Source: Candidatus Rifleibacterium amylolyticum (GTDB taxonomy: Bacteria > Muiribacteriota > Ozemobacteria > Ozemobacterales > Ozemobacteraceae). Taken from it: a stretch of 64,000 bases of DNA. The notes below the pieces were generated by a model. It searched no databases. It worked only from the letters and a program-made list of their open reading frames with translations, and was not told the DNA's origin. The stretch's first letter is position 1. Every line of letters starts with the position of its first letter. Positions 1 to 64,000 of this stretch are shown here, in pieces. The position numbers were made by a program, and so were the translations under genes. Location of the stretch: contig JAACJG010000003.1 of the NCBI GenBank assembly GCA_009917695.1, positions 62,001 to 126,000 on the forward strand, read 5' to 3'.

Positions 1-1
1 A

Positions 2-61
2 AAGCAGAATCGCGAGCAGAAGCAGCAGCGCCAGCAGAAACAAAAAGGCAAAAACAAGTAA
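2..61 (+). CDS. 3' end of an unidentified gene (K/Q-rich tail)
   Basis: Only the last 19 codons and the TAA stop are inside the window. The visible tail consists almost entirely of Lys, Gln and Arg with a few Asn, Gly and Glu, so it is a strongly basic, probably disordered C-terminus. A good hairpin terminator lies about 20 nt downstream, which supports this frame as the real end of a + strand gene. Nothing can be said about function. Confidence 0.6.
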   Translation, partial: KQNREQKQQRQQKQKGKNK

Positions 62-79
62 TTCCAACTGATTTCACAA

Positions 80-117
80 GAACCTGTCTTTAACAAGTAA
101 AGACAGGTTCTTTATTT
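80..117 (+). terminator. Rho-independent terminator
   Basis: Perfect 12-bp inverted repeat GAACCTGTCTTT / AAAGACAGGTTC (80-91 and 99-110) around a 7-nt loop, followed by TTTATTT. It ends the gene that enters the window from the left. Confidence 0.85.
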
Positions 118-222
118 CCAAGAGATCCTGCAATATTGACAGAATGGCGTTTGCACGACCTGCGAGTACAGCTTGGGGGTTCAATATGTTGAATCTCTGA
201 AAGCAATTCCCGGTCAAGAAAA

Positions 223-324
223 GTCATTGCGAAGTGCTAGTACTGTGTGCCGAAGGTGTAATCCACCTCTGAGCTGATTTTTCTGACCATAAGATTGCTT
301 CGTCGCTACGCTCCTCGCAATGAC
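223..324. repeat. Dispersed repeat, copy 1 (GTCATTGCGA ends)
   Basis: The element starts with GTCATTGCGA (223-232) and ends with its reverse complement TCGCAATGAC (315-324), so it is a terminal inverted repeat of about 100 bp. Thirty bases at its right end (297-326) are identical to 12752-12781, where a second copy has the same ends and a diverged middle. Elements of this kind with palindromic CATTGCGA...TCGCAATG ends are scattered through many bacterial genomes. It lies between a terminator and a promoter and encodes nothing I can see. Confidence 0.8.
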
Positions 325-387
325 AGGTTTTTTATAGCAGGTCTTATGACTACAGACCGAATGATAAAAACTTTTGCTGGCTGAGGG

Positions 388-396
388 TGGTATACT
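388..396 (+). promoter_or_regulatory. Extended -10 promoter for the YiiX-like gene
   Basis: TGGTATACT matches the extended -10 consensus TGnTATAAT. It lies 42 nt before the ATG at 438. No convincing -35 is present, which is normal for extended -10 promoters. Confidence 0.4.
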
Positions 397-437
397 GTTG
401 AGTAATCGTATTAGTCGTATCAGTCGGAGTGTGAATT

Positions 438-2045
438 ATGGATAAGAGCTTTATAAAAATCTCAGTCTTATGTTGTGCTTTGCTTCTGGTGGTATCGTTG
501 TCTGTGCAGGCTCAGACCGCGAGTCCGTTCGATGTTGGGCATGTCAAAGTAGGGGTTGCCGGCAACAGCATTTCAGATTATCAGCAGATAAACGCCAGCG
601 CGGCTCTGGGTCTCACCGATGAAGAAAGAGAACTGATCGGACTGCAGCTTCTGCCTGTTTATTACCCGCTTTTGAAGTATTGTCTCGAAGGCAAAGAGCC
701 TTTCGTTGGTAAAAGCGGTGGCCTGACTGCGGCCAAGAACCTTTGCAAAAGCTTTTATCCGGCTGGCGCACCTGATAACTATTCACGCGATTTCGGTAAT
801 CCGGTGAGAATGCTCGACTGGGCGCGCCGCTACCGCAAAGACGAAAAAATGTGCAAACTGATCACGGCGACGCGCCGCGGTGATGTCATTCTCGTCGGTC
901 CGAAAGACAAGAAGGCAGTCGATACTAATTTCATCTGCCTGATGACCAAGGGGCCGTATTATCACGCCAGCATGGTAATCGACAGTGTGCCGCCGATCAT
1001 CATCGAAGCTGTCGGCATTACCGCCAATCCGAGCGACAAGGCATACAGCGACAAGGTGCGCCTGAGTACCTGGTATGAAGAATTTGGCAGCTGGGGAAAT
1101 TACCGCCTGGTCAGGCCTACTCACGGTTTGCCTGCCGCCAGTTCATCGCTGACCATCAACAAGGCTGTTGCTTACGCGGAAGATCAGCTGGGTAAGCCAT
1201 ACGACTACGCTTTTTCAAATTCAGACGGTAACAATGCCTTTTATTGCAGCGAGCTTGTTCACAAGGCTTACTCCATCGGTGCCGGGTTCAAAGGCAATCT
1301 CGCCGATAAAAATCCCGAGCGTGACAAGATTCTGGTGGCTCTGCACGCGGTTATTGACGGTCTCGAGCCCAAAAACAAGTATGAACTTTCTGACAAAGTC
1401 ATGCAATTCGCCATTGACTACAGCCATAGCCCTGATATCAACAAGCTGCAAAAGTTCATCATCGACGAGCTCGTGCCCTCATGCCGAACTCTCGAAAAGG
1501 CTTTTCCCGACAAGACCGCGCGGGCAAATCTCAATACTGTATTCAACAAGGTCAAGAGCAATGAAGGCTTTGCCGGCTTTGTTGCGGCCAACAAGGCCTA
1601 TGAAGAAGCCGAAAAATCAGGCAAATTCAAGGCAGGCTGGGGTCTTGGCAAATTGCGCGAGCTGAAGAGCAAGGCGTCCATAGGAATTGCGCTGCTCAAA
1701 GATATCGACAAACTGGGCCGGGAAAGTGGCGCCAGTCGCAAAAACCTTACTATGGTACTCGCCAGAATCATCATTCCGGTCTATAAGAATCTCGGCACCT
1801 TCGGTGAAGTGCTTGGCGGCATGAACAAGAATAATATGGTGCAACTGCCGGAGGGTGTGAAAACCGTTATCAAGATCGTCGACTGGGGTGTCAAAAAACG
1901 CGAAGAAGTCAAAAAGTGGCCGGTAGTCGGCAACTGGCTGGCTGAGCTGATGCCCGGCAACGGCGACGGCAAGATTCGAACCGATCTCACCAGTCCCAGC
2001 GACCTCGCCAATGCCAGCCCCGGTTTCACTATCAACTACCCCTGA
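438..2045 (+). CDS. Secreted YiiX/YebB-like permuted papain-fold hydrolase
   Basis: A 535-residue protein with an N-terminal signal peptide (hydrophobic residues 8-22, then AQA). Residues about 145-285 resemble the YiiX/YebB branch of the NlpC/P60 superfamily, in which the papain fold is circularly permuted. The motif RGDVILVG leads to HAS with the candidate catalytic His176, and YCSELV carries the candidate nucleophile Cys270. These enzymes cleave amide or ester bonds, often in cell wall or lipid substrates. The C-terminal 250 residues are lysine-rich and helical and I do not recognise them. ATG 438 is preceded by CGGAG. The gene stands alone and converges with the next one, leaving 9 bp. 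The substrate is unknown; export to the periplasm is inferred. Confidence 0.7.
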   Translation: MDKSFIKISVLCCALLLVVSLSVQAQTASPFDVGHVKVGVAGNSISDYQQINASAALGLTDEERELIGLQLLPVYYPLLKYCLEGKEPFVGKSGGLTAAKNLCKSFYPAGAPDNYSRDFGNPVRMLDWARRYRKDEKMCKLITATRRGDVILVGPKDKKAVDTNFICLMTKGPYYHASMVIDSVPPIIIEAVGITANPSDKAYSDKVRLSTWYEEFGSWGNYRLVRPTHGLPAASSSLTINKAVAYAEDQLGKPYDYAFSNSDGNNAFYCSELVHKAYSIGAGFKGNLADKNPERDKILVALHAVIDGLEPKNKYELSDKVMQFAIDYSHSPDINKLQKFIIDELVPSCRTLEKAFPDKTARANLNTVFNKVKSNEGFAGFVAANKAYEEAEKSGKFKAGWGLGKLRELKSKASIGIALLKDIDKLGRESGASRKNLTMVLARIIIPVYKNLGTFGEVLGGMNKNNMVQLPEGVKTVIKIVDWGVKKREEVKKWPVVGNWLAELMPGNGDGKIRTDLTSPSDLANASPGFTINYP

Positions 2046-2054
2046 CCCGGGGCA

Positions 2055-2627
2055 TTACTTTGCCTGCTGCCTGACGAATTCTTCGTAGCGCGGGTCGATG
2101 CTCTGGTGAAACATGCTGATGAAGGCTGATGGTGATGGAATAAGCGCTTTCCAGATAATGAGGGCCAGAATGACCGCAGCTGTGAACATGCGCGAGTCGT
2201 GTGCAAGCAAGGTCATGATGACCCCTAGAACTACCGGAAAGCTGAGCAGTGAACTGCAGATCATGGCAAATGCTATATCCTTGCTGATAGCCATTAAGAC
2301 TACTTTTTCACCGGTTGTCAGACTTTCTGTTCCGGGCGGTTGTGTGAGAAAACTGCTCTTGTCCGGATCGTCACCGGCAAAAGCATTCTGATGTTTGAAC
2401 ATTCGCGATCTGATGAACAAGACAACGATCATGGCGCTGATAGAAGCCGCTGAAAATACTGCATACAGAACCGTCATGTTCAGTTCAGGCTTTTCAGCCG
2501 GCATTGTTGACAAGAGAACAGTCACTACCACCGTGAAAATAGCCGCTTCTGCTGGCAGCATCAGCCAGATAACTGTCAGTATCGGTTTTCTGGCAATGAT
2601 ATGGTTTTTGATACTTTCTGAATACAT
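2055..2627 (-). CDS. Four-helix inner membrane protein, unknown
   Basis: A 190-residue protein with four hydrophobic segments in two pairs: about residues 16-38 and 50-72, then about 112-135 and 142-163. A hydrophilic stretch rich in Asp, Ser and Thr separates the pairs. I recognise no motif or family. It converges with the upstream amidase gene and is divergent from the TetR regulator, so it is probably a single-gene transcript starting in 2628-2850. Composition matches its neighbours and there is no sign of transfer. The first Met (2625-2627) was kept because the hydrophobic segment follows it at normal spacing. Confidence 0.6.
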   Translation of the reverse strand: MYSESIKNHIIARKPILTVIWLMLPAEAAIFTVVVTVLLSTMPAEKPELNMTVLYAVFSAASISAMIVVLFIRSRMFKHQNAFAGDDPDKSSFLTQPPGTESLTTGEKVVLMAISKDIAFAMICSSLLSFPVVLGVIMTLLAHDSRMFTAAVILALIIWKALIPSPSAFISMFHQSIDPRYEEFVRQQAK

Positions 2628-2947
2628 TTTTTTCTCCGGTTACTCAGCCATCAGTCATCACGACTGATGATACAGCCGTCGCCGCCTTGTGCGCAACGCC
2701 ATTTTGCTGTCTATCTTATCGCACAGCCCGGCAGTCATGTTGAAAACTGTCTAAAGGCTGTCTTCTTCTCCAGGACTGCAAAGATCCTTCTGTGCCGTCT
2801 GACAAAACTGGGCGTAACCGGACATTGTTGTTACTTTACAAAACTGTGGGTTGCGCTCTGATTTATCATATGCTATTCTGACTGACCGTTCAGTCATTTT
2901 TTAAAACTCTCTTGTTTAAAAGAGTTTTGAAGTATTCAGGAGGCGCC
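2628..2947. promoter_or_regulatory. Divergent control region with TetR promoter and hairpin
   Basis: This 320-bp gene-free stretch separates the membrane protein (-) from the TetR gene (+). For the + strand I see TTGCGC (2851-2856), a 17-nt spacer and TATTCT (2874-2879). A dyad at 2879-2896 lies directly behind the -10. Further down, AAAACTCT (2903-2910) and AGAGTTTT form a hairpin before the start codon. I see nothing else in 2628-2850. Confidence 0.5.
2879..2896. promoter_or_regulatory. Probable TetR-family operator
   Basis: TGACTGA-CCGT-TCAGTCA is a dyad with 7-bp arms and a 4-bp centre. It begins at the last base of the putative -10 of the regulator's own promoter. Its size and position fit an autorepression site for the TetR protein encoded 50 bp downstream, which would also control the efflux operon. 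Confidence 0.65.
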
Positions 2948-3529
2948 GTGGGCAGTCATAGCAAAGATAAAAGAGAGAGAATAATCGACGCTGCGATAAA
3001 ACTATTTACCCGGCTCGGTTATCACCAGACCAAACTCGATGAGGTTGCCAGACAGGCTGAAATAGCCAAGGGTACACTCTATCTGTATTTCAAGAGTAAA
3101 GAAGACCTTTTTGTAAAGTGTCTGCTCGATGGTTATGAAAAATCGAGGCAAAGAGCTGTGCAGATAATCGCCAGCCGCAAAACTACAAAAGAGCGTCTGC
3201 TCGAATTGCTTGAACTGCAGGAAGAGATCTTTCGCCACAATGGCCCGCTGATTCAGCAGTTTATTCAAAGTGGCGTCACTATTTCATCGAGCGAAGGGGC
3301 ACCTAAGAAAATTCTTGAAATGATGAAAGACAAGGTCGAGCTCTTTGCTGAATTTTTCAGAGAAGGCATCGAGAATGGTGATTTTTCTGACCGTCTCACA
3401 CCGGTGCAGATGTCGCTGATTTTTCACCAGATCTTCGATCTCAATCTCAAGTTTCAGATGTTTCAGGCACCGACCGTTTCGCCGCAGAAATGCTGCGAAA
3501 TGCTTTCCTACATGTTCAGGGCCGATTGA
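2948..3529 (+). CDS. TetR/AcrR-family repressor of the efflux operon
   Basis: A 193-residue regulator. The N-terminal 50 residues form the TetR helix-turn-helix: the IIDAAIKLF helix, the DEVARQAEIAKGTLYLYFKS recognition segment, then DLF. The C-terminal ligand domain is variable, as usual. I chose GTG 2948 because AGGAGG (2938-2943) precedes it. A TTG at 2912 in the same frame lies inside a hairpin and lacks a ribosome site. The stop TGA abuts the next reading frame, so the regulator is the first gene of the operon TetR-TolC-adaptor-RND-PII. It probably represses the operon through the dyad at 2879-2896 and releases it when a transported compound binds. Confidence 0.85.
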   Translation: MGSHSKDKRERIIDAAIKLFTRLGYHQTKLDEVARQAEIAKGTLYLYFKSKEDLFVKCLLDGYEKSRQRAVQIIASRKTTKERLLELLELQEEIFRHNGPLIQQFIQSGVTISSSEGAPKKILEMMKDKVELFAEFFREGIENGDFSDRLTPVQMSLIFHQIFDLNLKFQMFQAPTVSPQKCCEMLSYMFRAD

Positions 3530-3556
3530 ATGTCAATGCTTATGGAGAACCAGCCA

Positions 3557-5092
3557 ATGAAAGAAATCCGCCGATCGATGTTGCCCGGATTGTTTATTTT
3601 ACTTGTCATGATGCTGCTGATTGGCAGCGGAGGACTTGCTCAGACAGCAGCTTCTGAAACAGAGTTGCCCGCAACAGTTGAAGAGCAGTCTGGCGCTGCT
3701 GATGACAAAGCTTCGCAGAATGCCGACGAACCTGAATCTGAGTCGGTATTTGCCGGCGATCCCTACGAAATCGAGGCCAGACTTACCATCGAAGAATTCT
3801 GGAATAAGCAGAAAGAGTTGTCAAAAATAGAATACACTGGCTCTGACAGCATTCAACTCCAGAATACTCATCTGGGTGATGTGCTGTGGCTGGCCTTACA
3901 TAGAAATCGTTCTATTACAGGAGCTGAACAGCAGCTGGAAAGTGCCAATGCCGGGGTGATTCAGGCCAGATCGGCGCATGGCGCCAGACTGACCGGTAAT
4001 TATCGTTATACCAGAGTCGATGATGTCGCTAATCCGATAGTCGGAAAAGACTCGCAGTCGGCTTATCTCGAAGTCACCCAGCCGCTGTTTTTGAGCGGCA
4101 AAGACCGGGCCGTGCTCAATCAGGCGCGCTTTGGCCGTTCCACTGCCGGTGCCGGTCTGATTCTCGCCCGACAGCATGTTTTGTTAGATGCCACTCTGCG
4201 CTGGCTGGCCTGGCAGTTTGCCGCCGAAGCCGAACGCGTCAGCGAAAAAGATCTTGAGCTGGCAAAAGCACACCACGAGCTGGTAAGCACCAGATACAAA
4301 CACAAGCAGGTGTCGCAGTTTGAGGTGCTCAGAGCTGAAGTCAGACTGGCCAAGGCTGGTAGCGACCTGCGCAAACAGCGCAACACCAGAGAACTCGCCG
4401 GACTGGATCTGCTCAACGTTCTCGATCTGCCGCCCGACACACCCATTTCGACGCAGGATCGCATGAAGATGCTCGAACTGCCGGTAAACTACGACGAAGA
4501 CGCTTCGGCTGCCATGCAGTTGCGCGAAGATCTGCGAATGAAGCGGCTCGAAGTCGAAATCGCCAGGCAGGGGCTTTCAGGTGCCCGGGCTGAAAATCAG
4601 CCGGTAGTAAGCCTGTTCGGGCAGAAAGGCATTGCCGACCCGGCCGCCAAATCAAGAACCTTCGATCGTGAAAGCTACTGGAACGCTGGTATTGTTGCGA
4701 ATTTTACTCTAGGTGATGGTGGCATGCGCAAAGGTAAGATCAAAGACGCCCATGCAAAACTGGACCTGGCCGATAACGCCCTTAAACAGGCCGAAGAAAA
4801 AGCCCGCATTGAAATCAAGCAGGCTTACCTCAATATCGAGACAGCGAGAGAAGTCATTGCTGCGCAACGCAAGGCGTTGAAACAGGCCGAAGAAGCTTTG
4901 CGCCTGGCCGGCGTCAGATACACCAACGGCCTGTTCACTCAGGTCGAACTCTTTGATGCCGAAAATGCTTATCTTGCCACCCGCCTGCAATATCTGCAGG
5001 CTATTCTCAGCTATCATCAGGCTTATGCTTCCTATCGGCTCTCGACCGGCCAGCTCGGTCGCCGACTTCTTGACCAGTTAACCACCAAATAG
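3557..5092 (+). CDS. TolC-family outer membrane efflux channel
   Basis: About 511 residues with a signal peptide (residues about 8-28, ending GGLAQ). An acidic Glu/Asp/Ala segment of about 60 residues follows, then two tandem long-helix repeats typical of outer membrane factors. Segments rich in QAEEKARIEIKQAYLNIETA-type heptads form the periplasmic helical barrel. It would be the trimeric outer membrane exit duct for the RND pump encoded downstream. In-frame ATGs exist at 3530, 3536, 3542 and 3557. I prefer 3557 because GGAG (3544-3547) lies 9 nt before it and it gives a standard signal peptide. The adaptor gene follows after 14 bp. Confidence 0.9.
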   Translation: MKEIRRSMLPGLFILLVMMLLIGSGGLAQTAASETELPATVEEQSGAADDKASQNADEPESESVFAGDPYEIEARLTIEEFWNKQKELSKIEYTGSDSIQLQNTHLGDVLWLALHRNRSITGAEQQLESANAGVIQARSAHGARLTGNYRYTRVDDVANPIVGKDSQSAYLEVTQPLFLSGKDRAVLNQARFGRSTAGAGLILARQHVLLDATLRWLAWQFAAEAERVSEKDLELAKAHHELVSTRYKHKQVSQFEVLRAEVRLAKAGSDLRKQRNTRELAGLDLLNVLDLPPDTPISTQDRMKMLELPVNYDEDASAAMQLREDLRMKRLEVEIARQGLSGARAENQPVVSLFGQKGIADPAAKSRTFDRESYWNAGIVANFTLGDGGMRKGKIKDAHAKLDLADNALKQAEEKARIEIKQAYLNIETAREVIAAQRKALKQAEEALRLAGVRYTNGLFTQVELFDAENAYLATRLQYLQAILSYHQAYASYRLSTGQLGRRLLDQLTTK

Positions 5093-5106
5093 GAGATACA
5101 TCTTAT

Positions 5107-6405
5107 ATGCAGAAATCACTCTCATGGTTGGAACGTTCAGAATTTAAAAAGCCTCGTCGCTCAACGCTGCTGATGCTTCTGGTCGTTGCTTTTTTATCAG
5201 GAACACTGGCTTTGCAGGCGCAGGCGCCTGATGATGCAAAGATACTTCCGGTTATAGTGCAGAAGGCTGTAGCCAGCGATATCAGCGCGCAACTGCTGAC
5301 TTCCGGTGAAATTCTGCCTTTTCTCGGAGCCGATATTCATCCCAAAACCGGTGGTGAAATTATCAAAGTCAATGTCAGCGAAGGTTCGCAAGTCGCTCCT
5401 GGTGATCTGCTTGCCGAAATCGATCATCGCATTCTCGATGCTCAGCTCGAACAGGCAAAGGCGGCGGTAACCGTTGCCAGATCATCTCTCGATGCCCAGG
5501 CTGTCCTGGTCAAAACTTCGCAATCGGCTCTGGTCTCGGCTAAAGCTCAGGCCTCGGCGGTAAAAGCCCAGGTAACCAATCTGACAGCCACCAGAAAACG
5601 CTATCAGGAACTCTTTCGCGAAGGCGCGGTTTCTGAACAGCAGCTCGACGACGTAACCGCTCAGCATGATGCGGCGCAGGCACAGCTGGTGGCGGCCGAA
5701 TCTGGCGTGCGTCAGGCCGAAGACGGTATTCAGACGAATCAGGTTAACCTCAAAATGCGTCAGGCACAGCTTCTGCAGACTGAGGCAAATTTGCATGCCG
5801 TCGAAGTGCAGCGCGAGAACGCTTTCGTGCGTGCGCCTTTTGCCGGCATCATCACTCGTCGCATGCTCGACCAGGGTGCCATGGCCAATGTCGGCCAACC
5901 CATATTCAGGCTCGAACAGATGAGTCCGGTAAAAGTAATCGGCAGTCTTGTCGAAAAAGATCTGATGCTGCTGACACCGAAAAAAACCAGGGCAGTCATT
6001 AAAGTTGCCAGTGTAAATCGTGACTTCAATGGCGTCGTTGACAAGCTTTACCCGGCAATTGCCGCCAAAACCCGAACCGGCGAGTTCGAAATCATTCTCG
6101 ACAACCCTGAAATGGTTCTGCGGTCTGGCATGTACGCCGGAATCGTTCTCGAACTCGACACCGCGAAAAACGCTGTAGTAATCAATCGCGATGCTCTGCT
6201 TTCGCACGGCAGCGATATGGCGGTAATTCGCGTCGACAGCAATGGTCTGGCCGAAAGAATTCCGGTCAAAGTCGGCATCATTCAAGGTACCCGTGCCCAG
6301 ATTCTCGAAGGCCTCAAAGCAGGTGACATGATTGTCGGTCAGGGCGGCGAACTGGTTAAGACCGGATCATACGTCAAACCGATTCTGACGGAGGATGCAA
6401 AATGA
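5107..6405 (+). CDS. RND efflux periplasmic adaptor (membrane fusion protein)
   Basis: A 432-residue HlyD/AcrA-family adaptor with an N-terminal signal sequence (residues 20-40). The first lipoyl half-motif is at about residues 80-110 (GAD-HPKTGGEIIKV then GDLLAEID). A long helical hairpin with many Ala/Gln heptads follows (about 115-235). The second lipoyl half is FVRAPFAGIITRR, followed by beta-barrel and membrane-proximal domains. It joins the inner membrane pump to the TolC-type channel. No lipobox Cys is seen, so it is probably soluble in the periplasm or held by its N-terminal helix. The stop overlaps the start of the pump gene (ATGA, 6402-6405). Confidence 0.92.
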   Translation: MQKSLSWLERSEFKKPRRSTLLMLLVVAFLSGTLALQAQAPDDAKILPVIVQKAVASDISAQLLTSGEILPFLGADIHPKTGGEIIKVNVSEGSQVAPGDLLAEIDHRILDAQLEQAKAAVTVARSSLDAQAVLVKTSQSALVSAKAQASAVKAQVTNLTATRKRYQELFREGAVSEQQLDDVTAQHDAAQAQLVAAESGVRQAEDGIQTNQVNLKMRQAQLLQTEANLHAVEVQRENAFVRAPFAGIITRRMLDQGAMANVGQPIFRLEQMSPVKVIGSLVEKDLMLLTPKKTRAVIKVASVNRDFNGVVDKLYPAIAAKTRTGEFEIILDNPEMVLRSGMYAGIVLELDTAKNAVVINRDALLSHGSDMAVIRVDSNGLAERIPVKVGIIQGTRAQILEGLKAGDMIVGQGGELVKTGSYVKPILTEDAK

Positions 6406-9400
6406 ATCTATCCGTATTCGGAGTTAAGTGGCCGGTCACCACCAGCATGATATTTCTGGCCGCCATTCTGCTGGGAGCCTTTGCCTGGACTCAGCTGGGT
6501 GTCGATCTGATGCCGGATTTCGAAATACCTGTCGTTTCCATCATTACTACCTACTCTGGCTGTGGTCCGCAGGAAATGGAGACAAGCGTTACCGAGCCCA
6601 TCGAAGAGAGCGTGTCTACCGTCGAAAACGTTGATGAAATAACCTCGACGTCGCTTGAAGGCATCTCGATGGTTACCGTTAAATTCGACTGGGGTGTTGA
6701 CCTGGCAGACGTTACCAATGACATTCGCGACAAACTTGATCTCGTTGCCCGGCGGCTGCCTGATAATGCTGATAAGCCTTACATCTTCAAATTCAATACT
6801 TCGATGATTCCGGTCTGCATGATGTCGGTTTCGGCTGAAGAAAGCTGGGACAAACTCGACAAGATAACCGACCGCAAGATTATCGATGCTCTCAAGCGCA
6901 TCAATGGCGTTGCCACCGCCATTCAAATTGGCGGCGACAAACGCGGTGTACTCGTCGATCTCGACCGTGAACGCCTGCAGGCTACCGGTATAACCGGCAA
7001 TCAGATCGTTAATGCGCTTTACCGGCAGAATATCGATAACCCGGGCGGTACCATCAAACAGGGGCAGTTCGAATATCTCTGCCGAACTCCAGGCAAATTT
7101 ACCCATGTCGATGACCTTAAATCAGTGGTTCTGGCAACTAAGCCAGGGGTAGTCAGACTGGGAGACGTGGCTGAAGTCAGAGATGGTTATCTCGAAAAGA
7201 GTACTGAGTTCTTTATCAACGGCAAGCGCGGTATCGGTATCATGGTGCAGAAGCAGTCAGGCGCCAATACGGTTACGGTCGCCGACCGCGTTAAAAAAGC
7301 CTTGCCTGCCATTCAGGCCGATCTGCCTCCCGATGTAAAAGTCGAAATCATCATGGATACCTCTGACTTCATCAAAAGCACGATCAAAAACCTTACTAAC
7401 GCAGTTCTTCTCGGTGGTATCGCAGTTTTCTTCGTGATTTTCTTCTTTCTGCGCGATATCAGGGGCAGTCTGGTCGTTTGTACCACTATTCCGACCTCTT
7501 TGATTCTGACCTTTCTGTTCATGTATATAGCAGGATACACGCTCAATCAGATTTCGCTGTCGAGCCTCGCCATTGCAATCGGCATGGTCGTCGATAACGC
7601 CATCGTCATTCTCGATAACATCAAGCGCTACCTCGAGCGCGGCGTTTCTTCGCGCGAAAGCGCTATATCAGGCGCTGTCGAAATGGGTACTTCGGTCATG
7701 GCTTCGACCATGACGACGATCGTTATCTTTTTGCCGATTATCTTCACGACCGGTATTACCAATATCATGTTCGGTCAGCTGGCAATGATAATCACCATGG
7801 CTCTGTCGGCATCACTTATTTCGGCGCTGATGCTGACGCCAATGCTGTGCTCTCGCCTGCTCAAACCGGCTGCTGTTGGCAGTTCGGGTGCAATTATCGC
7901 CAAGCCCGGATTTCTCGACCGGGTCGAAGGTGTTTATGAGAAGGTACTGAAAAGAATCATCGCCAACCGCTGGAAAGCTGTTGGAGGACTGATAGTAATA
8001 TTTGTGCTTTCATTCGGCCTGATGAAACTTGTTGGCATCGATTACATGCCGGTGCAGGACCAGGGGCGTATAACCATCAAGTATGAACTTCCGGTTGGCA
8101 CTCGTTTTGAAGTGACCGGTGATTTTGGTCGAAAGATCGAAGCTATTGTTAAAGAAAGAGTGCCCGAGCTCAAGACACTCGTGCTTCGCTACGGCAAAGC
8201 TACCGGCCAGGGCGGTGCCATGTCAGGTTCGCGCAATTTCTCTTATACCGGTCAGGTAAGTATTGCGCTGGTTCCCAAAGATCAGCGACAGCGTGGGGTA
8301 AAGGAAATTATCGAAGATATCCGCCCTGAGATCGAAAAAATTCCCGGCATTATCGTCAACTTCGATTCCGGCGATCCCATGGCGAACATGATGGGAGGCG
8401 GTGGCGCCGGTTTTACGCTGAATCTTTATGGCTATGATCTGAAAACCGGTATGGAATGGGCTAACCAGCTCAAACAGGCTCTTGTTAACGTTCCGGGTCT
8501 GAAAGATCTCGAAATCAACCAGGATCTGGCGCAGCCGGAACTGCAGGTTGTCGTCGATCGCGAAAAGGCTTCTACTCTTGGTTTTAACGTGTCAGATATT
8601 GGCAGCACGATCGAAACCTACATCAGTGGCAACTCGACGGTTAAATATCAGGAAGGCGGCGATGAATACGACGTCGTCGTCCGTCTGCGGCCTGAAGATC
8701 GCGATAAAATAACAGATCTCAGCCAGATTCCTCTCATCAGCCCAACCGGTCAGGTTGTTCGGCTCGAAAACGTCGCTGAAATAAAGAATGAATTTGGTCC
8801 GACCAGCGTTTCGCGCAGCGAACAGGAACGCTACATTCAGATCACCGGCCAGATTTACGGCCGTGGCTCAGGTGACATTTCAGCCGATGCCGCAAAGGTT
8901 GTCGATTCAATACCAGTGCCGCCTGGTTTTACCTGGCGCTTTGCCGGTAATGAAGAACAGCGCCAGGAATCATTTGTGGTATTGTTTCAGGCAGCACTTC
9001 TCGGCTGTATTCTTGTCTATATGGTCATGGCTTCGCAGTTTGAATCGCTGCTGGCACCATTCATCATTGCCTTCAGTATTCCGTTCGGCTTTATCGGTGC
9101 GATGTTGCTGCTGATTCTGGTTGGCTCACGCGTATCGATCGTTTCGCTGCTGGCTTTTTTGATTCTGATCGGTATTGTTGTCAACAACGGTATCGTTCTG
9201 ATCAGCTACATCAACACCCTCATCAGAAGAAAGATTCCACTCAACGAAGCTTTGCTTATGGCTGGGAAAAGCCGCCTGCGCCCGATTTTGTCGACAACGG
9301 CCACGACCATTCTCGGTATGATGCCGATGGCTCTGTCAACCGGAGAAGGCTCGGAAGTGTGGGTTCCCATGGGCATGAGCGTTATCGGTGGGCTGCTGGT

Positions 9401-9500
9401 ATCGACACTGATGACTCTTTTTCTCATGCCGGTAATCTATTCGCTGTTCAGCCGCTGGCTTGTTCCGGCCAGGCAGATTTCCAGACTGGAGGCTAACTGA
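6402..9500 (+). CDS. RND-family drug efflux pump (HAE-1-like)
   Basis: A 1032-residue proton-driven inner membrane pump of the AcrB/MexB type. There are 12 predicted membrane helices and two large periplasmic loops. The start is typical (a short cytoplasmic helix, then TM1), followed by LGVDLMPDFEIPVVSI. The TM4 motif reads GMVVDNAIVILDN, so the first of the two AcrB-type Asp residues (D407/D408) is kept and the second is Asn. The matching TM10 segment reads GIVVNNGIVLI, with Asn where AcrB has Lys940. This paired D-N/N-N signature occurs in other RND branches, so it marks a subfamily rather than a defect. Substrate cannot be read from sequence. It overlaps the adaptor by 4 bp and the PII-like gene by 1 bp. 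Confidence 0.93.
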   Translation: MNLSVFGVKWPVTTSMIFLAAILLGAFAWTQLGVDLMPDFEIPVVSIITTYSGCGPQEMETSVTEPIEESVSTVENVDEITSTSLEGISMVTVKFDWGVDLADVTNDIRDKLDLVARRLPDNADKPYIFKFNTSMIPVCMMSVSAEESWDKLDKITDRKIIDALKRINGVATAIQIGGDKRGVLVDLDRERLQATGITGNQIVNALYRQNIDNPGGTIKQGQFEYLCRTPGKFTHVDDLKSVVLATKPGVVRLGDVAEVRDGYLEKSTEFFINGKRGIGIMVQKQSGANTVTVADRVKKALPAIQADLPPDVKVEIIMDTSDFIKSTIKNLTNAVLLGGIAVFFVIFFFLRDIRGSLVVCTTIPTSLILTFLFMYIAGYTLNQISLSSLAIAIGMVVDNAIVILDNIKRYLERGVSSRESAISGAVEMGTSVMASTMTTIVIFLPIIFTTGITNIMFGQLAMIITMALSASLISALMLTPMLCSRLLKPAAVGSSGAIIAKPGFLDRVEGVYEKVLKRIIANRWKAVGGLIVIFVLSFGLMKLVGIDYMPVQDQGRITIKYELPVGTRFEVTGDFGRKIEAIVKERVPELKTLVLRYGKATGQGGAMSGSRNFSYTGQVSIALVPKDQRQRGVKEIIEDIRPEIEKIPGIIVNFDSGDPMANMMGGGGAGFTLNLYGYDLKTGMEWANQLKQALVNVPGLKDLEINQDLAQPELQVVVDREKASTLGFNVSDIGSTIETYISGNSTVKYQEGGDEYDVVVRLRPEDRDKITDLSQIPLISPTGQVVRLENVAEIKNEFGPTSVSRSEQERYIQITGQIYGRGSGDISADAAKVVDSIPVPPGFTWRFAGNEEQRQESFVVLFQAALLGCILVYMVMASQFESLLAPFIIAFSIPFGFIGAMLLLILVGSRVSIVSLLAFLILIGIVVNNGIVLISYINTLIRRKIPLNEALLMAGKSRLRPILSTTATTILGMMPMALSTGEGSEVWVPMGMSVIGGLLVSTLMTLFLMPVIYSLFSRWLVPARQISRLEAN

Positions 9501-9790
9501 TGGAATTCCTCATCATAGTATGCAGTGCAACTCTGCAGGACGAAATGACCATGCTGCTTGAACGTCTCGATATAACCGGGTTTACTCATCTGCCTCAGGC
9601 CACCGGCGCCGGCAAAGGCGGTGGCATCAGACTCAACGACGAAGTCTGGCCCGGCGAAAACAGTATGTACATGCTCGCCGTCGATAAACAGCAGGCAGCT
9701 GCGGTCAAAGACTGGGTCAGACGCTACCGTCAGGAGTCTCTACGCGAAGGCCTCAAGCTCTTTTCGCTCCCCCTCAACGAAATAATCTGA
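9500..9790 (+). CDS. PII/CutA-like small regulatory protein of the RND operon
   Basis: A 96-residue protein with a ferredoxin-like beta-alpha-beta pattern. An N-terminal strand (EFLIIVCSA) leads to a helix (QDEMTMLLERL), then a glycine-rich loop (GAGKGGGIRLNDEVWPGENS) sits where PII proteins have their T-loop. A second strand (MYMLAVD) and helix follow. It has no uridylylation tyrosine motif that I can identify. PII-superfamily proteins linked to RND pump operons are known as a separate group; I place it there by size, layout and context. Its ATG shares the A of the pump's TGA, so it is translationally coupled. A role in sensing a ligand and modulating the pump is inference. Confidence 0.65.
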   Translation: MEFLIIVCSATLQDEMTMLLERLDITGFTHLPQATGAGKGGGIRLNDEVWPGENSMYMLAVDKQQAAAVKDWVRRYRQESLREGLKLFSLPLNEII

Positions 9791-9792
9791 CG

Positions 9793-12531
9793 CTATTTGA
9801 TGTGGCGGGTGAGCAGGTCAGCCAGTTCGTGTTTGCGGAAAGGCTTGCTGAGGCTTTCTGTAAAGCCATATTGTTGTGGGTGCGCCATGACCGGGTCTTC
9901 TGAATAGCCGCTCGAGACAATGACCGGCATATCGGGAAACTGTTTGCGCACTTGTATTATCGCATCTTTTCCGCCCATGCCGCCTTGAATGGTGAGGTCG
10001 AAAATCGCCGCATCTACTGGCGGGTCAGTATTCTCGCCAAGCATTTTTATCGCTTCTTCGCCGTTTTTTGTTTCTAAGACACTGTAGCCCATGCTGCTCA
10101 GCAAATCTTTGAACAGCTTGCGGACGAAGGCTTCGTCATCCATGATCAATATGCGACCTTTACCGTAATGAGGCGTTGGAATCATTGTTTCGTCGCGATC
10201 AGGGCGGCGCGGCGAAGCGGGTAGAATTATATGAAAAGTCGAGCCCTTTCCCACAGCTGATTCTACATCGATCATGCCGGAATGCTTGTGAACTATCGCG
10301 TAACAGGTGGTCAGGCCAAGGCCATTGCCTTTTTGTCTGGTGGTAAAAAACGGGTCGAATACGCGCTGAAGAACATCTGGCGTCATACCGACACCGGTAT
10401 CGGCAATCGAAATTTTGATGTAGTTTCCGCGTTTGAGTAGAGGATGATCACCGTCCTGCAATTCCAGATTTGTTGCTTTCAGGCTTATTCTGCCGCCAGT
10501 CGGCATCGCCTGCTGGGCGTTGATTACGATGTTGTCGATGACCTGTTCGATCTGTCCTTTATCGAAGTCGACAGCCCATAATTGTTTATCGATGTTGAAC
10601 TCACAGGTTATGGCAGAACCCGAAAGCGCGAAACTGACGGCATCGCGAATAACTGGTTCGAGATAACCGGTTTTGCGCATTGGCGCGCCGCCTTTGGCGA
10701 AGGCAAGCAGCTGCTGCGTCAGATTTTTTGCACGCTCAAACGCGATCAGTGCCTGGTCGAGATAGGTTGCGATTTTTTTGCCGTCGTCTGTCATTCGCGC
10801 CAGTTCGATAAAGCCGAAAATTCCCGAAAGCAGGTTATTGAAGTCGTGTGCGATGCCGCCGGCCAGAACTCCTATTGCTTCAAGTTTGTCGGTTCTCTGT
10901 AGAACGGCAAGCAGCTTCTGTTTATCGGTCATGTCGCGAAAGACCAGCACGACTCCGATGGTCTCGTTATTGGAATCTTTGATCGGGGCACCGCTGTCAG
11001 CAATGACTCTTTCTGTGCCATCTCGCGAAATCAGCAGTGTGTGGTTTGCCAGTTCGATTATTCTGCCTGAAGCTATGACCGATTTTACCGGATTTTCGCA
11101 AGGTTTTCGTGTGATCTCGTCAACTACCGTGAAAACTCTTTCCAGCGGTTGCCCCTGCGCCTCGGTTTGCAGCCAGCCAGTGAGCTCTTCAGCAATTCTG
11201 TTCATCATGACAATTTTGCCGGTGGTGTCTGTCGTTATGACGCCGTCACCGATGCTGCGCAGGGTTACGGCCAATCTTTCCTTCTCTGCAGCCAGAGTGC
11301 GCTCAGCTTCTTTCTGGGTAGTAATATCTCTGAATTCAACTGTTCGTACCTGCTTGCCTTGATATGGAATTTCACGGGCTTCCAGCCGCAAGGGAAATTC
11401 CTCGCCGCTTTTACGGCGCCCGATGGCTTCGTATGGCTTTTGGTAGCCTGTCATGATTTTGTCTATTACCATGTCGCGCGATTTTTCAGAAATCAGCAGC
11501 AGGCCGTCCATGCCGATAAGCTCTTGCTGAGTATATCCGGTAATTTCCGACAACCCCTGGTTACAGTCCAGGATCAGACCTTTATCGTGAATTACTATGC
11601 CACCAAAAGAGGCGTTGTGAAGAGCTTTGAACCTGGTTTCATTCTCTTCGGCAATTGCTTTTGCCTTGCGCAGTTCTTCTTCTGCCAGTTTGCGTTCGGT
11701 GATGTCCTGTGTCATGCCGATCGAGCGAATTATCGTTCCCTTTTCGTCTTTTTCGTTGAAGCACTTCTCCTGAACGTAGCGCACTTCGCCGTTATCCTTG
11801 CGAATGATACGATGATCGATTTCATAACGCTGTTTGCCCTCACGAATAGAGGCGGTGTAAATGGCATTCACCATTTCGCGGTCATCGGGATGGCAGGCTT
11901 CTATGAAGCTCTCGAACGAAGGTTCGAATTCGTTGGGTTTGACACCAAAGATGCGATAAGTTTCGGCCGACCAGGTAAGCTTCTGCGTGATCTGGTCAAG
12001 AATCCAGCTGCCGATCTGGGCAAGTTTCTGTGCCTGAGCGAGCAGTGCTTCGCTTTCCCTTAATGCTTTTTCGGCGAGCTTGAGGTTGGTGATATCTATG
12101 GTAAAGCCAGCAAGGCGTGCCGGATTGCCTTCGATCACAATGGGAAACTTCACGGTTGAGTAATAACGGCCGTTGAGCTCCTCTTCGACTGAATATGGTA
12201 CGCCATCACGCAGAATTTTGCGGTCGAGCTCGATCATCGGCCCGGCCAGTTCTGGTGGAAACAGTTCCTCCATAGTTTTGCCGAGAATTTCTTCGAGCGG
12301 TCGACCCAGCATCTGCTCGTAGTTTCTGCTTAGTCGCAATGAACGCAACTTCTCATCTTTGAAGAAAACATAAGCAGGGTTGTGTTCAAGAAAAGTTGCG
12401 AACATTTCTTCGCTTTCTTTCAACTCGTCTGCGATTTGTCTTTGTTGCCGCAATTCCTGCTGCAATTGCTCGTTGGCTTTGCGCAATTCTTCGTTTTCAC
12501 GCTGAAGTTTTTTTACCAGCGAATCTGTCAT
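9793..12531 (-). CDS. Soluble PAS-rich hybrid sensor histidine kinase
   Basis: A 912-residue kinase without membrane helices. An N-terminal coiled coil (about residues 5-42, rich in Glu/Gln/Leu/Arg) is followed by four PAS/PAC modules at roughly 40-155, 160-285, 300-410 and 420-540. The phosphorylation region GGIAHDFNNLL carries His562. The GHKL ATPase has its N-box near NIVINAQQA and the G boxes DTGVGM and GNGLGL. A C-terminal receiver (about 795-912) has the acidic pair in MDDE, phosphoacceptor Asp845 in IFDLTIQ, and the switch Lys in LSKPF. Signals are cytosolic or redox/small-molecule sensed by PAS. No response regulator gene lies next to it, so output goes through the fused receiver or a distant partner. 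It converges with the efflux operon with a 2-bp gap. Confidence 0.92.
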   Translation of the reverse strand: MTDSLVKKLQRENEELRKANEQLQQELRQQRQIADELKESEEMFATFLEHNPAYVFFKDEKLRSLRLSRNYEQMLGRPLEEILGKTMEELFPPELAGPMIELDRKILRDGVPYSVEEELNGRYYSTVKFPIVIEGNPARLAGFTIDITNLKLAEKALRESEALLAQAQKLAQIGSWILDQITQKLTWSAETYRIFGVKPNEFEPSFESFIEACHPDDREMVNAIYTASIREGKQRYEIDHRIIRKDNGEVRYVQEKCFNEKDEKGTIIRSIGMTQDITERKLAEEELRKAKAIAEENETRFKALHNASFGGIVIHDKGLILDCNQGLSEITGYTQQELIGMDGLLLISEKSRDMVIDKIMTGYQKPYEAIGRRKSGEEFPLRLEAREIPYQGKQVRTVEFRDITTQKEAERTLAAEKERLAVTLRSIGDGVITTDTTGKIVMMNRIAEELTGWLQTEAQGQPLERVFTVVDEITRKPCENPVKSVIASGRIIELANHTLLISRDGTERVIADSGAPIKDSNNETIGVVLVFRDMTDKQKLLAVLQRTDKLEAIGVLAGGIAHDFNNLLSGIFGFIELARMTDDGKKIATYLDQALIAFERAKNLTQQLLAFAKGGAPMRKTGYLEPVIRDAVSFALSGSAITCEFNIDKQLWAVDFDKGQIEQVIDNIVINAQQAMPTGGRISLKATNLELQDGDHPLLKRGNYIKISIADTGVGMTPDVLQRVFDPFFTTRQKGNGLGLTTCYAIVHKHSGMIDVESAVGKGSTFHIILPASPRRPDRDETMIPTPHYGKGRILIMDDEAFVRKLFKDLLSSMGYSVLETKNGEEAIKMLGENTDPPVDAAIFDLTIQGGMGGKDAIIQVRKQFPDMPVIVSSGYSEDPVMAHPQQYGFTESLSKPFRKHELADLLTRHIK

Positions 12532-12919
12532 TGTATATTGGCAATCTCTCTGCTGATGATCGGGTCTCGTTTATCAATATCTGATTGTACAACTATATCT
12601 TTAGTTCATCAGGCAAGTCAATTCATTGCATTCCGATCAATAATTCCCGGAAAAAATTGCTGTCATTGCGACTGCGAGGCATAGCCGAAGCAGGAAGCAA
12701 TCCTGCTGTAGATGAGATTAGCTCAGAGCTGGCTTATGCCTTCGGCATACCGCTTCGTCGCTACGCTCCTCGCAATGACAGTTTTTAAGCACAAATTCAA
12801 ATGTGACAGATGACAAGACCCTGAGACTACGCTTCGCTTCGCACAGGATGACGAAAAAATAGAAAAACGGGTTGGTATCTGCTAGAATTCAACTTGAATC
12901 AATAGAGGGGGTGTATCTC
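12532..12919. other. Gene-free region carrying dispersed repeats
   Basis: This 388-bp gap separates the divergently transcribed kinase and ABC genes. It holds the second copy of the GTCATTGCGA-ended repeat (12662-12779). A short segment at about 12800-12855 (TGACAAGACCCTGAGACTACG ends in ACAGGATGACGA) resembles a second class of dispersed repeat. I see no clear promoter pair. A G-rich ribosome site stands at 12905-12911. Confidence 0.55.
12662..12779. repeat. Dispersed repeat, copy 2 (GTCATTGCGA ends)
   Basis: It begins with GTCATTGCGA (12662-12671) and ends with TCGCAATGAC (12770-12779). The right-hand 30 bases (12752-12781) are identical to 297-326. The inner part contains further inverted pieces, such as GCATAGCCGAAG near the left and CTTATGCCTTCGGC near the right, and can fold into a long imperfect hairpin. 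It has no coding capacity. Confidence 0.8.
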
Positions 12920-13852
12920 TTGGCCATTACAAGTTCAAAAGACACCGCGATTTCTTTCGGCTTTCTGTCGCCGTTTCTGCTGTTTTTCGGGGTGTTTCTG
13001 ATATTTCCGATATTTTATTCGTTTTATCTGAGCTTCTTTGGCTCACCAACCGATTACAGCCTGGCCAATCTCGATTTTGTCGGTCTGTCGAACTATTTCA
13101 GAATAGCTACTGACATGCAGTTCTGGTGGTCGCTTGGCGTCACCGCCCTGTATGGTCTGATGAGCATACCGCTTGGAATCGGCGCTTCGCTGGCGTTGGC
13201 GCTGCTGCTCGACAACAAGTTGTTTGGCAAAAGCTTTTTCAGGAGCGCGTTCTTTTTGCCCAACGTACTTGATATGCTGGTTGTCGGCGTTATCTGGACT
13301 CTCATCTATGCACCGAAGTTCGGCGCGCTGGCACAGATCACCACCTGGCTGTTCAGCGAAAACAACTTTTTCAACAATACCGGCCTGCTTGGCAGCCCGA
13401 TGACTGCGCTTCTGGCAGTAGTTATTGCAATGGTGCTTAAAGGTGCCGGCTTCGGCATGGTTTTGTTCCTTGCCGCTCTGCAGAATATTCCCGAAGCGGT
13501 CTATGAAGCTGCCGATATCGATGGTGCCACCGAATGGCAGAAGTTCAAGCACATTACTGTGCCTCTGCTCAAGCCGATCATCACCTTTATGGTCATTACC
13601 GGCGTCATCGGCTCGCTTAACGCCTTTACCGAGATCTACGCCATGACTTCAGGTGGACCGCAGGTTGTCATTGGTGGCGAAACTGTCGGCTCGACCTCGG
13701 TAGCCGGCTACTATCTGTTCAAACAATTCGATGCCGGCAATTATGGTTATGCCGCCGCCATCTCGTATATGCTGCTGATCATAACGCTGGGCATCACCTG
13801 GCTGCAGCAGCGCTTTCTCAACCGTGAAAACGGCAAGGAGGCCGGAAAATGA
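12920..13852 (+). CDS. ABC sugar-type importer permease (MalF/UgpA-like)
   Basis: About 310 residues with six membrane helices. The BPD_transp_1 domain includes the EAA loop PEAVYEAADIDGATEWQKFKHITVPLLKP, shown here in part as EAADIDGA...F..ITVP, which docks on an ATPase. It pairs with the next gene to form the membrane channel of a CUT1-type carbohydrate importer. I chose TTG 12920 because GAGGGGG lies 8 nt before it. A GTG at 12911 overlaps that site, and a TTG at 12872 lacks one. It overlaps the next gene by 4 bp (ATGA). No ATPase gene is present in the operon, so a shared MsmK/MalK-like ATPase elsewhere is inferred. Confidence 0.88.
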   Translation: MAITSSKDTAISFGFLSPFLLFFGVFLIFPIFYSFYLSFFGSPTDYSLANLDFVGLSNYFRIATDMQFWWSLGVTALYGLMSIPLGIGASLALALLLDNKLFGKSFFRSAFFLPNVLDMLVVGVIWTLIYAPKFGALAQITTWLFSENNFFNNTGLLGSPMTALLAVVIAMVLKGAGFGMVLFLAALQNIPEAVYEAADIDGATEWQKFKHITVPLLKPIITFMVITGVIGSLNAFTEIYAMTSGGPQVVIGGETVGSTSVAGYYLFKQFDAGNYGYAAAISYMLLIITLGITWLQQRFLNRENGKEAGK

Positions 13853-15045
13853 GCAGCGAATACACCAACACTATCGAACACCACGACAAACATACGGTTA
13901 AAGCGCAACGTGTCGCTTTCTTCGTCGTTCTCATCGGCATCATGATTTCGATGTCATATGTGATTTCGAACCAGCTGTTCAAGTTCGGGGTCATGGCCTT
14001 TTCGGCCTTTGTCACTCCCGAAAGCGAAAAAGCGGTTGCCGAGGCCGGCCAGCTGATGCAGAGCATGACCGTGGTTTATAACGGTCTTGCCGTAGTGCTG
14101 ACGATAGTTCTCACGATTTTCGTAGTCCGAAAATTTCTGGCGACAGCCCATGTGCATCGCATGGACTTCATCAGGCGCATGGCTCTTTATCTGGCTCTTA
14201 CTCTTGGTGTTGTCATCGTGCTTTTTCCATTTTTCTGGATGCTTTGCACGGCTTTCAAACCGTCCGGACAGGAACTGGTGATCAGCAAGACCAACCCGTT
14301 CGACATAGTGCCGTCAGAACCGACGCTCGACAATTTCAGGCGTGTGCTCAAGATCGATGCTGCTTCGAAAGGCATGGCCGCTGTCGATGCGATTGAGCAG
14401 AAGAAAAACTTTGGCACTTATTTTCTCAACAGTCTGCTGGTAGCCACAACAGCTGCCTTTCTCGTGACTTTTTTCGCGGCCATGGGTGCTTATGTATTCT
14501 CGAAAAAACCGCTGCCCTACAAGCAGCAGATTTTTATGCTGCTGCTCGCAACCATGATGATACCAGGCATGATGTTCATGGTGCCGCAGTTTTTCATGGT
14601 CTGCAAAATGGGGTTGTTCGGCACCAAATGGGCGATGTTTCTGCCTCATCTGGCATCGGTGTTTGGCATATTCATGCTCAAGCAGTTCATGGATACTATT
14701 CCCGATTCGCTGCTCGAAGCCGCACAGATCGACGGCGCCTCTGAGTGGCAGGTATTCACCGTGGTCATCGTGCCGCTGGCACTGCCCATCATTCTGACTC
14801 TTTTTCTGCTGACCTTTCTGTTTCACTGGTCGAACTTTCTGTGGCAGCTGATTGTCACCAACTTCGAAAACCCGCTGAGCATAACCTTGCCGGTTGGTCT
14901 GGCGCTTTTCCGGGGTCAGTATACCTCTGAACTTGGTCTGATCATGTCGGCTTCATGTTTCTCGATTGTGCCGATTGCCGTGCTGTTTCTGTTCGCGCAG
15001 CGCTACTTTATCGAAGGCATGACCCAGGGCGCGGTCAAAGAATAG
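13849..15045 (+). CDS. ABC sugar-type importer permease (MalG-like) with N-terminal extension
   Basis: A 398-residue permease. The last 280 residues are a normal MalG-type protein: a TM1 segment leading to FPFFWMLCTAFKPS, then the EAA loop EAAQIDGASEWQ with IVPLALP. Before it stand about 105 extra residues with two additional hydrophobic helices (about residues 23-48 and 68-92) separated by a short hydrophilic loop. Usual MalG proteins are 270-300 residues and lack these, so the protein should have eight membrane spans. The gene overlaps the first permease by 4 bp and precedes the binding protein by 10 bp. Confidence 0.88.
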   Translation: MSSEYTNTIEHHDKHTVKAQRVAFFVVLIGIMISMSYVISNQLFKFGVMAFSAFVTPESEKAVAEAGQLMQSMTVVYNGLAVVLTIVLTIFVVRKFLATAHVHRMDFIRRMALYLALTLGVVIVLFPFFWMLCTAFKPSGQELVISKTNPFDIVPSEPTLDNFRRVLKIDAASKGMAAVDAIEQKKNFGTYFLNSLLVATTAAFLVTFFAAMGAYVFSKKPLPYKQQIFMLLLATMMIPGMMFMVPQFFMVCKMGLFGTKWAMFLPHLASVFGIFMLKQFMDTIPDSLLEAAQIDGASEWQVFTVVIVPLALPIILTLFLLTFLFHWSNFLWQLIVTNFENPLSITLPVGLALFRGQYTSELGLIMSASCFSIVPIAVLFLFAQRYFIEGMTQGAVKE

Positions 15046-15055
15046 GAGAGAACCC

Positions 15056-16315
15056 ATGAGCGAAAAGAAAATAATGATCATTGCGGTTATCGCCTATATC
15101 GCGCTGGTTTTCGTGTGCTGGGATGACTCGATCGCGACCAGCCCTGATGGCCGCACCATTCTGACCTTCTGGCATACCTACAATGACCAGGAAGAGCAGG
15201 TTCTGCGCTCCATCATCAAAGACTGGGAAAGCGCCAACCCGAAATTCACTGTTCGCCCGGTTCGCATACCCTTCGACGGCCACAAGCCCAAGTTGCGCAC
15301 CGCGCTGACCGTTGGTCAGGGCCCGGATATGGCACGTGTCGACTGGTCGTTCGTCTGTGAACTTGCCCGCAAAAACGCGGTTGTTGATCTCGATACTCTT
15401 GGTTTTGCTAAAATACGCGACCAGTATCTTGAAGCGCCACTTGAAACTGCTTATATCGATGGCAAATACTACGGTATTCCTGACCAGAGCACCTGCGTGG
15501 CAATGTTCTACAACCGCCAGATGTTTCGCGATGCAGGCCTCCTGCCAGAAGACCCGGCCGCGCCAGTCGTTCCTCAGACCTGGGAAGATTTCATCGAAGT
15601 TGGCAAGAAGCTCACTGACAAATCTAAAGATCAGTATGCCTTTGCCATGACCAACACTCTGTGGTGGAACCTGCCATTTTTCAACAGTTATGGCGCCCGC
15701 ATCATTTCTGAAGACGGCAAAAAGTGTGTTATCGATTCAGAAGCCGGAGTGCAGGCGCTCGAAATGATGGCCTCACTTGTCAACGAGCACAAAGTAGAAG
15801 CTGGCGCGTGGCGGCCGGGTGCGATTTCCCCAGAGCAGGGCTTTGTTAACGGCAAATACGCGATGATCTTCATGGGCCCCTGGAACCTCGCCAAGTTCGC
15901 CAACACCAAAATGGACTATGGCGTCGGTCTGATTCCTGGCGGCACGAAGGGTACTTCAACCAACGTCGGTGGCACTGACGTCGTGATCTTTAAAGGCACG
16001 AAATATGCGGCCGAGTGCTATGATTTTCTTGCGTTCTTTACCAGCGCCGAAAACCAGAAGATCTGGTGTACTCAGCTCAACCAGCTGCCGATCAATCTTG
16101 GCGCCTACGATCTGGTCAGCTTCGAAGACCCGCATCTGATGATGTTTATGGAACAGATGAAGCATGCCGGCCCCAACCCGGTGGTTAAAGACTACAGCCT
16201 GCTCGAAGACCTCGTTAACCCTGAGGTCGAAGCAGTGCTATCGGGCCAGAAGACCGCCAAAGAAGCACTGTCAGCCGCTCAAAAAAAAGTGCAGGAGCGC
16301 CTGATCGACTTCTGA
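15056..16315 (+). CDS. ABC importer extracellular solute-binding protein
   Basis: A 419-residue family-1 (MalE-like) solute-binding protein. Residues 7-20 form one hydrophobic segment. A Cys follows in LVFVCW, but the residue before it is Val, so a normal lipobox is absent and the protein is probably anchored by its uncleaved helix. The mature part begins with TILTFWHTYND, as in glycerol-phosphate and sugar binders. It contains the WEDFIEVGKKLT and MGPWNLAKF elements usual in this fold. It is the last gene of the importer and ends before a strong terminator. The ligand is unknown; carbohydrate is the family default. Confidence 0.88.
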   Translation: MSEKKIMIIAVIAYIALVFVCWDDSIATSPDGRTILTFWHTYNDQEEQVLRSIIKDWESANPKFTVRPVRIPFDGHKPKLRTALTVGQGPDMARVDWSFVCELARKNAVVDLDTLGFAKIRDQYLEAPLETAYIDGKYYGIPDQSTCVAMFYNRQMFRDAGLLPEDPAAPVVPQTWEDFIEVGKKLTDKSKDQYAFAMTNTLWWNLPFFNSYGARIISEDGKKCVIDSEAGVQALEMMASLVNEHKVEAGAWRPGAISPEQGFVNGKYAMIFMGPWNLAKFANTKMDYGVGLIPGGTKGTSTNVGGTDVVIFKGTKYAAECYDFLAFFTSAENQKIWCTQLNQLPINLGAYDLVSFEDPHLMMFMEQMKHAGPNPVVKDYSLLEDLVNPEVEAVLSGQKTAKEALSAAQKKVQERLIDF

Positions 16316-16351
16316 AAATGCTTCACTCATAGCTTTTTGTAGATTACACAG

Positions 16352-16384
16352 ATGGCCGCAGATTTAACAGCTGCGGCCGTTTTT
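16352..16384 (+). terminator. Rho-independent terminator of the ABC operon
   Basis: Stem GGCCGCAG (16354-16361) with CTGCGGCC (16371-16378) around a 9-nt loop, followed by GTTTTTGTT. It separates the importer operon from the convergent cyclase operon. Confidence 0.85.
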
Positions 16385-16389
16385 GTTCT

Positions 16390-19287
16390 TCAGGCCCGGG
16401 TCCCCAGCCGATGAATGGCGACCGGCGCGGTTTTCCCTTTGATTTTGATTTCTCCGAGATTTTCTGCTGTTGCCGAGTCGGGAAGCAGTGAGCGGGTTTT
16501 CTCGTCGGCGATTATCTGTGAGCCAGTGTCGTCAGCTGCCAGAGCGTTGAGACGGGCCGCCAGGTTGACGGCATCACCAATGACAGTGTAATCGAGGCGT
16601 AGATTGCGGGCACCGATAATGCCGGCTACGACCGTTCCGGTGGCGAGACCGTAATAACCTTTGCATTGCTGTGCGGCCAGCTGCTGTTTGAGGGCAAATA
16701 CCGTATCAATAGCCTGTTTTACCGCACTATTAGCGCCGGCGCAGGCTTCGTGGTCGAAAAACACCAGAATCTTGTTTTCCATTACTTTGTCAATGACGCC
16801 AGCAGTCGGGCGAATAGCTTCCTGGCTTGCCTTGAGATGAAATGCCTGCTGTTCGATGAACGCTTCGGCATCATTTGCATCGCCGGTTTTAACTGATGCA
16901 AAAAGTATCGTCATTGCGCGTTTTTCGCCTTTTATCGCCTTTTCAAAGGCGCTCTTGTCTTTAACCACTTTTATCACTGCTGAAGATACGAATTTACCGA
17001 GCAAAGAGCCTTCTGCCAGACCTTGTGCCATTGTGTTGAATGATCTGCCTATACTGCCGAATTCATCAGTTCTTTGATCGAGCGCCGTTCGTTCGGCAAA
17101 GTCGCCGCGGCTGATGCTGGCGAGAACTCGCTGCAGGTGTTTTAGCGGGCTCATGAAATACCAGTATAAAAACATGACAAGAGCTGCGAGAAGAGTTATG
17201 GCTGTTACTAACATTGTGTTAACCATATTTTCGAGACTGCTCTTTGTCGCAAAGAAATCTTTGAGTGAGGCTACTCCAGCAAGAATATAGAGTGATAAAG
17301 ACTTTCCCGGTCGTGTTTTTATCAGCAGTTTTTCTTCAGCTGTCATCTGCTCATGGGAAGTCAGTTGAATTCCCACTCTTCGCGTGCGCTCGATCAGATC
17401 CCAGACCGGAGGAGTGATCGGGATGGTACTGCGGAAGTGACCATGGAACGAGCCTTTGCGAACTGCTGCAAACTCGAAGTTGTCGGCCCGCTCGCCTCTG
17501 TTTTTGCGCAGAAAAGCAAGATAGTCCTCGGATTCATTGAATTCGCTCCACATGACCAGTATTATGGCGCGGACAACGCCGGCGATAGTAATCGGAACTC
17601 CGCTTGTCGAAACCATAAGAAAGCTTGAGTTTGCTTCAACAAGACTGCTCGGGTTCGCCATGAGCCGGTAAAAGAACTCTTCGCCGAGCACGCCCTGAAA
17701 GAACTTGATGAGAAAGTCGCTGATCATTTCTTCTTTTACTTCGTCAAGAGAGAGCTGGTTGCCTGTCTGGCCATTTTTATCGATTAATTCAGGGCGAAAT
17801 TTGTGCAAGACCGATTTTAAAAGCATTGCAAACATTTCACTGGCGTTTTTCGAATCACCCTCGCCGCCTTTGCGTAACCAAACAGCGTTTTGGCCATTAT
17901 CCTGCTGCATCGTCATCAGCAGAAAGCTGTTGCCAAGAGGTTCTGGATACTTTGCTCTGACACTGACGCTGATTTCTTCAAGAGCCTGAGTGCTGCGATC
18001 GCCTTCTATTGCCTGAATGACTTTTGCATTATCAGCAGGATGGCTGAGGCGGTAGAAAAAGTCTGCCATTGCCAGGTCGTAACGGTCTTCGAGACGTTGC
18101 AGATTTTTATCGAGATCACTTTCAGCCTGCTCCAGTATGGCTGACAGGTGACTGTCGAGAGAATGAGAAATGACCAGTCGGCCAAGCCCGGCTGGCAGAT
18201 AAAAAAGCGAAAAGAAGGCCGTCACCATTACCAGCGCAATAGAAATCCGCCAGCCCCTGCGAAAAATACGTCGTTGCAGCAATATCATTGAAAGCCCGGC
18301 GAATGTTATGAATGTAAAGATGAGAAACAGGGTTTCGCCATTAGTGAGAGGCATTTCTGGCAGGTGATTGGTAACCAGCATTATCAGCGAAGATTCGCCT
18401 ACCAGAACCGGAGCCGAATAGATATTGAACTTGCCAAATTGTAACTGAGTCGATTTCATCGGCAAATTAGCGGCTTCAGCGCTCATAAATCTTTGCAGGT
18501 CAGGCTTGTGACGCAGATACGGCGACCAGAATGGCTTTTCGTTTCCCGATACAGGAATGATCGCAAAGCCGGTTGCTGTTTTATCCAAAGTGCTGACCAT
18601 CGCATTGTAGGCGTAATCGGCTGGTATTTTTCCCGTTTCGAAGACTGCACAAAGCAGAATTTTGTCGTTGACTCCGTCAGGATAAAACCAGTAAAGCCAC
18701 GTGCTGCCTTTTACCGAAGTGAATGGCAGCATGATGCCCTCTTCCTTGTTTCTTATATATTCCTGGCGATCGATTATCGTAGCCGGGTTAACGGGAAAGT
18801 TGCACATGGTGGCAAGAGAGCTGGCAGCAGTTTGCAGTTCATGCTGACTTGGCGACTTGTTCATCAATGGAACAAAATTTTCGAGGAGATTGACGCCTGG
18901 CAGCGTTGAGCTTTTGCAGGTCGTTTGTAGCTTTTTGCTGCCAGGGTTTCGGCTGGCGATCAAGAGGTGATGTGGCGGCAGGCTGCGGGTCAATTGCTTA
19001 TAGAGTTCGCAGGCAGCAATTTTATCAGCATCGCCTGTTTTATCGGCCAATTCGCGAAGTTGCCGATGAAACTTGTTGAGCTGCAGCAGCGCCTGATATT
19101 CCCAGCTGGTGCTGACCTGCATCTTTTCCAGCGCGGTTTGCGCCAGTCGGTCAGCTGCTTCATTCTCGCTGATAATCTGGCGTTGGCGTGCGGTTGACCA
19201 GTCGAAAAGCACCAGAATGAATGGAATCGAAAGAAAGAGCCAGGCGGCGAGCAGCGACAGTGGCGAAAACCTATGAGTCTGGTTCAT
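16390..19287 (-). CDS. Membrane class III cyclase, C2-like half (metal site lost)
   Basis: A 965-residue membrane protein. TM1 lies near residues 12-27, then comes a periplasmic sensor, a TM pair near 320-385, a second large periplasmic sensor, a TM near 695-720, HAMP (ending in DEFGSIGRSFNTMAQGL) and a class III cyclase domain (about 790-965). The first metal Asp is replaced by Ser798 (FASVKT instead of FAD). The second is replaced by Asn838 (DKVMEN instead of DKFIGD). The adenine-selecting Lys834 and Thr901 are present, as are the transition-state pair Asn908 and Arg912 (VNLAARL). By the animal C1/C2 scheme this is a C2-type half. Its start overlaps the stop of the preceding cyclase gene (ATGA), implying coupled synthesis. 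Alone it should be inactive. Confidence 0.88.
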   Translation of the reverse strand: MNQTHRFSPLSLLAAWLFLSIPFILVLFDWSTARQRQIISENEAADRLAQTALEKMQVSTSWEYQALLQLNKFHRQLRELADKTGDADKIAACELYKQLTRSLPPHHLLIASRNPGSKKLQTTCKSSTLPGVNLLENFVPLMNKSPSQHELQTAASSLATMCNFPVNPATIIDRQEYIRNKEEGIMLPFTSVKGSTWLYWFYPDGVNDKILLCAVFETGKIPADYAYNAMVSTLDKTATGFAIIPVSGNEKPFWSPYLRHKPDLQRFMSAEAANLPMKSTQLQFGKFNIYSAPVLVGESSLIMLVTNHLPEMPLTNGETLFLIFTFITFAGLSMILLQRRIFRRGWRISIALVMVTAFFSLFYLPAGLGRLVISHSLDSHLSAILEQAESDLDKNLQRLEDRYDLAMADFFYRLSHPADNAKVIQAIEGDRSTQALEEISVSVRAKYPEPLGNSFLLMTMQQDNGQNAVWLRKGGEGDSKNASEMFAMLLKSVLHKFRPELIDKNGQTGNQLSLDEVKEEMISDFLIKFFQGVLGEEFFYRLMANPSSLVEANSSFLMVSTSGVPITIAGVVRAIILVMWSEFNESEDYLAFLRKNRGERADNFEFAAVRKGSFHGHFRSTIPITPPVWDLIERTRRVGIQLTSHEQMTAEEKLLIKTRPGKSLSLYILAGVASLKDFFATKSSLENMVNTMLVTAITLLAALVMFLYWYFMSPLKHLQRVLASISRGDFAERTALDQRTDEFGSIGRSFNTMAQGLAEGSLLGKFVSSAVIKVVKDKSAFEKAIKGEKRAMTILFASVKTGDANDAEAFIEQQAFHLKASQEAIRPTAGVIDKVMENKILVFFDHEACAGANSAVKQAIDTVFALKQQLAAQQCKGYYGLATGTVVAGIIGARNLRLDYTVIGDAVNLAARLNALAADDTGSQIIADEKTRSLLPDSATAENLGEIKIKGKTAPVAIHRLGTRA

Positions 19288-22139
19288 GTTTCCACCACCT
19301 CAAAATACTCGCTGTCAGCCAGAGATTCCATTGCGACATGTGGCAAAAGATCTCTGAATTCATGGCTGACTATTATATGAGTGTATTGACCGCGTTTTGA
19401 CTCAGCTTCGAGAACTTCCGATAAATGCCTGGCCTCGCCGGAAAGGCTGTATTCATGACGGTCGCCGGCGCCAAATGAACCGACCAGGAGTTTGCCACAG
19501 GCGATGCCTATGCCCATGCCATAGGTGAAGCTGCCCTCTTCGTTGCGCTGTTCGACGAGGTTTCGATGCTCTCTGATCATTGCCTGTGCGGCATTAACGG
19601 CTTTTTGGGCTGCCGTTGCCCTGTCTTCAGCAAAAAATACGGCAATAATGGCGTCGCCAATAAATTTGTCAATTTCTCCGCCGTTTTCGGTAATTCTTGT
19701 GCTCATCAGCTCCAGGTGGCGGTTCAGCAGTTCGACGATCTGCTCAGGCAGCCAGGTTTCCGAGAGCGTCGTGAAATTGCGAATATCAGACGCCAGTACA
19801 GCTCCCCAGCGCTTTTGCGGCTTTTTATCTGCTTGTACGGCTATGTCAAGCTGGTTTGCAAGAGTTCCGGAAACAAATTGCGCGAGCTCATTACGTTCAC
19901 ACAGTCCCTGCGCCATTTCGTCGAAAGCGTCTGCAACATCGCCAAGCTCGTCATCGCGGTTTAATCTTAGCCTTAGGTCGAATTTGCGGTCGAGAATGCT
20001 GGTGATACCTGAATCGATAATGTGCAGCGGCATAATGAAGTATGAAATCAGGGCGTTGGTAACCATTATCAGTATAACAAACAGCAACAGGGCTGCTGCT
20101 GTCAGCAGGTTACTTCGGTAGGCGGTTATGCTGAACAATGGCTTCAGGTTTGAGGTAGAGCCTAGCACTATTCCCTGCATATGCTCACATGGCTGGCAGA
20201 CAGTCAGGGTGTCTTCGCAGTCTTCGACAACCAATGAGCTGTTTGTCTGAGCAGCTGCAAGCCTTTGCAAAAACCAGCTTTCATGTGAAAAAGTTCTACG
20301 CCTTTCCGGCAAAGTGGCTTTAATCAAATTTTTATGTCTTTTTGCCATTGCCCAAAGCCGATCTGGCGTTGCACTATTTCCACGTAAAATCGCTCTGGCA
20401 GCGAATCGCTCCTGCGCCTCCGCCGCGGCTGTGAAAAACAGTATGCTGGCGACTATTTTACCCTGGTCGGCAATGAAGTCGTAAATTATGTAATGGCCTG
20501 CATCACCAAATGACATCAGCAGACTCTTTTGTCTGGCAAACGCAACATCACTGAAGACTGCATTGTTTGCTATCGAGCGGTAAGTCTCAAGTCCCAGCCG
20601 TTTGCTCTCATCGAGTTGTGCCATCGCCGCCCGGTGATCCTCTTCAGAGAAGTCCTTGAGCCCGGCATACATCATCGGAGCAAAGACATGCAGATGTGCG
20701 GTGTCGCCTTGCCTGTTCGCTTCTGGTGGCAGAATCAAGCGGTCATGTGAGCCAAACATGGTAATGCCGATGCTGCTGAGCGGCACATCGTTCGCTGCAA
20801 ACTCTTCAAAACAGCGCCGCAGAACATCGCTATCATTTTCTGTCTCTTCAGAAATAATGGCGCTTTTAAAAGCTGCGTCAGCCAGGTAACGACGTGCCAG
20901 ATTTTCAAAAACGGTTCGCAGTGATGTACTGTTACCGTCAATTTCCCGCAGTTCTTCCCGCATGCTGTTTACCATGCTGCGATAGCGAAGGTGATGGTCG
21001 TGTTCGATCGCAGATTTCCCTGCAACCACCAGAATCAGTATCGGAAGTCCTCCAACAAAAGCGACAAGCCCAAGCAGACTGTGTTTGACCGAAAAATCAA
21101 AGGGTCGGCCCCGCCGAAGTCGCATAAATACAACGCTGAACCATAACAACATGAGTGCGCCAGAATACAGGCTACTTATGGCCAGGCCGTCAGAATCTGG
21201 TTTTAAAGCGGTCAGCCAGAGCTCGTATGGCAGTTTTCTCGATATGCCGGATCTGAAAACAAAGGTGTCGTCATGAAGATTTCCAGCGCTCAATGATGCA
21301 ATTTTGCCATGTTGAGGATATTTGGCCAGCAGAGAAAAAAGATTCAGAACCGGCTTTTCGCTGCGGTCTTGTTCAAGAACTACCGGTTTAAGATTTTCAT
21401 GCAGGCTCTCGATCGGAACCAGAGCCGAATAAATTTGGTGGTGACCACTTTGCCGGGCAATTTCCTGCATGGCCAGAACAGCTGCATCTTCTATCTCAGG
21501 TCGTTTACCCGATATGATCATAAAGGCTCCCGCCTGCTGATCTGATGCGTTTAGAAAGTCCCAAAGCAGATATCTGCGTTTCCCGTTGAAAACCACATCG
21601 ATAAAGCGACCGGAACGGTTGCTGAGTAGCAGCTCGCCACTTATGCGCTCGCCGAACAGGCTGGACAAGCGGTTGTTTATCTTGTTTTTGTCGGTTGCAC
21701 CCAGGCTTTGCCATTTGCGCAGGCCATTTGCGATGCGAGCGAGAAAAGCGCTGCTGGTGCGTTCAAGGCCGCTGCCGGTGAGCGCTCGACCTTCATTCCC
21801 TGAAAACCTGAAAACGTAGAAAACAGCATCTTCACTAAGCCAGTTTTCTGGCAGAAGGTTCTGCAGCATTTGTCTGATCATTGTGCCGTCAGCCGCAAAA
21901 GGATCTGCCGACTTGTCGAGAAGGCTTTGAATCCGGTCGAGTCTTTTGCTGATTTGGACCTCAACCGGGCAGTTGGCTTTGAATTGTTGTACCAGCGCAG
22001 TTGCTTCTTCTTCGGCCTCAACGACAAAATGAGTATCTTCCAGTTGTGTCTGGTATTTGTCCCAGATGTTCGCTACTGGCAGAATGAGCATGGATAGCAC
22101 AAAAACTGCTGCAATCAGGATGTCTGATCTTCTGCTCAA
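19284..22139 (-). CDS. Membrane class III cyclase, C1-like half (transition-state residues lost)
   Basis: About 951 residues with the same plan as its downstream partner: TM1, periplasmic sensor, TM pair, second sensor, TM, HAMP (DELGDVADAFDEMAQGL) and a cyclase domain (about 775-951). Both metal Asp residues are present, Asp785 in ASDIRNFT and Asp829 in DKFIGDAI, with Lys825. The transition-state Asn and Arg are replaced by His905 and Val909 in SGEARHLSEVLE. It is therefore a C1-type half. I chose TTG 22139 because earlier in-frame starts would overlap the asparaginase gene by over 100 bp; it lies 22 nt after that gene's stop, with GAGAGG upstream. Residue numbers assume this start. Order: asparaginase, C1-like, C2-like. 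Confidence 0.86.
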   Translation of the reverse strand: MSRRSDILIAAVFVLSMLILPVANIWDKYQTQLEDTHFVVEAEEEATALVQQFKANCPVEVQISKRLDRIQSLLDKSADPFAADGTMIRQMLQNLLPENWLSEDAVFYVFRFSGNEGRALTGSGLERTSSAFLARIANGLRKWQSLGATDKNKINNRLSSLFGERISGELLLSNRSGRFIDVVFNGKRRYLLWDFLNASDQQAGAFMIISGKRPEIEDAAVLAMQEIARQSGHHQIYSALVPIESLHENLKPVVLEQDRSEKPVLNLFSLLAKYPQHGKIASLSAGNLHDDTFVFRSGISRKLPYELWLTALKPDSDGLAISSLYSGALMLLWFSVVFMRLRRGRPFDFSVKHSLLGLVAFVGGLPILILVVAGKSAIEHDHHLRYRSMVNSMREELREIDGNSTSLRTVFENLARRYLADAAFKSAIISEETENDSDVLRRCFEEFAANDVPLSSIGITMFGSHDRLILPPEANRQGDTAHLHVFAPMMYAGLKDFSEEDHRAAMAQLDESKRLGLETYRSIANNAVFSDVAFARQKSLLMSFGDAGHYIIYDFIADQGKIVASILFFTAAAEAQERFAARAILRGNSATPDRLWAMAKRHKNLIKATLPERRRTFSHESWFLQRLAAAQTNSSLVVEDCEDTLTVCQPCEHMQGIVLGSTSNLKPLFSITAYRSNLLTAAALLLFVILIMVTNALISYFIMPLHIIDSGITSILDRKFDLRLRLNRDDELGDVADAFDEMAQGLCERNELAQFVSGTLANQLDIAVQADKKPQKRWGAVLASDIRNFTTLSETWLPEQIVELLNRHLELMSTRITENGGEIDKFIGDAIIAVFFAEDRATAAQKAVNAAQAMIREHRNLVEQRNEEGSFTYGMGIGIACGKLLVGSFGAGDRHEYSLSGEARHLSEVLEAESKRGQYTHIIVSHEFRDLLPHVAMESLADSEYFEVVET

Positions 22140-22161
22140 GCCTGTTTTCTTTCCTCTCGTT

Positions 22162-23232
22162 TCAGTATTCGAAATACAGGCGTTGGATTTCGCTTCGGTC
22201 GAGATCCTTATGCAATGCCAGCATGAGAAGAATTCTGGCCTTTTGCGGAGTAAGACTGTCGGAAACAATGAAGCCGTATTTTGCATCGTCGACTTCAGCG
22301 TCGAGAGTCACCGGGCCGTCAGGAACTCTTGTCGCTCTGACAACGGTTATGCCAACCGCCGAAGCTTTTGCCAGCACATTAAGCACTTCTTCAGAAGGAT
22401 TGCCGTTGCCGACGCCGGCGTAAACGATGCCTCTGATATTGCTTTGACAGATGGTTTCGACCATCTGCGGATCGATGCCGGCATAGCCATAAATTATCGG
22501 AACTTCTGGCAGTTTGCCGGCAAACAATGGCAATTTGACAAGACTTTGATATGTGTGTTTCTTGTCTGGTCTGGTGTTGAAGCTGACCTTGCCATAGTTG
22601 ACCCGTCCCAGTGCGCCGTTTTCGCGGTCGTCAAAGGCTGCCGGGTTTATGGTATCGCACTTTCTGACGCCCCGCGCCGAGTAAATGCGGTCGTTCATCA
22701 CCACCAGAACACCCTTGTTACGTGCCTCACGCGCACCGGCTACGGCAACGGCATTATACAGATTCATGGCGCCATCAGCGCTGAGTGCCGAGCCTGGGCG
22801 CATCGAACCGGTCAAAACTACCGGTTTGTCGTAGGCAACGGTGAGGTTGAGAAACCAGGCAGTTTCTTCCAGAGTGTCGGTGCCATGTGTGATCACCACG
22901 CCATCAGCAAGATTAAGCCGGAACAACTGGTTTATTCTGGCTGCGAGTTTGAGCCAGTATTCAGGTTTCATGTCCTGGCTGCTGATATTGCAGATCTGTT
23001 CGCCCCTGATTCTGGCAATCTGTTCGAGTTGCGGCACTGCCGAAATCACTTTGTCTACCGGATTTACCGCCGCTTTGTAGGCAGATCCGGTAGCGCTGGC
23101 GCCACTGCCGGCAATAGTTCCACCAGTTGCCAGAATGCTTATTTCAGGCAGCTCAGCTGCTGTCGCCAGACAGGTGATGGTCAACAGATAGAGAACAAAA
23201 AAGCATCTTGTCAGCAAACTTTTATTCATCAT
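22162..23232 (-). CDS. ansB: Type II (periplasmic) L-asparaginase
   Basis: A 356-residue enzyme that hydrolyses asparagine to aspartate and ammonia. A signal peptide covers residues 1-26 (hydrophobic core then ATAA). The first catalytic motif ATGGTIAGSG carries nucleophile Thr39. The second, DGVVITHGTDTLEETA, carries Thr122-Asp123. Lys140 precedes the strand leading to GSMRP. A signal peptide together with the full TGGTIAG motif marks the type II group. It heads a three-gene operon with the two cyclases, which suggests that the cyclases might respond to amino acid or nitrogen conditions; that link is inference. The start ATG is preceded by GGGAG. A second Met follows directly and either could be used. 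Confidence 0.92.
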   Translation of the reverse strand: MMNKSLLTRCFFVLYLLTITCLATAAELPEISILATGGTIAGSGASATGSAYKAAVNPVDKVISAVPQLEQIARIRGEQICNISSQDMKPEYWLKLAARINQLFRLNLADGVVITHGTDTLEETAWFLNLTVAYDKPVVLTGSMRPGSALSADGAMNLYNAVAVAGAREARNKGVLVVMNDRIYSARGVRKCDTINPAAFDDRENGALGRVNYGKVSFNTRPDKKHTYQSLVKLPLFAGKLPEVPIIYGYAGIDPQMVETICQSNIRGIVYAGVGNGNPSEEVLNVLAKASAVGITVVRATRVPDGPVTLDAEVDDAKYGFIVSDSLTPQKARILLMLALHKDLDRSEIQRLYFEY

Positions 23233-23320
23233 GGACTCCCAAATTTGAAACTCGTATTTACAACCTGTTGTATCAGCTGGTAGTCTTTTCAGGATACCAG
23301 CCGGAAAGGCGATGTTGCTA

Positions 23321-23602
23321 ATGAATTATAACAGAATCGCTTCCTTGTCGGTTTTTCTTGTCTATGTCGGGCTTGCAATAAGACTGAGAGAGATCAGTCT
23401 TTTGTTATTGCCGTTGTTCGGTTTGCTTTTTATCTGGTTTCCTGCGATGGCAAAGTTTTTTGACATCCTCGGCGCCGGAATGTCAAGGCGCTGCGCGCCA
23501 ATGGACCCGAATACGCCTTCCTGTGTTTTTGTTCTGATCGGCTGGGGAATACTTCTGACCCCGGCTTTAATTGGCATCATTGCCAAACTGGCCAGTATGT
23601 AG
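23321..23602 (+). CDS. Small membrane protein, unknown
   Basis: A protein of about 93 residues with two hydrophobic segments close together near the N-terminus (about 5-22 and 25-45) and a third near the C-terminus (about 68-88). A Cys/Pro-containing loop lies before the last helix. I recognise no family. ATG 23321 lies 11 nt behind GGAAAGG; an ATG at 23312 in frame is only 2 nt behind it. It is divergent from the asparaginase operon and stands just upstream of the tRNA-Arg used as an attachment site. Confidence 0.5.
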
Positions 23603-23656
23603 TCGTGTTAAAAGTTGCCTAACCTCATACGTTGTGCTAAGCTGAAACCTGTTGCT

Positions 23657-23730
23657 GCACCCATAGCTCAGCTGGATAGAGTGTCTGCCTCCGGAGCAGA
23701 AGGTCACAGGTTCGAATCCTGTTGGGTGCG
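23657..23730 (+). tRNA. tRNA-Arg (CCG anticodon)
   Basis: A 74-nt cloverleaf: acceptor GCACCCA/TGGGTGC, anticodon stem TCTGC/GCAGA with loop CTCCGGA (CCG at 23691-23693), and T-arm with GGTTCGAATCC. CCA is not encoded. Its 3' end TGTTGGGTGCG is the attachment core of the element that follows. Confidence 0.95.
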
Positions 23731-23827
23731 ATGAATATAAAAATATTACAGTCTAATATGATGTAAGAATCGGCATAAATAGGCGGCTTTCGAAGTTTTC
23801 TCGACTAATGAGATAGAAAGCTGTCTA

Positions 23828-23895
23828 TTGAAATTTAGGGGTATTTGGGGGTATTATTGGGGGTATCTTAATATTATCTCTGGAGCGATACCCCC
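23828..23895 (+). promoter_or_regulatory. Integrase promoter embedded in GGGGGTAT repeats
   Basis: TTGAAA (23828-23833), an 18-nt spacer and TATTAT (23852-23857) form a likely promoter. The -10 lies within a cluster of the motif GGGG(G)TAT[TC] at 23838, 23847 and 23859. An inverted copy, GATACCCCC (23887-23895), fills the space between the ribosome site (GGAG, 23882-23885) and the integrase ATG. A protein binding this motif would block transcription and perhaps translation. Confidence 0.5.
23846..23868. repeat. 23-bp end repeat of the satellite, left copy
   Basis: Two GGGGGTAT units joined by TATT, identical over 23 bp to 31678-31700. It lies 116 bp inside attL. Confidence 0.85.
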
Positions 23896-25140
23896 ATGAA
23901 GCTGTCAGCCGTTCAAATAGCGAAAAGCAAGCCTCAAGCCAAAGATTATAAGCTCTTCGACGGTGAAGGGCTTTTTTTACTTATCCGGGCCAACGGTGGC
24001 AAGCTCTGGCGGATGAAGTATAGATTCAATGGTAAAGAGAAGCTATTATCTTTCGGGAGTCTTAACGATATAAGCCTGAAAGAAGCAAGAGAGCTGAAGC
24101 AGAGCGCAAGAAACCTTCTCAGCAAGGGCATTGACCCGGCAACCTATAAGCAGAGTCTCAAAACAGACGCGGCCGAAGCCGAGAAAAACACGTTAAAGCT
24201 GGTAGCTCTTGAATACTTCGACCACAAGCGCCAGAAGCTGAGCCCCCGAACAGTTGGGGGTATCTTCAGTCGATGGGAACGGCATATACTGCCATATTTA
24301 GGCGATACCCCCATAAAACAGATAACTTTGCAAGACTTGCTGGGGGTATTTGACAAAATGAAGGCTCTCGGAATAGCCGAGCCAGTCAGAAAGGCCCTGA
24401 GCGAAGTAAAAAGCGTTTTTGTTCACGCAGTTATAACGGGCAGGATAAAAGAGAATGAGAACCCCGGCGTTTATCTGAGTGGGGGTATCGTGCCTGAACG
24501 AAAAACAAAACACATGGCGGCCGTAACCAGCCCCGAAGATGTAAAAGCGCTTCTCGAAAGAATTTACTCTTACCGAAGCCATGGAGCGCCCATTGTCGGC
24601 AACGCTCTTCGATTGTTGCCGCTCGTTTTTGTGCGTGTCGGAGACTTGAGAGAGGCGAAGTGGTCTGAGATCGACTTCGAGCGTAGAGAGTGGCGCTTTT
24701 GCGCTGATAAAGGCGAAGTTGAAACAATAGTGCCTCTTTCGCGGCAAGCCGTTAATATTCTCGAAGAGGTGAAGATTTTTACCGGACAATATGAACACGT
24801 TTTTCCGGGCGCATGGGATAAGACCAAGGTAATGAGCAACAACGCAATAAGAAAGGCCCTGCAAACTATCGGTTATTCAGGCGATAGAATGACCGGGCAC
24901 GGCTTCCGGGCCATGGCCAGAACCATTCTTGAAGAGGAATTGAGATACCCTTACCAGTATATTGAACCTCAGCTATCGCATAAAGTCAGAGACCCGCTGG
25001 GGAGAGCATATAACAGAACGACTCACATTGAGGCGCGGCAAGAGATGATGCAGACATGGGCCGACTATCTCGACGAACTGAGAGCCAGCCCAAACCCTGA
25101 CCTTAAAGCACTTCGAGAGAAGTACAAGTATCGAGGTTGA
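23896..25140 (+). CDS. int: P4-type tyrosine recombinase (integrase)
   Basis: A 414-residue integrase with the DUF4102-type N-terminal arm-binding domain (DGEGLFLLI, YRFNGKEKLLSFG), a core-binding domain (about 100-195) and the catalytic domain. Visible catalytic residues are Arg247, His335 and Arg338 in HGFRAMARTIL, His362 in LSHKV and nucleophile Tyr372 in RAYNR. The first catalytic Arg stands in VFVRVGDLR, where many relatives have a TGxR type motif. It integrates and excises the element at the tRNA-Arg 3' end. The coding sequence itself contains four more copies of GGGGGTAT or its complement (24256, 24304, 24342, 24481). ATG 23896 has GGAG 10 nt upstream. Confidence 0.95.
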   Translation: MKLSAVQIAKSKPQAKDYKLFDGEGLFLLIRANGGKLWRMKYRFNGKEKLLSFGSLNDISLKEARELKQSARNLLSKGIDPATYKQSLKTDAAEAEKNTLKLVALEYFDHKRQKLSPRTVGGIFSRWERHILPYLGDTPIKQITLQDLLGVFDKMKALGIAEPVRKALSEVKSVFVHAVITGRIKENENPGVYLSGGIVPERKTKHMAAVTSPEDVKALLERIYSYRSHGAPIVGNALRLLPLVFVRVGDLREAKWSEIDFERREWRFCADKGEVETIVPLSRQAVNILEEVKIFTGQYEHVFPGAWDKTKVMSNNAIRKALQTIGYSGDRMTGHGFRAMARTILEEELRYPYQYIEPQLSHKVRDPLGRAYNRTTHIEARQEMMQTWADYLDELRASPNPDLKALREKYKYRG

Positions 25141-25190
25141 TTACCACAACTCGAAAAATTGTTACCCCAAATTGAGAAGGAGAAAAAATC

Positions 25191-25517
25191 ATGGAAAACG
25201 TATCAGAAATTCACACTACGGCGGCAGATGGCAGTAAGGCGGCTAACAGCTCGACTTATTGGGTGATTTCGGCTATAGAAAGCTGTAACACTGAATACAG
25301 CGAAGTCAGAAGGGCTTTAGGCTTCATTCATGACAAAATGCTGACTGATGACATTCTCTGTCGGGCCGATAAAGAAGAAGCCGAAAGATTCTTTACTTAT
25401 CAAATCCTAATTGAGGGAATTGTCATGAAAATGATCGAATTGGAACGGAGGTTTAGCGCCGAAACGGAAAAAAGGTTGTCTGACCTTCGAGCTGGCAACC
25501 CCAGAAGTTTAACGTAA
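25191..25517 (+). CDS. Satellite protein of unknown function
   Basis: A 108-residue soluble, mainly helical protein rich in Glu, Lys and Arg. The central part (about 35-90) looks like two amphipathic helices. I recognise no domain. The start is secure: AAGGAG lies 8 nt before ATG 25191. It follows the integrase by 50 bp and precedes a palindrome/hairpin region. Its position suggests an early regulatory gene or a host- or phage-interference gene of the element, but nothing in the sequence proves this. Confidence 0.6.
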   Translation: MENVSEIHTTAADGSKAANSSTYWVISAIESCNTEYSEVRRALGFIHDKMLTDDILCRADKEEAERFFTYQILIEGIVMKMIELERRFSAETEKRLSDLRAGNPRSLT

Positions 25518-25535
25518 GCTGATCGGCGGCAAATT

Positions 25536-25579
25536 CCGCAATTTGCGGTATTTCAGTGGCGGCCGTTTCTTCGGCCGCC
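25536..25579 (+). promoter_or_regulatory. Palindrome and GC-rich hairpin between satellite genes
   Basis: CCGCAA-T-TTGCGG (25536-25548) is a near-perfect palindrome. GGCGGCCG (25558-25565) and CGGCCGCC (25572-25579) form a strong 8-bp hairpin with a 6-nt loop, 21 nt before the next start codon. There is no T-run, so an operator plus a translation-control or processing hairpin is more likely than a terminator. Confidence 0.45.
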
Positions 25580-25599
25580 TTATGCAAGAAGGTGATTAC

Positions 25600-26319
25600 A
25601 TGGCACGCAAAAACAAACCAGCAGACGAAAAACAGAAGCCTTTCGACCCGTGGACGGCAACCATTGAAGAAGCCCTTCGAGAGTTTAACGCTGGTAACGA
25701 AAAAGCTATATTTCAGTCGCAAGCGGTTGCCGACATCATGGCCTGTAAACCAAGAATTGAAGAAGCAATGAAGGTTCGAGGCAATGAAGCTGGTAATAGT
25801 CCGAAACTGCGCCTTGTGGCAGAGGCGGGCCACGCCATTTTATACTGTGTAAAAAAAATCCTAGATAATGAGCTAATCGCCCCTGAGTGGTTGAGTTACG
25901 CCTTTAACCAGAGATACTACCCGGTAGCCCATCATAAGGCTCGAACATGGTCGAGCACACAATCGTTTGGTGACTCCACGGGAAAAAAGAAGCTGGAGAA
26001 CCGGCGAAAGGCGCGAGCGTTGAGAATGTTCTTGATGGGAAGTTGTGCCACAATCCACACAGAATACAGATGGCTCAGGCATAACGAAAGGCTTAAAACC
26101 CAACTTAGAAAACTAATCAAAGAAGCAAAAGATGGCGCGCTCATATCACGTTATGAAAATACATTAAAGGAACTCGATAAAGAGGGGTCTCTTTTGCGCG
26201 GGGAAACATTTCTTTCCTTTCTTACTGAGAGGGTTAAAAGACAGCCGGAGCTGAGTGACTTTGGGTTTGACACAATAAGGAAGGCGTATAACAAGCTACC
26301 TAAAACACTGAAGGGGTAA
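25600..26319 (+). CDS. Satellite protein of unknown function
   Basis: A 239-residue basic protein without membrane segments or a family I know. It starts with a Lys/Pro-rich tail and is predicted to be mostly helical. A segment of aromatic and basic residues (about 85-125, YAFNQRYYPVAHHKARTW) could contact nucleic acid. ATG 25600 is chosen because AGAAGG lies 6 nt upstream; upstream in-frame codons fall in the GC-rich hairpin. It lies between the integrase and the AlpA-like genes. Base use is similar to the rest of the element. Confidence 0.6.
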   Translation: MARKNKPADEKQKPFDPWTATIEEALREFNAGNEKAIFQSQAVADIMACKPRIEEAMKVRGNEAGNSPKLRLVAEAGHAILYCVKKILDNELIAPEWLSYAFNQRYYPVAHHKARTWSSTQSFGDSTGKKKLENRRKARALRMFLMGSCATIHTEYRWLRHNERLKTQLRKLIKEAKDGALISRYENTLKELDKEGSLLRGETFLSFLTERVKRQPELSDFGFDTIRKAYNKLPKTLKG

Positions 26320-26420
26320 AACAATCGCGGGTTGTTTTCCCTTATTAAAGACAGACAAAAAAAACATAATTGCTCTTGAAGCTACAACAGTTTCAATAAA
26401 ACATCTCAGGAGCAAACATA

Positions 26421-26642
26421 ATGAAAACCGCGTTAACCCTTCCAGATAATGGCCTTATAAGGCTGAGCCAAGTACTGAAATTTATTCAAGTATCACGCTC
26501 AACCCTTCTCAAAGGTATTGCAAGCGGGCGTTTTCCACTTACTCCCATAAAAAACGGCAAGATCGTTTTTTTCTCAGCCGAAGAAGTCAAGAAGCTGATT
26601 CGTTTTCTTGCTGGCCAGATCGGCGGGGGGGTGGCAGCATGA
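26421..26642 (+). CDS. AlpA-like regulator 1
   Basis: A 73-residue AlpA/MerR-type winged helix protein. The motif GLIRLSQVLKFIQVSRSTLLKGIASGRFPL followed by KNGKIVFFSAEEVKKLI is the standard AlpA layout (DNA recognition helix, then the wing). In P4-like elements AlpA activates integrase or excision genes. In Gram-negative PICIs it is the master activator of the replication module. GGAG at 26411-26414 precedes the ATG. The gene overlaps the second AlpA-like gene by 4 bp. Confidence 0.85.
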   Translation: MKTALTLPDNGLIRLSQVLKFIQVSRSTLLKGIASGRFPLTPIKNGKIVFFSAEEVKKLIRFLAGQIGGGVAA

Positions 26643-26833
26643 ACACCCTACCCGAAACCGGCTTTTTGAGACTTCCACAGGTATTAAAGCTGATACCAGT
26701 CTGCAAAGCGACATGGTGGAACGGAGTTCGCTCTAAACGCTTTCCGGCACCCGTTAAAAACGGGCGCTGCACCTTCTGGCGTGTCGAGGACATCAGAGAA
26801 CTGATAAAAAAGATGGCTGGAGGTGCTCAGTAA
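26639..26833 (+). CDS. AlpA-like regulator 2
   Basis: A 64-residue protein clearly paralogous to the preceding gene: GFLRLPQVLKLIPVCKATWWNGVRSKRFPAPVKNGRCTFWRVEDIRELI aligns over its whole length, shown here as LRLPQVL, RFPAPVKNGR and RVEDIRELI. The recognition helix differs (CKATWWNGV against SRSTLLKGI), so it should read a different site or act as a partner. It overlaps gene 1 by ATGA and the next small gene by a single A (TAATG). Two fused-order AlpA genes could act as an activator/excisionase pair; that is inference. Confidence 0.83.
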   Translation: MNTLPETGFLRLPQVLKLIPVCKATWWNGVRSKRFPAPVKNGRCTFWRVEDIRELIKKMAGGAQ

Positions 26834-27003
26834 TGGCCGGCTTAGTCATGATTCAGAAATCACCCACGGAAAAACAACGAGAAATCGAAACCCTTGAAAC
26901 CCTCAAAAAGATCGAGACAAGTCTAAAAAGTCTTGATTGCAACATTGAATTGCTGACGTTGACTCTGGTCAATCACATCAACAGCGGGGGTGATTGGGAA
27001 TGA
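26833..27003 (+). CDS. Small coiled-coil protein
   Basis: A 56-residue protein. The middle (about 12-48) is a continuous heptad-like helix rich in Glu, Lys, Leu and Ile (EIETLETLKKIETSLKSL), so it probably forms a coiled-coil dimer or pairs with a neighbour. Its ATG shares the A of the AlpA 2 stop, and its TGA overlaps the primase start (ATGA). These tight junctions on both sides are the main evidence that it is real. Confidence 0.6.
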   Translation: MAGLVMIQKSPTEKQREIETLETLKKIETSLKSLDCNIELLTLTLVNHINSGGDWE

Positions 27004-27980
27004 ACCCCGAAGAAAAAAGCCGGGCGGCGAACCCGGCAAGCATACAAGCATTACATGACGATTATACCACAAAAACCGCGTTGCAAGCCAATTTTTCCAC
27101 GTTTCGCAACAGCTTTGATACTGAACCGGCCGGAAAAACTACCCTTGAACAACTGGCAGCAGATATTCAGCGCAGCAAGTGGCAAGTACAGGTTGAACGA
27201 CTTCGGGCCATGACCGCCGAAGAATACAGCCAAAACAAGCGCAATCTGCCAGCCGTTGCCTTTGGTGGAATATTTAACCGGCGTTCTAAACGAGCACTAG
27301 AGAAGGCTTCCGGGCTGGTTGTGATCGACATTGACCACGTTTCCGGGCACGAACTCGCAGACATTAAAAACAAGCTGACAGCAGATCGACATACAGCACT
27401 TTGTTTTGTTTCACCGTCTGGTGCTGGCCTGAAAGCGGTTTTTGTAGCTGACTTCTCAGATGATGCTACATTCAAACAGGCTTACAGGGCTATTGCAAAC
27501 TACCTGAACGCACAATACAGCCTGAAGATCGACGAAAGCGGCAAGGATATTTGCAGACTTTGTTATGTCAGCTATGACCCCGAAGCCTATTACAGTCCCG
27601 ATGCAGTTCAATTTTGTTATGAAGTGGCGGCCGTCGATGAGCCAGCCCCACGGTCAGCAGAGAGACCGACAACGCCTATTTTTATCGGCAACAATCAACA
27701 GAGATATGTATTGAGCGTCATAAACGGCGAGATCGAAAGCGTTGAGACTGCCCCACGGGGCGGCGGTAATAATGCCTTGAATGTTGCTGCAATGAAGATC
27801 GGGCAATTTTTCTATCTTGGCCTATTCGACAAAGAAGCGCTCAAACAGCACTTAATAGCGGCATACTTGCGGCGAGGCGGTTCATTCAAGAATCAGGCTG
27901 AAGCTGATGCGACATTTGAAAGTGGTTGGCTGGCTGGTGTGAAATCACCGCGGGCCTTGCCGGAAAGGGGTCAGCCATGA
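27000..27980 (+). CDS. VirE_N/BT4734-type primase-polymerase
   Basis: A 326-residue protein. Residues about 60-200 match the VirE N-terminal/BT4734-like domain, a branch of the archaeo-eukaryotic primase fold. The metal motif is VVIDIDH with Asp110 and Asp112. The SPSGAGLK motif (138-145) is the second conserved block. The C-terminal 70 residues (NALNVAAMKIGQ ... FESGWLAG) resemble the primase C-terminal helical domain usually placed before a helicase. It overlaps the next gene, an ATPase, by 4 bp. Together they would prime and unwind the excised element. ATG 27000 overlaps the previous stop; a TTG at 26994 is less likely. Confidence 0.8.
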   Translation: MNPEEKSRAANPASIQALHDDYTTKTALQANFSTFRNSFDTEPAGKTTLEQLAADIQRSKWQVQVERLRAMTAEEYSQNKRNLPAVAFGGIFNRRSKRALEKASGLVVIDIDHVSGHELADIKNKLTADRHTALCFVSPSGAGLKAVFVADFSDDATFKQAYRAIANYLNAQYSLKIDESGKDICRLCYVSYDPEAYYSPDAVQFCYEVAAVDEPAPRSAERPTTPIFIGNNQQRYVLSVINGEIESVETAPRGGGNNALNVAAMKIGQFFYLGLFDKEALKQHLIAAYLRRGGSFKNQAEADATFESGWLAGVKSPRALPERGQP

Positions 27981-29482
27981 ATAAAATCACATCTTTCGAT
28001 CAGATCGGCGGCAAAGCTGACCAGCTTAACCCATTGCTCGAACTGGTGAACTCTCTGGCACAACTGCACCCGCTCGAATATGACCAAAAGCGCAAAGAGA
28101 TTGCGAAAGAACACAACATCAGAATATCGACCCTTGACGAACTGGTCACAAAAGCGCGGCAAGCGCTTGAAGAAGGCGAGAAAACTGATGAGCAGTTCAA
28201 GGAATGGGCCGTTGCACCCTGGAGCGAACCAGTTGACGGGCGTCAGCTCCTTGATCGAGCACTTGAAATTCTTCAGCGCTATGTAATTGCCGACATTGAG
28301 AGCTTATGGGCGGCGGCAGCATGGGCGGCCCTGACTTGGCTAACAGATCATGCAACAGTTTTACCGATGGCGATGATAACGGCTCCCGAAAAAGGTTGCG
28401 GTAAGTCTGTTTTGCTCGACGTGCTGGCGGCGATGGTATGCAGGCCATTACAGGGCGGCAGTATCACACAGTCAGCAACCTTCAGAAGCATCGAGTTATG
28501 GAAACCGACATTACTGATTGACGAAGCCGATTCGTTTATGAAGGAAAATGAAGCGATGCGGGGATTACTCAACAGCGGCCATACCAGAGGCAGCGCGTAT
28601 AAAATACTCTCTGAGGAAATAGGCGGGAAACTTCAGCCAGTCAAGTTTTCAACTTGGGGAGCGAAGGCAATAGCCGGCATTAAACTTGAAACCCTTGATT
28701 CCACACTTACCAGCAGATCAATCGTTTTGCCGATGAGACGCAAAAAACCGGCCGAACAAACAGAAAGCTTTCGACATGCTGACCAAGGGCCATTCAAGGA
28801 GATTCAGAGCATGTTTTATAGATGGGCTCTCGACAACGGTCAGGAATTTTCGCGCCTTAGGCCGATTATGCCGGAGTTGTCAAACAGAGATGCCGATAAC
28901 TGGGAGCCGTTACTAGCAATCGCAGACCTTGCCGCTGGCGATTGGCCGGATAGAATGAGATCGGCCGCACGGAAAATAGTTTGCAAAAAGGAAGAGACGC
29001 CTTCGGTAGATGCAGAATTGTTGAATGACATTCGAGAGATTTTCGAGCGCCTTCACGCCGAAAGGTTGCCGACTGCAAAACTGATGGAAGAACTCATAAA
29101 AGACGATCTTGGCCGATGGGCCACGTATAACCGAGGTAATGCCATGCACCCGCGGCAACTTGCCGGCAGGCTTGCTGCATACGGTATCAGATCAAAAACA
29201 ATCAGGTTCGGAGTATCGACGTCTAAGGGTTATGAACTTTCCGACTTTTCAGATGTTTTCGAGAGATATATACCCGACTCTATAGGAGGGGGTGTTTTAT
29301 CCGAAACACCGAAACAAACTGCTATTGATGCGGGTTGCAGCAATTTTTTATCCGAAACAAAACACAATGCTGTTGTGGATAAAAATGACCGCTCAGAAGC
29401 CTTAACAGCTAATTGTTACGGAGTTGCGGATAAAATAGGGGGTTCTGGCGAAGATATACAAATTGTTGAGGAGTTCATTTAA
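27977..29482 (+). CDS. DUF3631-type replicative ATPase/helicase
   Basis: A 501-residue P-loop ATPase. Walker A is APEKGCGKS (136-144) and Walker B is LLIDEAD (179-185), followed by NSGHTRGSAY and a sensor-like Arg motif LTSRSIVLPMRRKKP. This is the layout of DUF3631 proteins of prophages and satellites, which stand beside primases and probably serve as the replicative helicase. The last 90 residues are less conserved and contain several short repeats around LSETPKQT and LSETKHN. ATG 27977 overlaps the primase stop. The next gene starts on the last A of its TAA. Confidence 0.8.
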   Translation: MNKITSFDQIGGKADQLNPLLELVNSLAQLHPLEYDQKRKEIAKEHNIRISTLDELVTKARQALEEGEKTDEQFKEWAVAPWSEPVDGRQLLDRALEILQRYVIADIESLWAAAAWAALTWLTDHATVLPMAMITAPEKGCGKSVLLDVLAAMVCRPLQGGSITQSATFRSIELWKPTLLIDEADSFMKENEAMRGLLNSGHTRGSAYKILSEEIGGKLQPVKFSTWGAKAIAGIKLETLDSTLTSRSIVLPMRRKKPAEQTESFRHADQGPFKEIQSMFYRWALDNGQEFSRLRPIMPELSNRDADNWEPLLAIADLAAGDWPDRMRSAARKIVCKKEETPSVDAELLNDIREIFERLHAERLPTAKLMEELIKDDLGRWATYNRGNAMHPRQLAGRLAAYGIRSKTIRFGVSTSKGYELSDFSDVFERYIPDSIGGGVLSETPKQTAIDAGCSNFLSETKHNAVVDKNDRSEALTANCYGVADKIGGSGEDIQIVEEFI

Positions 29483-29997
29483 TGGAAGATCAGATTCAGC
29501 AGGTTTTTTGCTCTGGCCTTTCGTTATCGGTTGTCGATGGCCGGCTGAAGGTTGCCGGAATTCCCGAAACCGTTGACGCTCTCAGGCCATTATTGCAGCA
29601 GTATCGTAACGAAATAATCAGGAAATTGCAGACCGCTGGAGAGCTTCAAAACGGCCCGGCCATGCCTGAACATACCGACCCCGAACCGAATGCAACATGG
29701 GCCACTCCAGCGCAACGGCCAGAGAATGAAGCCGAAAAGCTGTCAGCATGGGAGCGCGGCGAATGGGTAACGATACCCCATACCGCCGAAGCACTCGAAA
29801 TACATCAGGCTATTGAGATCGAGCAGACGGCAAGGCGGCGGCGGTTGTTTGTGGTTGCCGAAGGACTTAGCAAAGCCCTTAACACAATCGACCCTATCGA
29901 CCGAGATCAGCGGCCCGATGATTATAGCTTTGCGTTGTCGGTATTGCGTTCACGTGTCGAAGATGCCCGGCCATGGCTGGCAAGGGGTAGCACATGA
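29482..29997 (+). CDS. TubC_N-like domain protein of the satellite
   Basis: A 171-residue protein. The first 50 residues (GLSLSVVDGRLKVAG ... LRPLLQQYRNEIIRKLQ) resemble the TubC N-terminal docking fold, which is also found at the start of many phage and plasmid replication-associated proteins. The rest is acidic, Pro/Glu-rich and then helical. It probably mediates protein contacts, perhaps with the primase-helicase encoded just upstream; that is inference. TTGAGGAG stands 10 nt before the ATG, which shares one base with the previous stop. It overlaps the next tiny gene by ATGA. Confidence 0.55.
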   Translation: MEDQIQQVFCSGLSLSVVDGRLKVAGIPETVDALRPLLQQYRNEIIRKLQTAGELQNGPAMPEHTDPEPNATWATPAQRPENEAEKLSAWERGEWVTIPHTAEALEIHQAIEIEQTARRRRLFVVAEGLSKALNTIDPIDRDQRPDDYSFALSVLRSRVEDARPWLARGST

Positions 29998-30071
29998 CCA
30001 GGTTGATACTGCTTCTGACCATGGCCAGCCTTTACAGTTTGCTTGTGTGGCATGACGGAGAAGGGCCATAG
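29994..30071 (+). CDS. 25-residue membrane peptide
   Basis: The frame reads MTRLILLLTMASLYSLLVWH followed by DGEGP and a stop. It is one hydrophobic helix with a positive N-terminus. It overlaps the stop of the preceding gene by ATGA, the same junction used by five other gene pairs in this element. It resembles lysis-type or toxin-type miniproteins in size, but no function can be assigned. Confidence 0.4.
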   Translation: MTRLILLLTMASLYSLLVWHDGEGP

Positions 30072-30156
30072 CAGAGAGAATTAGAGGCACTAGGCGCCGC
30101 AACCAGCTATTGACGCGGGCCATGGGGGCATGCCAAAACCTTACGACTTCAAGACC

Positions 30157-30181
30157 AAGACCGACCGCGGTAGTCTTTTTT
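30157..30181 (+). terminator. Terminator closing the replication module
   Basis: AAGAC (30157-30161) pairs with GTCTT (30173-30177). The inner ACCGCGGT can extend the stem, and TTTT follows. It lies between the replication genes and the terminase gene, so the latter needs its own promoter. The 158 bp around it hold no other gene that I can support. Confidence 0.6.
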
Positions 30182-30228
30182 CGATTCCGTCAGAATTTTG
30201 ACTTGATACATTTTAAGGAGAATCAGCG

Positions 30229-30684
30229 ATGGCTAGACCAAGAAAACCAACTAACTTAAAGATACTCCAGGGAACTTACCGGCCAGATCGAGCGAACCCG
30301 AACGAGCCACAACCGGAAATCTGCACACCCGAAGCGCCTGAGTTTTTATCAGATCGGGCCTTGCAGGAATGGCAGAGGATAGCGCCGATTCTCGAAAAAT
30401 TAGGGCTACTCTCGCAGGTTGATAAAATGGCGCTGGCGGCATATTGTGCGGCCGTTGCCCGGTTGTGGCAGGCCGAGGAGCAGTTAAAAAACGAGGGCCT
30501 GACCGTCACGAATGAGCGAGGCCGAAGAATCAAAAACCCGCTGGTTGACGTTGCGAACGCGGCGGCAAAGCAGATCAGTCTTTTTGCTTCTCAGTTTGGT
30601 ATGAGCCCGTCAACCAGATCGAGCGTCAAGGCGAAGTTGCCGGAGAAGGAAAACCCGCTTGCAAAGTTTTTAAAGAAGCGATGA
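30229..30684 (+). CDS. P27-family phage small terminase subunit
   Basis: A 151-residue protein with the P27-type TerS layout. It starts with a basic RPRKPTNLKILQGTYRPDR segment (shown as RPRKPTNLK...GT), then PEFLSDRALQEWQRIAPILEKLGLLS, a helix YCAAVARLWQAEEQL, and the closing FGMSPSTRSSV. TerS binds packaging sites in viral DNA and recruits the large subunit. No large subunit, portal or capsid gene is present. Satellites use their own TerS to redirect a helper phage's packaging motor to their DNA, which fits here. AAGGAG precedes the ATG by 8 nt. Confidence 0.88.
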   Translation: MARPRKPTNLKILQGTYRPDRANPNEPQPEICTPEAPEFLSDRALQEWQRIAPILEKLGLLSQVDKMALAAYCAAVARLWQAEEQLKNEGLTVTNERGRRIKNPLVDVANAAAKQISLFASQFGMSPSTRSSVKAKLPEKENPLAKFLKKR

Positions 30685-30920
30685 TTACACAGGGCGGTGA
30701 AATCCGCAATTATTTCGGATTTGAAATGTATAATTATTTGACATTTGCCCGGCGAAGGCAGCAACAGCAGACCGAAGCAGGCGCGAAGGTTTGCAGGCTC
30801 AAGGCCAGAGACACCGGCCGCCACGAACTCTTAACCCTGCAAAGTTTCCGGGAGCGGGGCAGGTCATTGACCATACATCGAGGCGCGGCAACGGCTGGCG
30901 CTTGTTCATACTGGCGTTGA
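30681..30920 (+). CDS. Possible small protein after terS (doubtful)
   Basis: A 79-codon frame that overlaps the terminase stop by ATGA (30681-30684), like other pairs in this element. The product is basic with runs of Arg and Gln and has no recognisable domain. Codon use looks poor. It may be the remnant of a downstream packaging gene or simply an open frame. The overlap is the only positive evidence. Confidence 0.25.
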   Translation: MITQGGEIRNYFGFEMYNYLTFARRRQQQQTEAGAKVCRLKARDTGRHELLTLQSFRERGRSLTIHRGAATAGACSYWR

Positions 30921-31000
30921 TATTACCCTGATATGACCGGCAACAATGGCGGGCTCAGCGACCAGACAACAGCCAGCGCATAATAAGCGCCGGCATTGTC

Positions 31001-31028
31001 TTGACTGGCGAACAGATCGGCGTATATT
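31001..31028 (+). promoter_or_regulatory. Promoter of the ORF6N gene
   Basis: TTGACT (31001-31006), a 16-nt spacer and TATATT (31023-31028) lie 76 bp before the ORF6N start. The rest of 30921-31103 shows no gene. Confidence 0.55.
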
Positions 31029-31103
31029 TGATAGGTGGCGGCCGGAATGATTGCCACATGATACCGGGCCATAATGACAACAAATGATAGAGAGTGACAG
31101 AGA

Positions 31104-31652
31104 ATGACAAAGCTAATGCAGGTTGACCATGAACACCTTGAGCAGAAGATTTATCAGGTCAGAGGCCAGAAAGTCATGCTTGACTCTGATCTTGCCGAGC
31201 TCTACGGGGTAGAAACCAAAGCATTAAATCAGGCGGTCAAGCGCAACTCTGAACGCTTCCCGGCTAGTTTCATGTTTCAGCTAACCGCTGGCGAAGAAGA
31301 GTTTTTGAGGTCACAAATTGTGACTTCAAAATCAGAAAACCAGATCAGTAAAGAAAAGCGCGGCGGCAGAAGATACGCGGCTAAGGTTTTTACTGAACAT
31401 GGTGTTCTGATGCTTGCCAATGTTCTGCGTAGCAGTCGAGCGATTGCCGTAAGCATTCAGATTGTCGAGGCTTTTGTTAAAATGAGAGCTGTTACAGCTA
31501 TTCACGGCGAATTGAGCAGCAGGCTGACAGAACTTGAAAAAACCGTTAAGACGCAGGGCGGCAGCATCGACTTTATTCTTGACCTGCTCGACAGAGAGAT
31601 GAAAAAGAAGCGAATAGGCTTCAAGCCGGGCAAGAAAGACAATGACGCCTGA
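31104..31652 (+). CDS. ORF6N-domain DNA-binding protein
   Basis: A 182-residue protein with the ORF6N domain of phage antirepressors and KilA-N relatives: IYQVRGQKVMLDSDLAELYGVETKALNQAVKRN is followed by RFPASFMFQLT and, later, FTEHGVLMLANVLRS. These blocks are diagnostic. A C-terminal coiled coil (about 140-170) probably mediates dimerisation. ORF6N proteins in mobile elements act as regulators or antirepressors. It has its own promoter and is the last gene before attR. Upstream, GATAGAGAGTGACAGAGAATGACA contains short tandem GA-rich repeats that make the exact ribosome site uncertain. Confidence 0.88.
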   Translation: MTKLMQVDHEHLEQKIYQVRGQKVMLDSDLAELYGVETKALNQAVKRNSERFPASFMFQLTAGEEEFLRSQIVTSKSENQISKEKRGGRRYAAKVFTEHGVLMLANVLRSSRAIAVSIQIVEAFVKMRAVTAIHGELSSRLTELEKTVKTQGGSIDFILDLLDREMKKKRIGFKPGKKDNDA

Positions 31653-31677
31653 GGAGCTTTTTTTAAGCGCTGCATAG

Positions 31678-31700
31678 TGGGGGTATTATTGGGGGTATCT
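31678..31700. repeat. 23-bp end repeat of the satellite, right copy
   Basis: Identical to 23846-23868 and in the same orientation. It lies 62 bp inside attR. Together the copies look like arm-type integrase sites or an end-recognition signal. Confidence 0.85.
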
Positions 31701-31754
31701 GAACTAAGCCACGCAATATCAACCCTTTGTTTATAGGCTTTTCCGGCTTTCGTT

Positions 31755-31818
31755 CACAGCATGTTGGGTGCGCTTTTTTTTGCCCGGCGCACCTTCAGGC
31801 AAATCGCAACATGCTGTG
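31755..31818. other. attR within a nested inverted repeat
   Basis: The attR core TGTTGGGTGCG is at 31762-31772. It is enclosed by two nested dyads. The outer one is CACAGCATGTT (31755-31765) with AACATGCTGTG (31808-31818); the inner one is GGTGCGC (31767-31773) with GCGCACC (31787-31793). An eight-T run follows the inner left arm. The structure could form a cruciform at the junction. Confidence 0.7.
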
Positions 31819-31842
31819 TCGCCGATTGCTATGTATTCACAT

Positions 31843-32649
31843 TCAGATGAACATTGCGGGCTCTTTGCGGTCCTGACAGGTTGTGAACAGCATTTCGCTG
31901 AAGCTTTTGACGTGCTCTGACATCATGATGCGCGCGTTTTGCGGGCAGACCTTGATGCAGGCGCAGCAGATGGTGCAGAGTTCGGGCTTTGTATGATAAC
32001 CGCCGCGATAGTAGATGGCGCCGGTCGGGCACGAAGGCTGGCACTCGCCGCATCGGTTGCATTTTTTGAAATCGGTCTCGACATGCGAGGGCGGAATTAC
32101 ATGCCGTTCAGGCAGCGGGAAAGTGCCGGGCAGAGCGAGTGCCGACATCTTGTCGAGTGATTTGAGAGACCTTATCTTTCTGGCAACCTGATTGCCAAAT
32201 TCTTTTGCTTTACCCTTGTCGAGAGCGTCGGGGCGACCTTTTGCAACAGGAAATTTCTTCGTCGAATACGAATGCTCACCAATGAAAGCGGCAGCGGCAA
32301 CCGGATGCAGACCAAGACCGGTCGCGATTTCCCGCAGCTCGATCAGTGCATCGTCAAAGTTGCGGTTGCCAAATACTGCGACAAGAACGGCTGGATTGCC
32401 GGCAAATTTAAGTTTTTGCAGGCGCTCGATCGCTGTCAGCGAAATTCTCCCAGCGTAAACTGGCGCACCGATAATGACGAGATCGCCTGGTTCGACGTCG
32501 ATAAGCGTTTCTTCGTAGCCCGGATAGGTGAGGTTGTTTTCGATTATGTTGAGCGGGTCGATGCCGGCGCCGTTTGCGATGGCGTTAACGATTTTTTCGG
32601 TCGTGTGGGTTGGTGAGTAAAAAAAGCTGCTGACGCGAATTATGTTCAT
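31843..32649 (-). CDS. EFR1-type flavodoxin-ferredoxin fusion protein
   Basis: A 268-residue electron carrier. Residues 1-160 are flavodoxin-like with the FMN phosphate loop in SPTHTTEKI and GAPVYAGR. Residues about 205-255 hold two [4Fe-4S] clusters in CNRCGECQPSCP and CTICCACIKVCP. The family is widespread in anaerobes and is thought to link flavin and ferredoxin electron pools; its partner is unknown. AGGAAAT precedes the ATG. It sits just outside the satellite and is transcribed towards attR. It is probably co-transcribed with the DUF2225 gene, which ends 25 bp upstream, although a functional link is not evident. Confidence 0.9.
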   Translation of the reverse strand: MNIIRVSSFFYSPTHTTEKIVNAIANGAGIDPLNIIENNLTYPGYEETLIDVEPGDLVIIGAPVYAGRISLTAIERLQKLKFAGNPAVLVAVFGNRNFDDALIELREIATGLGLHPVAAAAFIGEHSYSTKKFPVAKGRPDALDKGKAKEFGNQVARKIRSLKSLDKMSALALPGTFPLPERHVIPPSHVETDFKKCNRCGECQPSCPTGAIYYRGGYHTKPELCTICCACIKVCPQNARIMMSEHVKSFSEMLFTTCQDRKEPAMFI

Positions 32650-32674
32650 TTTAGTATTTCCTGTCTGCGCTGAA

Positions 32675-33706
32675 TTATTCTGATGCCGTCATGCGCTGCT
32701 CGACTTCGGTCATCATTTCGTCAAGAAAAGCCGGGCGTTCTTTGATGGCGCGTGTTTTCTCGAACCAGGCGCGAGCCTGCTCGAGATCGCCAAGACGGCG
32801 ATAAATTTCGCCGGTCAGATAACAGAAACGCGCTTTCATTTCGGCATTGGTCTCTTTCTCGATCGCGGTTTTGAAATTTTCAGCAGCCAGTTTCTGAAAA
32901 TACTGTTCGCGTTCAATGCTTTCTTTGAGAACTTTTTCAACGTTTTGCGCGGTATCGCTGGCGAGCAGGGGCGCAATCATCTGCATGGCCTTGAGCGCAC
33001 CAGGATTTTCGCCATAGTTGCGCAACAGGAACACGGCACCGGTCAGAAAGGGAAGTTTTTCTTCCTGGCTGGCGACTGCTGCCATTTTAAGACTTTCGAA
33101 AGCTACTTCGACGTTTATCGAAGAGGCGTTGCGGTCGCGTTTCTCAAAGCGATCGGAAAATTTTGCATCGAATAATTCTGACATTCTTTTCATATTTTCT
33201 ATCGGAAACGGTATGACAGCTTCGATTCTCACTGACCAGGCAGCGTTCAGATACTGATGTGCTATATCACCGGCCGGCGCGTTCTCGAGTTTGCGCACCT
33301 GCGCGATCAGATCATACTTCGCCCAGGCCGGCATATCGATTTGATCACTGTATGAGGCAAGATCTACTGCCGGTTTGAGCGCTTTATCCTGTTTGATGGC
33401 GGCAGTAAAGGTTGCCGGCATGTTCTTTTTCGCTTCATTTGAAAAGTCGTCGATATAACCTGAAAAGCCACATTTGAGGCAGGTAGCCGGTCTGATAAGA
33501 ATTGGCGAAGAGCCCATCGGTCGTTGCATGAAATCAGTGTCGACCCCGCCAAAGTTGTTGGTAGACATAAGTTCGCGGCCGCTGAAGCTGTTGCCGCATA
33601 CCGGGCATTCGAGCTGAATCGAGCTCGATCTGGTCGCCTGTGCTACGCCCGGGCACAGCAAAATTGCTGCAATAAGTATGGCAGAACAATATCTAAGAAG
33701 ATTCAT
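32675..33706 (-). CDS. Secreted DUF2225 protein with TPR-like tail
   Basis: A 343-residue protein. A signal peptide spans residues 1-23 (MNLLRYC start, then GVAQA). Two Cys pairs follow, CPVCG and CLKCG, which probably bind zinc, as expected for DUF2225. The second half is helical and contains TPR-like units, the last being LTGEIYRRLGDLEQARAWFEKTR. I placed the start at ATG 33706 because GGAGGGG stands directly upstream and the signal peptide begins there; an upstream in-frame start would add 42 non-conserved residues. DUF2225 proteins are common in anaerobic and sensory bacteria, but their function is unknown. Confidence 0.82.
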   Translation of the reverse strand: MNLLRYCSAILIAAILLCPGVAQATRSSSIQLECPVCGNSFSGRELMSTNNFGGVDTDFMQRPMGSSPILIRPATCLKCGFSGYIDDFSNEAKKNMPATFTAAIKQDKALKPAVDLASYSDQIDMPAWAKYDLIAQVRKLENAPAGDIAHQYLNAAWSVRIEAVIPFPIENMKRMSELFDAKFSDRFEKRDRNASSINVEVAFESLKMAAVASQEEKLPFLTGAVFLLRNYGENPGALKAMQMIAPLLASDTAQNVEKVLKESIEREQYFQKLAAENFKTAIEKETNAEMKARFCYLTGEIYRRLGDLEQARAWFEKTRAIKERPAFLDEMMTEVEQRMTASE

Positions 33707-33832
33707 AAACCCCTCCATGATTGTCGCGATCCATTGCAGTTTCAGCTTATCAGGCTGTAATGGCAAAGTCAAAATCATTCCCTGGCAACTGTGATATAGT
33801 GATTGATATTTCTTTGGGTGAGGCAAGTGCAA

Positions 33833-34750
33833 GTGAAAGCAAGAATCATTCTGTTTATTATACTGTTATCGATAACGACAGCCGCCTGGGCGCAGGAAAC
33901 ACCTGCCGGTATTCTTTTTGTCGGTGCCAATGACGGCAGTTCTGAAATATATCTCTGGCAGCCGGATGGCGAAAAAGGCGTGATCAGCTCTTTAACCAGC
34001 ACAACGGCAAAAGAGGGCAATGCCTGCTGGTGGTCACATAAAGGTCTGGTTCTTGCCTCACGCGAAATGTCACCGGATCATTATGGGCTTATTGCCATGA
34101 ATGAGCGTCACGAAACTGTCTGGCAGCTCGAAGACCCTTTGGGCAGCCTTGGCTGGCCCGTTCCTTCGCCCTGGGACGATCGCATTCTCTGCGTCAGAGG
34201 CATGAGTGACGGCTCTGTACAGGCAGGTATGGTTGTATTCCCTGATGGCGGCTTCGAACCGTTTGAATTCGAAGGTCTGTCTGGCGGTCAGCTGGCCTGG
34301 TTGTCGCCGGACCGTGTTCTGTTATCGCGGGTAACTGCTGCCGGCTTTACTATCAACCAGCGTAATATCAGCAGCGGTGCCGAAGAAGTTATTGTCAGTG
34401 GCGGTCAGAACTGGCAGTGCCACGTGAACCAGACATCGGGTCGCATATTTTTTGTGCGCCGGGCCGGCCAGATCAGCAGCATTTTTGAGCTGTTCAAAGA
34501 CGCACAGGACCGCTGGCAGTATGAAAACGTCAGCAACGCGCGAACCTACGACTGGCAGCCGGGAGTCAGTCGGGATGGCGACACTCTGATTTACCGCTCA
34601 TTGCGTAACGGTCGCTTCTGTACGATTCTTCGCGACATTGCCTCTGGCGCTGAAAAACTCATCGATCTCGGCGAATTTGCGCAGGTCTATTTCCCGGTGA
34701 TTCTTGAACGTGCTGATGTCGAGCGCCTTCTCGCCGGCGCCAGCCAATGA
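33833..34750 (+). CDS. Secreted TolB-like beta-propeller protein
   Basis: A 305-residue protein with a clean signal peptide (residues 1-20, ending AWAQ). The mature part contains repeated segments such as SEIYLWQPDGEKG, HYGLIAMNERHETVW and GRIFFVRRAGQIS typical of WD40-like/TolB propellers, five or six blades in all. It would act in the periplasm as a binding platform. GTG 33833 is chosen because GAGG lies 9 nt upstream and the signal peptide starts there. It is divergent from DUF2225. The trmO gene follows 4 bp after its stop, and the two may share a transcript. Confidence 0.72.
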   Translation: MKARIILFIILLSITTAAWAQETPAGILFVGANDGSSEIYLWQPDGEKGVISSLTSTTAKEGNACWWSHKGLVLASREMSPDHYGLIAMNERHETVWQLEDPLGSLGWPVPSPWDDRILCVRGMSDGSVQAGMVVFPDGGFEPFEFEGLSGGQLAWLSPDRVLLSRVTAAGFTINQRNISSGAEEVIVSGGQNWQCHVNQTSGRIFFVRRAGQISSIFELFKDAQDRWQYENVSNARTYDWQPGVSRDGDTLIYRSLRNGRFCTILRDIASGAEKLIDLGEFAQVYFPVILERADVERLLAGASQ

Positions 34751-34754
34751 CAAA

Positions 34755-35522
34755 ATGTTCGAGTTCAAGCCGATAGGCGTGTTCAGATGCGCCCACAATT
34801 ATCATCAGGAGCAGCCGATGCAGGGCGTGCTTTCCGAAGTCGAAGGTTGCATTGAGCTGGTCAAAGGCCATAACTACGAACAGGGCCTCAAAGATCTGGC
34901 CGGTTTCGAATACATCTGGGTAATCTTCGTCTTTCATCTGAACCACAACTGGCGTCCGCTCACCAATCCGCCTTATTCTGACGGAAAAGGCAAAAAGGGA
35001 GTTTTTGCGACGCGCTCGCCTTATCGCCCCAATCCGCTTGGCATGAGCTGCGTCAAACTCACGCGCATCGAGGGCAACCGCGTTTATATCAGCGGCTCTG
35101 ACCTGCTCAATAACACGCCGGTAATCGATATCAAGCCTTATATTGCCGATTATGACAGCTTTCCAAATGCCCGTCGTGGTTGGCTCGAAAATGTCGTTAA
35201 AGAAGTCTACGATATCGAATATGAAGAAGTGGCGGCCAGAAAAGCTGAATATCTTCGCCGGCATGGCGTAAATCTGCGCGGCGTCATCATCAGCCAGCTT
35301 AGCCACAATCCGCACGATAAAACACGCAACAAATACAGCAAAAGTGCTGATTGTCTGGTTTTGCGCTTCAAATCATGGCGTCTGTTCTTCACTATTGTCG
35401 ATAAAACCGTGATCATAAAGGATATTCGTTCCGGTTACGCCGATTTCAGTTCGGTGCTTGGCAACGATAGCCCTGCCGACCTCAAGCTGCACCAGCTTTT
35501 TCAACGCCACTTCCGCCAGTAG
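34755..35522 (+). CDS. trmO: tRNA t6A37 N6-methyltransferase TrmO (TsaA family)
   Basis: A 255-residue SAM-dependent enzyme that methylates N6-threonylcarbamoyladenosine at tRNA position 37. The N-terminal TsaA beta-barrel is clear: FKPIGVFR, then DLAGFEYIWVIFVFHLN, and the diagnostic KGVFATRSPYRPNPLGMS (shown as GVFATRSP and RPNPLG) with LTRIEG. The IDIKPYIADYD element closes the domain. The last 90 residues are a C-terminal extension seen in many TrmO proteins. ATG 34755 gives the standard N-terminus. It has no good ribosome site and may be coupled to the gene before it. Confidence 0.9.
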   Translation: MFEFKPIGVFRCAHNYHQEQPMQGVLSEVEGCIELVKGHNYEQGLKDLAGFEYIWVIFVFHLNHNWRPLTNPPYSDGKGKKGVFATRSPYRPNPLGMSCVKLTRIEGNRVYISGSDLLNNTPVIDIKPYIADYDSFPNARRGWLENVVKEVYDIEYEEVAARKAEYLRRHGVNLRGVIISQLSHNPHDKTRNKYSKSADCLVLRFKSWRLFFTIVDKTVIIKDIRSGYADFSSVLGNDSPADLKLHQLFQRHFRQ

Positions 35523-35556
35523 TGTTACAGATGCGTGGACGCGGAGATTACATCGC

Positions 35557-35573
35557 CTGACCCGCCGGGTCAG
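35557..35573. terminator. Hairpin between convergent genes
   Basis: CTGACCC (35557-35563) and GGGTCAG (35567-35573) form a tight 7-bp hairpin overlapping the stop of the minus-strand gene. There is no T-run on either side, so termination is only possible. Confidence 0.35.
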
Positions 35574-37882
35574 CGCAATACTGATTCTTTTATGAAAATC
35601 GGCAGCAGACTTGAATACTGGTCGGTCCAGACTTTTATATCTGATTCAGAAGCATTAACCAGAACCCATCGGTTTTTAGCTATGCTCTGCAGCTCCAGCA
35701 GAGGTTCTTCTGTTTTTGCCAGAACCACATACTCACATTTATCGCGATAGAGATTTTCTTTTGCCGTGGCGTCGAAATCGTAGTCACTTATGTGCAGCAT
35801 GGCCAGATTTTGTGAGCAGGCAATGGCCTTTAGCGCCCTGGCTATTTTCAGGTAGCGATTCGAAACGTGAAAAACAATCATACCGTTGCTCTTGATTCGT
35901 GACAGATAAAGCTGAATTGCCTCGAGTGTCAGCAGATGGGTTGGAATTGCAACTGATGAAAACGCATCGATAAAGATTATGTCAAACTTTCCCTCGGGTT
36001 CTTCTTTAAGTTTCAGGCGGCCATCGCCTTCTATAATACGGCATTGCGAGGCATAATCGGTCGTATAGGTAAAAAGCACATCTGTATCTGCCATGAAACT
36101 GATTACGTCGGGATCAATTTCAATAAAGGTGAATTCCTGACCAGGCAAAGAATAAGCTGCCATCGATCCGATGCCGAGACCAATTATACAGGGCTTGAAA
36201 TCTGGTTTTCGCGTTTGTGGCAAAGCGAAAATATCGCCGACCGGGCCGGCCGGATGATAATAGAGAAGGGGTTTGAGGCGAAGAGGATAAGAGATAACCT
36301 GAAGTCCATGCATGGTAGCACCATTCGTCATTACGCGTGAAAGATTCTTGTCTGACGAAGTCACTTCTTTTTTGCCGAAAAAATTACGCGTCTGTAACAG
36401 AATCGCAGGTGATTTGCCGATATTGTAGACAAAAAGAGCGATCATCATTGTGCCTGAGATTACAAAAAGACCTCTTTTGGGTTCAGGTTTAAGAACATAA
36501 AGCTGTGTGGCTGTCACTAAAATCAGCAGACCCGCTCTGATATAGTTGCCAAAATTACTTAAGACGTCCAGAATAGACGACCAGATGGAGACGTTAACGT
36601 CAATTGCATACATTAGAGCCAGTTTGCGAAAATAGTCAGGCATGTCAATTTCGTTGATGGTAACAAGGCTTGTGCTGATAATTAATCCAGAAATCAAAAG
36701 AACAGGCAGCCTTAGCGGCGTTTCAGGTGTTTTGTGATGCTTTTCCATTTTGTGAGTGCTGTAAAGAAAGAGAGCGGCGGCGGCTATTATCAGAGAGTAC
36801 TCAGTAAAATCTGTGAATATTGTTGGAGCAATCAAAGAATTGAAAAATCCTCCCAGAACGCCACCAAGAGATATCCATGCGTAGAAGTCTGTGAGGTGAT
36901 TTATTGAAGGCCTGGTTTTTGCCAGATAACTGTGACAATAAAGCGATATGGCAAAAAGAATGCTGAAATTGAGAACAATGCCTGGCAACAATGGATCGGT
37001 TCCTTTAATAAAATAGGTCAGAGGAAAAGAAACTATTGCCAGAACAGCCATTTTTTCAATTAGCCCGAATGGCAGATTATAACTTGAAAATGCCAATGCA
37101 AAAGTTGCCAGATAAATCATCAGAGGCATAACCCATAACAGCGGAACAGGAGCAATGTCGGTAGTGAGATAAAGCGTGACGCCCAGCAGCAGACTGGAAG
37201 GAATGAAAGCTGCTGCAACCCAGTTCTTTATAATCTGGCCTTGCAACGGTTGGCGAGAGAGTTCTGTGGGACGGTTGCTTGAATGATTGATCCCGTTTCT
37301 GGTTTGCAATCGGCATATAAGCAGCAATATAAGCAGAGTTATATATAGAATCATCCATAACAGGCTCTGTTGTGATAGATCCAGAGTCGTTTCGATCAAT
37401 ATGGGATATGACAGAAGAGCGGCGAAACTGCCAATATTACCAGCTGTATAGATGAAGTATGGATTTTGCGAATCATTGTGTCCGCTCAGGGAAAACCATA
37501 CTTGGAGAAGCGGCGACAGGGTTGCGAGAAGGAAAAATGGCAATGCCACGTTTTTGAGAAGTTTAAATAGAATCCATAACGAAGGATGCGACGGCACTGT
37601 TTCACTGAAGTCAAGATTGAAAGGCAGTACCACAAATGTCATTATGGCAAGCAGAAGATGAACGAATGTTTGAACTCTCAATCCGAACTTTTTCAAAGAC
37701 AGATGGGTATAAACATAACCAGTCAGAACCAGCAGCTGGAAAAAGAACATGCAGGTGTTCCAGACAGCTGGTGCGCCTCCTACGTCTGGCAGAAGCATTT
37801 TCCCAATCATTGGTTGAACGAGAAAAATGAGAAATGCCGAAATGAAAGACGTTATGGAAAATAATAGAGCCAAACCACCCAC
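35570..37882 (-). CDS. Membrane-fused spermidine synthase-like protein
   Basis: A 770-residue fusion. Residues 1-500 hold about 12-14 membrane helices. They begin with the characteristic FLVQPMIGKMLLPDVGGAPAVWNTCMFFFQ segment (shown as VQPMIGKMLLP and GGAPAVWN) of the MFS-like spermidine synthase group. Residues about 540-770 are a class I methyltransferase fold like SpeE: GLGIGSMAAY, the acidic FIEIDPDV, EGDGRLKL and IFIDAFSS. The true product is uncertain, since polyamine specificity residues are not clear and some relatives are not polyamine enzymes. The start is a GTG with a GGTGG-rich leader. It is divergent from the lipoprotein gene. Confidence 0.85.
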   Translation of the reverse strand: MGGLALLFSITSFISAFLIFLVQPMIGKMLLPDVGGAPAVWNTCMFFFQLLVLTGYVYTHLSLKKFGLRVQTFVHLLLAIMTFVVLPFNLDFSETVPSHPSLWILFKLLKNVALPFFLLATLSPLLQVWFSLSGHNDSQNPYFIYTAGNIGSFAALLSYPILIETTLDLSQQSLLWMILYITLLILLLICRLQTRNGINHSSNRPTELSRQPLQGQIIKNWVAAAFIPSSLLLGVTLYLTTDIAPVPLLWVMPLMIYLATFALAFSSYNLPFGLIEKMAVLAIVSFPLTYFIKGTDPLLPGIVLNFSILFAISLYCHSYLAKTRPSINHLTDFYAWISLGGVLGGFFNSLIAPTIFTDFTEYSLIIAAAALFLYSTHKMEKHHKTPETPLRLPVLLISGLIISTSLVTINEIDMPDYFRKLALMYAIDVNVSIWSSILDVLSNFGNYIRAGLLILVTATQLYVLKPEPKRGLFVISGTMMIALFVYNIGKSPAILLQTRNFFGKKEVTSSDKNLSRVMTNGATMHGLQVISYPLRLKPLLYYHPAGPVGDIFALPQTRKPDFKPCIIGLGIGSMAAYSLPGQEFTFIEIDPDVISFMADTDVLFTYTTDYASQCRIIEGDGRLKLKEEPEGKFDIIFIDAFSSVAIPTHLLTLEAIQLYLSRIKSNGMIVFHVSNRYLKIARALKAIACSQNLAMLHISDYDFDATAKENLYRDKCEYVVLAKTEEPLLELQSIAKNRWVLVNASESDIKVWTDQYSSLLPIFIKESVLR

Positions 37883-38019
37883 CTGTAAAACGTTTGTTTA
37901 TTTTAATTTTTTGAAATGGTCTCATAGTTCTGACACTAATTCAACTCATTGAGAGATAATATCAAGACAGCATTTTAGCTCTGATTTTTAACGAATGGGC
38001 TCAGCTGCTATTGAATATG

Positions 38020-38048
38020 TTGATGTACACGCGAGGCAGTGCTAGAAT
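38020..38048 (+). promoter_or_regulatory. Sigma-70 type promoter of the lipoprotein operon
   Basis: TTGATG (38020-38025), exactly 17 nt, then TAGAAT (38043-38048). It lies 41 bp before the lipoprotein ATG and AAAGGA precedes that start. Confidence 0.75.
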
Positions 38049-38088
38049 CTTTGCGGGATCTGAATATTAAAATTGAAAAGGACGCTTT

Positions 38089-38700
38089 ATGAAAAACACG
38101 AACAGCTTTATTATAATTGCTTTTATGGCAGGCGCAATGATGGTAACCGGTTGCGGCAGCGACCCGAAAGCAGCACCATCTGCACCGGCCGGAGTTGAAT
38201 CGGCAGACGTTAAGCCCGCCGAAGTGAAAACCGACGGTGGCGCGACTAAGATAAGCCTGCCGGGTGGCATTAAGATTGAGACCGGCGAAGGCGGCGCCAA
38301 GGTGAACATGCCCGGAATCAGTATTGACTCGACCGAGTCTGGGGCAAAAGTAAGCCTGCCCGGCGTCACTGTAGATGCCGCCGGCGATAATGCCAAAGTC
38401 AGCCTGCCCGGCGTAACGGTTAATGCTGATGGTGATGCTGCCAATGTCGATGTGGGCGGAATCAAGATCAACAAAGATGGCGACAGTAGCAGCATCAATA
38501 TCGGCGGCATGAAGATCGATGTAGACGGTGACGATGCCAGCATAGATGTGCCCGATGTCGATACCGCAGTAGAAGCAGCTGAAAAAGCTGCCGAAGAGGC
38601 TGAAAAAGCCGCCGAAGCAGCAGAAAAAGCGGCTGAGCAGGCTGCTGAAGAAGCAGAAAAGGCTCTTGAAGAAGCTGGTTTGGGCGAAGGCGAAGAATAA
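38089..38700 (+). CDS. Repeat lipoprotein with beta-repeats and Ala/Glu coiled coil
   Basis: A 203-residue lipoprotein. The signal peptide ends in the lipobox MVTGC with acylated Cys22. After a Pro/Ala linker come about seven units of 16 residues (about 50-160) on the pattern xxAKVxLPG[IV]x[IV]xxxx, for example SGAKVSLPGVTVDAAG. Later units exchange LPG for VGG or IGG, and Asp/Gly turns increase. Such short strands separated by turns suggest a beta-solenoid. The last 45 residues are almost only Ala, Glu and Lys (AAEKAAEEAEKAAE) and form a long charged helix. The first base of the next gene's ATG is its stop's last A. Function unknown; a surface or periplasmic spacer is an inference. Confidence 0.8.
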   Translation: MKNTNSFIIIAFMAGAMMVTGCGSDPKAAPSAPAGVESADVKPAEVKTDGGATKISLPGGIKIETGEGGAKVNMPGISIDSTESGAKVSLPGVTVDAAGDNAKVSLPGVTVNADGDAANVDVGGIKINKDGDSSSINIGGMKIDVDGDDASIDVPDVDTAVEAAEKAAEEAEKAAEAAEKAAEQAAEEAEKALEEAGLGEGEE

Positions 38701-39812
38701 TGCAGATCAGGCCATTTGAGCTCGAGCGTTACTTTGCCCGACACGAATTCTCGGCAAAATATCTGCTCGGCTCAAGTGACCCCGAAGCAATGAGCATCGC
38801 AGATCTGCTGGCCTTCGAATCTGGCAGCGAAGATGCCCTTAAAAAAGTCTGGCTGGGCTATACCGAGAGTCTTGGCGACCCGGCGCTGCGCCGTGATATC
38901 GCAGCTCTGTATGAATCGGTTACACCTGAACAGATTCTGCTGTTTACCGGTGCCGAAGAACCGATTTTTGCGTTTATGCACGCGGTTCTTGAGCCCGGCG
39001 ATCATATTGTCGTGCATTTTCCCGGCTACCAGTCGCACTATTCGGTGGCGGAGTCTCGTAATATCGAGGTTTCATACTGGTGTGGCGATCCGGCTCACAA
39101 CTGGACACCCGATCTGGCAGAACTGCCGAAACTGATCAAACACAATACCCGGGCGATTCTGATCTGTACGCCACATAATCCGACCGGATACCTGTTCGAT
39201 CGCGAATCATGGAACCGGGTCATAGAAATTGCGCGTCAGCGCGGGCTATACCTGTTCTGTGACGAAGTTTATCGTGGCAGTGAGCACAACGTTGCCGACC
39301 GCCTGCCGCAGATGGCCGACCATTACGAAAAGGGAATTTCGCTCAACTGCCTGAGCAAGAACTGCGGGCTGGCAGGTCTGCGCACCGGCTGGATCGCGAC
39401 TAAAGATCGGCAGATATATAATCAGCTGGCGACTTTCAAAGACTATCTGACCATCTGCAACTGCGCTCCTGGTGAATACCTCGCCGGTATCGCCGTGCGC
39501 AATATCGACAAAATTTTTGAAACTCAGCGCCAGCGCCTGGTGCGTCATCTTGACCTGCTGGCCGCTTTTTTTGCCCGGCACGAAACCTGTTTCAGCTGGC
39601 AACGACCGCGCGCCGGAACGGTGACTTTTCCGGCCTGGCTAGGCGGCAGCGCTCTTGACCTCTGCGACCGTCTTATAGCTGAGACTGGCATAATGCTGAT
39701 TCCCGGCACTTTTTTTGATATGCCCGGCGATTACCTGCGTTTTGGTTACGGCCGCGCCAACTTTGCTGATGTGCTCGAGCGCTTTGAAAACTGGCTGATA
39801 AAGGCTGGCTGA
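38700..39812 (+). CDS. PLP-dependent class I/II aminotransferase
   Basis: A 370-residue fold-type I aminotransferase. Visible residues are Asn160 in PHNPTG, Asp188 and Tyr191 in CDEVYRG, the PLP Schiff-base Lys220 in SLSKNCGLAGLR (preceded by NCL) and Arg228. The protein resembles aspartate/alanine-type and capreomycidine synthase-like aminotransferases, but the substrate cannot be settled from these motifs. Translation is coupled to the lipoprotein gene through TAATG, an odd pairing. The STAS gene follows after 1 bp. Confidence 0.88.
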   Translation: MQIRPFELERYFARHEFSAKYLLGSSDPEAMSIADLLAFESGSEDALKKVWLGYTESLGDPALRRDIAALYESVTPEQILLFTGAEEPIFAFMHAVLEPGDHIVVHFPGYQSHYSVAESRNIEVSYWCGDPAHNWTPDLAELPKLIKHNTRAILICTPHNPTGYLFDRESWNRVIEIARQRGLYLFCDEVYRGSEHNVADRLPQMADHYEKGISLNCLSKNCGLAGLRTGWIATKDRQIYNQLATFKDYLTICNCAPGEYLAGIAVRNIDKIFETQRQRLVRHLDLLAAFFARHETCFSWQRPRAGTVTFPAWLGGSALDLCDRLIAETGIMLIPGTFFDMPGDYLRFGYGRANFADVLERFENWLIKAG

Positions 39813-39813
39813 T

Positions 39814-40173
39814 ATGAGTGAATACAGTTTTGCCACGCAGTTTTCTGGCGACCTGGTCATACTGAGGTTCGAGGGCTATTTTAACGAACAGGCCGGCAGA
39901 ACAATCAGACAGTCATTGTGCGAAGGCCCGGTTCATGAGGTTTGCAATCTCGTATTGAACCTCGAAAAAACGAGTGTAATCAATAGTCCCGGCATTACCC
40001 AGATCCTCGAGCTTGTTGAGGACTTTATCTGTGAGCGCAAAGGCCAGGTTGCTCTCGTTGGCGTATCACAGCTCTATCAGGAAGTCTTTCAGGTCGTCGG
40101 TTTAACCGGTATGGCTACAATGTGCGCTGACGAAAAATCAGCGCTGGAAAGTATTGCGATCTCTGACAGATAG
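39814..40173 (+). CDS. STAS-domain anti-anti-sigma-like protein
   Basis: A 119-residue single STAS domain, related to SpoIIAA/RsbV. The phosphorylatable residue should be Ser58 in NSPGITQILE, the usual place at the start of a helix after the LNLEKTSVIN strand. Such proteins bind an anti-sigma kinase and are released by phosphorylation. No kinase or phosphatase gene is adjacent. The membrane sensor starting at 62119 could be a SpoIIE-type phosphatase, but its catalytic end is outside the window. ATG 39814 follows the aminotransferase stop closely. Confidence 0.85.
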   Translation: MSEYSFATQFSGDLVILRFEGYFNEQAGRTIRQSLCEGPVHEVCNLVLNLEKTSVINSPGITQILELVEDFICERKGQVALVGVSQLYQEVFQVVGLTGMATMCADEKSALESIAISDR

Positions 40174-40191
40174 CCTCTTGTCTTCTGTCAG
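40163..40191. terminator. Bidirectional hairpin between convergent genes
   Basis: CTGACAGA (40163-40170) and TCTGTCAG (40184-40191) form an 8-bp stem that contains the stop codons of both converging genes. It has no strong T-run. Confidence 0.4.
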
Positions 40192-41318
40192 TCGGCAGTT
40201 ACCTGGAATGTGTAACTTAATCCGCCCACTGTTATTGTTATATAAACAGTCTGGGTGCCGAAAAGGTCATTAGAAACGGGCCAGTCAAAGTAGAGGGCAG
40301 TGTCAGACCAGGTTACGGCTGGTGAATACAATTTGTTGTCTTCATCTCTCAGTTCTACGCTGCGATCCGAATCAATGTCACCGGCAGCGCCAAAATAGTC
40401 GCCATATATGGTGATGCGGTTACCATTACTTATCGGTGTAGTTGCCTGCGCATAGTTGGTTACTGATGGTGCAGCGACGTTGACTGAGCTGTTGGTCTGC
40501 CGCCCGGCGATGGTCATTGCAATGGTTTTGTTGCCGGCACCACTGTAGATTTTTGGTATTTTGAATTGAACTGAATTATCTGACCAGCTGATGATCTGGG
40601 CGGTTACGCCATCGACGGTTATTGTTCCCTGGGTCTGACCAAAAGCCTGCCCGGTGAGGGTTATTCGGGCGCCGATATTGTCAGTGCTCGGATTGACGCT
40701 GCTTATGCTGGGTTGCGTGATGTTGAAAGAGTAGCTGTTTGAATAGCGGTAGGCGTCAAGCCAGACTACAACCGAAACCGAGTTGGCCTGTGAGTTTGCG
40801 AATTCTGGCACTACGCAGGTGATGCTGTTGTTGTTCCAGTTTTTGATCGTTGCCGTGGTGTAGTTGAAAGTGACATAGGTGCCGCTGTTCTGGGTGCCGA
40901 AATACTGGCCGCTGATGGTTACTTCGCTTCCCGGCAGACCGCTTGCGGGTGAGATATAAGATATTACCGGGCCGCCAAGGCTGAAAGGCACGCTCGAATT
41001 TGAATAAACGCCGCCGACAACCACGACAAAGTTGCCATTGTTGGGCGCATTATCAGGCAGAACCAATGCAATTTGAGTGTCTGACCAGGAACTCGGGGTA
41101 ACCGTCACGCCGGCATAACTTACCAGGCTGGTGCTTTGAACCACGCCAAAGTTGCTGCCATTGATGGTGATCATCGTGCCATAGCCGCCACTGGTCGGCG
41201 AAATTGAAGCAATTACCGGTCCGGTAGCAACATTGAGGGGTTTGCTTGAACCGCTGCTGCTGCAACCGTAGGCAAGTGCACTGATTAATACAATAACAAA
41301 CGTCAGAAATTTGTTCAT
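40188..41318 (-). CDS. IPT/TIG-repeat lipoprotein
   Basis: A 376-residue lipoprotein. The signal peptide ends in LAYGC with acylated Cys19, followed by a Ser/Gly linker. Four IPT/TIG immunoglobulin-like domains of about 80 residues follow. Each begins with a line such as ISPTSGGYGTMITINGSNFG, ISPASGLPGSEVTISGQYFG or VNPSTDNIGARITLTGQAFG. Many Trp-Ser-Asp turns (SWSDTQIALVLP, SWSDNSVQFKIP) mark the domain ends. The protein should stand on the outer membrane surface and bind protein or polysaccharide; the ligand is unknown. It is divergent from mscS. Confidence 0.88.
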   Translation of the reverse strand: MNKFLTFVIVLISALAYGCSSSGSSKPLNVATGPVIASISPTSGGYGTMITINGSNFGVVQSTSLVSYAGVTVTPSSWSDTQIALVLPDNAPNNGNFVVVVGGVYSNSSVPFSLGGPVISYISPASGLPGSEVTISGQYFGTQNSGTYVTFNYTTATIKNWNNNSITCVVPEFANSQANSVSVVVWLDAYRYSNSYSFNITQPSISSVNPSTDNIGARITLTGQAFGQTQGTITVDGVTAQIISWSDNSVQFKIPKIYSGAGNKTIAMTIAGRQTNSSVNVAAPSVTNYAQATTPISNGNRITIYGDYFGAAGDIDSDRSVELRDEDNKLYSPAVTWSDTALYFDWPVSNDLFGTQTVYITITVGGLSYTFQVTAD

Positions 41319-41492
41319 AATAGCGATTATAAGTTTGTTTTAACCAGGCGTCAATGCCACAAGCCCACATTGTACCGAGCTTGCGCAATAAAATTGTAAA
41401 GCAGTCTTTACATTCGATCTTGACTACGACTTGTCAGGGTTTGCATCTGGTTGATCAGTATGTTAGTTTTAAAGAAAAATGCCGAGGAAGTT

Positions 41493-43640
41493 ATGAAAAA
41501 GCGTCTTTTAATCGTATTCTATATTCTTGTTTGCTTCTGTAATCCTCTTTTTTCGCAGACAACCGCTGCAAATGCCTCGTCTTCTACCGCTGCCGAAGAG
41601 ACTGTTGCCAAATCCAGATTCGAAAACCCGCGTGATACGGTAAGAACCTTCATGTCGGTGATGAACGATGTCAAGAATGGCAATGCGGCTCACATGGATA
41701 CTGCATTGGTCGCTCTTTATCTTGACGATATTCCCGAGGAAAGCCGCCACAGTCGAGCACCTGAAATTGCCGCCCAGCTTTACAGGATTCTCAACCACTT
41801 TACCTTCAAAATTGATGCGATTCCTCTTGAAATCAGCGGTCGAACCTATATTCTGCCGGTCGGCAAAGAGCAGGGTATCGAAATTGCTCTTTATCGCTAT
41901 GATTCGGGCGAATGGAAATTCAATTACACAAAAACCCTCAAACGTCTTGACGAATACATCGAGCTGGTCGAAAAGTCGCAAAAAGCCCAGCAGGAAGATA
42001 GCACGATCGATCCGGTTTATTTTTCTGCCCGCGAAACCATGCGCCTGTTCCTGCTGGCAATGAACCAGAATAACGCTCAGGGTTTGACAGAAGCAATTGA
42101 AACCCTTGATCTTAGCAGATTTGAACGTGCGGTAAGACGTGAAATCGGTTCCGAACGTGTTGCCATGCTCAAGTCGGTGCTTGATCGCTATAAATACATA
42201 GATCTGGTCGAGCTGCCCAATGACCGTCAGGGGCCGCCAGTCATATTGCTGACTGACGCCAGCGGCCGCATTATCATCGAGCGCGTGAAAAATCCAGATT
42301 CAAGCATCGAATCATGGAAGTTTTCGGCACAGACTGTTGCTGAGCTGCCAAAGCTGTATGACGCTTTCAAAGACAAACCTCTCGTCGAAGGCGTCGTCAG
42401 CAGCGTCGAAATTCCTCTTTCGGTACGCATCCGCGATTACATGCGGCGCAATTTTCCCGGGTTGCTGCAACAGAACCTTCTGCTCGAAAACTGGCAGTGG
42501 CTTGGTCTGTTCTGCGTGGCTTTTCTGGGTTTGGGCTTCAGCCGTGTAGTGATTCATATTTTGCAGAACCTTATCAGGGTTCTTTTCAAACGTGAAGAAG
42601 TAAGCGTAGATACCGAAGCGCAAAGCCGCTTCATCAAGCCTATAAGCATTACGGCAACAACTTTGTTCTGGTGGGTCGGCTTGACCCTGCTCGGTCTGCC
42701 AGGAGATGCCCGCATGATGCTGCTGGTAAGTGTCAAGCTGGTATCGGCTCTGGCCGGGGTCTGGGCTGGTTATCGGCTTATGGACGTCGTTGGCAATTTC
42801 CTGCAGGGAAAAGCTGACAAAACTGAGAATAAATTCGACGATCTGCTGGTGCCGCTGATTACGCGTGCACTCAAGACCATGGTGATTGTATTTGGTCTGG
42901 TGTTTGTCGCTGATATTTTTGCTGTCGATATCGACAAGATTCTTGCCGGTCTCGGTATTGGCGGTCTTGCCTTCGCTCTTGCCGCCAAAGACACGATTTC
43001 GAATATCTTCGGCTCACTGACTGTGTTGATCGACCGGCCATTTCAGATCGGTGACTGGGTTACCATCGGCAGCGCCGACGGTACTGTCGAATCTGTCGGG
43101 GTTCGCAGCACACGCATTCGCACCTTTTACAATTCTTTGATCACTATTCCGAATTCTGAGCTCATCAATGCACATATCGACAACTACGGCGCCCGCCAGT
43201 TCAGGCGTATAACTGCGACCATAGGTATCGCCTACGATACGCCGCCTGAAAAGATAGACAGCTTTTGCGAGGGCATTCGTGAGCTTATTCGCAAGCATCC
43301 CTATACCCGCAAGGATTTTTATATTGTCAGTCTCAACGAGTTTGCCGCGGCGTCGCTGGGGATAATGCTCTACTGCTTCGTTAAAACGCCAGACTGGGGA
43401 ACCGAACTGCGTGAGAAGCATCGCCTGTTCAATGACATAATCAGACTGGCGAACAGCCTCAAAGTTGAATTTGCTTTCCCGACTCAGACAGTTTATCTGC
43501 GCAATCAGGAAACCCCGGTTCATGATAATGTGCCAGAAAGCGAGCTGGCAGCGATAAGCCGCGGTCAGCAGCTGGCCAGTCAGATCGTTTATGATGCGCT
43601 GGGCAACCCGCCGATAAAACCGCCGCCCGTAACTTTCTGA
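41493..43640 (+). CDS. MscS-family mechanosensitive channel with large periplasmic domain
   Basis: A 715-residue channel. A signal peptide (residues 1-22, ending FSQ) is followed by a periplasmic domain of about 310 residues built from two related halves (FENPRDTVRTFMSVMND and FSARETMRLFLLAMNQ). Four membrane helices follow. The last, pore-lining one is GLGIGGLAFALAAKDTISNIFGS, in part GIGGLAFALAAKDTI, next to the beta domain PFQIGDWV. The cytoplasmic vestibule covers the last 170 residues. It releases solutes on hypo-osmotic shock. ATG 41493 was chosen for its GAGGAAG ribosome site and the signal peptide; 14 upstream codons are open but unlikely. Confidence 0.9.
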   Translation: MKKRLLIVFYILVCFCNPLFSQTTAANASSSTAAEETVAKSRFENPRDTVRTFMSVMNDVKNGNAAHMDTALVALYLDDIPEESRHSRAPEIAAQLYRILNHFTFKIDAIPLEISGRTYILPVGKEQGIEIALYRYDSGEWKFNYTKTLKRLDEYIELVEKSQKAQQEDSTIDPVYFSARETMRLFLLAMNQNNAQGLTEAIETLDLSRFERAVRREIGSERVAMLKSVLDRYKYIDLVELPNDRQGPPVILLTDASGRIIIERVKNPDSSIESWKFSAQTVAELPKLYDAFKDKPLVEGVVSSVEIPLSVRIRDYMRRNFPGLLQQNLLLENWQWLGLFCVAFLGLGFSRVVIHILQNLIRVLFKREEVSVDTEAQSRFIKPISITATTLFWWVGLTLLGLPGDARMMLLVSVKLVSALAGVWAGYRLMDVVGNFLQGKADKTENKFDDLLVPLITRALKTMVIVFGLVFVADIFAVDIDKILAGLGIGGLAFALAAKDTISNIFGSLTVLIDRPFQIGDWVTIGSADGTVESVGVRSTRIRTFYNSLITIPNSELINAHIDNYGARQFRRITATIGIAYDTPPEKIDSFCEGIRELIRKHPYTRKDFYIVSLNEFAAASLGIMLYCFVKTPDWGTELREKHRLFNDIIRLANSLKVEFAFPTQTVYLRNQETPVHDNVPESELAAISRGQQLASQIVYDALGNPPIKPPPVTF

Positions 43641-43777
43641 CCGATGATGTTTCGTGCTGGGCCGTTGTTACAAAAAATAAGCAAAAAATATTAAAACTTT
43701 TTAAGGGCTTCCGCGTATTGTGCTTTCTGGTGTAAAATGTTGCACAGATAAAAGTTGTACAACGGCAGGTGGGTTTT

Positions 43778-44977
43778 ATGAAAGAGACAAGAGAGAAGAG
43801 CTCCTACGCTCCCGGAGATCATGTATTTCTGCAGGGTGAGGTTGTTCCGGCCTTTTTTAAGGTTACTTCCGGGCGTTTCGCCAAGGTTTTTTCGAAGAAG
43901 TCGGTAAAAGAACTGGGTGTGCGGCGCATGCTCAATGAGGCCGACCTGATTGGCATCGTAACGCATCAGGAACTCTTTGGCGAGATCGAGGCTCTGATGG
44001 GCCAGCCCCAGGGTTTTTCGGTGTTCGCGCTTGATCCGTCGTCGATCGAACCGGTGCCGGCCGATAATCGCGATGCTCTGCAACATGTTATTGCCAGCGA
44101 CCCGCGGGTTGGCGTGCGCGCCTGCGTATCGTTTGCGCGCTATATGAAGCAGTTTTTCTCTTATTTTGCCGGCATTGCCAGAGAAGAAGTCGAGCTCGAG
44201 GCTTTCATCAGGGCGACAGCCCGCGATTACATGGCCGGTGTCAACGAACTGGCCGGAATTGTCTGTCCGGCGCTCAACGACCCTGATCTGACTGCCGCCA
44301 AAGACCACAAGGCTTATGAAATTGCCCGCGAAATTCTTCGCCAAGCTGATTTGACGCGCAATGCCAATGCTTCGGTAGCCTGCGGGGTTGTCAGCTATGT
44401 TGGCAAAGACGTAAAAATGCAGGCTTTCAAGGCCGGTTCTCTTCTTTGTAAAGAAGGAACGATCGGCGACAAGCTATTCATAATCACCGAAGGTACTGCT
44501 GAAGTTATTACCAGTGGCGGCAGTCCGAATATAAGAATAGACACGCCCGGCAGCATCGTCGGTGAAATCGCGGTGTTTCTCAATCTCGACGCCGAAGTTC
44601 CTGATATGCGCAGAACTGCCGATGTGGTCTGTGCCACCGATCTTACTGCAATCGTAGTGCATCTCAGTCAGGTCGAGGGATTCTTTCTCAAGCAGCCTGA
44701 CATAATGACTAGAATGCTTATGGCCATGGTCAACCGCTCAGAAAACACGCAAAAGCTCTGTGATAATTCTGAGCGACTGCTCAAAGATCTGCTCTACAAG
44801 AAACTCGGTATTCTGCTCGAAGGTCTCAACGCCATGGCAAAACGCCTTGCAGACCGCCACGACAAGATCTCGCTCACCCGCCCGGCTGCCTTTTTCGCGC
44901 AGCGCGCCCGCGCCGCCTACAACCGCTTCAAAGAATCACTCGACATTCTCGCCAGAAAAAGCGCCATCAAAACCTGA
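43778..44977 (+). CDS. Double cyclic-nucleotide-binding protein
   Basis: A 399-residue soluble protein with two CRP-type beta-roll domains. The first (about 5-115) is divergent (YAPGDHVFLQGEVVPAFFKVTSGR). The second (about 205-320) is close to consensus: FKAGSLLCKEGTIGDKLFIITEGTAEV, then the phosphate-binding region SIVGEIAVFL followed by RRTADVVC. No helix-turn-helix is visible, so it is not a CRP-type transcription factor. The helical middle and tail may bind a partner. It is a possible receiver for the cyclic nucleotide made by the cyclase pair at 16.4-22.1 kb, but no genetic link is seen. ATG 43778 follows AGGTGGG. Confidence 0.82.
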   Translation: MKETREKSSYAPGDHVFLQGEVVPAFFKVTSGRFAKVFSKKSVKELGVRRMLNEADLIGIVTHQELFGEIEALMGQPQGFSVFALDPSSIEPVPADNRDALQHVIASDPRVGVRACVSFARYMKQFFSYFAGIAREEVELEAFIRATARDYMAGVNELAGIVCPALNDPDLTAAKDHKAYEIAREILRQADLTRNANASVACGVVSYVGKDVKMQAFKAGSLLCKEGTIGDKLFIITEGTAEVITSGGSPNIRIDTPGSIVGEIAVFLNLDAEVPDMRRTADVVCATDLTAIVVHLSQVEGFFLKQPDIMTRMLMAMVNRSENTQKLCDNSERLLKDLLYKKLGILLEGLNAMAKRLADRHDKISLTRPAAFFAQRARAAYNRFKESLDILARKSAIKT

Positions 44978-45013
44978 TCAATTGAGCGGTGACGAGTTTT
45001 GCAATAAATAAAA

Positions 45014-45034
45014 AACCGGCTGTTTAAGCCGGTT
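45014..45034. terminator. Hairpin downstream of the cNMP-binding gene
   Basis: AACCGGCT (45014-45021) and AGCCGGTT (45027-45034) form an 8-bp stem with a 5-nt loop. An A-run precedes it, so it would work best as a terminator on the minus strand. The plus side has only TTCTAG. Confidence 0.45.
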
Positions 45035-45069
45035 CTAGATCGAGTTAAATCTTGTTTAAACTCTTTATC

Positions 45070-45086
45070 AAAGCGGGAAACGGGGT
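45070..45086. repeat. Distal att copy of the tRNA-Gly 3' end
   Basis: AAAGCGGGAAACGGGGT is identical to 60874-60890 in the tRNA-Gly gene. The match ends exactly at both borders (C against A before it, C against T after it). Confidence 0.8.
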
Positions 45087-45142
45087 CAGGAAATAGCCGA
45101 AAAAGCCTTTTGTATGCTGATCCCTTTTTTGCGGGGCGGCGT

Positions 45143-45420
45143 TTTTGTCAACATTTTGTCAACATCGCCGGAAATCGTCTCTTATTTTAACCCCTCGAAA
45201 GTCACTCTGGTTTAATAACGCCTAACCAAGTATAGTCGAACCAGCAGAATTGTCAACGCTCACAGCTGCGGCCTGTTTGAGCTTATGACCGTTATTTTGT
45301 AACGGTTCCATCAAACAACCGTCAAACAAATCATGACCTATCAAACCGGCTCTGTAAGAGACTTTTGTTATTCAGCTCACCCGAAAAGCGGCAGTTCTGT
45401 CAAACAACCATCAAACAACC
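45143..45420. repeat. Two clusters of 11-bp-spaced repeats at the island edge
   Basis: TTTTGTCAACAT occurs at 45143-45154 and 45154-45165, with a weaker TTGTCAACG at 45250-45258. TCAAACAAC-type units occur at 45311, 45322, 45400 and 45411, again 11 bp apart within pairs. This fills most of the 500-bp gene-free stretch 44978-45490. The spacing of one helical turn suggests binding sites for a protein such as an integrase or replication initiator. I see no gene there. Confidence 0.6.
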
Positions 45421-45490
45421 GTTAAGCAAATTTGAAAGACCGAACCCTGTATGTTTTGCATCTTGAATTGAACTGTATTAGATTGAAGAT

Positions 45491-47002
45491 ATGATGTCGA
45501 ACAGCGAAAAAATACTGCAGCTGATCAAGCAGGGCGAAGGCCTGGAGCTGGAATTCAAAGAAGCCAGAACCGGGCTGAACCGTGATGTCTTCGAAACTGC
45601 CTGCGCATTTATGAACCGGATCGGCGGCACCATACTGGTTGGTGTCAGCGATAAAGGCGAAATCAAGGGCATCGATCCGCAACATGCTGCCCAGATGAAA
45701 AAAGACTTCGTTACCGCCATCAACAACCCGCAGAAAATCAGCCCGCCGGCCTATCTTTCAGTCGATGAAATAATTCTCGAAGACAAGCTGATTCTGCGCA
45801 TCTACGTGCCGGAAAGCTCGCAGGTTCATCGCTGTAATGGCCGTATTTATGACCGCAACGAAGACAGTGACCTGGATATCACCGACCACACCAACCGGGT
45901 AGCGACGCTTTATCAGCGCAAACAGGCGATATTCAGCGAGAACAAGGTTTACCCCTTTGCCGGGCTCAAAGACCTTCGTGTCGACCTGATCGAGAAGTGC
46001 CGAAAAATGGCTGGTCTCTGGATACCCGGCCACCCCTGGCCGCAGATGAACGACCTGGAAATGCTGCAAAGCGCCCAGCTCTACCAGACCGACCACGAAA
46101 CCGGCAAAAGCGGTGTGACTCTGGCCGGTATTCTGCTGCTCGGCCAGGATAATCTGATTCTTTCGGTTCTGCCATACCACAAAACTGATCTGATTCTGCG
46201 CCGCATCGACCTCGACCGCTATGATGATCGAGATATCGTTTCTACCAATCTGATCGACAGTTATGACCGCATTCTGGCCTTTGTCGGCAAGCATCTGTCA
46301 GACCCGTTTTATCTCGAAGGCACCAACCGCATGAGCCTTCGTGATACCATTTTCAGGGAAGTTGCCTCGAATATTCTGATTCACCGCGAATATATGAACG
46401 CATTCCCGGCCAAACTGATCATCGAACGCGGCCAGGTTAAAACCGAAAACGCCAGCAAACCACACGGTTTTGGCGTTCTGCAACCTGAGACTTTCACGCC
46501 TTTTCCCAAGAATCCGGTAATTGCCAGGTTTTTCAGACAAATCGGCCGTGCCGACGAGCTTGGTTCCGGCATGCGCAAAATGATGCGCTACGGCAAAGCT
46601 TACGGCGGTGCCGACCCCGAACTGATCGAAGACGATATCTTCAAAATCATCGTCAGATACCCCGACATGACCACCTACCCCGAACGTCCGGCAATTGTAA
46701 AAATCACCGACCCGGCACAAGTTATAACGGGGCCAGAGTCGGGGCCAGAGTCGGGGCCAGAGTCGGGGCCAGAGTCGGGGCCAGAGTCGGGGCCAGAGTC
46801 AATTGCCAAAAGAATTGTAATGGCACTCAAAACCGGGCCACTTTCGCGATCGCAGCTGGCAACCGCTCTTGGGCATAAAAGCATATCAGGCAAACTTAAC
46901 CTCAACATCAAACAACTGCTTGAGAAAGGCGTTGTCGAATACACAATCCCCGACAAACCCAACAGCCGCATGCAAAAGTATCGACTCACAAAACTGGAGT
47001 AA
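45491..47002 (+). CDS. Schlafen-AlbA_2 domain protein with variable linker
   Basis: A 503-residue protein. The N-terminal AlbA_2 domain (about 10-130) has the typical GEGLELEFKEARTGL start, a FMNRIGGTILVGVSDKGEI core (shown as GGTILVGVSDKG) and GIDP. The middle (about 150-400) is the ATP-dependent helicase RecG-like C-terminal region with REVASNILIHREYMN and FRQIGRADELGSGMRKM. A stretch of six GPES repeats (about 414-437) links it to a winged helix (about 445-500) with LSRSQLATALGH. These proteins act as regulators or nucleic acid binding factors and are common in defence islands. The start is one of two consecutive ATGs and has only a weak ribosome site. Confidence 0.88.
   Translation: MMSNSEKILQLIKQGEGLELEFKEARTGLNRDVFETACAFMNRIGGTILVGVSDKGEIKGIDPQHAAQMKKDFVTAINNPQKISPPAYLSVDEIILEDKLILRIYVPESSQVHRCNGRIYDRNEDSDLDITDHTNRVATLYQRKQAIFSENKVYPFAGLKDLRVDLIEKCRKMAGLWIPGHPWPQMNDLEMLQSAQLYQTDHETGKSGVTLAGILLLGQDNLILSVLPYHKTDLILRRIDLDRYDDRDIVSTNLIDSYDRILAFVGKHLSDPFYLEGTNRMSLRDTIFREVASNILIHREYMNAFPAKLIIERGQVKTENASKPHGFGVLQPETFTPFPKNPVIARFFRQIGRADELGSGMRKMMRYGKAYGGADPELIEDDIFKIIVRYPDMTTYPERPAIVKITDPAQVITGPESGPESGPESGPESGPESGPESIAKRIVMALKTGPLSRSQLATALGHKSISGKLNLNIKQLLEKGVVEYTIPDKPNSRMQKYRLTKLE
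46729..46800 (+). repeat. 12-bp minisatellite, six perfect units, coding (GPES)6
   Basis: GGGGCCAGAGTC is repeated six times without a single mismatch. The unit is a multiple of three, so copy changes keep the frame and only alter the linker length between the RecG-like part and the winged helix. Confidence 0.95.
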
Positions 47003-47070
47003 ACAACTGATCCAACAGCTCGGCAACAATACATTGGCAAAATGTGACATAGATAAACTAATAGGAACTT

Positions 47071-50000
47071 TTGAAAAAGATGAACGACTCTGACAGCGAA
47101 TTGCCTGAATTTCCTGAATTCTTTCAGAATATGATGAATTCATTGGCAAAAAACGATGCCCAGAGTTACGCAGAACTGAAATCACTTCTGAGTAACTTTG
47201 AACCATTTAAAACAGCCGCCGTTTTTTGTGGTTTGGCTACAATAGGCTCTTTGCAGAGCAATCACATACGAATCTCCAATTTAATACATGCAGCACTAAA
47301 ATTTGGCCTGGGCACGAAAAGCATTAAACAGAAGCACATATCGCATCTTTTCAACTTGCTCGATAAATCAGACCCTGCGCGAGCTGAAGATCCGGCAGAA
47401 GACGTATTTGTTGCCAATCTGTCATCTCAAAGGGGAACATTTAAGATTTTCGAGGGTAATTGGGAAGCTGCCACATTTTATCTTGAAAGATTCATTGATA
47501 TTGTTGATTCAATGCCAGATTCTGAACAGTTTAACCAAACTAAAAAAGCTGTTTATGGGCTTCTTGCGTTGTCGAATTATATCGCTGAGAAAAACAAAAT
47601 CCTTCCTAATACGATAACAGGCTCATACCCTGTGCAGGACTTAAACTCAGCCAGGCGTGAAACTCCTGAATCTTTAAAAAAGAGAGTCACATTTTCTATT
47701 CAAGATCTTGAGCAATTAGGCTTTAAGATTGAAGACATAGAGCCATTTATTTTTGATTCTGCAAACATTTCAAAGCTTCCGTTTCCTTCTCATCACCACT
47801 CATTATCTCTTCTTGAAAAACAACCTGTCTTGTCACTTGGCAGCAATAAATTTTGCCTCTATCCTCAGGCGGCCAGCACGGCAATTCGATCCTTTATTCT
47901 GCGGCATTACACAGGGTGTGACAAAGAGAGAGCAGCATTAAGGGGCAATCTAATTGCCTCTTACTACAAAATTCTTTCGAGTTCACTACTCTTTGGAAGA
48001 ATTTCGTGTCCGCCTTTGCATAAAATGCCTTACCGTATTGTTGGCGATCTTATTGTAATGGATGCAGTATTAGAGGCCTACAAAGGCCGACCGCTGCACC
48101 TCATCTTTCTCTTCGACGATTTTAAAAGCAACATAGATGATTGGGCTAATCAAAATCCTGTTAAAACCTCAGATTCTGAACTGAACATACCAAGTCGAAT
48201 AGAAGAGATTAAAGCTTCTCTGAATAGCTCCGAGATTAAACATGGTATTACACTTGTAATTCTTGCCGGCTGGGGCCGCCCCTCAATGTTTGCAATAAAG
48301 AGCAAAAAAACGGACAACTGGAGTATTCAGGTCATTTCGGCACACGACCTATTTCACTTAAGCGATTACCCCGGTATAACGCCTACAGACCTTTGGCGCA
48401 TAACGCAGGCAAAAGAAAAATTGTTTGCCCTTGGTGGTAGAATCCGCAATTTCAATGGCTTCTTGAATCTTTATGGCTGGCTCGTTGAAAACAACTGGCA
48501 TATCGTTCCGCATGAGCAGTTACCAAAAGAAAATGACAGAACGATGCTTGAAATGCATATTGGGACAGAATATATTGCCAAAATCCGAGAAACCGCCAGA
48601 TTAGCGACTGACAGAAAATTTATCCCTGATGTAGATGGGCAGCACAAATATGTTCTGCGCCGAATGGGCCGCTCTTTTTTCAACAAGCAGCTTACTCCCA
48701 TTTATTTTTGCCAGGAAGAAATCCGCAGCAAAATTTTCAGATCAGCATATTCTTTAAACTCAACTGTCTGGTGGTGCTCAATTAAGAATGCAGCACCAGA
48801 GCCGGCTCATATTCGAATATGGGATTCCGCGCTCAAATGGCTGCCAGCAATAGCTGAAGCCCTTCAAAAATTTGAAATTGCTTTTCCTGAGTTGTTAGAG
48901 TGGCAGCTTGATTTTGAAAACGAAAAAGAGCAAGCCGAAGTAAATCAGATCACCTCAGTTAAAATGAATGAAAAAACCATCATAACCAGCATTAAATTGC
49001 CGCCAAACAGTCTTTTCCACAAGTCAACCAACTGCGGCGAAAAGAGCTTGATAGAAAGCTATTTAAAAGAAATTCTGCCGGCAGAACATTCAGACCGGCT
49101 ACCAGAAATGATAAACTCGATTTTTCCGGATTCATTTGCACGCCACAGCCATTTTTTGCCAGCAAGATCTTATGGCGATTATGTTGCAGATAAGCTACCA
49201 TCAGCAATTTTACTGCATGGGCTGGATGACGCAAATCTTCGATTGGGTCTTGGGTGGTCAGATGAGAAAAAAGCGGGATTTCAAAGAATAGCAGACCAAA
49301 AGAGCTGCGTTAACCATATCGGCAGTATTGTTGACAAAGTCTGGAAAGACATCGAAATTTCCCTTAAAAGATTTTCTAAATCACAACTTTGCCAAAAACT
49401 GATGCTTAATATTGATGCCATCAGAAATGAAAAACGGCAATGGGAAAGAACTGTTGCAGCAAATCTCTCAATGAATGACGATAAAGAAAAAACTATTTCA
49501 GTTATCAATGATGAATTAGGCAAACTTAACGCTGCTAATCTTGCAAGCCGGATTCTTGTAGAAATGGCTGTTTGCACGTGCCCAGAAACAGCAAAGTTTG
49601 AGCCAGACGAGCTTGATATATCGATCCTTCTTGGTCAGACAATTCTTCTGTTTAATCTTGGGTCATGGTCAGACGCCATTAACCTGGGCATTTTTCCGCC
49701 CGAAATTGAGATAAGCTCATTTGGCCAGTTAATGCTGGATTATAGTTTTGATAAAACCGTTATCTCACAATACCACTCTGCCTACGGAAAGAAAATAATA
49801 GAAGTCGAAGCTGAAAGATACTTTGATTTGTTTTCTCAAAGTGCAGATAGACCTGCGCTGGAAGAACGACTGCCACAGCAATTTGTCACAGCCTGTAAAA
49901 GCGAATTTCGAATACCATTAAATCAACTGCCATCAATACTAGATTGCATTGAAGACATCGGGTTCACAAAATCGCCAACATTCACTGCAAGCCGTTCTGA

Positions 50001-50856
50001 GCTGGTTGCAGCTATATCAAACATGCTCTCACACAACAATGATAAGGAAATTGCCGACTTCATCTCATATTTTACACTGCCAGCAAGAGATAGGTGGGAT
50101 CAGAAAGACAAATGTCTTCCAGATGGCTATAAACAGGCTGATTGGTTTCCGTGGAACTTTCGCAGGCGATTATCATTGATTTCAAAGCCGATTGTTGCCT
50201 TGAATTCAGATTCAGACCCACTTTTGCTTATCAGCCCCGAAACTATCAGAGAAGGCGTCTGGTATAATCTCGACAACTCGCTTGATGGAACATTTGCAGA
50301 GACCAATTTTGATTCTCCTGAAATGAAAAACTGGATTGGAAATCGGCGTAATGAGCTCGGCAACAAGTTTAACAATACCGTTGCCTCAAGATTAAAAGAA
50401 CTTGGCTGGCAAACCAAGCCTGAACTAAAATTACCCGAAATACTTAACAAACAATACAAAGATGATCTAGGCGACATAGATGTCCTGGCGTGGTCAGAAC
50501 AAGATCAGCTTGTTGTGGCTATTGAATGCAAAGATCTGTTTTTTGCCAAAACCACGAAGGAACTTGGTCACCAGATAAACGAGTTTATGGGCAATGATGA
50601 TGAAAAAGGCAGACCAGATCGCCTAAAGCGCCATTTCAGGCGTCTGGATGAATTGTCACAAAATTTATCTGGCCTCAGAAAATTTCTTGGCCTAAGCAAC
50701 ATCACTGAAATTTACGGTCTGGTAGTATTTAGCCAGCAAACAATTCTGGAATATACTCCGCAAGTTCCCAAAGATCGCATTTGTTTTTGCTCTTTTGATA
50801 ATTTGGCATCGCCAGACCAGCTTAAAAACAGGTTAATAAAGTGGGCAAAACTTTGA
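47071..50856 (+). CDS. Large protein with C-terminal PD-(D/E)XK nuclease domain, family not recognised
   Basis: A 1261-residue soluble protein that I cannot place in a family. The C-terminal 160 residues look like a restriction-endonuclease fold: a helix FNNTVASRLKELGWQT precedes GDIDVLAWS with Asp1137, then VVAIECKD with Glu1152 and Lys1154, followed by a helix with QINEF. This is the D...ExK arrangement. The first 1100 residues are helical with aromatic, Trp-rich segments (about 460-480, 560-590) and show no Walker motif or kinase/protease signature. Base composition is richer in A+T than its neighbours. It follows the AlbA_2 gene by 68 bp and precedes hsdM. The start is TTG 47071 or ATG 47080. 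An effector nuclease of a defence system is the best inference. Confidence 0.75.
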   Translation: MKKMNDSDSELPEFPEFFQNMMNSLAKNDAQSYAELKSLLSNFEPFKTAAVFCGLATIGSLQSNHIRISNLIHAALKFGLGTKSIKQKHISHLFNLLDKSDPARAEDPAEDVFVANLSSQRGTFKIFEGNWEAATFYLERFIDIVDSMPDSEQFNQTKKAVYGLLALSNYIAEKNKILPNTITGSYPVQDLNSARRETPESLKKRVTFSIQDLEQLGFKIEDIEPFIFDSANISKLPFPSHHHSLSLLEKQPVLSLGSNKFCLYPQAASTAIRSFILRHYTGCDKERAALRGNLIASYYKILSSSLLFGRISCPPLHKMPYRIVGDLIVMDAVLEAYKGRPLHLIFLFDDFKSNIDDWANQNPVKTSDSELNIPSRIEEIKASLNSSEIKHGITLVILAGWGRPSMFAIKSKKTDNWSIQVISAHDLFHLSDYPGITPTDLWRITQAKEKLFALGGRIRNFNGFLNLYGWLVENNWHIVPHEQLPKENDRTMLEMHIGTEYIAKIRETARLATDRKFIPDVDGQHKYVLRRMGRSFFNKQLTPIYFCQEEIRSKIFRSAYSLNSTVWWCSIKNAAPEPAHIRIWDSALKWLPAIAEALQKFEIAFPELLEWQLDFENEKEQAEVNQITSVKMNEKTIITSIKLPPNSLFHKSTNCGEKSLIESYLKEILPAEHSDRLPEMINSIFPDSFARHSHFLPARSYGDYVADKLPSAILLHGLDDANLRLGLGWSDEKKAGFQRIADQKSCVNHIGSIVDKVWKDIEISLKRFSKSQLCQKLMLNIDAIRNEKRQWERTVAANLSMNDDKEKTISVINDELGKLNAANLASRILVEMAVCTCPETAKFEPDELDISILLGQTILLFNLGSWSDAINLGIFPPEIEISSFGQLMLDYSFDKTVISQYHSAYGKKIIEVEAERYFDLFSQSADRPALEERLPQQFVTACKSEFRIPLNQLPSILDCIEDIGFTKSPTFTASRSELVAAISNMLSHNNDKEIADFISYFTLPARDRWDQKDKCLPDGYKQADWFPWNFRRRLSLISKPIVALNSDSDPLLLISPETIREGVWYNLDNSLDGTFAETNFDSPEMKNWIGNRRNELGNKFNNTVASRLKELGWQTKPELKLPEILNKQYKDDLGDIDVLAWSEQDQLVVAIECKDLFFAKTTKELGHQINEFMGNDDEKGRPDRLKRHFRRLDELSQNLSGLRKFLGLSNITEIYGLVVFSQQTILEYTPQVPKDRICFCSFDNLASPDQLKNRLIKWAKL

Positions 50857-51095
50857 AATAGCCATCTTCGAAGTCTTTGAAGGAGCGAGAGTAACAAATT
50901 GCAGATTAGACGGGAATGTGGTTTAATAACACTGGTTGCACAAACCGGAGTCTCAGCAAAATAGAACAGTGGGCAGAGAGCGGCGGAATGACTTTGAGCT
51001 GGAGCGTTAACCAGGCCTGTTGAAGATTTGAGATTTGTCGTTCTGTTAATGTATCTGTCGTTGTAACTGTTTATTCAAAGGAAATAACGATAGCC
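50857..51095. other. Gene-free leader before the restriction operon
   Basis: This stretch of 239 bp holds no supported gene. AAGGAAAT, 10 nt before ATG 51096, is the ribosome site of hsdM. I see no clean promoter pair. Confidence 0.4.
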
Positions 51096-52640
51096 ATGGC
51101 AAAGAGTAAAAAAGCGAACGACGATAAGAACGAACCACTCGAAAAACAACTCTGGAAAGCTGCCGACAAGCTGCGCAAAAATATCGATGCGGCCGAATAC
51201 AAGCATGTTGTGCTGGGGCTGATGTTCTTGAAATACATTTCTGACTCTTTTGAAGAAATGTTTGCCAGGCTGCAGGCCGGCGAAGGCAATTATGCCGGCG
51301 CCGACCCCGAAGATAAAGATGAATACAAGGCCGAAAATGTTTTTTTCGTGCCAACCGAAGCCCGCTGGTCTTTTCTGGTCAGCAAAGCAAAGCACCCTGA
51401 CATCGGCACCTACATTGACGCCGCTATGGATGCAATCGAAAAAGAAAACACTTCGCTCAAGGGCGTTCTGCCCAAAGTTTATTCGCGACAGAATCTTGAC
51501 CCGGTTAACCTTGGCGGCTTGATCGATCTGATCGGAAACATTGCTTTCGGTGATGCCAAAGCCCGCAGTGCCGACGTGCTGGGCCATGTGTTTGAATATT
51601 TTCTCGGCGAATTCGCCCTGGCAGAAGGTAAGCAGGGCGGCCAGTTTTACACGCCACGCTCAATTGTTGAACTTCTGGTAGTCATGCTAGAACCCTATAA
51701 AGGTCGCGTATTAGATCCCTGCTGCGGTTCCGGCGGTATGTTCGTGCAGTCAGAAAAATTTGTTTCAGAGCATCAGGGTCGCATCAACGACATTTCGATC
51801 TATGGTCAGGAAAGCAACCAGACTACCTGGCGCCTGGCCAAAATGAATCTCGCCATTCGTGGCATCGATAGCTCGCAGGTTAAGTGGAACACGGAAGGTT
51901 CGTTTCTTAACGATGCGCATAAAGATGTAAAGGCAGACTTTATCATAGCCAATCCGCCTTTTAACGATAGTGACTGGAGCGGCGAGCTGCTCAGCGGCGA
52001 TGGACGGTGGAAATACGGCACGCCACCGAATGGTAATGCCAACTATGCCTGGTTGCAACATTTCATTCATCACCTGTCTCCTACCGGAAAAGCTGGTGTG
52101 GTTCTGGCCAAAGGGGCTTTAACCACTAAAACCAGCGGAGAAGGCGATATCAGACGAAAATTGATCGAAGAAGGCAATCTGATCGACTGTATCGTCAACC
52201 TGCCGGCAAAGCTATTTTTGAATACGCAGATTCCGGCGGCACTGTGGTTTATTAACCGTGCCAGAAACAATGGTCACCCACGAAAGAACGAAATTCTGTT
52301 CATTGATGCCCGCAATCTTGGTCATCTAATCAACCGCCGCACCCGTGAACTTTCAGTAGAAGATATACAGCAGATCGCCCGCACTTATCACGCCTGGCGC
52401 ACCGGCGAAGGTCAATATGAAGACGTCAAGGGTTTCTGCGCTTCAGCTCCACTTTCGAAAGTCGCTGAACTCGACTTTGTTTTGACGCCCGGCCGCTACG
52501 TCGGCCTGCCTGAAGAAGAAGAAGATTTCAACTTCGCCGAACGCTTCATAGCTCTCAAAGCCGAATTGGAATCACAATTAAAAGAAGAAACAGATTTGAA
52601 CAGATTGATAGTTAAAAGTTTGGCAAAAATAAGCGCATGA
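51096..52640 (+). CDS. hsdM: Type I restriction-modification DNA methyltransferase subunit
   Basis: A 514-residue N6-adenine methyltransferase. The N-terminal HsdM_N helices (LEKQLWKAADKLRKNIDAAEYKHVVLGLMFLKYIS, in part WKAADKLR and LGLMFLKYIS) are followed by the SAM-binding motif LDPCCGSGGMF and the catalytic motif IIANPPF with Asn286. It forms M2S with the next gene product to methylate the recognition sequence, and M2R2S2 with HsdR to cut unmodified DNA. The stop overlaps the hsdS start by ATGA. Length is normal and all key motifs are intact. Confidence 0.96.
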   Translation: MAKSKKANDDKNEPLEKQLWKAADKLRKNIDAAEYKHVVLGLMFLKYISDSFEEMFARLQAGEGNYAGADPEDKDEYKAENVFFVPTEARWSFLVSKAKHPDIGTYIDAAMDAIEKENTSLKGVLPKVYSRQNLDPVNLGGLIDLIGNIAFGDAKARSADVLGHVFEYFLGEFALAEGKQGGQFYTPRSIVELLVVMLEPYKGRVLDPCCGSGGMFVQSEKFVSEHQGRINDISIYGQESNQTTWRLAKMNLAIRGIDSSQVKWNTEGSFLNDAHKDVKADFIIANPPFNDSDWSGELLSGDGRWKYGTPPNGNANYAWLQHFIHHLSPTGKAGVVLAKGALTTKTSGEGDIRRKLIEEGNLIDCIVNLPAKLFLNTQIPAALWFINRARNNGHPRKNEILFIDARNLGHLINRRTRELSVEDIQQIARTYHAWRTGEGQYEDVKGFCASAPLSKVAELDFVLTPGRYVGLPEEEEDFNFAERFIALKAELESQLKEETDLNRLIVKSLAKISA

Positions 52641-53812
52641 AATTTATAAAGACAACAACCTCAGAGTTAATGAAATCTGGGGTTTTAAGAATCGGCGACG
52701 GTTACCGTGCAAAAAATTGTGAGCTAATCGACAGCGGCCTGCCATTCGCCCGCGCAGGCAATATTAATAATGGATTTAACTTTGAAACTGCTGAATATTT
52801 GCCCCTTAGCTATTTAACCAAAGTTGGCGAAAAGGTCAGTCAAACCGGGGATACTGTTTTTACTTCAAAAGGCACAGTTGGCAGGTTTGCATATGTAAAC
52901 GAAAAAATCCAAAAATTTATATACTCACCTCAGCTTTGTTATTGGCGAAGTCTAGATCATAATATTCTCGCGCCACAATTTATCTATTACTGGATGCAAA
53001 GCAGAGAGTGCCTTGAGCAGATTGAAAGCTTAAAAGGGCAAACAGATATGGCCGATTATGTTAATTTAGCCGATCAGAGGCAAATGTTTATAACAATGCC
53101 CTCTATAAGCATGCAAAACGAGATTGTTGGTATTTTAGGAAGCCTAGACGACAAAATTGATCTGCTGCACCGCCAGAACAAAACCCTCGAAGCCATGGCA
53201 GAAGCTCTTTTCCGCCAGTGGTTTATAGAGGATCCTGATAAAGATTGGGACACAAAGCCTCTCAGCAGTATTGCCGTTTTTTTAAACGGCCTGGCCTGTC
53301 AAAAATTTCCACCAACGAATGATACAGACAAATTACCTGTATTGAAAATAAAAGAGCTCAGCAATGGGGTTTCTGAATCGACCGATTGGGCAAGCAACGA
53401 CGTTAAATCTGAATATATTGTTGAGACTGGCGATGTAATTTTTGCCTGGTCAGCGTCGCTCATGGTCAAAATATGGAATGGTGAACGCTGCATCCTGAAT
53501 CAACATCTATTTAAAGTTACTTCAAAATCTTACCCGAAATGGTTCTTTCTAATGTGGTGCAAACACCATCTTGCAGAATTTATAGCAATTTCAGCAAGCC
53601 ATGCAACAACGATGGGGCATATTAAGCGAAGCGATTTAGACAAAGCCATAGTTCTCGTTCCAGATAAACCGCGCTTGGATGTTATGTCTTTGCAAATGAA
53701 GCCTTTGATAGAAAAGCAAATTGCAAATTTCAGACAGATTCAAACTCTTGAAAAGCTTCGTGACACACTTTTACCAAAACTTTTAAGCGGTGAAGTAAGA
53801 GTTGAGATCTGA
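52637..53812 (+). CDS. hsdS: Type I restriction-modification specificity subunit
   Basis: A 391-residue protein with two target recognition domains. Each is followed by a long conserved helix (LHRQNKTLEAMAEALFRQWF after the first and LEKLRDTLLPKLLSGEV after the second), which is the HsdS spacer layout. TRD1 covers about residues 1-170 and TRD2 about 195-360; each recognises one half of a bipartite DNA site. Base composition is richer in A+T than hsdM and hsdR, as is common for exchanged specificity genes. It overlaps hsdM by 4 bp and is 2 bp before the Abi_C-like gene. Confidence 0.94.
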   Translation: MKFIKTTTSELMKSGVLRIGDGYRAKNCELIDSGLPFARAGNINNGFNFETAEYLPLSYLTKVGEKVSQTGDTVFTSKGTVGRFAYVNEKIQKFIYSPQLCYWRSLDHNILAPQFIYYWMQSRECLEQIESLKGQTDMADYVNLADQRQMFITMPSISMQNEIVGILGSLDDKIDLLHRQNKTLEAMAEALFRQWFIEDPDKDWDTKPLSSIAVFLNGLACQKFPPTNDTDKLPVLKIKELSNGVSESTDWASNDVKSEYIVETGDVIFAWSASLMVKIWNGERCILNQHLFKVTSKSYPKWFFLMWCKHHLAEFIAISASHATTMGHIKRSDLDKAIVLVPDKPRLDVMSLQMKPLIEKQIANFRQIQTLEKLRDTLLPKLLSGEVRVEI

Positions 53813-53814
53813 TA

Positions 53815-54492
53815 ATGGAAAGACTTCGTTCAACAATAGTTCAATATGGTCGCTGGTCTGAAATCGGCATTTATATTGACCGAATGGAGGCGCATTTTGA
53901 ATCAGACTTCAGCATAGCCGTGGAGAATGCCAAAGCTTTGCTGGAAACTATTGGCAAAGAAATCTGCAAAGACAAAAATGTTGAGTTAAGCAACAACCCA
54001 ACTGTTGGAGCAGTTATAAAAAAAGCGTTTATTGCCATCGGCTATAATAGCGAAGACCTTGTTAACAAGATTTCAACTGCGTTATCTACGATCGGTCAAG
54101 AATTAGGAACCCTGAGAAATCTTATCAGCCCTACTTCACACGGAAAATCTCTGGAAGAGCTTAAGGAGCGCAATAACAAAGTTGATCTTCTTACCAGAGA
54201 ATTTCTGATCGACAGCACGCTTTCAGTAGCCAGATTCATGATTAGAGCATTTGAAGAAAGAAAATACAGCGAATTGCGCGATGGCAGTCTTGAAATTGAC
54301 GGCAAAACATTGAATTACACCGAAGAAGAAGATTTCAATGAATTTTGGGATCAGACTTATGGCGAATTTGAAATGGGTGACTATTCATACACTGCCAGCG
54401 AAATATTATATGGCCTGGATTATGGAGCTTATGAGCTGGAACATAGAAATTTCTCAGAACTTGAAGATGAACTCGAAAGCGGGGTTATTTGA
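53815..54492 (+). CDS. Abi_C-like (abortive infection family) protein
   Basis: A 225-residue soluble acidic protein. The middle part (about 35-145) has the features of the abortive infection C-terminal domain: FSIAVENAKALLETIGKEI, then ALSTIGQELGTLRNLISPTSHGKS with the conserved RN...HG element. The last 60 residues are highly acidic with many Tyr. Such genes are often found within type I operons. It sits directly between hsdS and hsdR, 2 bp after the former, with the hsdR GTG starting right behind its stop, so it is co-translated with the restriction complex. Its molecular action is unknown. Confidence 0.7.
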   Translation: MERLRSTIVQYGRWSEIGIYIDRMEAHFESDFSIAVENAKALLETIGKEICKDKNVELSNNPTVGAVIKKAFIAIGYNSEDLVNKISTALSTIGQELGTLRNLISPTSHGKSLEELKERNNKVDLLTREFLIDSTLSVARFMIRAFEERKYSELRDGSLEIDGKTLNYTEEEDFNEFWDQTYGEFEMGDYSYTASEILYGLDYGAYELEHRNFSELEDELESGVI

Positions 54493-57400
54493 GTGAGCCG
54501 TTTAACAGAATCAGCAATAGAAGAATTTGCGATCAAGCTTTTTGAAAGGCTTGGCTACAGTTATGTTCATGCTCCAGATATAGCACCGGACAGCGATAAT
54601 CCTGAGAGAGCCGATTATTCTGAGGTATTGCTGATCGGCAGACTTGAACAGGCATTGAAGCGAATCAACCCCGACTTGTCAGCAACAGTTTTGCAGGCGG
54701 CGGTCAAAGAAATTCGCCGCATTCATTCGCCGGAGTTGCTTGCCAATAACGAAACTTTTCATCGTTATCTTACCGAAGGTATCAAGGTCAGCTACCAGCA
54801 CGAAGGCAGCGAACGTGGCGCCCAGGTTTGGCTGATTGATTATGCAAAGCCTGAAAATAATGAATTTGTTGCAGCAAACCAGTTCACCGTCATCGAGAAC
54901 CACCTGAATAAACGCCCTGATCTTGTTTTATTCGTGAACGGCATTCCGCTGGTAGTGATCGAACTCAAAAACGCCACCGATGAGAATGCTACCATCAAGA
55001 GTGCATTTCAACAGCTTGAAACTTATAAACAGACGATTCCATCATTGTTCACATACAATGCCATACTGGTTGTTTCAGATGGTCTCGAAGCCAAAGCCGG
55101 TTCTATTTCTGCCGGTTTTTCGCGTTTCATGACCTGGAAAAGTGCTGATGGAAAAAGTGAAGCTTCTCATCTGGTCAGTCAGCTTGAAACTCTTATCAAC
55201 GGGATGCTCAACAAGGCAACCCTGCTCGATCTGGTGCGCCATTTCATCGTCTTCGAAAAGGGCAAAAAGGAAGACCCGCAAAACGGCCAGATCATTATCA
55301 GCACTGTTAAAAAACTGGCTGCTTACCACCAGTATTATGCAGTTAATGCCGCGGTCGCCTCAACAATTCGAGCTGCCGATTTCAGCGAAAATTACAGTGC
55401 TAAAAATAGTCCATCTGCCTATGGCCTGCCGGATGTCGAATCGCAGCCAAAAGGCGACCGCAAGGCCGGCGTTGTCTGGCACACCCAGGGCTCCGGAAAG
55501 TCTCTTTCGATGGTGTTTTATACCGGCAAAATCGTTTTGCTGCTTGATAACCCGACAATTCTGGTTATAACCGACCGCAACGATCTAGATGACCAGCTTT
55601 TCGACACTTTTGCCGCATCCCGGCAACTTCTGCGTCAGGAACCTGTGCAGGCCGAAAACCGCGAGCACCTCAAGGAACTTTTGAAAGTGGCTTCCGGCGG
55701 TGTTGTTTTTTCAACCATTCAGAAGTTTCAGCCGACCGAAGGCAATACTTATGAACGCTTGTCTGAGCGCCGCAACATCATTGTTGTCGCCGATGAAGCC
55801 CACCGCACTCAATACGGCTTTGCCGCCAAGACCATCGATGATAAAGACGATAATGGTCAGATAATCGGCAAGAAAGTCGTTTACGGATTCGCCAAATACC
55901 TGCGTGACGCTTTGCCCCATGCCACATATCTTGGTTTTACCGGCACCCCTATTGAAAAGACCGACGTAAATACTCCGGCAGTTTTTGGTAACTATGTTGA
56001 TGTTTACGACATCGCCCAGGCCGTAGAAGACGGTGCAACCGTCAGAATATTTTACGAAAGCCGCCTTGCCAGGGTTGCTTTGAGCGAAGAAGGCAAAAAG
56101 CTCATTGCCGAACTCGATGAAGAACTGGAGCAGGACGAATTAACTGAAACCCAGAAAGCCAAAGCCAAATGGACACGCATGGAAGCGTTGATTGGCAGCA
56201 AACAGAGAATCGCCAATATTGCCCGCGACATAGTTCAGCATTTTGAGGCGCGACAGGAAGTATTTGAAGGCAAGGCCATGGTTGTCTGCATGTCACGCCG
56301 TATTGCTGCCGAACTGTATAAAGAAATAACCGAACAGCGAAAGAGCTGGCACTCTGATGACCTGAGCAAAGGCGCTATAAAATTAGTAATGACTGCAAGT
56401 TCAAGTGATGGGCCGCTGCTGGCGAAACATCACACAACAAAGGAACAACGCAAACTACTGGCTGAACGCATGAAAAATGATGACGATCCGCTGAAGCTGG
56501 TTATCGTTCGCGATATGTGGCTAACCGGCTTTGACGCGCCAGGTTTACACACTATTTACATCGACAAACCAATGCGCGGCCACAATCTTATGCAGGCAAT
56601 TGCAAGAGTGAACCGGGTTCACAAAGATAAACCCGGTGGCCTGGTAGTAGATTATCTCGGTATCGCTTCAGATCTTAAAGAGGCATTGTCTTTTTATTCT
56701 GATGCCGGCGGTAAGGGTGACCCGACACTGTTACAGGAACAGGCAGTCAGACTCATGCTTGAAAAAGTCGAGATCATATCGGCCATGTTTCATGGCTTTG
56801 CCTACGAAGAGTTTTTTGCCGCCGACACGGCCCGCAAGCTTTCCCTGATTCTGGCTGCGGAAGAACACATTCTGAAGCTAGAAGACGGAAAGAAGCGTTA
56901 TCTCAAAGAAGTTAACGATCTATCACAGGCATTCGCAATTGCTGTTCCCCATGAGCAGGCTCTTGATGCAAAAGACGAGGTTGGTTTTTTTCAGGCAGTA
57001 AAGGCCAGACTGGCAAAATTTGATGACACGGGCATTGGCGAGAATGAAAAACGCAACATTGAAACCACTATTCGCCAGGTAATCGATAAAGCTCTGGTTT
57101 CTGATCAGGTTGTCGATGTTTTCGACGCGGCTGGCATCAAGAAGCCTGACATTTCGATTCTATCTGATGAATTCCTGGCTGAACTGCGCAATTATGAGCA
57201 TAAGAACCTTGCCCTGGAAGTTCTTAAGAAGCTTCTCAATGATGAGTTGAAGATTCGTGCCCGCAAGAATCTGGTGCAAAGCCAGTCGCTTATGGAAATG
57301 CTGGAAAACGCCATAAGAAAATACCAGAACAAGATTCTGACGGCAGTTGAAGTTATTGAAGAACTGATAAAAATCAGCAAAGAAATTGTTTCATCTGATG

Positions 57401-57705
57401 ACGAAGCAAAGAAACTCGGTCTGAGCGATTTTGAATACGCTTTTTATACCGCTGTATCAAACAACCAGAGCGCCAGAGAATTGATGCAACATGAAAAATT
57501 GCGCGAACTGGCTGTAGTATTGACACAGAGAGTGCGCGAAAATGCCAGTATAGACTGGACAATCAAAGAAAGCGTTCGTTCAAGGCTCAAGGTAATAGTA
57601 AAAAGAACTCTGCGCTTTTTTGGTTACCCGCCAGACATGCAGCTTCTGGCAACTGAAACGGTTTTGAAGCAAGCCGAAATGCTTGCCAACGAGCTGTCAT
57701 CCTGA
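54493..57705 (+). CDS. hsdR: Type I restriction enzyme R subunit (translocase and nuclease)
   Basis: A 1070-residue motor and nuclease subunit. The N-terminal PD-(D/E)XK nuclease site is RPDLVLF...VVIELKN with Glu157 and Lys159. The SF2 helicase core has Walker A in QGSGKS (Lys336), the DEAH box in VADEAHRTQYG (Asp434), motif III-like LGFTGTP, and motif VI-like MQAIARVNRVH. The C-terminal helical domain binds the MS core. It translocates and cuts unmethylated DNA with ATP. The start is GTG directly after the Abi_C-like stop. All key residues are present, so the system is probably active. Confidence 0.96.
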   Translation: MSRLTESAIEEFAIKLFERLGYSYVHAPDIAPDSDNPERADYSEVLLIGRLEQALKRINPDLSATVLQAAVKEIRRIHSPELLANNETFHRYLTEGIKVSYQHEGSERGAQVWLIDYAKPENNEFVAANQFTVIENHLNKRPDLVLFVNGIPLVVIELKNATDENATIKSAFQQLETYKQTIPSLFTYNAILVVSDGLEAKAGSISAGFSRFMTWKSADGKSEASHLVSQLETLINGMLNKATLLDLVRHFIVFEKGKKEDPQNGQIIISTVKKLAAYHQYYAVNAAVASTIRAADFSENYSAKNSPSAYGLPDVESQPKGDRKAGVVWHTQGSGKSLSMVFYTGKIVLLLDNPTILVITDRNDLDDQLFDTFAASRQLLRQEPVQAENREHLKELLKVASGGVVFSTIQKFQPTEGNTYERLSERRNIIVVADEAHRTQYGFAAKTIDDKDDNGQIIGKKVVYGFAKYLRDALPHATYLGFTGTPIEKTDVNTPAVFGNYVDVYDIAQAVEDGATVRIFYESRLARVALSEEGKKLIAELDEELEQDELTETQKAKAKWTRMEALIGSKQRIANIARDIVQHFEARQEVFEGKAMVVCMSRRIAAELYKEITEQRKSWHSDDLSKGAIKLVMTASSSDGPLLAKHHTTKEQRKLLAERMKNDDDPLKLVIVRDMWLTGFDAPGLHTIYIDKPMRGHNLMQAIARVNRVHKDKPGGLVVDYLGIASDLKEALSFYSDAGGKGDPTLLQEQAVRLMLEKVEIISAMFHGFAYEEFFAADTARKLSLILAAEEHILKLEDGKKRYLKEVNDLSQAFAIAVPHEQALDAKDEVGFFQAVKARLAKFDDTGIGENEKRNIETTIRQVIDKALVSDQVVDVFDAAGIKKPDISILSDEFLAELRNYEHKNLALEVLKKLLNDELKIRARKNLVQSQSLMEMLENAIRKYQNKILTAVEVIEELIKISKEIVSSDDEAKKLGLSDFEYAFYTAVSNNQSARELMQHEKLRELAVVLTQRVRENASIDWTIKESVRSRLKVIVKRTLRFFGYPPDMQLLATETVLKQAEMLANELSS

Positions 57706-57734
57706 TTTTTGATTATTTTGGGGAGAACAATTGA

Positions 57735-58757
57735 ATGAAAGCTTCTTTAACCGTCTGGGGGATTCATGCAGGAAGGTTTGGCGATGCAGAATCGCTTTTC
57801 ATTGAGAAAAAGTGTGTTGCTCTCGGCTGGCATGAAGTAGGTAGTTTGAAAAAGATTGGCAAGGCCAGAGATGACTTTAAAGAAGCTTTGATAAAAACAT
57901 ATCCTGCCATAAAAAAGGGCGCAATACCTAATAATGCTGGTCAGCTTTATCGCTTTGTTCATGAAATGAAGGTCGGCGATCTTATCGTTTACCCCAGAAA
58001 GAGCCACCGAACAGTTCAGATCGGTAAAATTACAGGCGAATATGAATTTGTTAACGACGAAATCAGTCATTATCCAAACCGGAGGCGGGTTGAATGGCTA
58101 AAAGAATTGCCAAGAACCGCTTTTACGCAGGGTGCTCTCTACGAAATGGGCTCAGCAATGAGCTTCTTTCAGATAAAAAATTATTCTGAAGAGATTCAGA
58201 AAAAGCTTGATCTCAAGCCCGGAAAAGCAATAATTGAAGACCCTGAAGGCGATGAATCAATTGCTCTTGTCGCAGAGGAAATAGAAGAAACCACACGCGA
58301 CTTCATTCTCAAGCAATTGTCTCAGGAGTTAAAAGGACACCCATTTACCGACTTCGTTGCCCACCTGCTAACCTTGATGGGCTACCATACCAGAGTTTCG
58401 CCTGAAGGGCCAGATGGCGGCATAGATATTATCGCTCATACTGATGAACTCGGCTTTGTGCCGCCAATTATAAAAGTGCAAGTGAAAAGCAGCGATGGCA
58501 CGATTGGCGACGCGCCAGTATCGTCTCTTTATGGCAAGGTTGGCCAGAATGAGTTTGGTCTGTTCGTAACGATGAGCACTTTCAGCTCTCCTGCTAAATC
58601 CTTTGCCAGAAGCAAAAGCAACCTTCGCCTGATTGACGGCCAGGAGTTTGTAGACATCATACTGCGCTATTACGAACAGATGGATTCAAGATACAAGGGC
58701 ATCATATCCCTTAAAAAGGTGTTTGTTCCTCAACCCATCGACGATAAAGAGGATTGA
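57735..58757 (+). CDS. Mrr-like restriction endonuclease with N-terminal reader domain
   Basis: A 340-residue protein. The C-terminal half (about 190-320) is an Mrr-type nuclease: FTDFVAHLLTLMGYHTRV, then GPDGGIDIIAH with Asp231 and KVQVKSS with Gln249 and Lys251, giving the D-QxK form usual in Mrr. The N-terminal 150 residues begin WGIHAGRFGDAESLFIEKK and contain MKVGDLIVYPRK and IGKITGEYEF, a beta-rich module similar to EVE/PUA-like readers of modified bases. Restriction of modified foreign DNA is therefore likely. It follows hsdR by 29 bp and is the last + strand gene of the island. Confidence 0.85.
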   Translation: MKASLTVWGIHAGRFGDAESLFIEKKCVALGWHEVGSLKKIGKARDDFKEALIKTYPAIKKGAIPNNAGQLYRFVHEMKVGDLIVYPRKSHRTVQIGKITGEYEFVNDEISHYPNRRRVEWLKELPRTAFTQGALYEMGSAMSFFQIKNYSEEIQKKLDLKPGKAIIEDPEGDESIALVAEEIEETTRDFILKQLSQELKGHPFTDFVAHLLTLMGYHTRVSPEGPDGGIDIIAHTDELGFVPPIIKVQVKSSDGTIGDAPVSSLYGKVGQNEFGLFVTMSTFSSPAKSFARSKSNLRLIDGQEFVDIILRYYEQMDSRYKGIISLKKVFVPQPIDDKED

Positions 58758-58908
58758 CAATGCTTGTTCCCGCGATCAAAGCACCAACTCAGTTGCTAAG
58801 CTCCTGGTATTGATTGCGCAAAGAGCATCAAACCAGGCTGGAGTTCAAATAAGGTGCGATTACGTGCCTGAAGTAATTGAGTTGGAGGAACAACAGTATT
58901 CAGCAGCC

Positions 58909-59457
58909 TCAGCAGGCGCGAAGCAGCTTTGGGTTGGCGGTAAGAATTTCGATGCCGCCAGATTGAAAATCCGAGTCATTGGTTAAGAATTTATATCCCT
59001 GTTTTTTGCAGAATTCTACAAGCAGGGCATCGTTAAAGTCGATCTCACCTGAAGCAAAGCCTGCCAAGACATGTTCGAGGTCGGCAAGCGCAATTTTCAG
59101 TGTGTCTACAGTACAAGCTTTTAAAATTTTCATGGCAAAAGTTTTAGCTGTGCCGGCAATCGTTGGAAAATCCGGTGATTGCCTGAATTCTTTGAAACTG
59201 GCATAGCTTTTTTTGTAGTGCCCATCCCATTCTATTCGGCAATAGCGGTTAAGGTATTCGCTTAAGATAATTGGTTCCAGAACAGGCTTAGCTTGAGCTT
59301 TCATAAGTTTGTCGAATATTTTCGAATATTCGATTGCGAATGTCTGTCTGGCGTTTCCCGGGGGTGGGAAAAGATACAGCCAGATATTTGCATCGATCAC
59401 TATCTTTTCTTCAGCAGAAAACGCATATATATTCAAATCATGAATTTTATTTTTCAT
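58909..59457 (-). CDS. PIN-domain nuclease, effector of the GHKL/STAS operon
   Basis: A 182-residue PIN protein. Acidic site residues are Asp22 in IVIDANIWLY, Glu67 in LSEYLNRY, Asp143 in DFNDALLVEF, and Asp161/Asp163 in TNDSDF, the full set of a metal-dependent PIN nuclease, probably an RNase. It is longer than typical VapC toxins (about 130 residues) because of an insert with aromatic and basic residues (about 70-110). ATG 59457 overlaps the upstream gene by 11 bp. There is no VapB-type antitoxin; the genes before it encode a STAS-like protein and an ATPase. Control by those proteins is an inference from the operon. Confidence 0.82.
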   Translation of the reverse strand: MKNKIHDLNIYAFSAEEKIVIDANIWLYLFPPPGNARQTFAIEYSKIFDKLMKAQAKPVLEPIILSEYLNRYCRIEWDGHYKKSYASFKEFRQSPDFPTIAGTAKTFAMKILKACTVDTLKIALADLEHVLAGFASGEIDFNDALLVEFCKKQGYKFLTNDSDFQSGGIEILTANPKLLRAC

Positions 59458-59824
59458 CTGGTTCGTCACTATTGTCTTTATCTTGACTCCAGGCTGCATC
59501 ATAGTCTTTGGGGTTGGCATAATACCGCTTGGCATTATCGACAACCCGCTTCAGCATTTCAAGGTCATCATCGGCCAGCCCGTTTACATTTACGCGCGCC
59601 CGGATCTCTTCTTCGGAAAAGGTTCCGTAGAGCTGGCCGATAGCTGCATTGAGAAACAATGATATCAGCATTGTCACGCGCTCAAATGAAACTACTACAG
59701 TTCTGCCTTCCTGGATAAGTGGTTTGATTTTTTCAAATACTTTCTGTCCATCTTCTGCAGAAATGCACAAAGAGCTACCTATTAAATCAGCGATTTTAAT
59801 GGTAACGGGGTTGTTCATTTTCAA
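59447..59824 (-). CDS. STAS-like DUF4325 protein
   Basis: A 125-residue protein whose central part (about 10-90) resembles DUF4325: a strand region VVVSFERVTMLISLFLNAAIGQLYGTF followed by the helix EEIRARVNVNG (shown here in pieces as VVVSFE, FLNAAIGQLYG and IRARV). DUF4325 is described as STAS-like and is often next to GHKL ATPases. The last 35 residues are acidic and flexible. It lies 10 bp after the ATPase gene and overlaps the PIN gene by 11 bp. A role as a switch between ATPase and nuclease is inference. Confidence 0.72.
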   Translation of the reverse strand: MKMNNPVTIKIADLIGSSLCISAEDGQKVFEKIKPLIQEGRTVVVSFERVTMLISLFLNAAIGQLYGTFSEEEIRARVNVNGLADDDLEMLKRVVDNAKRYYANPKDYDAAWSQDKDNSDEPDEK

Positions 59825-59834
59825 CTCCTCATGC

Positions 59835-60704
59835 CTAAAAAATATCCTGAACGGTTAACCCGGTCCCAAGATCGTAGGTATTGGTGTCATTGGTATTGAT
59901 CTCGATATTAACACATGTTCCGGGAAGAACATAACTCAATCTTTGTAAACATTCATTTTCAGCGGAAAACTCGTAAAATCCGTAATGAGAAACGATCTGT
60001 AGTTTCCCGCCATTAATGCGAACAAAATCTTTGATCAGCTTCAGCCCAAGACCACCTGGCTGTCCGCCGGTCTTGGTAGTGTTGCCTTCGGTCATTGCCC
60101 ATTTGATAGCCTGGCATGAACTCATATTGCTTCTGGTGTAGTTACGCACGTTTTCTCTTATGCCAATGCCAGCGTCCGCAATGGTGAAGTTGAGCCGGTG
60201 TTTGTTCGGGTAAAATTGACCGCAGACAAATATGCCATGCTCTGATCTGGAATGAATTGCGGCATTCTGGAAAATCTCAAAGAGGCTTTGCATGAAACGC
60301 TTGCGCAGCGCCCCAGTCATTGCCGGTATGCCTCTTCCTCGCATATAGCGGTCGAGATATTCTGAAAACTGTCCTCCTGCATGCATTTTGAAAATTTTGA
60401 ATGGAAGCGTCGTCTGATTATTGTCATTTTGCGATTCCACACCAAAAATCTTCAGGAAGCAGTTTTTTCTCAAAATGGTTTGCGTGCCCGGAGCTACATT
60501 GATTATTGATACATCGTTGAGGTTATCGAAAAGTCTTGAAATGACCGTATATAAAGGCGCTGACATATTGGCTTCAAAAAAACTGCACTCAGAAAAATCT
60601 AGCTCAACTGAGTCGATCAAAAGGTTTTTCGTTGCATCAGCTAGTCTGGCTATGTCGTTAAAGCCGTTGTAATCGTTTCTGGTTGTGCTTATGTTCAATA
60701 ACAT
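59835..60704 (-). CDS. STAS-like/GHKL ATPase, first gene of the PIN operon
   Basis: A 289-residue protein. The N-terminal part (about 30-90) reads like a STAS-type sheet and helix (VELDFSECSFFEANMSAPL, then DVSIINV and TILRKNCFL). The C-terminal part (about 130-275) is a GHKL ATPase. The N-box is SLFEIFQNAAIHS with Asn147, G1 is DAGIGI with Asp177, and G2 is GGLGLKL (about 217-223). There is no HisKA, receiver or membrane segment, so it is not a normal sensor kinase and is closer to anti-sigma serine kinases. The ATG at 60704 has a weak ribosome site. An inverted repeat stands directly upstream. Confidence 0.82.
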   Translation of the reverse strand: MLLNISTTRNDYNGFNDIARLADATKNLLIDSVELDFSECSFFEANMSAPLYTVISRLFDNLNDVSIINVAPGTQTILRKNCFLKIFGVESQNDNNQTTLPFKIFKMHAGGQFSEYLDRYMRGRGIPAMTGALRKRFMQSLFEIFQNAAIHSRSEHGIFVCGQFYPNKHRLNFTIADAGIGIRENVRNYTRSNMSSCQAIKWAMTEGNTTKTGGQPGGLGLKLIKDFVRINGGKLQIVSHYGFYEFSAENECLQRLSYVLPGTCVNIEINTNDTNTYDLGTGLTVQDIF

Positions 60705-60717
60705 GCTGCGCTTGTTT

Positions 60718-60748
60718 CTAGAATCTATTACCTTGATGATGATTCTAG
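60718..60748. promoter_or_regulatory. Inverted repeat before the GHKL/STAS/PIN operon
   Basis: CTAGAATC (60718-60725) and GATTCTAG (60741-60748) are perfect 8-bp arms around 15 bp, 14 nt upstream of the start at 60704. It may be an operator or a leader hairpin. Confidence 0.6.
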
Positions 60749-60837
60749 CTTACTGTTAATTTCAGAGCAATGCAAACCCGTATAACCATGTCGGCAGGGG
60801 TAAGTTTAGGGGAAAGTGGCTTTGGTGAAAAATGAAA

Positions 60838-60866
60838 CCCCCCGATTCCATGACGGTTTTGGGGGG
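60838..60866 (-). terminator. Terminator downstream of tRNA-Gly
   Basis: Read on the minus strand, CCCCCC (60866-60861) pairs with GGGGGG (60843-60838) and TTTCATTTTT follows. It ends the tRNA transcript and lies on the island side of the attachment core. Confidence 0.65.
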
Positions 60867-60875
60867 CTTTTTAAA

Positions 60876-60948
60876 AGCGGGAAACGGGGTTCGAACCCGC
60901 GACCCTCAGCTTGGGAAGCTGATGCTCTACCAACTGAGCTACTCCCGC
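60876..60948 (-). tRNA. tRNA-Gly (CCC anticodon)
   Basis: A 73-nt gene. Acceptor GCGGGAG pairs with TTCCCGC (one G-T pair), anticodon stem TCAGC/GCTGA holds loop TTCCCAA (CCC), and the T-arm contains GGTTCGAACC. Discriminator T; CCA is not encoded. Its 3' end is the target of the island at 45070-60890. Confidence 0.94.
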
Positions 60949-61064
60949 AATGATGTTAATTTAGCAGAGTGCCGGCGATTTTTCAAGACCTGTGAAAATT
61001 AAAGGGCTGTTCTTTGTGTCTTTGCAGCTTTGCGCGAGGTCTTGTTGTGTCTGCAACTGGCGGG

Positions 61065-61547
61065 TCAGATGTCGAGCAGGCGGCGCTTCAGTTCTTGCAG
61101 GAATTCGTTTTCGGACTGGCTGATTTTTTCGCCAGTGCCGAAAAAGCCATCACCAGCCGCATTTGCGATTTCGAAGGCGAGTTCATAGGTGAAGGCGCGC
61201 ATGGCTTGCGCTTCTTCGGCGCTGACGCGAGCGTTCAGAATCTGATTAGCCCTTTCTATAACAGGTTTGAGGTTTTTGAAATCGGCGAGATTGTCGTTGA
61301 GCATTTCCTCGCGTGAGTTGCAGGAAGTGACGAGCTCGTTGATCAGATCGTTTATCAACTCATATCTGCCGTATTTTTCTCTGGCGCTGGTGAGAAACTG
61401 CTGTACCGACATCATCTCGCGAATGAAGACGACGAGCTGATTCAATGAATGAAGATCGCGCGTGCTGTACTTGTAACTTACGCCAATACAGGCCAGATGC
61501 AGTAGATCGTGCCATTCTTTCGCTTCGAAATTCACTTTTTTTGTCAT
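61065..61547 (-). CDS. Small helical protein B of a paralogous pair (TerB-like?)
   Basis: A 160-residue soluble, all-helical protein. Its closing part (YELAFEIANAAGDGFFGTGEKISQSENEFLQEL) resembles that of the upstream neighbour (YRYAYKLAGMAGKEF ... NVSAEDAETLLLIKEVL). The pattern of a helix ending in A-G-D/K, then ISxxE...L, is like TerB-type tellurite resistance domains; this is a weak match. It overlaps the upstream gene by 4 bp. No metal ligand or catalytic motif stands out. The operon is divergent from the large sensor gene at 62119. Confidence 0.6.
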   Translation of the reverse strand: MTKKVNFEAKEWHDLLHLACIGVSYKYSTRDLHSLNQLVVFIREMMSVQQFLTSAREKYGRYELINDLINELVTSCNSREEMLNDNLADFKNLKPVIERANQILNARVSAEEAQAMRAFTYELAFEIANAAGDGFFGTGEKISQSENEFLQELKRRLLDI

Positions 61548-62014
61548 GGATTCTGCTCCTGGATCCTCAATACTTCTTTGATCAACAACAGCGTCTCGGC
61601 ATCTTCGGCCGAAACGTTGCGGCCGATGTTCGCAAACTCTTTGCCGGCCATACCGGCCAGCTTGTAAGCATAACGATAGATAAAATTGCAGACAGCTTTT
61701 TGGCGCGCCGGCGTGATTTTTGCCTGCAACAAATCGTCTACTGCTTCCAGCAGCGATCTGAGAACTGCCGGGTCATCTGCCAGTGCCGCAAATTCCGGGT
61801 CGTTGAGTGCCCCGGTGAGCGATTGTTTCAGGCCATTCACAAGCGGGCGCAGCAGTTCGTCATTTACATAGGTTTCGGCAGCAGAGCATATTGAGATCAG
61901 TGCCAGCCGGGTCTGGTGTTCACCCTCTGGTCGCGGTCGCAGAAAAAGCTTGAGGGGCAGCAGACAGAGCAGGTCTAGAATCAGCTGATTGTCTCTGGCA
62001 TCGAATTTTTCCAT
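61544..62014 (-). CDS. Small helical protein A of a paralogous pair (TerB-like?)
   Basis: A 156-residue helical protein. It is related to the downstream neighbour in its last 50 residues and in overall helix layout, but the N-terminal half differs (LILDLLCLLPLKLFLRPR). The TerB-like reading is tentative. The start ATG at 62014 is preceded by few purines (weak ribosome site). The two overlap by ATGA and must be made together, suggesting a heteromer. It is divergent from the partial sensor gene; 62015-62118 must hold both promoters. Confidence 0.6.
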   Translation of the reverse strand: MEKFDARDNQLILDLLCLLPLKLFLRPRPEGEHQTRLALISICSAAETYVNDELLRPLVNGLKQSLTGALNDPEFAALADDPAVLRSLLEAVDDLLQAKITPARQKAVCNFIYRYAYKLAGMAGKEFANIGRNVSAEDAETLLLIKEVLRIQEQNP

Positions 62015-62118
62015 GCTTTGGCCTCAATTAAATAGCTTACACGCCTGAGGATAATGCAATTTTTGCCTGCAGACCAGAGAAAGTTTAAAAATCTCGTGGT
62101 TTCAGTTAAAATCTCAGT

Positions 62119-64000
62119 ATGCAAATGCTGCTGGAGCGAAAAGTTCTCACCCTGCGCAATATTTTTCTGTATTTCGCAGTCGTTGTACTGCCGATTCTGG
62201 TTGGTTTTCTGGCTCTGGCCAACATGGTCGAAGAGCAATATCGTGCCGGGGTGGAAACGGCAAAGCAGGATCTCGACCTGCAAAGCGCGCGCGCCCGTCT
62301 TTTTTCGACAGAAAAGCATCAGATTCAAACTTTCGCAGCCGCATTGATAAAAGATCTGCAGCTGCTCGAAAAAAGCCCGCAGACTATTGCATCTTTTGTC
62401 GATCACATCGATTCCTGGTATCCGGATGGCTGTAAATGGCTGTTCTGGGACGAAAACGGTCGTCTGCTCGATGTCCCTTCGCGGCATATACTGCTAGGTC
62501 AGCGCAACTGGCAGTTTATGATGACCAGACTGATGGCTCAACATCGTCTTCTCGCCAGCGGCGCTGAATTGCTTAAAGACCCGGTATTTGAAAGACAGTC
62601 GACCGCTGCCATGAATATTTTGCAGAAGGCCATGGGTGAACACAAAATCGAGCATGTCTCCTGGTCTCTCGATAACCCCATGCTTCTGAGCTGGCTTGGT
62701 AAGCCCTGTTACTTCGTGTGGAACATGGATGTCGAATCCTATCGTGAAACAAATATTCCCGAAAAAATACGCGGCGGTTTTCTGCTGATGCTTTATCCTG
62801 AAAAATTTTCTGAGCATTTCTGGATCAAACGCATGATTTATCGACGCACAAAACCGCGCTCAGGCCTGCCACACCCGATTGTGGCCGTTAATATTTCTGA
62901 ACGCTCGCTGGTTGTTCAGGACCCTGTAATTAAAGACCAGAATCTCTGGCAGAGACTTGTAGACGCTTATGTTGGGCGTACCCAGAGCTCTTTTGAATTC
63001 GAAAACTATCTCGCCCGCGCCAGCGTTACCGATGAAAAAAGCCCGGTCAGAATCATATCGCTGGCCGACATTTCTGGTCTGCAGCAAACCAGATCTGCCC
63101 TGCTGTATCGCCTGTCGTATGTGGCGCTTCTGCTTCTGATTTTGAGCAGTGTCCTGCTGCCAAATATCATGCGCATGGAAAGTCTTGCCATGTCACTGCG
63201 CATGCGCATAACTGCGATTTTCGCGGTTGCCATGCTGGTGCCAATTGTCAGTCTGGTCAGCATAGGTAACAGTTTTGCCTATCATGAAGAAAACCGGCTC
63301 AAAGAATCGGCGCTGGTAAAAATGCGGGCCGGTTTTGAAGCGCTCGAACTGCGTTATCGAGATGCGCCCCGTTTGATCGAGGGCGGTCTCTACGAAGATC
63401 TGAAAAGCCGCATAAAGACACCGCTGACAAATGATGCGGTAGTAACGGCCATGCAGTCGGCTGCTGAAGAGGGTTTGTTCAAACATTACATAATTACTGA
63501 TGAGAAGGGGCGCTTTGTCACAACAAACTGGACAACCATGGATGGTGCCCTGAAAAAATCACTCGAAATGGTTGCAGCAAAAATAGTCAGAATCGACTCG
63601 AGTCTGGGTGGCCGGCCATCAGTTGTCGATGCTGCGATCGATGAAGAAGTCGAACAGTATATGCAATTAATCGGTTCCACCTTTGATTTTTCGCGACCTA
63701 CCAATTTGAATTATTTTGTGTTTCAGAGTACGCATATGTATTTCATGAGCATAATGCTTAAAATCGAAGAAAGTATCGGCAACCTTTTTATACAGCTGCC
63801 GGATTATTATCTTGAAAAGCGCTTTGCTTACGACGAATTTACCCAGAACCGTATGGCGCTTGACCATGCCGATACAGACAAAAGCGATCTGCCGGCAGAA
63901 CTGTTTTTCTATTCCAACTTCAAAGCAGAAAAAAGTATTCCCGAGAAGTCGCCGCTCTGGTCGAAACTTCGCGAAGTGTTTGAGCGTGCACATCGTCTCA
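62119..64000 (+). CDS. Partial large membrane sensor protein, runs off the window
   Basis: An open frame from ATG 62119 continues without a stop for 627 codons to the end of the window. TM1 is at about residues 14-36. A periplasmic sensor of about 290 residues follows. Then come a TM pair (about 333-352 and 362-385, separated by a basic MRMESLAMSLRMR linker) and a second periplasmic domain starting NSFAYHEENRLKESALVKM. This is the same plan as the two cyclases at 16.4-22.1 kb, so a further TM, HAMP and a catalytic domain (cyclase or SpoIIE phosphatase) should follow outside the window. The start could also be ATG 62125. Confidence 0.8.
   Translation, partial: MQMLLERKVLTLRNIFLYFAVVVLPILVGFLALANMVEEQYRAGVETAKQDLDLQSARARLFSTEKHQIQTFAAALIKDLQLLEKSPQTIASFVDHIDSWYPDGCKWLFWDENGRLLDVPSRHILLGQRNWQFMMTRLMAQHRLLASGAELLKDPVFERQSTAAMNILQKAMGEHKIEHVSWSLDNPMLLSWLGKPCYFVWNMDVESYRETNIPEKIRGGFLLMLYPEKFSEHFWIKRMIYRRTKPRSGLPHPIVAVNISERSLVVQDPVIKDQNLWQRLVDAYVGRTQSSFEFENYLARASVTDEKSPVRIISLADISGLQQTRSALLYRLSYVALLLLILSSVLLPNIMRMESLAMSLRMRITAIFAVAMLVPIVSLVSIGNSFAYHEENRLKESALVKMRAGFEALELRYRDAPRLIEGGLYEDLKSRIKTPLTNDAVVTAMQSAAEEGLFKHYIITDEKGRFVTTNWTTMDGALKKSLEMVAAKIVRIDSSLGGRPSVVDAAIDEEVEQYMQLIGSTFDFSRPTNLNYFVFQSTHMYFMSIMLKIEESIGNLFIQLPDYYLEKRFAYDEFTQNRMALDHADTDKSDLPAELFFYSNFKAEKSIPEKSPLWSKLREVFERAHRL

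Follow-up and report, generated by a model that had tools for sequence, protein, structure and literature searches.

Paired receptor genes of Candidatus Rifleibacterium amylolyticum carry complementary halves of a class III active site and are predicted to form a heterodimeric adenylate cyclase

Class III cyclases that divide a single active site between two unlike partners are known from eukaryotes, namely tmAC, sAC and sGC. In the animal enzymes AC1-AC9, a family recognised by two six-TM bundles and class IIIa domains, the first cyclase domain (C1) supplies the metal ligands and the second (C2) the base and transition-state residues, giving one site per (pseudo)heterodimer in the order M1-C1-M2-C2. 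The cytosolic, haem-sensing sGC, which uses GTP, builds one site from two chains, with the metal ligands on alpha and Asn/Arg on beta, while AC10 (sAC) holds class IIIb-like C1 and C2 domains in one chain with a large C-terminal NTPase region and without a membrane receptor. CyaB, CyaC and Rv1625c, in turn, are each encoded by one gene, carry all catalytic residues in one chain and form two sites per homodimer. A 2022 review described the fused M1-C1-M2-C2 form as unknown in bacteria, and our survey of the open-access literature turned up no report of a heterodimeric class III cyclase from bacteria.

Here, we examined two overlapping genes, A and B, in a window of 64,000 nucleotides (the whole stretch of DNA analysed; positions 62001-126000 of contig 3 in the 5.39-Mb assembly G000). 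Their features are as follows.

19284..22139, minus strand: gene A (metal half), an ORF of 951 aa with a TTG start, coding for a receptor cyclase with a class III cyclase domain; the TTG codon is preceded by GAGAGGAAAG
16390..19287, minus strand: gene B (base/transition-state half), an ORF of 965 aa with an ATG start and the same architecture as gene A
19284..19287, minus strand: ATGA, shared by the stop codon of A and the start codon of B, from the sequence
19287..19823, minus strand: cyclase domain of A, residues ~773-951 (Pfam, structure models, Foldseek)
16393..16941, minus strand: cyclase domain of B, residues ~783-965 (Pfam, structure models, Foldseek)
17014..17172, minus strand: HAMP domain of B, residues 706-758 (Pfam PF00672, E = 2.4e-11)
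Protein A: four predicted TM segments at residues ~7-25, 319-337, 355-373 and 684-702 (hydrophobic segments)
Protein B: four predicted TM segments at residues ~10-28, 319-337, 348-366 and 689-707 (hydrophobic segments)

The ATGA coupling proposed in a preliminary description of this DNA is thus borne out as an overlap of four bases. Both proteins score above the curated PF00211 cut-off of 21.9 bits (A, 42.6 bits; B, 31.1 bits), and the HAMP domain of A gives a weak Pfam match. Each subunit consists of four predicted TM helices around two regions that are probably extracytoplasmic, followed by HAMP and the cyclase domain. A Pfam search of the sensor regions of A and B returned no match, and the structure models are too poor there for a ligand-binding fold to be named. 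An L-asparaginase-like ORF (22162-23232, minus strand) ends 22 bp upstream of gene A on the same strand; this neighbour is absent at the orthologous locus in the related genome G005, where a different gene occupies its place, and we therefore claim no functional link to the pair. Elsewhere in the window, on the plus strand, a tRNA gene (Rfam) is directly followed by an ORF resembling tyrosine integrases and by small ORFs of mobile type (23657-25140 and on to ~29482), probably an island inserted at the tRNA, and ORFs at 51096-57705 resemble the methylase, specificity and helicase subunits of a type I restriction-modification system.

The catalytic positions are distributed over the two proteins as follows.

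19785..19787, minus strand: Asp785 of A, first metal ligand, kept (D in 73/73 A domains)
19653..19655, minus strand: Asp829 of A, second metal ligand, kept (D in 73/73 A domains)
19425..19427, minus strand: His905 of A at the transition-state Asn position (catalytic-position comparison)
19413..19415, minus strand: Val909 of A at the transition-state Arg position (catalytic-position comparison)
16894..16896, minus strand: Ser798 of B at the first metal Asp position, adjoined by a 4-residue deletion
16774..16776, minus strand: Asn838 of B at the second metal Asp position (catalytic-position comparison)
16786..16788, minus strand: Lys834 of B, base-recognition Lys, kept (K in 74/74 B domains)
16585..16587, minus strand: Thr901 of B, base-recognition Thr, kept (T in 74/74 B domains)
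16564..16566, minus strand: Asn908 of B, transition-state Asn, kept (N in 74/74 B domains)
16552..16554, minus strand: Arg912 of B, transition-state Arg, kept (R in 74/74 B domains)

The residue numbers given earlier for A and B proved exact throughout. Protein A also retains Lys825 and has Ser898 at the Thr position. The six-residue catalytic set is therefore incomplete in A alone and in B alone and complete in A and B together, and its division is of the C1/C2 type, with both metal Asp residues in one partner and Lys, Thr/Asp, Asn and Arg in the other. Column conservation over 69 receptor-type pairs extends this division beyond the six positions: D785, R787, T790, E794, N806, G828, D829 and A830 are invariant or nearly so in A only, while D833-K834, T901, V907-N908, R912 and the C-terminal K950-G951-K952 are 91-100% conserved in B only. 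As the classes A and B were defined by their catalytic residues, with K and T outside the definition, two observations are informative: the pairs are without exception A+B, with no case of complete+complete or of A+A, and K and T do not vary in B but are relaxed in A. A single metal Asp survives in some B domains (the first in 3/74, the second in 41/74), so that sequence alone does not prove homodimers of those B domains inactive.

Comparison with animal cyclases points to the same assignment of roles. The A profile found its best match in the first domain of AC5, AC8 and sAC, and the second domain of these enzymes was the best match for the B profile; AC9 is an exception, as the best stretch for the B profile lies in its first domain. 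Against sGC, the A profile scored higher on alpha than on beta (~55 vs 30 bits) and the B profile higher on beta than on alpha (67 vs 39 bits), with IIC2 also preferred by B over VC1 (51 vs 42 bits). Single-chain models, built on six-row alignments and good in the cyclase domains although poor in the sensor regions, were placed by Foldseek among class III cyclases (CyaB, CyaC, Cya2; target TM-scores of ~0.7-0.8), with animal C1 (1azs_A, 1cjk_A) in the list for A and sGC beta in that for B.

A and B share with AC1-AC9 the order of metal and base halves and, in their fused members described below, the M1-C1-M2-C2 layout, but each half has four predicted TM segments, two large, probably extracytoplasmic regions and HAMP instead of six TM segments; base recognition involves a class IIIb-type Thr (74/74 B domains) where the animal enzymes have Asp; and the halves mostly occupy two genes and originate within a bacterial receptor family. 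Neither the six-TM bundles nor the class IIIa domains of animal tmAC are found, and the receptor region is homologous to that of two bacterial proteins, L043 and L046. On these sequence features, A and B would work like C1 and C2 but fall outside the animal tmAC family. The split pairs would resemble sGC in forming one site from two chains, whereas substrate, haem sensor and cytosolic location set sGC apart; the fused pairs resemble AC10 in joining C1 and C2 in one chain, yet A and B possess TM segments, HAMP and a C-terminal cyclase domain and do not belong to the sAC family. With the homodimeric cyclases CyaB, CyaC, Rv1625c, L043 and L046, which include the closest solved structures, A and B share the fold and the predicted dimer chemistry, and with L043 and L046 also the receptor region, but the homodimeric enzymes have no division of residues between chains.

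ATP-using class IIIb enzymes, CyaC among them, carry the Lys-Thr pair, and its presence in 74/74 B domains fits ATP as the substrate. A genuine heterodimer might instead produce cGMP or another cyclic nucleotide, given that base-recognition residues predict the product imperfectly and that the closest structural matches of A include a guanylyl cyclase, Cya2; set against the invariant Lys-Thr pair, we consider such a product unlikely and favor cAMP.

We next asked how widely this arrangement recurs. The G000 genome contains 61 class III cyclase domains (PF00211 matches), many of them sitting pairwise ~3 kb apart, and 36 of them belong to 18 A+B pairs, i.e., 13 adjacent gene pairs and five single-chain A-B fusions of ~2,000 residues. 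The same residue split is seen in each of the 18 pairs, adjacent or fused, whereas nearly all stand-alone domains are complete, which rules out chance. Paired regions were drawn, besides G000, from G001, G002, G005, G009, G010, G012 and G016; seven of these genomes (including G000, excluding G001) hold 70 intact A+B pairs, of which 49 are split and 21 fused. One fused soluble sAC-like tandem from G016 was set aside, leaving 69 receptor-type pairs with 20 fusions. Genes of the split pairs nearly always overlap, four bases being the commonest spacing, and A precedes B in 54 of the 70 pairs, including all fusions, and follows it in 16; split B-A pairs are also present in one other family of the phylum (f3; G012). 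The split anticipated for relatives is retained in the orthologs of the window pair in G005 (L151; A 58% identical) and, for both halves, in G001 (L166, L167), as well as across the 70 pairs. A single exception is the fused protein L185:7530-13544, the second on contig 14 of G002; it is the only fused protein with Asn and Arg still present in the A half and represents either a reversal or an intermediate.

This recurrence over all pairs rules out a coincidence at a single locus. Pseudogene decay is likewise ruled out, since the kept residues are invariant over ~70 pairs and the reading frames are intact apart from one B gene in G005 that is interrupted by an in-frame stop. Alternatively, both halves could be dead cyclases retained as receptor scaffolds or decoys that sense signals and control other proteins without making cyclic nucleotide, and a few degenerate stand-alone cyclases do occur in these genomes (L049/L241, L220/L265). 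However, despite low overall identity, what A and B have retained are catalytic residues. These do not vary among 73 A and 74 B domains and together complete the set once in every pair, a complementarity for which a scaffold has no need, and we regard the loss of activity in both halves as very unlikely.

If the halves depend on each other, an orphan half with the same receptor architecture would speak against the pairing that the preliminary description proposed. Among the PF00211 domains outside pairs in G000, G002 and G010, none has the B pattern, and no orphan with the A/B receptor architecture was present. Nearly all of these unpaired domains are complete, the incomplete ones being L049/L241, L220/L265, L239, L263 and L264; in G000, the stand-alone cyclases are complete except for two degenerate ones, L015/L265 and L049. 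The two A-like unpaired domains, L263 and L264, are parts of proteins of other kinds and have neither the A/B receptor region nor a neighbouring B. By contrast with the halves, L043 and L046 are complete stand-alone receptors of G000 that match A and B in length, four TM segments and HAMP. L043, which lies at G000:C3:126450-126971, ~450 bp past the end of the window, may serve as a model for the homodimeric ancestor of A and B.

The origin of the pair was traced with a tree from which the six catalytic columns had been removed. In this tree, A formed one clade (97/89), B formed one clade (97/89), and A and B together lay on one side of a branch separating them from the complete cyclases (98/88). 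An earlier, larger tree that included long-branch rows gave 97/94 for A, with the sAC-like half of G016 apart, and only 73/0 for B. L043 and L046 branch next to, and just outside, the A+B clade. The A and B profiles are clearly homologous, and so are the receptor regions (A vs B, profile E = 3e-66; to L043/L046, ~1e-20). Moreover, A-A distances predict B-B distances (r = 0.87, 69 pairs), a correlation reached in 0 of 2,000 permutations (largest 0.10), and the same holds within the 18 paralogs of G000 (r = 0.82; 0 of 5,000 permutations). Because A and B each form one clade even with the catalytic columns removed, a single split is preferred and repeated independent degeneration is ruled out. 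Together, the clades, the homologous receptor regions and the mirrored distances indicate that one receptor gene was duplicated, that its site was divided once and that the pair then multiplied as a unit; on the strength of these sequences, a single ancient duplication appears to underlie all pairs.

These results also bear on whether the halves are partners of each other. With ~18 As, 18 Bs and 24 stand-alone domains in one cell, including the complete receptors L043 and L046 of the same architecture, A and B might instead dimerize with complete cyclases or with halves from other loci in a combinatorial network. The gene overlap, the 20 receptor-type fusions and the co-diversification of A and B within one genome (r = 0.82) argue for dedicated partners, making such a network very unlikely, while some cross-pairing of As and Bs from different loci, especially close paralogs, may occur alongside dedicated pairing.

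The fusions allow a direct comparison with the animal layout. L038:460-6510 encodes a single chain of 2,016 aa. It begins with four hydrophobic segments, which are followed by HAMP and an A-type domain; after these come further hydrophobic segments, a second HAMP and a B-type domain, so that the predicted elements follow the M1-C1-M2-C2 plan. Used as a query against 40 genomes of the phylum, L038:460-6510 had matches at E <= 1e-60 in 22 of the 24 genomes from the window's family, and in at least 19 of these the matching open frame is ~1,900 aa or longer; the 16 genomes from other families gave no match. In a small sample of other phyla (labelled Spirochaetes, Leptospiraceae, Elusimicrobia, Verrucomicrobium, Cloacimonadota and others), only local cyclase matches were seen, and neither a full-length nor a fused relative. 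Contig 314 of G029 and contig 22 of G030 carry clusters in which numerous matches to fused cyclase receptors lie side by side (15-18 matches per genome). Separately, a soluble sAC-like C1-C2 tandem is found in a bacterium of the same phylum (G016:C52 around 89312-90484; L266 / L170), its first domain having both Asp residues and its second Thr, Asn and Arg; long branches in the larger tree mark it as a separate lineage.

Taking the pairing, the mirrored distances and the 20 receptor-type fusions together, we consider it highly probable that a single membrane-receptor adenylate cyclase is assembled from A and B as its subunits, the two forming a heterodimer that has one active site, like animal C1/C2. 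These sequence tests support the reading put forward in the preliminary description, that of one site, two sensors and ATP-type base residues. Signals at the sensor regions of A and B would act through the HAMP segments and bring the two cyclase domains together, whereupon the A domain would hold the metals and triphosphate, the B domain would hold the adenine and stabilise the transition state, and ATP would be converted to cAMP at the joint site. As a homodimer of A or of B would have no complete site, the pair can operate as a gate that requires two inputs to coincide. CRP-type proteins would probably read the cAMP; G000 encodes 19 cNMP-binding domains. A 402-aa ORF in the window (43769-44977, plus strand) has two cNMP-binding domains and is a candidate cAMP receptor.

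Symmetry demands a second, non-catalytic pocket in such a heterodimer, and the preliminary description suggested that it might bind a regulator, as the forskolin site does in C1/C2. Column conservation did not favor this suggestion, as the positions lost in A and in B have no conserved replacement residues, and we consider a regulator-binding role for the degenerate interface improbable.

With regard to its broader implications, it is likely that this phylum independently evolved the animal plan, comprising duplication, division of the site, expansion to ~18 pairs per genome, partial fusion into M1-C1-M2-C2 chains and the use of the products as two-input cAMP coincidence detectors. Within one genome, receptors of the complete, homodimer type occur here beside both split and fused pairs of the same family. 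No such evolutionary series is available for the animal enzymes; this one makes it testable why a cyclase surrenders one site of its two and is later fused. For these organisms, members of a little-studied phylum, the pairs would amount to a cAMP input layer of unusual size.
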